The position numbers and the translations under genes are program-made. A DNA stretch of 21,198 nt from a virus: positions 1-21,198 of the IMG/VR virus record IMGVR_UViG_3300031673_000567; one strand, given 5' to 3'. Below are positions 1 through 21,198 of this stretch, piece after piece (within the stretch, counting starts at the first letter, position 1; each line of letters begins with the position of its first letter). The notes beneath the pieces were generated by a model. That model had not been told where the DNA came from. It worked only from the letters and a program-made list of their open reading frames with translations, and did no database searches.

Positions 1-1
1 G

Positions 2-271
2 CTGTCTTTAGCAACCGCCGTCTGGACTAAGGACGTTCAATATTTTGCATACGCTAAAGAATCGGGCGATCTTCATATCCCGGTAGGCAAGGACATTCTG
101 TGCAAGAGCGCAATGACAAAAGTGCTCGCCGCTTGGGCGCTTGGTTTGGCGCGTGATAAAGTCGGCTCGCCGGGCGTTCAGGAAATTCTTGATCCGGACG
201 ATGGCGTTACCGTTATCGCCGAGGTGACATTGAGCGAAACAACGCCTTATAGGCAAGTGACAGTATTATGA
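2..271 (+). CDS. Partial phage structural-region protein (3' end only)
   Basis: Open frame entering from the left edge and ending at TGA 269-271, giving the last 89 residues of a longer protein. The end overlaps the next start in an ATGA junction, as is typical of a translationally coupled phage operon. The visible part has an Ala/Leu/Lys-rich helical-looking stretch (around residues 38-60), then a short acidic stretch and a beta-like C-terminus. I do not recognise a family. Its place directly before a head-closure-like gene suggests a head or neck role, perhaps a head-tail adaptor, but this rests on position only. The start lies outside the window. Confidence 0.75.
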   Translation: MSLATAVWTKDVQYFAYAKESGDLHIPVGKDILCKSAMTKVLAAWALGLARDKVGSPGVQEILDPDDGVTVIAEVTLSETTPYRQVTVL

Positions 272-729
272 CAATTCAGGGTGCGGATTTAGTTGCCGTT
301 TTCTCAGGCGGTTTTCTGGAGGCGATAGATTCTCCGATCGCACCAACGGTATCCGGCACGGCTACTGAGCTTGATAGCGAGCTGCTTGAGGATGTGTTCG
401 ATATCATCGCCGAGTTGGGCAAGACTGTCACTTTTTGGGTTTACCCTGGCGAGACCTACAGTCCGGCAACCGGAACAAGGGTTCTTGGGGACGCTACGCA
501 GTACAATCTCAAAGTCTTACCGCCTTACTCGATTGATTTGAAGTATGTTGATGGCGATCTGATTAAGGCCGGCGACATGCTTTCCGGAGTCCCGGCAAAG
601 GACATCGAATTTACCCCGGCCGAAGGAATGAGCGTTACGGTCGGAAGTGATATTTGGACAATAATACGGGTCTCTCCGATATACAGCGGCGAATGGATAT
701 GCCTGTATTTGTTCCAGTTAAGGAGATAG
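268..729 (+). CDS. Putative head closure / head-tail connector protein
   Basis: A 153-residue protein starting in an ATGA overlap with the previous gene. Apart from an N-terminal acidic helix (about residues 35-50) it looks all-beta, and it ends in a basic LFQLRR tail. The order closure, gp10-like, tail terminator, tail tube is the normal siphovirus neck order, and the size fits head-closure proteins, which plug the portal/adaptor and dock the tail. The assignment rests on gene order and composition, because no diagnostic motif is visible. A decoration or minor neck protein is the alternative. A good Shine-Dalgarno sequence (AAGGAGATAG) overlaps its last codons and serves the tiny ORF that follows. 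Confidence 0.6.
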   Translation: MTIQGADLVAVFSGGFLEAIDSPIAPTVSGTATELDSELLEDVFDIIAELGKTVTFWVYPGETYSPATGTRVLGDATQYNLKVLPPYSIDLKYVDGDLIKAGDMLSGVPAKDIEFTPAEGMSVTVGSDIWTIIRVSPIYSGEWICLYLFQLRR

Positions 730-732
730 AAA

Positions 733-786
733 ATGCCTTGCCATAAAGGTAAAAAAGCAAAGAAAAAGAGGAAGCGCAAGAAGTGA
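733..786 (+). CDS. 17-residue Lys/Arg-rich mini-protein
   Basis: ATG at 733 preceded by AAGGAG with good spacing, reading MPCHKGKKAKKKRKRKK and stopping at 784-786. Twelve of 17 residues are Lys or Arg, and Cys3 and His4 could bind metal. The stop overlaps the GTG start of the next gene (GTGA), so its translation would deliver ribosomes to that gene. Possible roles are a DNA- or RNA-binding peptide, a leader that couples translation, or a small virion component that neutralises DNA charge at the neck. The strong Shine-Dalgarno and tight fit between two structural genes argue that it is translated. Function is unknown. Confidence 0.55.
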   Translation: MPCHKGKKAKKKRKRKK

Positions 787-1184
787 CGACGAATAACCTG
801 GCACAATTCAATTCAGAGATAACACAGTTTGCACGGAGCATTCCGGGCAAAGTCACTTTATTGCAGAAAAAGATTGTGCTTGAGGCTCTTCGAAGGCTCG
901 TACAAAAGACCCCTGTTGATACCGGCCGCGCTCGGGGGAACTGGCAGGTGACGATAGGCGAGCCTGCAGAAGGAAAGTTTGATCAGACAGACAAAAAGGG
1001 TGACGCTACGATTGCGAAGGGATTGGCTGCGTTGGCCGGGCTCCCTGATATGCAAGTGATCTGGATTTCGAACAATATCGATTACATCGAGGAACTTGAG
1101 CACGGTCATAGTGGGCAGGCCCCGGAAGGCATGTTGGCGGTGACAATCGAAGAGCTTAGGAATATGTTCAAGGTGGTGCAATGA
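783..1184 (+). CDS. HK97 gp10-like neck/tail completion protein
   Basis: 133 residues, starting at GTG 783 with a GAGG-type ribosome site inside the preceding mini-ORF. The motif KTPVDTGRARGNW (about residues 41-53), a central region, and the C-terminal pattern YIEELEHGHSGQAPEGML (about 102-119) are the hallmark of the HK97 gp10 / minor tail protein family. In that family a TPVDTGxLRxxW segment is followed by a Y(A)xxxE(Y/H)G.S.QAP.GM segment. These proteins sit at the head-tail junction or help complete the tail. The gene overlaps the next one by four bases. Family assignment is from visible motifs; the exact virion position is inferred. Confidence 0.85.
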   Translation: MTTNNLAQFNSEITQFARSIPGKVTLLQKKIVLEALRRLVQKTPVDTGRARGNWQVTIGEPAEGKFDQTDKKGDATIAKGLAALAGLPDMQVIWISNNIDYIEELEHGHSGQAPEGMLAVTIEELRNMFKVVQ

Positions 1185-1588
1185 CAAAGACGGAAATTGC
1201 CAACGCGATACGCAGCCGCTTCAAGGCGCAGGTGGCGGACGTCTTGTCTCTGACAACTCAGTACGACAACCAGAAGCTCGACAATCCGGACAATGTGCAA
1301 TGGTGCAGGTTGACGATAATCCCCGGACAAACTACGCAAGAATCGATAGGCAACCCGGCAGGGCAAAGGTTCAGGACTCCTGGCGTTATGACAGCCCAGA
1401 TATTCTGCCCTGTTGGTGCGGGAGACGGCGGATTATGGGATTTGGCCGATTCGATAGAATCTGCATTTCGTTGTGTTACTGATAGCGGAGTAACATTTAG
1501 AACTCCCTACTCATATAAAGTTGGAAGGAACGGCGACGAATGGCAGATTAACGTCAACTGCCCGTTCTATGCCGATGATATTGGGTAA
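1181..1588 (+). CDS. Tail terminator protein (DUF4128-like)
   Basis: 135 residues, starting in an ATGA overlap with the gp10-like gene. An N-terminal helix (TEIANAIRSRFKAQV) is followed by beta strands with the pattern WCRLTIIPGQ..., RTPGVMTAQIF and a C-terminal strand WQINVNCPFYADD. This matches the DUF4128/lambda gpU-type tail terminators, which cap the finished tail tube and join it to the head. Size and the place just before the tail tube gene agree. Confidence is good for the family and lower for the precise subfamily. Confidence 0.75.
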   Translation: MTKTEIANAIRSRFKAQVADVLSLTTQYDNQKLDNPDNVQWCRLTIIPGQTTQESIGNPAGQRFRTPGVMTAQIFCPVGAGDGGLWDLADSIESAFRCVTDSGVTFRTPYSYKVGRNGDEWQINVNCPFYADDIG

Positions 1589-1615
1589 AACAAAATCCTC
1601 TGAAAGGGAATGATT

Positions 1616-3544
1616 ATGACTATAAGTGACATTTCAAGAGTATTGCTGGCATACGCTCAGGAATCCACGTTCGGCCAGCAGGTGACTGGCTGCAATTTGC
1701 AGAAGGTGAGACTGACCGGGGAAAGCCTAAAGCAGGATACGGACATTGCCAACAGTAATGAGATCCGGCCCGACAGACAGATTGTCGGCGTGTCGAGAAC
1801 AAGGGTGGCTGTGTCGGGCGATCTTAATTATGAATTCAGCTACGGCAGCTTCGATGATTTCCTGGCGTGCGTTTTAATGTCTGCGAACGTCAAGGCTCAG
1901 GGAACGCTGACGATCGATACGAACTGCACGGGCGGCAATTCATCGCAAGGCTTGCTCTCATTGGATGTAAATCCCATCGATGGCGATACAATGACAATCG
2001 GCACGACCGAGTATCGATTCAAAACCATTATGACCCAGGCCAATGATATTCAAATCGGTACAACTGCAGTGATTACGCAAGCGAGCGTGGTCGCCACGAT
2101 CAATGGTACCGGGACCGCGGGAATGGAATATTACACGGCAACTGTGACTCCGCATCCCCTGGTCAGAATGGGGGCATTTGCTGCAAACGATTCTATCGTT
2201 ACCGCCATAGCTACAGGCGTGGCCGGCGATACGATAGCAACAACAGAGACCTTCGATTCTGACTTGAACTTTTTCGATGCTGTCACTCTTGGAACAACGG
2301 CTGCCGGCGCAGATGGCGATACGATGACCGTTGACACGAAGGTGTATTACTTCGATCTCAACGGCGCATTGGACGATATCGACGGCCATATCGAGGTCGG
2401 GGCGGCAACAGCGAATACTCAGGCCAATATAGTAAACGCTATCACCCTGGGCGGAGTTCCCGGCACCGGATACGCCGCGAACATGACATTACATCCGACT
2501 GTCACAATTGACGACTTCGCCACAGATATTGCTGTTTTGACGGCGATGTTGCCCGGTCTGGCCGGCAATTCGATTGCCACTACCGAAACGTTTGCAGCCG
2601 TAACCAATATCTTTAACGGAGGGACACTCGGGACTACTACGGCGGGAGCGGGCTGGACGGCCCCGGTCACGGTCACTGCCAGTACAATTAGCGTGGCAAG
2701 CGGTGACAGTTCTTTCAATGACTCAGGAAGCGGATTCGGGAGCATAGTTGCAAATCAATGGATCAGGGCGTCCGGATGGACTGGTGATTATGTGGCAAAT
2801 AACGGCTACTTCAAGGTCGCATCGGCCACGGCTGCGAAGGTAATCGTTTACGGGACCCTCGTTACGGAAGCGGAAGGATCCTCACGCACGATCAAGCAGG
2901 GCAGCTCTATCGTCAACGGTGTGGCAAAGAACTCATTCAACTTCGAGCGTACATATACGGACCTGACACAAGAGCTTGCGTTGTTCAAGGGCTGTATGCT
3001 GAATCAGATGACCCTCACCGTCGGGACGAACGGTATTATCACCGGCAGCTTCGGCGTGATGGGCCAGATAGAGACGTCCGAGACGGCAAGCGGCGGGGAC
3101 GGGTACGAGGATCCGAACGATAACGACGTCCTGAATTCCATCGACCACGTTCAGGGAGTTTACGAAAACGCGGCAGCTATCGACGTTCTCGATTGCTCTT
3201 TGACGATAACCAACAACCTGAGAGAACGATTGAAGGTCGGGACGCTTGGACCGTTCAGCTTCGGAGCGGGCAAGATCAATGTCTCGGGTTCGTTTACGGC
3301 CTACTACGAAGGCAACACTCTTTATGATAAGTATCTTGATTTCGATAACACTTCTCTTGCCAAGGTATTTCAGGATGCCGACGGCAACGGTTACGTTTTC
3401 GATCTGCCGGGCTTGAAGATAACGGACGCCTATAGGCATTCCTCAGAAGGGGACGATGCCGATTTCAAAGTGCCCTGCACGTTCCAGGCGTTCATGGATA
3501 GCACGGAAGAAATTACAATCAGGATCGTTCGGTTCGCAGCGTAA
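1616..3544 (+). CDS. Major tail tube protein with internal duplicated domains
   Basis: The second in-frame ATG (1616) is chosen over 1610, because the AAAGGGA ribosome site at 1603-1609 leaves no room before the first ATG. The product is 642 residues. The N-terminal ~90 residues (QESTFGQQ..., EIRPDRQ, VAVSGDLNYEFSYGSFDDFLACVL) and the C-terminal part (about 430-640) fit the phage tail tube family resembling Phage_tube_2. Between them lie two tandem copies of a ~110-residue beta domain and a further Gly/Ser-rich beta region. Tail tube proteins of this type are usually about 300-400 residues, so this one is enlarged. The insertions probably project from the tube surface. The gene follows the tail terminator, as expected. 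Confidence 0.85.
   Translation: MTISDISRVLLAYAQESTFGQQVTGCNLQKVRLTGESLKQDTDIANSNEIRPDRQIVGVSRTRVAVSGDLNYEFSYGSFDDFLACVLMSANVKAQGTLTIDTNCTGGNSSQGLLSLDVNPIDGDTMTIGTTEYRFKTIMTQANDIQIGTTAVITQASVVATINGTGTAGMEYYTATVTPHPLVRMGAFAANDSIVTAIATGVAGDTIATTETFDSDLNFFDAVTLGTTAAGADGDTMTVDTKVYYFDLNGALDDIDGHIEVGAATANTQANIVNAITLGGVPGTGYAANMTLHPTVTIDDFATDIAVLTAMLPGLAGNSIATTETFAAVTNIFNGGTLGTTTAGAGWTAPVTVTASTISVASGDSSFNDSGSGFGSIVANQWIRASGWTGDYVANNGYFKVASATAAKVIVYGTLVTEAEGSSRTIKQGSSIVNGVAKNSFNFERTYTDLTQELALFKGCMLNQMTLTVGTNGIITGSFGVMGQIETSETASGGDGYEDPNDNDVLNSIDHVQGVYENAAAIDVLDCSLTITNNLRERLKVGTLGPFSFGAGKINVSGSFTAYYEGNTLYDKYLDFDNTSLAKVFQDADGNGYVFDLPGLKITDAYRHSSEGDDADFKVPCTFQAFMDSTEEITIRIVRFAA
1982..2645 (+). repeat. 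Tandem duplicated accessory domain inside tail tube gene
   Basis: Two direct copies of about 330 bp each (roughly 1982-2311 and 2315-2645) encode paralogous domains. Each begins GDTMTI/GDTMTV, continues through a QANIVNAI-type helix and a HPTV/HPLV strand, and ends GLAGNSIATTETF...LGTT. At DNA level the copies agree only in patches, so the duplication is old. This domain type is familiar from phage virion proteins, where it appears as an added surface module. Confidence 0.8.
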
Positions 3545-3548
3545 AAAA

Positions 3549-3749
3549 ATGACAGATGACGAATCAAAAAAAATAATAAAAGCAGCATCCAATATTTTAA
3601 TGGATGCAGTTCTTGATATTATACAAAACGACTCCCATCACTGGAGCAACAGGCCATGTCAGTCATGTCTAACTATATCAGGAATAATCGGCAAGCCATT
3701 TGGTTGCTATAAATATCAAGAGGACCGAAAGAAAAACGAATCCGGTTAG
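3549..3749 (+). CDS. Small Cys-containing hypothetical protein
   Basis: 66 residues from ATG 3549, four bases after the tail tube stop. An upstream in-frame extension to 3456 would lie inside the tube gene and is not needed. The protein has a helical N-terminal half (about residues 5-27), then CQSC with another Cys 14 residues later, which could be part of a metal site. No clear Shine-Dalgarno precedes it, so it may depend on coupling to the tube gene. Its region is more AT-rich than its neighbours, which suggests a late insertion. No family recognised. Confidence 0.6.
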   Translation: MTDDESKKIIKAASNILMDAVLDIIQNDSHHWSNRPCQSCLTISGIIGKPFGCYKYQEDRKKNESG

Positions 3750-3787
3750 CGAAGTGATTCAATACCAAAGAAAGAAAGGGATCGGTC

Positions 3788-4192
3788 ATGGGCAGTTTGA
3801 GGCAATTCAGGCTCGATAACGACAAGTCCGTTGAGGGGGTATGGCATAAGTTCGGGGCCGGTATCGAGGTCAAGATAGCGCGTATGCACAACCTTGAATT
3901 CAATAAATACTACGAAAAAATCAGCGAGCCGGTCCTGGGCCAGTTAAGGCGAAGGACTGTTGACGGGGAAACGCTTAGGGGCCTGATGAAACAGGCCATT
4001 GCGCACTGTTTGATCCGCGACTGGAAGGGCATGGAGGACGACGACGGCAAGACGATCAAATACACGCCGGAAAAGGCTCTGGAGATTATCAGCGATCCGG
4101 CCAATGTGATTTTTTACGACTTCGTGATAGATGTTTCCGCGTCCATCAATTTGTTCTTCGAAGAGCAGAAAGAGCAAGCGGTAAAAAACTGA
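3788..4192 (+). CDS. Tail assembly chaperone, short form (gpG-like)
   Basis: 134 residues, preceded by AAAGGGA at good spacing. The protein is mostly helical and contains DWKGMEDDDGKTIKYTPEKALEI (about residues 78-100) followed by an aromatic helix. The segment W.G..D.dGk.i.yt.e.A is characteristic of siphovirus tail assembly chaperones. In lambda the equivalent gpG, with its frameshifted form gpGT, keeps the tape measure soluble and recruits tail tube subunits. Position between tube and tape measure fits. The gene ends in a canonical slippery heptamer, so a fraction of ribosomes should make a longer product. Confidence 0.85.
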   Translation: MGSLRQFRLDNDKSVEGVWHKFGAGIEVKIARMHNLEFNKYYEKISEPVLGQLRRRTVDGETLRGLMKQAIAHCLIRDWKGMEDDDGKTIKYTPEKALEIISDPANVIFYDFVIDVSASINLFFEEQKEQAVKN

Positions 4193-4509
4193 TTGGCTGC
4201 CTGAAATGGCAGCTCGAATGGGGCAAAGATGTTAAGTTTCTTGAGCAAAGAGCGAAAGCCGGCAAGCCTACGCCGGCGTGGGAAAACATGCCGGAGCTTT
4301 ACGATGACCTTATTGATACGTGGAGAGCATTCTGGTCCCTGCACGGACGCAGGCAGTACGGCTACGGACCTTGCCCGTTAAGCGTCGGTGACATTATGGA
4401 ATATGCAAGGCTCTACGAAGTGAGGAAACCGAGAGAATTTTTCGAATACATATCGGCAATGGATAATGAATGGTTGATTTGGTATGGCAACACTAAGAGC
4501 GGCGATTGA
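3788..4509 (+). CDS. Tail assembly chaperone, frameshifted long form (gpGT-like)
   Basis: A -1 shift at 4189 fuses the 134-residue chaperone to 106 more residues in the other frame, giving a predicted 240-residue protein. The extension is open from the slippery site to TGA 4507-4509 and is Trp/Tyr-rich (LKWQLEWGKD, DTWRAFWSLHGRRQYGYG, EYARLYEV). That composition is common in the T part of GT proteins, which binds the tail tube subunit. The last 26 bases overlap the tape measure start. An internal ATG at 4288 exists, but the whole upstream stretch is open and protein-like, so independent initiation is less likely. The frameshift is inferred from the signal and the conserved gene layout. Confidence 0.85.
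4183..4214 (+). promoter_or_regulatory. -1 programmed ribosomal frameshift signal (slippery site plus hairpin)
   Basis: The heptamer A AAA AAC lies at 4183-4189 in the correct zero frame (codons GTA AAA AAC), immediately before the TGA stop. Five bases later, GGCTGCC (4195-4201) can pair with GGCAGCT (4208-4214) across a six-base loop. That gives six Watson-Crick pairs plus one wobble, at the usual stimulator distance. The -1 frame is open from here to 4509. Confidence 0.9.
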
Positions 4510-6478
4510 TGCAAGAGGGGCGACGCGGGGAGCTGCGGAGTTCGACAGGGCTACGGGGAAGATGAAGCGCAGCGCTGGGACAGCGACCAAGTCCATCGAG
4601 AGCGGTTTCGCAAGCGCCATGAGGCGTATCCTGATGTTCGGCGGTGCGGGTGGCGCGATATATACCCTCAAGAAATTCATCGACTCGGCGTCCGATGCAC
4701 AGGAGACGATGAATAAGTTTAATGTCGTTTTTCGAGAAAACGCAAAAGAAGCGGCTGCATGGGCGGAGGAATTCGGAGACAAGGTCGGCAGGGCTACTCA
4801 GGATGTCGCGAATTGGATGGCGGGATTGCAGGATCTGTTTGTCCCGTTGGGTTTTGCGAGAAAAGAAGCTATGGAGCTTTCGAAGAATCTCACAGCCCTT
4901 GCGGTCGATGTTGCCTCTTTCAGCAATAAGGTTGACGCGGAAGTTATACGTGACTTTACATCGGCACTCGTAGGCAACCACGAGACGGTGCGTAAATTCG
5001 GAATTATTATCAGCGAGACTTCTCTTGCCCAGGAAGCCCTTAATCAAAATCTCGGCAAGGCTTATAAAGACCTGACGGATCTGGAGAAGGTCCAGCTTCG
5101 GTATTCGCTTATTCAGAAAGGCACAACCGACGCCCAGGGCGATGCTGTCAGGTCGATGAACGATTACGCCAACCAGGTCAAACGCCTCAATGCGAATTGG
5201 ACGGAAATCAAGACGACTTTGGGCGGCCCGGTGATGGATGTCCTGTCAGATATGCTTGTAGCAATCAATAAAAACGATGAGGCAACAAAGCGATGGACTA
5301 AGAATATGGCGGAAGGTTTTGAAATAGCGTTGCCGGCAGCTAAGAAATCGCTTGGTATCTTAAGTAAGTTAGTAGATCTTGCTCCAGCAAGAATATTTGC
5401 AGATAGCTTCGATAAAGCTGTTTACAGAAGTTTCCCGGAGCACAAAACGCAATACATACCCGGCGGCAAGCCGGAAATGAGGGGCCAGCTTCCGGCGGAA
5501 TCGGAGGAAGCGGCATTGAACAGGCGGCTGCAGGAGGCTTATGCAGGGCCGGCAGCCGGGCCATCGGCGCCAGTCCAGCAAACGGAGCAAGGCATTAAAG
5601 AACGGCAGGAGCTTGAAAGGCGGGTCATAGAGGATACGCGGCAGGGCATTGAAAGCGTTCGCAATCAGGATTATTTGACACGGATGGAGAGAATCAAGAG
5701 CCTCGAAATATATCGGGACGAAAACGCCGCCACACTAAGCGCTGTCGGGGAAGCAAGCAAAATGCTCGATGAAGAGATCCGCAGCGTGGAGCGTTCACGT
5801 CTCGATGCGATGAAGGTATATCGGGCCGAGCTGCAAGAGGATTTCGAGGATTCATCTTTGTATATTTCCGAAAGGTTCGCAGATACCGCCCAATCGATTG
5901 AAGGTTCTATGGGAAATGCCTTTTTCAGTATGATTTCCCAGGGTGCGAGCTGGAAGGATGCTATGACGGGCTTTTTCAGTGACGTCGGCAATGCGTTCGG
6001 CCGGATGGCTTCTGAAATGATGGCCCGGGCGATAATGATGAGTGCAGTATCGGGCATTGGGTCTCTTTTCGGACCAGCACCTATACAAGGTTCCGGACTG
6101 CCAGTAGAGCAAAGATTTGCAAATATTGGCAATCCGGTCCCGAGCGCCATGGGCAACGTGTTCGACAGGGGCCGGTTAGTGCCTATGGCAAACGGTGAAG
6201 TTCTTGACCGCCCGACTTATTTCCCGTTAGCAGATGGCAAGACTGGCGTTGCCGGCGAGGCTGGGCCGGAGCTGGGCTTCTTTCCTTTGCGAAGAAATCG
6301 GGGGCGTCTCGGCCTTGATGCTTCCGGAGGCACGCCGAACATTACGGTCAGCCCTACGCCCGTCAAGATCGTGTTCGTCAAAAACGAAAGAGAAGCGCAG
6401 ATCGAGGCGATGAAAAGCAAAGAGGGCGAGAAAGTTTTCATCCAACACGCAATCCGTAACCGGAATTTGTTAAGGTGA
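4484..6478 (+). CDS. Tail tape measure protein
   Basis: 664 residues starting inside the end of the chaperone extension. A basic N-terminus is followed by a hydrophobic segment (about 50-62) and the tape-measure core: ASDAQETMNKFNVVF, a DVASF-type segment and the ALVGNHETVRKFGI motif. A Pro/Ala/Gln-rich linker (about 335-375) leads to a long charged helix (about 375-460) and a helical ISQGASWKDAMTGFF segment. The C-terminus (GNVFDRGRLVPMANGEVLDRP, then TGVAGEAGPELGFFPLRR) is the lambda gpH-type end, normally cleaved or remodelled during assembly. At about 1.5 angstrom per residue the tail would be near 100 nm. No peptidase motif is obvious inside it. Confidence 0.93.
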   Translation: MATLRAAIDARGATRGAAEFDRATGKMKRSAGTATKSIESGFASAMRRILMFGGAGGAIYTLKKFIDSASDAQETMNKFNVVFRENAKEAAAWAEEFGDKVGRATQDVANWMAGLQDLFVPLGFARKEAMELSKNLTALAVDVASFSNKVDAEVIRDFTSALVGNHETVRKFGIIISETSLAQEALNQNLGKAYKDLTDLEKVQLRYSLIQKGTTDAQGDAVRSMNDYANQVKRLNANWTEIKTTLGGPVMDVLSDMLVAINKNDEATKRWTKNMAEGFEIALPAAKKSLGILSKLVDLAPARIFADSFDKAVYRSFPEHKTQYIPGGKPEMRGQLPAESEEAALNRRLQEAYAGPAAGPSAPVQQTEQGIKERQELERRVIEDTRQGIESVRNQDYLTRMERIKSLEIYRDENAATLSAVGEASKMLDEEIRSVERSRLDAMKVYRAELQEDFEDSSLYISERFADTAQSIEGSMGNAFFSMISQGASWKDAMTGFFSDVGNAFGRMASEMMARAIMMSAVSGIGSLFGPAPIQGSGLPVEQRFANIGNPVPSAMGNVFDRGRLVPMANGEVLDRPTYFPLADGKTGVAGEAGPELGFFPLRRNRGRLGLDASGGTPNITVSPTPVKIVFVKNEREAQIEAMKSKEGEKVFIQHAIRNRNLLR

Positions 6479-6485
6479 AATTGAT

Positions 6486-7724
6486 ATGGCTTTCAAAATC
6501 GGATACGCAGACGGTCATAAGAATTTACTGATAGCGGTCAAGGGCTTCCTGTGCGATGCCAAGAAGGCCTACAACATCGCCGCAGGTGGAGGCAATACAG
6601 GGGACGGCTACGTCTCAGCAGAGCGGGCCGGGGCAGCGCCGGTGGATGAGACCTGGACGCTGACCGCAACGAGCGCAACCAATTTCACCGTGACAGGCTC
6701 GGTATCCGGCGCACAGGCGGCCGCGACGGTTGCGACTCCATACGATAACGGGATAGTCGCGTTTACGATCATCGCGGGCGATACGGCTTTTGTCGCTACC
6801 GATTCGTTCACGTTCGACGTGGCCGATGGTTTGGGTGCGACCGAGTTATATACGGCCATGCGGTACGATACCGATTACGATGGCGCCGGCGGCTACGAAT
6901 TGATCCTAATGGGGCCGGGCACGGCGGGGACGGATGAGATTTACTCGGCCATTCAGACGGTCGAGAGCGCGGGCGACGATTATTACAACTGGCGGATAGC
7001 GGGAATGACGGGCTATACGGATACGGAATTGCAATACATGCCTGGCCTGACGCAGGGCAGGATGGCTCGATTACTGCTGTGGCAGAACAAGATTCAATAT
7101 TGGTGCGTTGCCAACGGCCGGCGGTTTATCGTGGTCGCGAAGGTTTCCGGCGTTTACGAGGCATTATATCTCGGTTTCGCACTGCCTTACGGCCTGCCGA
7201 CACAGTTTCCGTATCCTATGGTTGTTGGTGGTGCGGCGTGTCCATACGCAACGGCGGAAGATAACAGATACAGTTCTATTGTGACAAGTCACAGAGGATT
7301 CCCCAGCCCATTCGGAACTGCCGGAGTGTGTACGAATCTAACTTTTGACCCCACTTCCGAAGCTGGAACCTTAAAAATATTGCAGGGGACAAGCTGGAAC
7401 CGGATATCCAGAATGGTCACTACGAATATCGTATGGCCTTATACATCATCTTATTATCAATATAATGACAATGCGCCGTACCACCAGTTCAGTACTTTAC
7501 TACGAGAGAATGTCGACGGAACATACCCGATATTCCCAACAGTGATAATGTGTAATTCACCGAACAAGCATATTTTCGGCGAGATGCAGGGAGTCTTTGC
7601 CGTTAAAGGATTTGGTGGGATAGCTGCTGAGGACACCTTTGCAATAAACGGCGATACTTATGTGGCATTCCCGATTATACCAAATGCAGATGCTGCTAAT
7701 TTTTGGGCCTTGAAACTGGAGTGA
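6486..7724 (+). CDS. Virion structural protein, distal tail region, with inserted beta domain
   Basis: 412 residues with AAGGTG eight bases before the ATG. The start (MAFKIGYADGHKNLL) is followed by an inserted beta module at about residues 35-115 (ETWTLTATSATNFTVTGSVS, then a TAFVATDSFTF strand). This resembles a module added to many phage virion proteins. After it come DEIYSAIQTVESAGDDYYNW, an IQYWCVANGRRFIVVAKVSG segment and an LPYGLPTQFPYPMVVGG segment. I recognise this as a virion structural protein type encoded next to tape measure genes in several phages. It probably contributes to the baseplate or side fibres, but the role is not defined. It is followed by a gene of related type. Confidence 0.65.
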   Translation: MAFKIGYADGHKNLLIAVKGFLCDAKKAYNIAAGGGNTGDGYVSAERAGAAPVDETWTLTATSATNFTVTGSVSGAQAAATVATPYDNGIVAFTIIAGDTAFVATDSFTFDVADGLGATELYTAMRYDTDYDGAGGYELILMGPGTAGTDEIYSAIQTVESAGDDYYNWRIAGMTGYTDTELQYMPGLTQGRMARLLLWQNKIQYWCVANGRRFIVVAKVSGVYEALYLGFALPYGLPTQFPYPMVVGGAACPYATAEDNRYSSIVTSHRGFPSPFGTAGVCTNLTFDPTSEAGTLKILQGTSWNRISRMVTTNIVWPYTSSYYQYNDNAPYHQFSTLLRENVDGTYPIFPTVIMCNSPNKHIFGEMQGVFAVKGFGGIAAEDTFAINGDTYVAFPIIPNADAANFWALKLE

Positions 7725-7728
7725 TATC

Positions 7729-8721
7729 ATGTCATACGAAGCGGGTGTAAGTACGGGTCCGAACGATTTGCTGGACAAACTGAGAATATTTCTTTTAGCC
7801 GACGGCTGGACGGTCAATTTGTTCGCGGCGATCGGCGCCGGGTACAGGCTTCACGTTCAAAAGACGGCGGCCGATGCGACGGTGATGTACTTTAATTTCC
7901 GTTCGGCTATCGCGGAAAAAGGTACTTTAATTTGCGAGGATACGGATAACGATGCAAATGGCGTTGTTACCGGGATAGTCATAAACGGTTCGACGGGCTA
8001 CGATGTCGGGAATGTATGGGACCAGCAACCCGGACATCCAACATATTCGGATGAATCTTTTGGGTCGGTTATGTCGCCGATGTCGACGACAGCTATCCCG
8101 GCTTACTATTTCTTTACGATAGACGATACCGTCAATATCGCGATAGAGGTGACGGCAGGTAAATTCCAGTTCATGTCGTTCGGACTGCTGGAAAAACAGG
8201 GAACGATTACCGGCGGACAGTTTTTCTCTGCTTCGCTTGCGTCATACCGTCCATATTACGAGTGGAGCAGCACTTATATTCACTACTCTCCAGACTATTT
8301 TTCAGCAGCAGAAGGTGGATACATCAAAGGGGCCGTTTACGTTGACGTTGACGGCGTGGCAAGCTGGCGAGTGGCAAGGGGTATAGCCGAGCCAGATATA
8401 ATGTTCCCGGGTGTGGCAAGTCAGCAAGCTGTATCTAATTATTCGCTTCGTGGTTTATGCTCATTTTTCTGGACACACGCACCAAGTACTTATAACGCAA
8501 TGGCGGCAATGTGCCCGATATATACTTTACTAAAACGAGATGATGACAATTACTCTCTTATCGGCTGGCCTTCCGGCGTGCGGTTTCTGAATGTTACAAA
8601 CTACGGTCCTGCCGAGGAACTGACCTACGGCGCCGAGACGTGGACAGTTTTTCATGCCGACGGTCTGGAGGGCGATCCGGGACTTATGTACTGCGGTTTT
8701 GCATTTAAGAAAGTAGTCTAA
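7729..8721 (+). CDS. Virion structural protein, distal tail region
   Basis: 330 residues; GGAG lies seven bases before the ATG. Features are NDLLDKLRIFLLADGWTVN (about residues 10-28), a YRLHVQK...MYFNFRS segment, and FQFMSFGLLEKQGTITGGQFF (about 144-164). The last is typical of a virion protein family that travels with the previous gene. The protein is rich in aromatic residues and beta strands, as expected for an exposed tail component. The stop overlaps the next start (TAATG). Together the two genes are likely to form one substructure near the tail tip. Receptor binding is possible but not shown. Confidence 0.65.
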   Translation: MSYEAGVSTGPNDLLDKLRIFLLADGWTVNLFAAIGAGYRLHVQKTAADATVMYFNFRSAIAEKGTLICEDTDNDANGVVTGIVINGSTGYDVGNVWDQQPGHPTYSDESFGSVMSPMSTTAIPAYYFFTIDDTVNIAIEVTAGKFQFMSFGLLEKQGTITGGQFFSASLASYRPYYEWSSTYIHYSPDYFSAAEGGYIKGAVYVDVDGVASWRVARGIAEPDIMFPGVASQQAVSNYSLRGLCSFFWTHAPSTYNAMAAMCPIYTLLKRDDDNYSLIGWPSGVRFLNVTNYGPAEELTYGAETWTVFHADGLEGDPGLMYCGFAFKKVV

Positions 8722-10400
8722 TGCCGGCATTTACAGGAATATTGGAACCGAGTATTTTTGTCGAGGACACGCTGCGCTGTTCGGCAACGATTATCGACAA
8801 TACCGTAGTCAGCCCGGTCGATATCGGTGCTTTGGAATCGGTAATTCCGCTCGGTGAAAGTGCATGGCATAATTACCTGCCCGTAGAGCAGATTGAGCGG
8901 TCCCGGACCGGCACGAAGGTCGATACGTTTCTCGATGATTACTATTACCGGATCCACGTTATGCCTGCTACGCTGCATTTCGGAGCAATAGTCACCCTGA
9001 TAACCGATGAGATTATTGTTTGGAACGCTTACTTCGTTCAAAAGACCTGTTCGGATATCGTTGAGGTAAACGGCGATGAATGGGATTTGACGGGACTGGC
9101 GACGCCATTCAATCTTGCCGCGCTCGAATACACTACGTTCACGATAGAGGCGCCGTTCGAGGGCAGCCCGACATTCGAGGGCTCGATCACGTTCGACTTT
9201 ACGGATGCGAACGATTGTATTGTTTTGTTGTCCGGGACAAGGGTGATATTGTTTCCGTGGAGGCCTCAGCAGCCGGTAAAAGAAACCCTGGCCTTCCTTA
9301 CGGACGTTATTGTAGCAAGGGACGGTTCCGAGCAGAGGATTTCTACCAGGCCGGTGCCGCGGCAGGGCTTCAAGTTCCCCGTTATGATGGAGAGCGAAAA
9401 GCAGCAGGCGAGACTCGATGCCATGCTGTTCTCATGGCAGAAACGATCTTTCGGGCTTCCTGTGTGGCCGGAGCTGGTTGTGCATACCGGGGCGATCAAT
9501 GCTACCGATATGGCTATCACGGTCGATACGACAAATGCCGACTTCCGGGACGATAGCCTGGCCGCTATCTGGCAGTCTGAGGACAGTTGCGAAGTTGTCC
9601 AGGTTGATTCTGTTGCCGAGGGAAGCCTTACGCTGGCAAATCCGGTACAGAATACGTTTACGGGCAGTAAGCTCATAATGCCGGTGCGGACCGCCCAGAT
9701 GGACGCTTCGAGCAAACGCAAGGGACATTCGACGGGGCTTGCCATCCCCAATTTTTCGTTTGCCGTCAAGGACAATATACTATTGACGGGCTTCACGCCG
9801 GCGACTACCTACAAGGGCCTGCCGGTTCTTACGGAAGCGACGGCGATCGATCCGACTCAAAGCAAATCGTCCGACGCCGATGCTTACCTGCAGGACTATA
9901 AGGCGGGGGATTTTGACTTCTTTTCGGACAGCGATTTCAATATCGGAATTCAGTCTCATTTATTTTACAAGGACACGAAGGCCGCTTGCTGGGATTTCCG
10001 GAAATTCATTCACTCGCTGCTCGGGCAGCAGGGAACGTTTTACGTGGCGACGCACAAGGAAGATATAGTCCTGGCGGAAGGGTTCGGGGCGGCCGATACG
10101 GACTTCAACATCGAGAACATCGGCCTTGCCGACAATATGGGCGTCAATGATTTGCGGACAGATATCGCCTTCATATTCCCGGACGGTACGCAGCTTTACA
10201 GGGAGGTCACGGGGATAGTCAAATCGGGGGCGGTGGAAATCATATCGATCGACAGCGACCTGGATATAGCGGTGGAGCCGGGAGATTGCGTGATATCCTG
10301 GCTGGACAAGATGAGACTGGCCGGCGATGAGATCGAGTTTGTTTGGAATGGGGCGCATGAGCTGGTCTGCGATACGCAGCTACAGGCGACGAAGGCATGA
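8721..10400 (+). CDS. Distal tail (Dit-like) structural protein
   Basis: 559 residues, starting in a TAATG overlap and ending in an ATGA overlap with the hub gene. It is largely beta. A central segment (DGSEQRISTRPVPRQGFKF, about residues 195-213, then SFGLPVWPE near 238-246) matches tail proteins encoded directly before DUF2163-type hub proteins. In gene transfer agents and related phages that position is the distal tail protein, which forms the ring joining tube and hub. The protein is longer than the ~200-residue core type, so it carries extra domains. The role is inferred from position and the RPVPRQ/LPVW patterns. Confidence 0.6.
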   Translation: MPAFTGILEPSIFVEDTLRCSATIIDNTVVSPVDIGALESVIPLGESAWHNYLPVEQIERSRTGTKVDTFLDDYYYRIHVMPATLHFGAIVTLITDEIIVWNAYFVQKTCSDIVEVNGDEWDLTGLATPFNLAALEYTTFTIEAPFEGSPTFEGSITFDFTDANDCIVLLSGTRVILFPWRPQQPVKETLAFLTDVIVARDGSEQRISTRPVPRQGFKFPVMMESEKQQARLDAMLFSWQKRSFGLPVWPELVVHTGAINATDMAITVDTTNADFRDDSLAAIWQSEDSCEVVQVDSVAEGSLTLANPVQNTFTGSKLIMPVRTAQMDASSKRKGHSTGLAIPNFSFAVKDNILLTGFTPATTYKGLPVLTEATAIDPTQSKSSDADAYLQDYKAGDFDFFSDSDFNIGIQSHLFYKDTKAACWDFRKFIHSLLGQQGTFYVATHKEDIVLAEGFGAADTDFNIENIGLADNMGVNDLRTDIAFIFPDGTQLYREVTGIVKSGAVEIISIDSDLDIAVEPGDCVISWLDKMRLAGDEIEFVWNGAHELVCDTQLQATKA

Positions 10401-11191
10401 CTTACGAAGATTACGAGCAATCCGCAGCGGAAGGCAGGCCGGTAGAGCTGTACGATATTGCTATGGGGCTTACCCACTGGCGATTGACAAGCGGTGGTGA
10501 GGACAAAGATTACGGCGGGCATACCTACGAATGGGCGCCGTGCGAGCAAAGTGAAATAGGGCAGACGGGCGAAATACCGAAGGACGGCGTCGAGTTGAAA
10601 TTGCCGAAAGGTCACGCACTTGGCCTGATTTGCGTTCCAGGCGTGCCGGAAGAGGAAGTGATACTGACAAGCTACAGGGGCCACGGCACATTTTTTACAA
10701 CTTGTTTCAGGGGGTTTTTGACTAACGTGAAATTCGACGGCAATGCCGTGCCCACGTGTTATTTCGAGCCGCGAAGTTCGGACCTGCCTTTCGTCGGCGG
10801 ACGCAGGCGGTGTATGAGGCTCTGCGGGCACAAGCTGTTCGGATACCGCTGCGGTCTCAACAAAGAAGCGTACAAGATCATCGATACGATCGATACGATA
10901 GATGGGATCACTATCACGGCGACGGAGTTCGGGGCCAGCGCTTACGATTTTGGTCACGGCGGCGAGATCGTGGTCGGCTCGGCCGGCCGGACCATAGTTT
11001 CGCATACGGGGATCACTATAACTATAAACCGGCCATTTGGCTCGGCCGTCGCCGCCGGTGACGCTTTGACGGCCTACCCTGGCTGCGAACATACACCGAC
11101 AGCTTGTGATGGGTATTCTAATATGCCAAATTACGGCGGCCAGGAATTTCTGCCGGCGAAGAATATTTACGCGGGCGATTTGATTTACTGA
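10397..11191 (+). CDS. Tail tip hub protein, DUF2163/BR0599 type (gpL-like), probable Fe-S binder
   Basis: 264 residues in an ATGA overlap with the preceding gene. The N-terminal part is beta-rich. The C-terminal part has RRRCMRLCGHKLFGYRCGLNK (from about residue 137) and later YPGCEHTPTACDGYSNMPNYGG, ending AKNIYAGDLIY. This Cys pattern and the ending are typical of the DUF2163 / Phage_BR0599 family. Lambda gpL, a relative, coordinates an iron-sulfur cluster through C-terminal cysteines, and the hub protein of the Rhodobacter gene transfer agent is of the same group. The five visible cysteines make a cluster here likely. The usual neighbouring NlpC/P60 peptidase gene is absent between this gene and the next. 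Confidence 0.85.
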   Translation: MTYEDYEQSAAEGRPVELYDIAMGLTHWRLTSGGEDKDYGGHTYEWAPCEQSEIGQTGEIPKDGVELKLPKGHALGLICVPGVPEEEVILTSYRGHGTFFTTCFRGFLTNVKFDGNAVPTCYFEPRSSDLPFVGGRRRCMRLCGHKLFGYRCGLNKEAYKIIDTIDTIDGITITATEFGASAYDFGHGGEIVVGSAGRTIVSHTGITITINRPFGSAVAAGDALTAYPGCEHTPTACDGYSNMPNYGGQEFLPAKNIYAGDLIY

Positions 11192-11198
11192 GAGAATT

Positions 11199-12830
11199 AT
11201 GTTTGTAACGATTTTTTGGTATTTTGTTCAGATAGCTATAGCTGTGGGTTTATCTTACGGCATCTTCCAACTGACCAAAAAAGATCCGAAGGACATCAGG
11301 TATGAGCCGGACACTTTTGATTTTCCGGAGATTCGAGAGGGAACGAAATTCCCGATTATAGCCGGGACATGCTGGCAAGAGGCGCCGGTTGTCGCGTGGT
11401 CCGGCGATATAAAAACCAAACCGGTTGGCATTCGCCTGAGCGATTCCGACGGCCAATACGTATACATAAACAAGTATTATTACGGCGCCCATCATATTCT
11501 GACACAGGGCTTTAATGACGGCGTCGTGCAGACCAAGGTCGGTGACCTGGTGGTCTGGCCGGACAGTACGGACAAGACGGTTCTTAACGCCGATGCCGCC
11601 GCCTCGGCCCCGATCAACCTGCCGGATTTGTACGGTGGCATTAAGGAGCACAATGCGAATATCACCGGCCGGGGCGGTATTACGGGGACGGTCGATTTTC
11701 AATACGGCCTTCCGGCCCAGACGCTCAACAGCTACCTCGAAAGCGTTCAGGGCCCGGGTGTGTCATGTAATCGCGGCCTGACCGCGGCGATATTGAGACG
11801 GTTATATGTAGGCCTGTCGACATCGCCGAAGCGGTGGAAGTACCTCATCAAGCGGACGGCGCACCTGACGACCGGCGAGGAGCAGTGGTATCCGGCGAAG
11901 GCGACAATCAGGAATTACGAGATAAATCCCATCCACTGGCTGAGAGAATGCCATACAGACACCGAATGGGGATTAGGGTATTCGACTGCGATATTCGACG
12001 ATGACACCTTGAAGGCTGCCGCGGATGTGATTTACGATGAGGGGTTCGGACTGTGCATAAAATGGGAAGGCGACCAGTCGCTTGAGGATCATGTGAAGGA
12101 TGTGCTGCGGTACATAAACGCCGTGATCCGCGAGGACCATTCGACAGGGATGCTTGACATAAAACTTATCCGGGACGATTACATTTTGGGGGATCTCGAA
12201 GAATTCGACAAGACGGACATTAACGCCGTCGAGGATTTTTCGCGGGGTACTATCCACAAGGTGCCCGATGTGACTTATGTGAAATACTGGAACATGATCG
12301 ACAATTTGCCGGTTTCGATACCGTGCCACGATATGGGCCTGGTCAGCTCGCAGAACGAAATGCTCATTCCAAACAACGTCGATTATACGGGCGTTGTTAA
12401 TGATGACCTGGCCGGCCGGCTTGCCGCAAGAGACCAGCATCAGATATCGGCGTTCCCGGCAACTATGAAAATCAAGGGCAAGCGGACGATGTCGCACCTG
12501 ATGAAGGGCGATGTGTTCAAGCTGGCCTGGCCGCCGCTGGGCATCGTCTCGATGGTTGTTCGCGTGATTGCGCCTCATTACGGGACGCTGACGGACGGGG
12601 AGGTTTCGTTCGACTGCGCAGAAGACATATTCGGAATGAAGGATTCTCTGTACGGTGTGCCGCCGGCGACAGGGTGGGACGATACGGTGGACGATCCGGA
12701 ATACGATGATGAGTACCTGATAGCCGGGATGGCAATGAGCGGGGCTGACCCGACCGTGATCGTGCCAGCAGAACCGGCCGCGGCAGAAATGGCATTGGCC
12801 GGAGTGGATCCGACCGTAAATATAACATGA
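11199..12830 (+). CDS. Tail tip / central hub protein with N-terminal hydrophobic helix
   Basis: 543 residues with GAGAGA before the ATG. Residues 1-26 form one hydrophobic helix, then comes KDPKDIRYEPDTFDFPEIREG followed by a TKFPIIAGTCWQEAPVVAWSGDI stretch. The arrangement 'hydrophobic helix, then P..(E)GxxxPvvfGTxW...pvVxWxGD' is known from tail-tip proteins encoded after DUF2163 hubs and resembles the start of lambda gpJ-type hubs. The helix may interact with the host membrane during infection. The C-terminus has two copies of a short motif (AMSGADPTV and ALAGVDPTV) separated by a Pro/Ala linker, perhaps an attachment point for the next protein. No peptidase motif is seen. Confidence 0.7.
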   Translation: MFVTIFWYFVQIAIAVGLSYGIFQLTKKDPKDIRYEPDTFDFPEIREGTKFPIIAGTCWQEAPVVAWSGDIKTKPVGIRLSDSDGQYVYINKYYYGAHHILTQGFNDGVVQTKVGDLVVWPDSTDKTVLNADAAASAPINLPDLYGGIKEHNANITGRGGITGTVDFQYGLPAQTLNSYLESVQGPGVSCNRGLTAAILRRLYVGLSTSPKRWKYLIKRTAHLTTGEEQWYPAKATIRNYEINPIHWLRECHTDTEWGLGYSTAIFDDDTLKAAADVIYDEGFGLCIKWEGDQSLEDHVKDVLRYINAVIREDHSTGMLDIKLIRDDYILGDLEEFDKTDINAVEDFSRGTIHKVPDVTYVKYWNMIDNLPVSIPCHDMGLVSSQNEMLIPNNVDYTGVVNDDLAGRLAARDQHQISAFPATMKIKGKRTMSHLMKGDVFKLAWPPLGIVSMVVRVIAPHYGTLTDGEVSFDCAEDIFGMKDSLYGVPPATGWDDTVDDPEYDDEYLIAGMAMSGADPTVIVPAEPAAAEMALAGVDPTVNIT

Positions 12831-12850
12831 TCTAAAAAGGAGATTTAAAA

Positions 12851-13306
12851 ATGCTCTGGACAAACAGAGGTAAGTTTTTGCTGCTGGCTTGGGCGTTTCC
12901 CAGAGTTGCGATGCCTACTAATCTTTATGTTGCCCTGGTAACAAGTGCTGTCGCGCCTACGGTAGATATAAATACACTTGGTCAGCTTACGGAAATCGCC
13001 GTCGGCAACGGATACACGACGGGCGGATACCAATTAACGCCGAATGATACCGACTTCGACACAATGACTGAGGATGATACCGGCGACAAGGCACTTGTTC
13101 AGCTAAAAGACCTCGCCTGGACGGCATCGGGTGGGCCGATACCGGATTCAGGCGATGGAGCGAGGTACGCAATACTGACTGATGACAACGGGACAATCGC
13201 GAATAGGCAGGTAATAGCCGCGTGGGACCTGATAACGGACAGATCGTGCACGGATACCCATTCGATTACGCTTGAAGATTGCGAGTTGCAGGCTGTTGAA
13301 CCGTAG
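12851..13306 (+). CDS. Small tail-end virion protein
   Basis: 151 residues, with AAGGAG nine bases before the ATG. The sequence NLYVALVTSAVAPTVDINTL, then TEIAVGNGYTTGGYQLTP, DTGDKALVQLKDLAWTASGGPIPDSG and ARYAILTDDN, is a widespread phage pattern. Proteins with it are encoded after tail tip genes and are annotated as tail or fibre-associated virion proteins. It is probably the last gene of the structural operon, because genes switch to the minus strand afterwards. The exact role is unknown. Confidence 0.7.
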   Translation: MLWTNRGKFLLLAWAFPRVAMPTNLYVALVTSAVAPTVDINTLGQLTEIAVGNGYTTGGYQLTPNDTDFDTMTEDDTGDKALVQLKDLAWTASGGPIPDSGDGARYAILTDDNGTIANRQVIAAWDLITDRSCTDTHSITLEDCELQAVEP

Positions 13307-13466
13307 ATTCAGCAGGCGAGCCTGGCTTCTCAATCCTTAAAATTCCTTTCTATCCGGTGGTGCGGGCAGTTTGAGGCGCTGTCCGCTCTACACCTACCTT
13401 CGACCCGAGATCGCACCGCCACGAGGCTGATGCGTGCTTAGGATTTGATTCTGGCGCCTGGGTCGG
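13307..13466. other. Structured non-coding stretch between convergent genes
   Basis: No convincing ORF. GGTGGTGCG (13356-13364) can pair with CGCACCGCC (13412-13420): nine pairs, one a wobble. A nested hairpin GGGCAG/CTGTCC (13364-13369 with 13379-13384) lies inside. No U-run follows on either strand, so this is not a standard intrinsic terminator. It may still mark the end of the tail operon and of the opposing lipoprotein transcript, or be part of an RNA. Confidence 0.35.
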
Positions 13467-13799
13467 CTACTTAATACGAGAAGTCTCTGCTAACCAAATG
13501 CCTTGCACGGCGTTACCTTCCAGCCATAGCAAAAGAGATTCAGGATTATCCCAATAGACCCATTCAATAGTAAAACGGCCGGGATAAATCCATGGATCTA
13601 TTTTTTTAACCTTCAAAGACGAACTATCGAGCCGTGCATTTACCGCCCAGTCAGGCTGGCCGAGAAGACTTTCGACCGAGTCATTCGACTGCCCTACGGC
13701 TATTGTTTTGTCGCGAAAAATCACCCTCGATTGTACTGATGAGCAACCTGCAACAAGCATGACTCCCAATAACATCGTTGACAGGATTATCACTTTCAT
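13467..13799 (-). CDS. Small lipoprotein with BamE/SmpA-like pattern
   Basis: The start at 13799 is chosen over the upstream ATG (13811) because GGAGG lies five bases before it. The product has 110 residues with a lipoprotein signal peptide: hydrophobic stretch, lipobox LVAGC and Cys19 followed by SS. The mature part has IAVGQSNDSVESLLGQPDW and later a W.Y..RFTIEWVYWDN... segment. This follows the BamE/SmpA-type pattern (small helix, glycine-proline turn, beta sheet), although I would not assign a function from it. It lies against the direction of the tail operon, so it may be a prophage-expressed accessory gene (moron) acting in the envelope. Lysis spanin is unlikely, since it lacks a Pro-rich short form. 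Confidence 0.75.
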   Translation of the reverse strand: MKVIILSTMLLGVMLVAGCSSVQSRVIFRDKTIAVGQSNDSVESLLGQPDWAVNARLDSSSLKVKKIDPWIYPGRFTIEWVYWDNPESLLLWLEGNAVQGIWLAETSRIK

Positions 13800-13814
13800 T
13801 CTAACCTCCATTGA

Positions 13815-14063
13815 CTATTTTGCATTTGGCCGGATCCCGAATGTGCTGGAATCCATTCTAACTTTCTCTTTCAGCTTTTCAAGCTCTTCGGCGGGGCCGG
13901 TTATCTTGCGGATCTCTTGTTGTAAGCTCACTATTGCATCTACGATCGCAGCGCCCGAGAAAAGAATCGCAAATATAACAAAGCCGGTCGGTCCTGAAAC
14001 CAAATAAGTGGCGGCGCCTCCAATAAAGGCCAGGGCGGCCAAGAGAAACAATATCCATCGCAT
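13815..14063 (-). CDS. Small membrane protein with two transmembrane helices
   Basis: 82 residues; AAGGAGAGG precedes the ATG. Two hydrophobic helices (about residues 3-23 and 26-47) are separated by a short SGPT turn, and are followed by a charged helical tail (EIRKITGPAEELEKLKEKVRM). The topology would place both ends on the same side, probably the cytoplasm. Holins of class II have two helices, so this is a possible holin, but no lysin gene is adjacent and the sequence is not diagnostic. Fifteen bases separate it from the lipoprotein gene downstream, so both are probably co-transcribed. Confidence 0.7.
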   Translation of the reverse strand: MRWILFLLAALAFIGGAATYLVSGPTGFVIFAILFSGAAIVDAIVSLQQEIRKITGPAEELEKLKEKVRMDSSTFGIRPNAK

Positions 14064-14084
14064 TTTTCCTCTCCTTTCGCATTA

Positions 14085-14228
14085 TCAATCTTCTTCGATC
14101 ATTTCGTCTCGCACCTCCATGCACACACTATATGCTTCCCGCTGCTGCTCTGTCGCGTCCTCGGCAGGGATATCGCCAAGGGCGTCAACAGATTCGTTCA
14201 AGGCATTGAGTATGGACTCATTGTCCAT
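14085..14228 (-). CDS. Very small acidic protein (47 residues)
   Basis: ATG at 14228 with GGAG seven bases upstream, stop at 14085-14087. The protein is acidic and helical (ESILNALNESVDALGDI, then DATEQQREAYSVCMEVRDEM) and has one Cys. It fits in line with neighbours on the same strand: 21 bases before the two-helix membrane gene and 34 bases after the preceding one. Function unknown. Confidence 0.6.
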   Translation of the reverse strand: MDNESILNALNESVDALGDIPAEDATEQQREAYSVCMEVRDEMIEED

Positions 14229-14262
14229 TATTCATCTCCGCAAGCAACTATGGCTAATTCCC

Positions 14263-14460
14263 TTAACTTTTCTTCTTTTGCTTTGGCTTAATGACCTTCC
14301 CTAATAGCCGCTTAGCAACTACCTTATCCTGCTCTTCCGGCGGCAGGTCTTTGATTGAATCTTTCCACGGACCTCTTCTTTGATTCTGCTTGCGTACTCT
14401 TTCGTCAAATTCTTCAATTTCTTTCTTGACGTTCAAAACGTTTTTGCGTAATTTAGCCAT
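14263..14460 (-). CDS. Small basic protein, third member of a mini-ORF family
   Basis: 65 residues starting MAKLRKNVLNVKKEIEEFDE; AAAGGA lies nine bases upstream. The first 20 residues align without gaps to the two ORFs that precede it on this strand: MAKLR or MKKIN at the start, VK at 11-12 and EEFDE at 16-20. The rest is charged and ends in a KPKQKKKS tail. It is the longest member and the one with the best ribosome site. The start overlaps the stop of the preceding ORF. Function unknown; the basic tail suggests nucleic-acid or membrane contact. The same DNA carries a promoter-like sequence on the other strand. Confidence 0.55.
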   Translation of the reverse strand: MAKLRKNVLNVKKEIEEFDERVRKQNQRRGPWKDSIKDLPPEEQDKVVAKRLLGKVIKPKQKKKS

Positions 14461-14522
14461 CGTTTGGAGTCCTTTCCAAATTTAAGGTCCGATTTTTTTG
14501 AGAGAGAGTCGGGCCTCTTTTT
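14426..14522 (+). ncRNA. Array unit 1: promoter, ~60-nt RNA and terminator
   Basis: Plus strand: TTGACG (14426-14431), 17 bases, TAATTT (14449-14454), then a predicted transcript from about 14461. It contains TTTGGA/TCCAAA (14463-14468 with 14475-14480) and a terminator stem GGTCCGA/TCGGGCC (14486-14492 with 14509-14515), followed by TCTTTTT. The promoter overlaps, antisense, the start of the 65-residue mini-ORF. Confidence 0.4.
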
Positions 14523-14605
14523 ACAGTTTTGTCCCAAGCACACTTTTCGTCAAATTCTTCGATTTCTTCCTTGACACTTTTCTTAACTCCGTTTATTTTT
14601 TTCAT
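14453..14605 (-). CDS. Mini-ORF family member 2 (50 residues)
   Basis: ATG 14605, stop 14453-14455. The N-terminus MKKINGVKKSVKEEIEEFDE aligns position for position with its two neighbours. The start overlaps the stop of the previous mini-ORF (TAATG), and its stop overlaps the start of the next by eight bases, so the three could be translated by coupling. No independent Shine-Dalgarno is visible. The second half is encoded across a plus-strand terminator hairpin and is not conserved in the other members. It may be translated, or may be a by-product of a repeated RNA unit. Confidence 0.4.
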   Translation of the reverse strand: MKKINGVKKSVKEEIEEFDEKCAWDKTVKRGPTLSQKNRTLNLERTPNDG

Positions 14606-14659
14606 TATCTTAATTCCGTTTTTGCCCGATTCGTTGTGGTTGGCGAATCGGGCTTTTTT
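14571..14659 (+). ncRNA. Array unit 2: promoter, ~55-nt RNA and terminator
   Basis: Plus strand: TTGACA (14571-14576), 17 bases, TATTTT (14594-14599), predicted start near 14606. A perfect ten-pair stem GCCCGATTCG/CGAATCGGGC (14624-14633 with 14644-14653) is followed directly by six T. This is the strongest terminator of the three. It is antisense to mini-ORFs 1 and 2. Confidence 0.45.
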
Positions 14660-14724
14660 AATTTTTCGTCAAATTCTTCTTTTAATTTCTTGACGTCCGG
14701 ATTGCCATTTCGTAATTTGGCCAT
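14605..14724 (-). CDS. Mini-ORF family member 1 (39 residues)
   Basis: ATG 14724, stop 14605-14607. The N-terminus MAKLRNGNPDVKKLKEEFDE matches the other two members. Only a weak purine stretch (AGAAAG) precedes it. The last third is encoded by the perfect ten-pair hairpin that forms a terminator on the plus strand. Reality as a protein rests on the repeated N-terminal 20 residues. Confidence 0.4.
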   Translation of the reverse strand: MAKLRNGNPDVKKLKEEFDEKLKKPDSPTTTNRAKTELR

Positions 14725-14781
14725 TCTATAGATTTCTTTCTAAGGCCCGATTGCCCGGGTAGAGCATCGGGCCTTTTTTTT
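14690..14781 (+). ncRNA. Array unit 3: promoter, ~57-nt RNA and terminator
   Basis: Plus strand: TTGACG (14690-14695), 17 bases, TAATTT (14713-14718), predicted start near 14725. The stem AAGGCCCGAT/ATCGGGCCTT (14742-14751 with 14766-14775) runs into an eight-T tract ending at 14781. The fourteen-base loop holds CCCGGG. It is antisense to the start of mini-ORF 1. Confidence 0.45.
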
Positions 14782-14796
14782 ACTATTTTCTATTGA

Positions 14797-14991
14797 TTAT
14801 TTTTGTGCTTCTTTCGCATAGTATTCCTGGGTTCTTGCCGCGGCATTTGCTTTATTATGATGCAGAAGTTGGTCTCTGATCTCCGTCAGCAGTCGAATCT
14901 GCGTATCGATCCTGAATATCCAACGTATTATTACCGCCTGAACGAGTACAATGAGAAAAATTGCAAGACCGTAGGGAATCAATGCCTCCAT
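14797..14991 (-). CDS. Small single-pass membrane protein
   Basis: The start at 14991 is chosen because AAGGAGAGG precedes it at good spacing; a longer frame to 15027 has no such site. 64 residues: a hydrophobic helix at about 5-27 (PYGLAIFLIVLVQAVIIRWIF), then a helical tail (RLLTEIRDQLLHHNKANAAARTQEYY). An N-out or N-in single-pass protein with a short coiled tail is expected. Similar small proteins occur in phage lysis or accessory regions, but I cannot assign a function. It is the first gene of the minus-strand cluster, so a promoter should lie in 15007-15128. Confidence 0.65.
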   Translation of the reverse strand: MEALIPYGLAIFLIVLVQAVIIRWIFRIDTQIRLLTEIRDQLLHHNKANAAARTQEYYAKEAQK

Positions 14992-15043
14992 TTTACCTCT
15001 CCTTAAATCTAATTGACATCTTACCATCTACTCAACATTTTTC

Positions 15044-15097
15044 GTTACTTAGCGTAACTCCGGCGACACTATATAATACCGCACCTAATAGTTAGGT
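15044..15097 (+). promoter_or_regulatory. Putative promoter and operator palindromes before 15129
   Basis: TATAAT at 15072-15077 is a consensus -10 on the plus strand, but the matching -35 (TTAGCG, 15049-15054) is poor, as in activated or regulated promoters. A palindrome GTTAC-TTAGC-GTAAC covers 15044-15058, over the -35. A second, ACCTAA-TAG-TTAGGT, covers 15083-15097, at the expected transcription start. The TTAGG/CCTAA half-site recurs at the RHH gene promoter. Confidence 0.45.
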
Positions 15098-15128
15098 TTA
15101 ACGAACACTTAACTTTTAGGAGGAACCG

Positions 15129-15329
15129 ATGAAAAAAGAATCGCCGGTCCGTACTATTGACTTCGCCAAAGAGCGAGAAATACAGCAAATCAGCTGGCTT
15201 TTGAGGTTTTTTTCTGCTTCGTTTGTTTCTGGCTTTCGATCAGGGCTTGAATTGATACTTCAAGGCCATCTTTCAATCCTTCCCAAAAATCAGATTCGAC
15301 AACCGGCGATCCCTTTGCATCCAGTTTAG
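15129..15329 (+). CDS. Possible small protein behind a regulated promoter
   Basis: ATG 15129 with a full AGGAGG (15119-15124) and an upstream TATAAT with palindromes. The first 20 residues are charged and protein-like (MKKESPVRTIDFAKEREIQQ). From about 15190 on it runs antisense through the 3' end of the gene on the other strand and its residues look less natural. Either this is a real 66-residue protein overlapping a convergent gene by 140 bases, or it is the stub of a regulator cut off by a rearrangement. The strong ribosome site favours translation of at least the N-terminus. Confidence 0.35.
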   Translation: MKKESPVRTIDFAKEREIQQISWLLRFFSASFVSGFRSGLELILQGHLSILPKNQIRQPAIPLHPV

Positions 15330-15492
15330 CCACCTCTCTTAGTTGTGACGGCAAGTGCTGCCAAAGAAGCAAGGCTCCGGCACAATCTTCTTGAGCAATA
15401 GCGCCGACATGCGCACAAAACTCAACAAAACTCTCTTTGACCGTCTCTGGAATCGGCCACCCAGTCTTAATTTTTTCTATATTTTTCATCAT
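15190..15492 (-). CDS. Hypothetical protein of the control region (100 residues)
   Basis: The start is taken at 15492 (MMKNIEK), with GAGGG just upstream. The longer open frame to 15840 would run through the divergent promoter and the RHH gene and is not credible. The protein has an amphipathic helical body (PETVKESFVEFCAHVGAIAQED, then ALLLWQHLPSQLREVAKL), a segment DFWEGLKDGLEVSIQALIES and a basic end (QKQTKQKKTSKAS). No family recognised. It is divergent from the RHH gene and shares an operator-rich promoter region, so it is probably a target or partner of that regulator. Confidence 0.65.
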   Translation of the reverse strand: MMKNIEKIKTGWPIPETVKESFVEFCAHVGAIAQEDCAGALLLWQHLPSQLREVAKLDAKGSPVVESDFWEGLKDGLEVSIQALIESQKQTKQKKTSKAS

Positions 15493-15527
15493 CACCCTCA
15501 TTCTATAACCCTCGCAACTATAAGCAA

Positions 15528-15614
15528 TTAGGAAAATAAGGGTAAAATATAAGTAAAATTTTCCTAATATTTTCCTAAAATAGTCTTGACAAATGCTCAT
15601 AATTTGTCGATAAT
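15528..15614. promoter_or_regulatory. Divergent promoters with repeated TTAGGAAAAT operator sites
   Basis: Plus strand, towards the RHH gene: TTGACA (15586-15591), 17 bases, GATAAT (15609-15614). Minus strand, towards 15492: TTGTCA (plus 15587-15592), 17 bases, TATTAG (plus 15564-15569). The ten-mer TTAGGAAAAT occurs at 15528-15537 and, inverted, at 15558-15567 and 15569-15578. The last two are 11 bases apart, one helical turn, and cover the minus-strand -10. RHH proteins typically bind such phased repeats, so autoregulation with control of the divergent gene is likely. Confidence 0.6.
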
Positions 15615-15645
15615 ACAGACGTACATTGATTAGGAGAAATTCGGC

Positions 15646-15837
15646 ATGGTAAACGAAGCAACCGAAACTCAGGTGACGAAAGCAACCAAAGTTAGAACAT
15701 CCGTGAAAATGTGGGCAGCGTTTGAAAAATGGATGGCAGTCCGTGGTCATCAAACGTTGTCTGGGGGCCTCCGTGCTGCTATCGAGCAAGTTACCAACTT
15801 TAACAAAGAATGTCAAGATAAATCTTCTCCATCTTAA
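15646..15837 (+). CDS. Ribbon-helix-helix (Arc/MetJ-type) DNA-binding protein
   Basis: 63 residues; AGGAGA lies about eight bases before the ATG. After a polar N-terminal arm comes KVRTSVKMWAAFEKWMAVRG and then a short QTLSGGLRAAIEQV helix (about residues 15-49). A strand R.SV., helix A, a G/T/S turn and helix B with SxGLRAAI is the ribbon-helix-helix layout. Such proteins bind DNA as dimers through the strand pair at tandem sites. Its own promoter carries suitable repeats. It is the best candidate for a lysogeny-type or accessory repressor in this window. The family is assigned by pattern and no search was run. Confidence 0.65.
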   Translation: MVNEATETQVTKATKVRTSVKMWAAFEKWMAVRGHQTLSGGLRAAIEQVTNFNKECQDKSSPS

Positions 15838-15860
15838 CAAATAAATAGTGGAGCTAAAAT

Positions 15861-16466
15861 ATGCGACCGGCAGTCAAACAAATTAATTCAGGGCAGACGG
15901 CTCAAAAAGCTTCCTTTGCCGGTCGCTCCGTCTGTCCCCTATTTGATAATACTCAGTTTAAACAATGCTCTAAATGCAAACAAAGCAAAAAACTTTCAGA
16001 GTTTAATGGAGATTCTGCGAGAAAAGACGGCTACCGATCTTGGTGCAAAAGTTGTACAAGGCTAATAGATAAACAATATAGCCAAACTGAACGACACAAA
16101 AAAATACGCAAGTTGTATCGCCAAACCAAAAAATATAAAAAAATAAATTCACAGCATCAAATAAGATATAGAAAACGTTATCCTCAAAAAATAGCTGCAC
16201 ACAACGCTTTGAACCGATATATACCTCTCGGAAAGATTCAGAAACCTGATAAATACAGATGCTTTTGTGGTGAACATGCCAAAGAATATCATCATTACTT
16301 AGGTTATTCACCCGAACATTTTTTTGATGTGATTCCTGTTTGCCGTCTTTGTCATGCGAAAATTCATAGAAATCAAAACAATCGACAGCGGGGCGGGCGG
16401 ATAAAAAGCATACCTTTGCCGGTTCGCGGTCTGCCCGCTCTTTTATTTGCGAGGAAATCAAGATGA
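15861..16466 (+). CDS. HNH-type endonuclease-like protein with zinc finger
   Basis: 201 residues; GGAG is seven bases before the ATG. Residues 36-66 hold CSKCKQSKKLSEF and WCKSC, a four-Cys finger common at the N-terminus of phage HNH proteins. A very basic middle (KKIRKLYRQTKKYKK..., RYRKRYPQKIAAHNALNRYI) follows. The C-terminal part has YRCFCG, YHHYLGYSPEHFFDVIPVCRLCHAKIH (about 142-168), an HNH fold with HH, CxxC and a terminal H. This fits a free-standing homing endonuclease. It is AT-rich and its two ends carry related hairpin repeats, as if inserted. The stop overlaps the next start (ATGA), so it is integrated into the operon. Confidence 0.75.
   Translation: MRPAVKQINSGQTAQKASFAGRSVCPLFDNTQFKQCSKCKQSKKLSEFNGDSARKDGYRSWCKSCTRLIDKQYSQTERHKKIRKLYRQTKKYKKINSQHQIRYRKRYPQKIAAHNALNRYIPLGKIQKPDKYRCFCGEHAKEYHHYLGYSPEHFFDVIPVCRLCHAKIHRNQNNRQRGGRIKSIPLPVRGLPALLFARKSR
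15863..15940 (+). repeat. Interleaved inverted repeats at the HNH gene start (repeat copy 1)
   Basis: GCGACCGGCA (15863-15872) is the exact complement of TGCCGGTCGC (15917-15926). GGGCAGACGG (15891-15900) pairs with CCGTCTGTCC (15928-15937), ten pairs with one wobble. The two pairs interleave, so RNA could form a pseudoknot or two exclusive hairpins. The first strand begins at the G of the ATG. Confidence 0.7.
16391..16440 (+). repeat. Hairpin repeat at the HNH gene end (repeat copy 2)
   Basis: GGGCGGGCGGATAAAAAGC, then CCTTTGCCGGT and GTCTGCCCGC, aligns with copy 1 over roughly 50-75 bp. GCGGGCGGA (16393-16401) pairs with TCTGCCCGC (16430-16438). The first stem of copy 1 is reduced here to GCGAA/TTCGC (16356-16360 with 16423-16427). 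Followed by TCTTTTATTT. Confidence 0.6.
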
Positions 16467-16831
16467 AAAAGTGGACTTATGAAGCTAAAAGGCAGGACGG
16501 CGATGTGATCGCTACGGTCAGGATCGAGCACGAGGATACCGACTCCGAGTATTTCCCGCTGCATCATTTCGTGCTGCACAGTCCTACGGGTTTTGAAATG
16601 GGTTATGACGGCTCAGGCCCTGCTGATCTGGCTTATTCGATCCTAATACATTGGTTCCTCAGCTATAAGCTCTCGTTGGAAGAGGCACAGGAAGAAGCCC
16701 AGGCTCATCATCAGGAGTTCAAGCGGGCGTTTGTCGCCAAAGAACGGGACCATCTTGTTATCTCTGATAGCGATATTGAGAAATGGTGGGTAGGGCAGGA
16801 AGAAAAAGTGGAAGCGGCAAGGGCGATATGA
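16463..16831 (+). CDS. DUF6166-like protein
   Basis: 122 residues, starting in an ATGA overlap and preceded by AGGAAA. The segment LHHFVLHSPTGFEMGYDGSG, then PADLAYSILIHWF and a later HHQEFKRAFVA, ending with DIEKWW, matches the DUF6166 pattern (hSPtGFeWGYgGSGPAxLAxxIL...yqxFKxxvVa...IxxW). Proteins of this family are common in phages and plasmids and have no established function. The next gene overlaps by four bases. The family call is from the motif. Confidence 0.75.
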   Translation: MKKWTYEAKRQDGDVIATVRIEHEDTDSEYFPLHHFVLHSPTGFEMGYDGSGPADLAYSILIHWFLSYKLSLEEAQEEAQAHHQEFKRAFVAKERDHLVISDSDIEKWWVGQEEKVEAARAI

Positions 16832-17232
16832 ATATTACGCAAAAACAACCTGAAAGATCTAAAAGCCGACAAGAGCAGATAGCGGACCGGCTGGCCCAGA
16901 TACCGGAAAGTCAACGCCGGATATATACCAAGGCGGTTGGTCGTAAGAGCATGGCGGCGGCTGTCAAGAGTTTCTGTTATGAGTGCGTCGGCTACGCACG
17001 GGAAGAAGTGAAACTCTGTACCGATCTTGGTTGCCCGCTTTGGCTATATCGGCCAGGCCGTAGAATTTCCAAGAAGGCCATTGGTGAACGTTTTTCAGCC
17101 GTAGAATCAACGAACGGGATAAGAAGCAAGGAACAGGCCATAGAATTGAATCTGTCGCAACAGCGTGGCCGTGGCGTGGCATCTGATGAAGGAACTCCCG
17201 AATTACATACTACGGCAGGGGTAACTCAATAA
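16828..17232 (+). CDS. Phage protein with CxxC...CxxxxCPLWxYRxG motif
   Basis: The start at 16828 (ATGA overlap with the DUF6166-like gene) is preferred to the upstream in-frame ATG at 16783, because AAGGG precedes it; this gives 134 residues. The core FCYECVGYAREEVKLCTDLG, then CPLWLYRPGR (about residues 49-78), is a four-Cys element found in many small phage proteins and is probably a zinc knuckle. The N-terminus is basic and helical (EQIADRLAQIPESQRRIYTKAVGRKS), the C-terminus polar. Function unknown. The stop overlaps the next start (TAATG), so the cluster 15861-17827 looks like one coupled operon. Confidence 0.75.
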   Translation: MNITQKQPERSKSRQEQIADRLAQIPESQRRIYTKAVGRKSMAAAVKSFCYECVGYAREEVKLCTDLGCPLWLYRPGRRISKKAIGERFSAVESTNGIRSKEQAIELNLSQQRGRGVASDEGTPELHTTAGVTQ

Positions 17233-17528
17233 TGGACGAAACACGCATAGACAACTCTGTTTTCGCAAAGACACGGCAGGAAGCCTGCGAGAATGTGGCG
17301 AGGGATTACATGCGTAGGAATTCGTTAAATATCGCAAAGGGCTTTAGGGAATTAGTTGATGAAGTATCTTCGCCAGACGGCGACTTAGACTTAACTGATA
17401 TGTATATTTATGGTTATGTGGACGGCTTTGTGATGGCCATGGAGCTTATCTTGAGAGGGGCGTTGAATTTGCAGGAAATCAGGAAAAGCAGTTTTGATAG
17501 ACAGATCAAAAGATACGGTGGTATGTAA
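17232..17528 (+). CDS. Hypothetical helical protein, paralogue A (98 residues)
   Basis: Begins in a TAATG overlap; AGGGG lies upstream. An amphipathic N-terminal half (VFAKTRQEACENVARDYMRR) leads to an acidic turn (SSPDGDLDLTD). A C-terminal helix with YIYGYVDGFVMAMELILRG, then ALNLQEI, follows. The C-terminal pattern G..(D/F)G...AM.LIL.G.L.L..IE recurs in the next gene, which has the same length, so both are probably related and may form a heteromer. No known family recognised. Confidence 0.65.
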   Translation: MDETRIDNSVFAKTRQEACENVARDYMRRNSLNIAKGFRELVDEVSSPDGDLDLTDMYIYGYVDGFVMAMELILRGALNLQEIRKSSFDRQIKRYGGM

Positions 17529-17530
17529 TA

Positions 17531-17827
17531 ATGGACTCAGAAAAGCTAATCCAGACACATAGAGCAGCGGTAATCGCAGGCATAGCAGCTTTGAGCAGGC
17601 AGCTCGTTGACGATGATTTCCTTGAAGGCCCGCTGCAGGAGTTAATCTACGATCACGTAGACCTGCCATCCGAGGTAACGCCGTTCATTAAGGGAGTGCG
17701 GTTTGGCGCTGCTTACGCCATATCGATGATTTTGACGGGCAAGCTGGATTTGACTTTATTGGAAATTGAAACGAATCAAGGACCGGAGTCAGTTCGCCAA
17801 GGCGACGGCCCGGCGGATTCGGATTAA
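17531..17827 (+). CDS. Hypothetical helical protein, paralogue B (98 residues)
   Basis: Starts two bases after the stop of the preceding gene; a GGTGG stretch lies upstream. The N-terminal half is helical (LIQTHRAAVIAGIAALSRQL), the middle acidic. The C-terminal helix FIKGVRFGAAYAISMILTG, then KLDLTLLEIE, mirrors paralogue A, and a polar tail rich in Gly/Asp follows. It is the last plus-strand gene before the converging integrase. Function unknown. Confidence 0.65.
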   Translation: MDSEKLIQTHRAAVIAGIAALSRQLVDDDFLEGPLQELIYDHVDLPSEVTPFIKGVRFGAAYAISMILTGKLDLTLLEIETNQGPESVRQGDGPADSD

Positions 17828-17839
17828 GAATATGTTCTT

Positions 17840-18820
17840 TTACAAGTCCATAGAGTCAAGAACATCGGTGGCATTAGCAAGGTCTGCGCGGAGGATATGA
17901 GCGTAGGTCTGTTCGGTTGTACGAATTGAGGCATGGCCGAGCATCTTTGAGACAATCGCTATTAGTACACCCTTGAGCAGCAACTGCGTCGCGAACCAAT
18001 GGCGCATAGCGTGCGGTCCGAACTGTGGAATTTCGGCTTTCGCCGCAACCCGGTAGCACATCAGCAGCAGGGCATTCGGCGTGGCCGGCTTGATCCGCGG
18101 CAGGATTTCCCTGGCCGTTTTATTCAGCGGGATCGACCGCCGCTTACGACCCTTGCCGGTAATCGTCAGTGTCGATAGGTCGGCACTGATAGAAGCCGGA
18201 CGCATTTCGTAGAATTCCGTCGCCCGCAATCCCGTATGTGCCAGGAATAAAAGCCTGTCCCGGGCCAATGGCGATGCGTTTGTGATAATCGCATCGAATT
18301 CATCGGGCGACAGAAAGCGGCTATCGGGAGGTTCTTCGGCCAGCATTTTGACTTCGGCTGCGGGATTGGCGATTTTGTACCGGCCGGCATAGAACCTGCA
18401 GAACGATTTGATCGCCGTCAGGTGTGCGTTTAAGGTCCGGTTAATATTTCCCTGGTCGCGGAGTTGGTAGAGATATTCATTGATATGCACCGCCTCGACC
18501 TGCTGAATACGCAGAACGCTTTTAGGCAGAGAACCAAGGAACCGTGCCATGACCATTCGATAATGCCCCTGTGTTCGAAGTGTATGCCGTTTAATATGTC
18601 GGTAGAATTTTTCGCAAACTGTCGCAACCGATTCCGAAGATATGACGTCACCGGATCTGATGAGCTTTTCCTGTGCCTCGATTTCTGCGTAAAATGCAAC
18701 GGCTTGGGCCTTTTCCATAAAGACATGGGACCCGCTGAAAATGTAATGAGTATTTCGATTAGTAGCGCGCCATCGCACCCGCCACCTGCAAAGGTCTTTA
18801 ACGTAGCCTAATGAAGCCAT
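17840..18820 (-). CDS. int: Tyrosine-type site-specific integrase
   Basis: 326 residues from ATG 18820; a GTG start nine bases upstream is possible but lies inside the TTGACA repeats. The N-terminal arm-binding part (about 1-60) is followed by a SAM-like core-binding domain (about 65-150) and the catalytic domain. Visible catalytic residues, numbered from the ATG, are Arg199 in AHTGLRATE, Lys223 in GKGRKRR, His270 and Arg273 in HAMRHWFATQ, His296 in LGHASIRTT and the nucleophile Tyr306 in EQTYAHI. It inserts the phage into the tRNA-Gly gene whose 3' half lies 118 bases upstream. It faces the 98-residue genes tail to tail with only 12 bases between stops. No excisionase is recognised nearby; the RHH protein is one candidate. 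Confidence 0.95.
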   Translation of the reverse strand: MASLGYVKDLCRWRVRWRATNRNTHYIFSGSHVFMEKAQAVAFYAEIEAQEKLIRSGDVISSESVATVCEKFYRHIKRHTLRTQGHYRMVMARFLGSLPKSVLRIQQVEAVHINEYLYQLRDQGNINRTLNAHLTAIKSFCRFYAGRYKIANPAAEVKMLAEEPPDSRFLSPDEFDAIITNASPLARDRLLFLAHTGLRATEFYEMRPASISADLSTLTITGKGRKRRSIPLNKTAREILPRIKPATPNALLLMCYRVAAKAEIPQFGPHAMRHWFATQLLLKGVLIAIVSKMLGHASIRTTEQTYAHILRADLANATDVLDSMDL

Positions 18821-18822
18821 CT

Positions 18823-18862
18823 TTGACACAACCTTGACAGAAATCTTGACATTTTTTTGACA
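18823..18862 (+). repeat. Four phased TTGACA repeats (probable integrase arm sites)
   Basis: TTGACA occurs at 18823-18828, 18834-18839, 18846-18851 and 18857-18862, at 11, 12 and 11-base steps, so all four face the same side of the helix. They sit between the integrase start and the tRNA half. Related sites occur beyond the core: TTGACA at 19062 and inverted TGTCA at 19074. This is the expected layout of arm-type binding sites for a heterobivalent integrase. Confidence 0.65.
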
Positions 18863-18937
18863 GGTTCATCCGAAGCACAGACACTTTGCGCCACATGGAT
18901 GCCGTAAGTCTTTGAATATCCGTCGCTTAAATCATAA

Positions 18938-18980
18938 GCGGGCGATGGGATTCGAACCCACGACATTCAGCTTGGGAAGC
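18938..18980 (-). other. attP core: 3' half of tRNA-Gly(CCC)
   Basis: On the minus strand the sequence reads anticodon loop TTCCCAA (plus 18972-18978), GCTGA stem strand, T arm GTGGG-TTCGAAT-CCCAT and acceptor strand CGCCCGC. This matches the 3' half of bacterial tRNA-Gly with anticodon CCC (E. coli glyU has the same acceptor CGCCCGC). No D arm or 5' acceptor strand lies upstream, so it is not a tRNA gene. As the sequence beyond both ends is phage-like, it is best read as attP. Confidence 0.85.
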
Positions 18981-19061
18981 AAACAGTTGCCCCGAAAAAC
19001 CTTGTTTTTACTAACGCAATGCCGATATTAAAGACAGAAATTCACATCGTCAAGCCATTTC

Positions 19062-19091
19062 TTGACACTTTTTTGTCATTCGGCATATAAA
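19062..19091 (+). promoter_or_regulatory. Putative sigma70-type promoter before the leader RNA
   Basis: TTGACA (19062-19067), 18 bases, TATAAA (19086-19091), with an expected start near 19098. It would transcribe the non-coding stretch to 19310 and possibly the genes beyond. The TTGACA also resembles the integrase arm repeats, so integrase binding could repress it. Confidence 0.5.
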
Positions 19092-19097
19092 AATGGC

Positions 19098-19240
19098 CGG
19101 GCTCCATCCGCTTTTTATACTCTTCCTCCTCCAGGACCCGGCCGCAATCATCTTATACGAACTGCATAGTATTGGTGCCGATCAGCAATCTGTTGGAGGC
19201 AGCGTTCGGAAGGGCCAAAGGACGGCCCCGGCACCTTTTT
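19098..19240 (+). ncRNA. Candidate ~140-nt structured RNA ending in an intrinsic terminator
   Basis: After the promoter, GGCCGGG (19095-19101) can pair with CCCGGCC (19137-19143) around a pyrimidine-rich loop; its first bases depend on the exact start. Next, GGTGCCG (19174-19180) pairs with CGGCACC (19229-19235), enclosing CAGCA/TGTTG (19183-19187 with 19191-19195) and GGGCC/GGCCC (19212-19216 with 19224-19228). The outer stem is followed directly by TTTTT (19236-19240). The layout suggests a three-way junction with a terminator function, either a small RNA or an attenuating leader. No credible ORF covers this region. Confidence 0.4.
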
Positions 19241-19258
19241 CTTGTGAATCTTTTATCT

Positions 19259-19288
19259 CAGCCCCTCTGCCCATGAGGGCGGGGGCTG
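19259..19288 (+). promoter_or_regulatory. GC-rich two-part hairpin just before a ribosome site
   Basis: CAGCCCC (19259-19265) pairs with GGGGCTG (19282-19288), and inside it GCCC (19269-19272) pairs with GGGC (19277-19280) around an ATGA loop. It ends nine bases before the GGAG ribosome site of the gene at 19311. It could limit translation, protect the 5' end of the mRNA, or be the stem of a weak terminator. Confidence 0.5.
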
Positions 19289-19310
19289 GGAATTTCTTAG
19301 GAGATAGAAG

Positions 19311-19508
19311 ATGAAAGATATAATCAAATTCACCCTAACAGTTATTGCCAGCACGGTAATCGGTTTCGCGTCTCACGTCTGGTATCTTGAGAACGTTCAT
19401 GCCAAGGATTCCGGCGAGACAATTCCGTTGGCCAGCGTGGTCAATTCGCCGGAGTCTTTTTCCTGCACCGACTTGGACCCGAATTATTTTGAATGGGACG
19501 AAAGATGA
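19311..19508 (+). CDS. Small membrane-anchored or exported protein
   Basis: 65 residues; TAGGAGATAGAAG precedes the ATG. Residues 1-22 combine a short basic start (MKDIIKF) and a hydrophobic stretch (TLTVIASTVIGFASHVW), followed by YLENVHAKDSG. This is either an uncleaved anchor or a signal peptide with a possible AxA-like site near VHA-KD. The remaining ~35 residues are acidic and hold one Cys. No family recognised. Its end overlaps the start of the HNH gene by four bases. Confidence 0.6.
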   Translation: MKDIIKFTLTVIASTVIGFASHVWYLENVHAKDSGETIPLASVVNSPESFSCTDLDPNYFEWDER

Positions 19509-20068
19509 AAGATGTATATTTGTGCAAGATATGCGGCGCAATTATTCCGAAGGAAAATAATTATCGGCGTCCTCGTTATTGCAGCCAGCCATGCTATCAG
19601 ATTGATCACAAAGCAAAGCAGGTGCGAATCAAATGCGCTTTTTGTGGAAAAGGCTTTCTGCGCCCAGCCAGAAAATCGGCACGAAAAAAATACTGCTCGA
19701 ATCAATGCTGCTATGCTGCTCGGCTCAGAATAGGCGCTGAATATGTCAATCAAAAAGGGTATGTGTATACAAAAGTCGCCGCTAAAAAGTATCAACTCAA
19801 ACACCGTTTGGTTATGGAGCAAATCTTGGGGCGTAAATTGAAAGGGATAGAAAGTGTACATCACAAGAACGGCAAGAGAGCGGACAATAGGGTGGACAAC
19901 CTTATCTTGTTTGACAGTAATTCTGCTCATGTTAAATATCATAATGACTTATTCAATGGGGCACACCCCAAAGACAGTCCAGCAGCCATTAAGAAGCGAG
20001 TTGCCTCAAGGCGAAGAAACCAAGAAAGGGCAAGTGCAGGGACAGAAGTGCATTACTCAAGTATTTAG
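19505..20068 (+). CDS. HNH homing endonuclease with two zinc-ribbon motifs
   Basis: The start at 19505 (ATGA overlap with the previous stop) gives 187 residues; the ATG at 19493 is an in-frame alternative. Two Cys pairs near the N-terminus (CKICG...RYCSQPCY and CAFCGKGF...KKYCSNQCC, about residues 6-67) are zinc ribbons. The HNH motif is complete: LKHRLVMEQILGRKLKG, then ESVHHKNGKRADNRVDNLIL (about 95-131), with HH, the N of DNR and the downstream NL. This is the type of free-standing homing endonuclease seen in many phages. The C-terminal end is basic and overlaps the start of the 3D-domain gene. Confidence 0.88.
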   Translation: MKDVYLCKICGAIIPKENNYRRPRYCSQPCYQIDHKAKQVRIKCAFCGKGFLRPARKSARKKYCSNQCCYAARLRIGAEYVNQKGYVYTKVAAKKYQLKHRLVMEQILGRKLKGIESVHHKNGKRADNRVDNLILFDSNSAHVKYHNDLFNGAHPKDSPAAIKKRVASRRRNQERASAGTEVHYSSI

Positions 20069-20359
20069 AGTAACCGCATATTGTCCCTGCACCTGACTAA
20101 ATGCTGCGGAAAATATGCCGATGGCGTTACGGCAAGCGGACACAAAATCAGGCAGGGCGATGTTTTCGTTGCGGCTCCTAAAGATATTCCATTCGGCACT
20201 TTGCTGACTGTTCCGGGATACAACAACGGAAAGCCCGTCAAGGTGCTGGACAGGGGCGGGGCGATTACTTCCGGCCGCCTTGATGTTTTTTTTCATACTC
20301 ATAAGGCCGCTCTGGAATGGGGCGTTCGGAATGTTGTTGTAACAAAGTCGGAGAGTTAG
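20034..20359 (+). pseudogene. 3D-domain protein (lytic transglycosylase-like fold), frameshifted
   Basis: The domain is split over two frames. The first part reads QVFRVTAYCPCT and stops at TGA 20094-20096; the rest is in the frame two bases on and continues KCCGKYADGVTASGHKIRQGD. It also holds the PFGTLLTVPGY, VKVLDRGGAI and RLDVFF motifs and ends at 20359. These are the three Asp-containing blocks that name the 3D domain, the MltA-like double-psi barrel of peptidoglycan transglycosylases. Removing the five bases TGACT at 20094-20098 would restore the usual CPCxKCCG spacing. No slippery heptamer is present, so mutation, sequencing error or recombination linked to the HNH insertion is likelier than programmed shifting. 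GTG 20034 is a guessed start. Confidence 0.75.
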
Positions 20360-20361
20360 CC

Positions 20362-20514
20362 ATGACGGAAGAAGAACTCAAACGCGAAGGCAAATACTCA
20401 GATAAGTATCAGGAAGAACTGGCAGGCTGTTACGCCATTATGCTTGTCGTGACAATAGCCTGTGCGGTTGTCTATGGCGTGGCTAAGGTAGTCACGCTTA
20501 TTAAGGGGGGATAA
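20362..20514 (+). CDS. Small single-pass membrane protein, holin candidate
   Basis: 50 residues from ATG 20362; GGAG is eight bases upstream, within the end of the 3D-domain gene. A charged N-terminal half (TEEELKREGKYSDKYQEEL) is followed by one transmembrane helix (about 21-44, GCYAIMLVVTIACAVVYGVAKV) and a short LIKGG end. A gene this small with one helix, placed right after a peptidoglycan-cleaving enzyme, could be a holin or an anchor, but the sequence is not diagnostic. Confidence 0.6.
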   Translation: MTEEELKREGKYSDKYQEELAGCYAIMLVVTIACAVVYGVAKVVTLIKGG

Positions 20515-20539
20515 CAAAATTTCAGAAAGAGAGAAAACC

Positions 20540-20851
20540 ATGAGCGCAAATCTGGATAGGTTCAATTGCGGTTATACACCAAAAATCCCCGTTGAAGTCG
20601 GAAGCTGCGAAGCGTGCGGCGGCGTTGTCTACGATTACGAGCTTGATAAATGCGAGGCCTGCGATGCACGGATTCATCATGGCTGCGCTGAAGTTTGTGA
20701 CATCTGCGCAAGCTTAGGCTGCAAGGGCTGTGTAAAGGAAGATCCGGAGGATGGGCTGCTGTATTGCGAAGCTTGCAGGCCCGAGCCGGAGAATGACCGT
20801 CCGGCGACGTTAGTGGATGTTGTTAGGGCGGCGACTGAGGGCTTGTCATGA
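20540..20851 (+). CDS. Cys-rich zinc-binding protein (103 residues)
   Basis: Starts after a purine-rich stretch (AGAAAGAGAG). About residues 23-79 hold CEACGG, CEACDARIHHGC, CDICASLGCKGC and YCEACRP: five CxxC-like or Cys/His pairs in the spacing of a RING- or PHD-like double zinc site. Such domains normally mediate protein contacts. Ligase activity should not be assumed in a phage. The C-terminus is an amphipathic helix (ATLVDVVRAATEG). The end overlaps the next gene by four bases. Confidence 0.7.
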   Translation: MSANLDRFNCGYTPKIPVEVGSCEACGGVVYDYELDKCEACDARIHHGCAEVCDICASLGCKGCVKEDPEDGLLYCEACRPEPENDRPATLVDVVRAATEGLS

Positions 20852-21090
20852 TTGGCCAGAAGATAAACACGCTTAAGGAATTAGAAGCGGCAGCGCAGAT
20901 GCGGCAAAGCGTTACTGTGCCGGGAACTACATTTGATAAACCACGTCCTGCAGCTTTTGTGATGAATTTGCAGGGACATATAATCTATCGTCTGTTCTTG
21001 AAGGGCATGTTCGTATACGTAAAAGAATCTAAACCAAAAGGGCCGAAGCCGATGACGTGGCAGGTAAAGGAAAAATCATGCCAAAACTAA
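20848..21090 (+). CDS. Hypothetical small basic protein (80 residues)
   Basis: Starts in an ATGA overlap with the Cys-rich gene. An N-terminal helix (INTLKELEAAAQMRQSVTV) is followed by a beta-like part (AAFVMNLQGHIIYRLFLKGMFVYVKE) and a Pro/Lys-rich end. No motif is recognised. The last 13 bases overlap the HNH gene that follows. Confidence 0.6.
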   Translation: MIGQKINTLKELEAAAQMRQSVTVPGTTFDKPRPAAFVMNLQGHIIYRLFLKGMFVYVKESKPKGPKPMTWQVKEKSCQN

Positions 21091-21198
21091 TCCCATTAAC
21101 GCAGGGTAAATTTGCGATTGTCGATGATGAAGATTACGGGTGGCTTAATCAATGGAAGTGGTTTTCTTACAAAGACAAAAACTCGCCTCATTATTACG
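21078..21198 (+). CDS. HNH/AP2-type homing endonuclease, N-terminal part
   Basis: ATG 21078 with AAAGGA upstream; open to the right edge (40 residues visible). The sequence IPLTQGKFAIVDDEDYGWLN, then QWKWF, is the typical beginning of phage HNH proteins that carry an AP2-like DNA-binding part. The HNH motif itself lies outside the window. It would be the third HNH-type gene here. Confidence 0.75.
   Translation, partial: MPKLIPLTQGKFAIVDDEDYGWLNQWKWFSYKDKNSPHYY

Follow-up and report, generated by a model that had tools for sequence, protein, structure and literature searches.

Does a three-fold repeat in the DNA of an uncultivated phage specify an array of small RNAs, a family of tiny, coupled proteins, or both? 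This question was raised by a preliminary description of the locus, the observation of which is confirmed here, and the evidence presented below favors both, combined in a single antisense mechanism that the earlier account did not name.

Genomic context of the array

The window, i.e., the whole stretch of DNA that was analysed, is a virus record of 21,198 bases. A siphophage tail module on its plus strand ends at position 13306, and its tail protein is approximately 33% identical to tail proteins of Pseudomonas, Stenotrophomonas, and other siphophages; the search with this tail protein returned no host genome. The array is housed in a minus-strand operon of small genes, which runs from 15027 to 13467, and the tail operon points at it. 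No strong plus-strand terminator was found between the end of the tail operon (13306) and the first ORF of the array, u1. The integrase gene of the window is located at 17840-18829. Two plus-strand ORFs (15861-16466 and 19493-20068), in which zinc-finger and HNH-like motifs were recognized by eye, are probably homing endonucleases, while a further plus-strand ORF (16463-16831) matches DUF6166 (E 1e-16), a phage-associated family of unknown function.

Composition of the array

The array consists of three units, the parts of which are as follows (positions are those of the window, and the ends of the RNAs are predicted):

14263-14460, minus strand: u1 ORF, 65 aa (MAKLRKNVLNVKKEIEEFDERVRKQ...), the full-length gene of the family, with orthologues in the contigs L004, L005, and L006
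14402-14415, plus strand: repeat TCGTCAAATTCTTC of unit 1, its start 24 nt from the -35, corresponding to u1 codons 16-20 (EEFDE)
14426-14454, plus strand: antisense promoter of u1, TTGACG-17-TAATTT
14461-14522, plus strand: predicted antisense RNA 1, ~62 nt, with two stem-loops
14463-14480, minus strand: u1 leader hairpin, TTTGGA-AAGGAC-TCCAAA, with the Shine-Dalgarno sequence in its 6-nt loop
14484-14522, plus strand: intrinsic terminator of unit 1 (stem ~14484-14516)
14453-14605, minus strand: u2 ORF, 50 aa, overlapping the u1 start by 8 nt
14547-14560, plus strand: repeat TCGTCAAATTCTTC of unit 2
14571-14599, plus strand: antisense promoter of u2, TTGACA-17-TATTTT
14606-14659, plus strand: predicted antisense RNA 2, ~54 nt, a single-stranded 5' part followed by the terminator
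14624-14659, plus strand: intrinsic terminator of unit 2 (stem ~14624-14653)
14605-14724, minus strand: u3 ORF, 39 aa (MAKLRNGNPDVKKLKEEFDEKLKKPDSPTTTNRAKTELR), its stop overlapping the u2 start (TAATG)
14666-14679, plus strand: repeat TCGTCAAATTCTTC of unit 3
14690-14718, plus strand: antisense promoter of u3, TTGACG-17-TAATTT
14725-14782, plus strand: predicted antisense RNA 3, ~57 nt
14742-14782, plus strand: intrinsic terminator of unit 3 (stem ~14742-14775)

The sequence TCGTCAAATTCTTC, which the preliminary description reported as common to the three repeats, is indeed exact at 14402, 14547, and 14666 and occurs nowhere else exactly in the window; a 31-nt repeat is likewise present in three copies, the other two being 87-94% identical to the first. 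The three overlapping minus-strand ORFs (65, 50, and 39 aa) also align as claimed, without gaps over their first 20 residues, with V11, K12, E16, and E20 invariant. These 20 N-terminal residues are the part of u2 that is homologous to u1, the rest being readthrough of the u1 leader, and the u2 frame survives an in-frame 9-nt deletion in L004. The range originally given for the array (14402-14781) has to be extended, since the u1 ORF reaches 14263 and the third terminator ends at approximately 14782; the third ORF starts at 14724.

The complement of the u1 leader hairpin forms the 5' hairpin of predicted antisense RNA 1, the 5' loop of which is complementary to the Shine-Dalgarno region of u1. 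A shorter version of this leader hairpin is present in u3 and none is found in u2, which is without a clear Shine-Dalgarno sequence.

Predicted antisense promoters abut the start codons

The plus-strand motif TTGAC(G/A)-17-TA(A/T)TTT, described previously for each repeat, has its sole exact matches in the window at these three sites, and allowing one mismatch yields seven matches versus 0.71 expected. The gap between the -10 and the CAT of the start codon is 3 nt in u1, u2, and u3, and the predicted plus-strand RNA covers the 48-56 nt that separate the start-codon edge from the far end of the terminator stem, including the leader. Because each predicted plus-strand start lies just outside the minus-strand start codon, from where transcription would proceed through the leader and the Shine-Dalgarno sequence, each unit is predicted to specify a cis-antisense RNA over the translation-initiation region. 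When the 36 gene starts of the window are ranked by their start-anchored antisense promoters, the three units come first, joint third, and joint third.

The promoters differ in strength. Only that of u2 is strong (10/12, a score reached at approximately 2 of 42,344 positions), while the -10 hexamers of u1 and u3 are weak, matching the consensus at 3/6 positions (T1, A2, and T6 are kept), with about one equally good site per kb per strand. As had been pointed out in the preliminary description, the promoter and the coding block are not independent: when the ORFs are recoded synonymously, 2-7% of trials give a promoter score as high as that observed (P ~0.02-0.07 per unit). The promoter is therefore not simply forced by the protein, and for one unit alone this evidence would not be conclusive. 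Codon 4 is TTA in u1 and u3 and ATA in u2, either of which supplies the TA of the -10 on the opposite strand. In comparisons between the paralogues, 10-12 of the 12 hexamer positions are kept versus 3-8 of the 17 spacer positions (Fisher P 0.0007-0.002), the spacer also being coding; this conservation is partly confounded with the coding sequence, as the -35 lies within the conserved VK codons.

Both strands of 228 kb, comprising the phage group and other fetched loci, were scanned for T-tract hairpins that have an opposed ORF start, with a promoter anchored at this start, ahead of them. This combined scan listed seven units (three in the window, two in L004, and one each in L005 and L006) together with one unrelated place, listed twice. 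In all seven units, distributed over four records, the promoter start abuts the opposite start codon and a terminator follows within ~30 nt. Hence, a search rule based on an opposed promoter, a -10 located ~3 nt from a start codon, and a terminator in the leader finds every unit with one unrelated match in 228 kb. A start-codon-anchored antisense TTGACA-18-TAACCT is also present in the 114-aa lipoprotein-like gene at 13467-13811 (minus strand), without a terminator after it.

Compact units with strong terminators could also be phage small RNAs that act in trans on host or other phage mRNAs, the overlap with the ORFs being incidental. The Rfam scan of the window gave no match at gathering, and the best sub-threshold similarity was to unrelated sRNAs; while this resemblance is in keeping with such a role, its score is far under the gathering value (20.6 versus 41 bits), and in every unit the leader is perfectly complementary and the geometry at the start codon is fixed, both of which indicate a target in cis. 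We regard action in trans as highly improbable.

Terminators oppose the ORFs

Each promoter is followed by a stem-loop with a T tract, as previously claimed, but the distance from the -10 to the stem is approximately 23-30 nt rather than the 32-45 stated at the time. Of the T-tract hairpins in the 21-kb window, the four strongest are the three array stems and one hairpin inside the integrase gene; the fold z-scores of the array stems are -5.2, -4.6, and -3.7. All copies have their T tract on the plus (antisense) side. The stem of u1 reaches -17.4 kcal/mol on the antisense strand versus -5.6 on the mRNA strand, where its G-U pairs become A-C mismatches, whereas the hairpins of window u3, L005 u1, and L004 u2 fold slightly better on the mRNA strand. 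The leader hairpin was also considered as an mRNA element for u1, and this candidate was rejected, its stability being on the wrong strand.

The preliminary description proposed weighing covariation in these stems against codon substitution in the minus frames. On the RNA side, the u2 terminators of the window and L004 differ by two compensatory pairs, and in the 6-row set every stem cell pairs, while sliding controls drop to 16-52%; the shuffle control (40/500) is weak, given the small number of sequences. The codon side of the comparison is given below.

The terminators are better evidenced than the weak -10 boxes of u1 and u3, and it may be asked whether they serve as transcriptional insulators that keep the convergent late (tail) operon out of the minus operon, the promoters being a by-product of the coding block. 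The tail operon does end at 13306 facing the array, with no strong plus-strand terminator before u1. However, every unit has one terminator, located in its leader, and the remaining genes of the minus operon have none. A terminator of -21.8 kcal/mol (L015 1845) already closes the convergent operon of L006, in which u1 nevertheless retains one of its own. Furthermore, neither the fixed 3-nt promoter gap nor the silent synonymous sites described below would be predicted by insulation, which we consider unlikely.

Related phages carry three, two, or one units

The search for the unit in related phages that the preliminary description had called for yielded few homologues. Orthologues of u1 are present in three IMG/VR contigs (L004, L005, and L006) at 74-86% identity, and these carry 2, 1, and 1 units, respectively, with promoter and terminator intact. 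A search with the DNA pattern GGACTCCAAACGATGG led to the same three contigs and to unrelated chance matches. No homologue of u1 was found in GTDB genomes or, by tblastn, in phage records, and the array had no DNA match among 50,697 phage records.

A common flank, CAAAAATAATCAATAGA.AATAGTAAA, is directly adjacent to u3 (window), u2 (L004), or u1 (L005), which implies an array of 3, 2, or 1 units with its edge at the terminator; the single unit of L006 has a different flank. The array has probably grown by partial tandem duplication of the terminator, the leader, and the first 20 codons, upstream of the full-length u1. Several tail-gene relatives are without the array (L028, L032, L036, L038, and others), which shows the units to be accessory. 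Geometry, conservation, terminator polarity, and the unit numbers (3, 2, 1, and 1) are shown by the DNA sequence itself.

The surroundings of the array vary as well. In L005, a 178-aa lipoprotein-like gene (4358-4894) takes the place occupied by a 64-aa membrane protein in the window and in L004, a replacement indicative of the exchange of cassettes upstream of the array. In L004 (2076-2105) and L005 (5202-5232), the hairpin CAATTGATCGAGCGACAATTG is located between u1 and the gene that follows; it is absent from the window, where a 47-aa gene occupies that place. A small plus-strand ORF (MKKESPVRTIDFAKEREIQQISWLL..., 15129-15329) is antisense to the 3' end of the first gene of the minus operon (15190-15492, minus strand). 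Corresponding overlap regions exist in the relatives (L004 1042-1372, L005 3915-4293, and L006 335-731), in which this first gene is swapped for unrelated proteins; those of L004, L005, and L006 share a near-identical ...(S/N)SKSG tail inside the overlap, i.e., the heads are swapped and the overlap is kept. The gene upstream of the operon varies among the relatives, its L004 version being weakly similar to ribbon-helix-helix (RHH) repressors, and the AlphaFold model of the candidate repressor of the window (15193-15492) was too poor for use (51).

Selection on u1 and the nature of its product

Over codons 21-64 of the u1 orthologues, dN is 0.08-0.21 versus a dS of 0.27-0.77, and u1 is therefore a real protein gene under purifying selection in this region. 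Codons 2-20, which hold the antisense promoter, show 0 synonymous changes among the four orthologues, versus 17 synonymously variable codons in 21-64 (P 6e-4), and neighbouring genes do vary at early synonymous sites. This silence could reflect a recent recombination of the 5' part, given that the hairpin loop is also identical in the window, L004, and L006. The loop of L005 differs, yet its stem and T tract are the same, and this contig deviates by a single change in the leader and by a single amino-acid change in the first 20 codons.

Purifying selection on u1 and the N-terminal block conserved between the paralogues would also be expected if only proteins were at stake, i.e., a short gene with partial N-terminal duplications, in which the promoter and hairpins are functionless or the hairpins are mRNA leader structures; the three hairpins that fold slightly better on the mRNA strand fit the latter. 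The earlier remark that terminators facing the ORFs are hard to reconcile with proteins alone is nevertheless borne out, as the T tracts are always on the antisense side and the u1 stem is good only on that strand. Together with the zero synonymous variation over the antisense promoter, this makes a purely protein-based explanation very unlikely.

The u1 protein is highly charged and predicted to be helical, without a membrane segment. Its AlphaFold model is helical and of low confidence (mean pLDDT 71, pTM 0.32). Comparison with Pfam, PHROGs, NCBIfam, PADLOC, and the PDB returned insignificant matches only, and there was no match to toxin or defence families. Encoded in a small-gene operon beside a weakly RHH-like gene, u1 is perhaps a lysogeny or accessory protein whose level has to stay low.

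These properties bear on whether the array is of the type I toxin-antitoxin kind, similar to ldr/rdl or symE/symR, with toxic mini-proteins and the RNAs as antitoxins. Such an explanation would add a claim on the protein to the antisense mechanism favored here. The combination of a small ORF and a (predicted) cis-antisense RNA is found in seven units in four records, three of them in tandem as in LDR, and non-hydrophobic type I toxins are known (SymE and RalR). The small hydrophobic membrane toxin of ldr/rdl, sib/ibs, and hok/sok has no counterpart in u1, with its charged, helical character and its lack of a toxin or defence family match. A toxin-antitoxin function is conceivable, but on balance we do not expect it.

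A model for the array

Taken together, the above makes it probable that the array is a tandem series of small minus-strand genes, each accompanied by a Sar-like antisense RNA encoded in cis. For transcription, repression, and coupling we infer the following. From a backward-pointing promoter within codons 1-12, an RNA of ~54-62 nt would be transcribed, beginning at the edge of the start codon; this RNA would pass the Shine-Dalgarno sequence and the leader and stop at the intrinsic terminator. Base pairing with the leader of the mRNA, proposed for antisense RNA 1 and, by homology, for RNAs 2 and 3, may keep ribosomes from entering, as is the case for Sar and SymR. As the stop of u3 lies on the start of u2 and u2 overlaps the start of u1, translating one ORF could open the next; ribosomes leaving one ORF would thus open the following leader, and u3 and u2 may be coupled regulatory leaders as much as proteins.

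A more elaborate version of this model is a serial antisense gate, in which the three RNAs each guard one start in a coupled chain, u1 is produced only once the chain is open, and its level is adjusted by the phage through the number of units (3, 2, or 1). This is speculative, and we consider it unlikely. Since related phages possess three, two, or one units, the effect of unit number and coupling is directly testable.

Comparison with known systems

The textbook example of an antisense switch in a phage is Sar of P22, located in the immunity I region of P22-like Salmonella phages; it blocks ribosome entry on the ant mRNA leader, and SymR does so for symE. A P22-type sar/ant locus, employed as a positive control for the geometry, has a -10 that ends 3 nt before the ant start codon, the same gap as in the array units, and a terminator stem that ends 64 nt from the start-codon edge, versus 48-56 nt in the array. 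Like the P22 locus, the array would be a phage cis-antisense arrangement with a promoter within the first codons of the target gene, a start at the start-codon edge, an RNA over the Shine-Dalgarno region and leader, and two predicted stem-loops, the 3' one being an intrinsic terminator. Both also lie in a moron-like small-gene region with small DNA-binding repressors near; the RHH-like neighbour in L004 recalls the Arc/Mnt surroundings of sar, by analogy only. The two differ in that P22 has one unit and the array three in tandem, and in their targets, Ant in the one case and a 65-aa charged protein in the other. No Ant-type target and no sequence similarity to sar was detected (no DNA match among the 50,697 phage records and no u1 protein match).

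In the LDR array of E. coli, a direct repeat that contains a 35-aa ORF and specifies a ~60-nt cis-antisense RNA is present in three tandem copies (PMC4147584). With ldrABC/rdlABC, the array shares tandem units of a mini-ORF and a cis-antisense RNA, the latter predicted in the phage. Rdl, in contrast, overlaps a part of the 5' UTR that does not include the ribosome binding site, whereas the array RNA would cover this site. The LDR repeats are long and chromosomal, and in each of them the toxic peptide Ldr has a promoter of its own; in the array, the ORFs overlap one another and the protein is non-hydrophobic. The promoter of SymR is embedded in symE, and the RNA, which forms two strong hairpins, extends over the ribosome binding site (PMC1891008). 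This embedded promoter, the covered Shine-Dalgarno sequence, the two strong hairpins, and the non-hydrophobic target are all shared by the array as predicted; symE/symR differs in being single-copy and chromosomal, SymE (113 aa) is unrelated to u1, and SymR also covers the start codon. In hok/mok/sok, the target of the antisense RNA is a leader ORF whose translation is coupled to that of the following ORF, a possible parallel to u3-u2-u1, although that system is single-copy, Hok is a membrane toxin, and there is no homology to the array.

These comparisons demonstrate that both halves of the layout have already been described, and the statement in the preliminary description that no known system has it does not stand: the P22 sar/ant and SymE/SymR systems share the antisense geometry, and LDR has the three tandem repeats. 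To our knowledge, the antisense start-site geometry and a tandem array have not been described together in a phage, few unrelated examples of the Sar start-codon geometry have been reported, and tandem units that are coupled in translation and center on a charged, non-membrane protein are unusual. A non-homologous copy of the Sar geometry in an uncultivated phage suggests that this design has arisen convergently.
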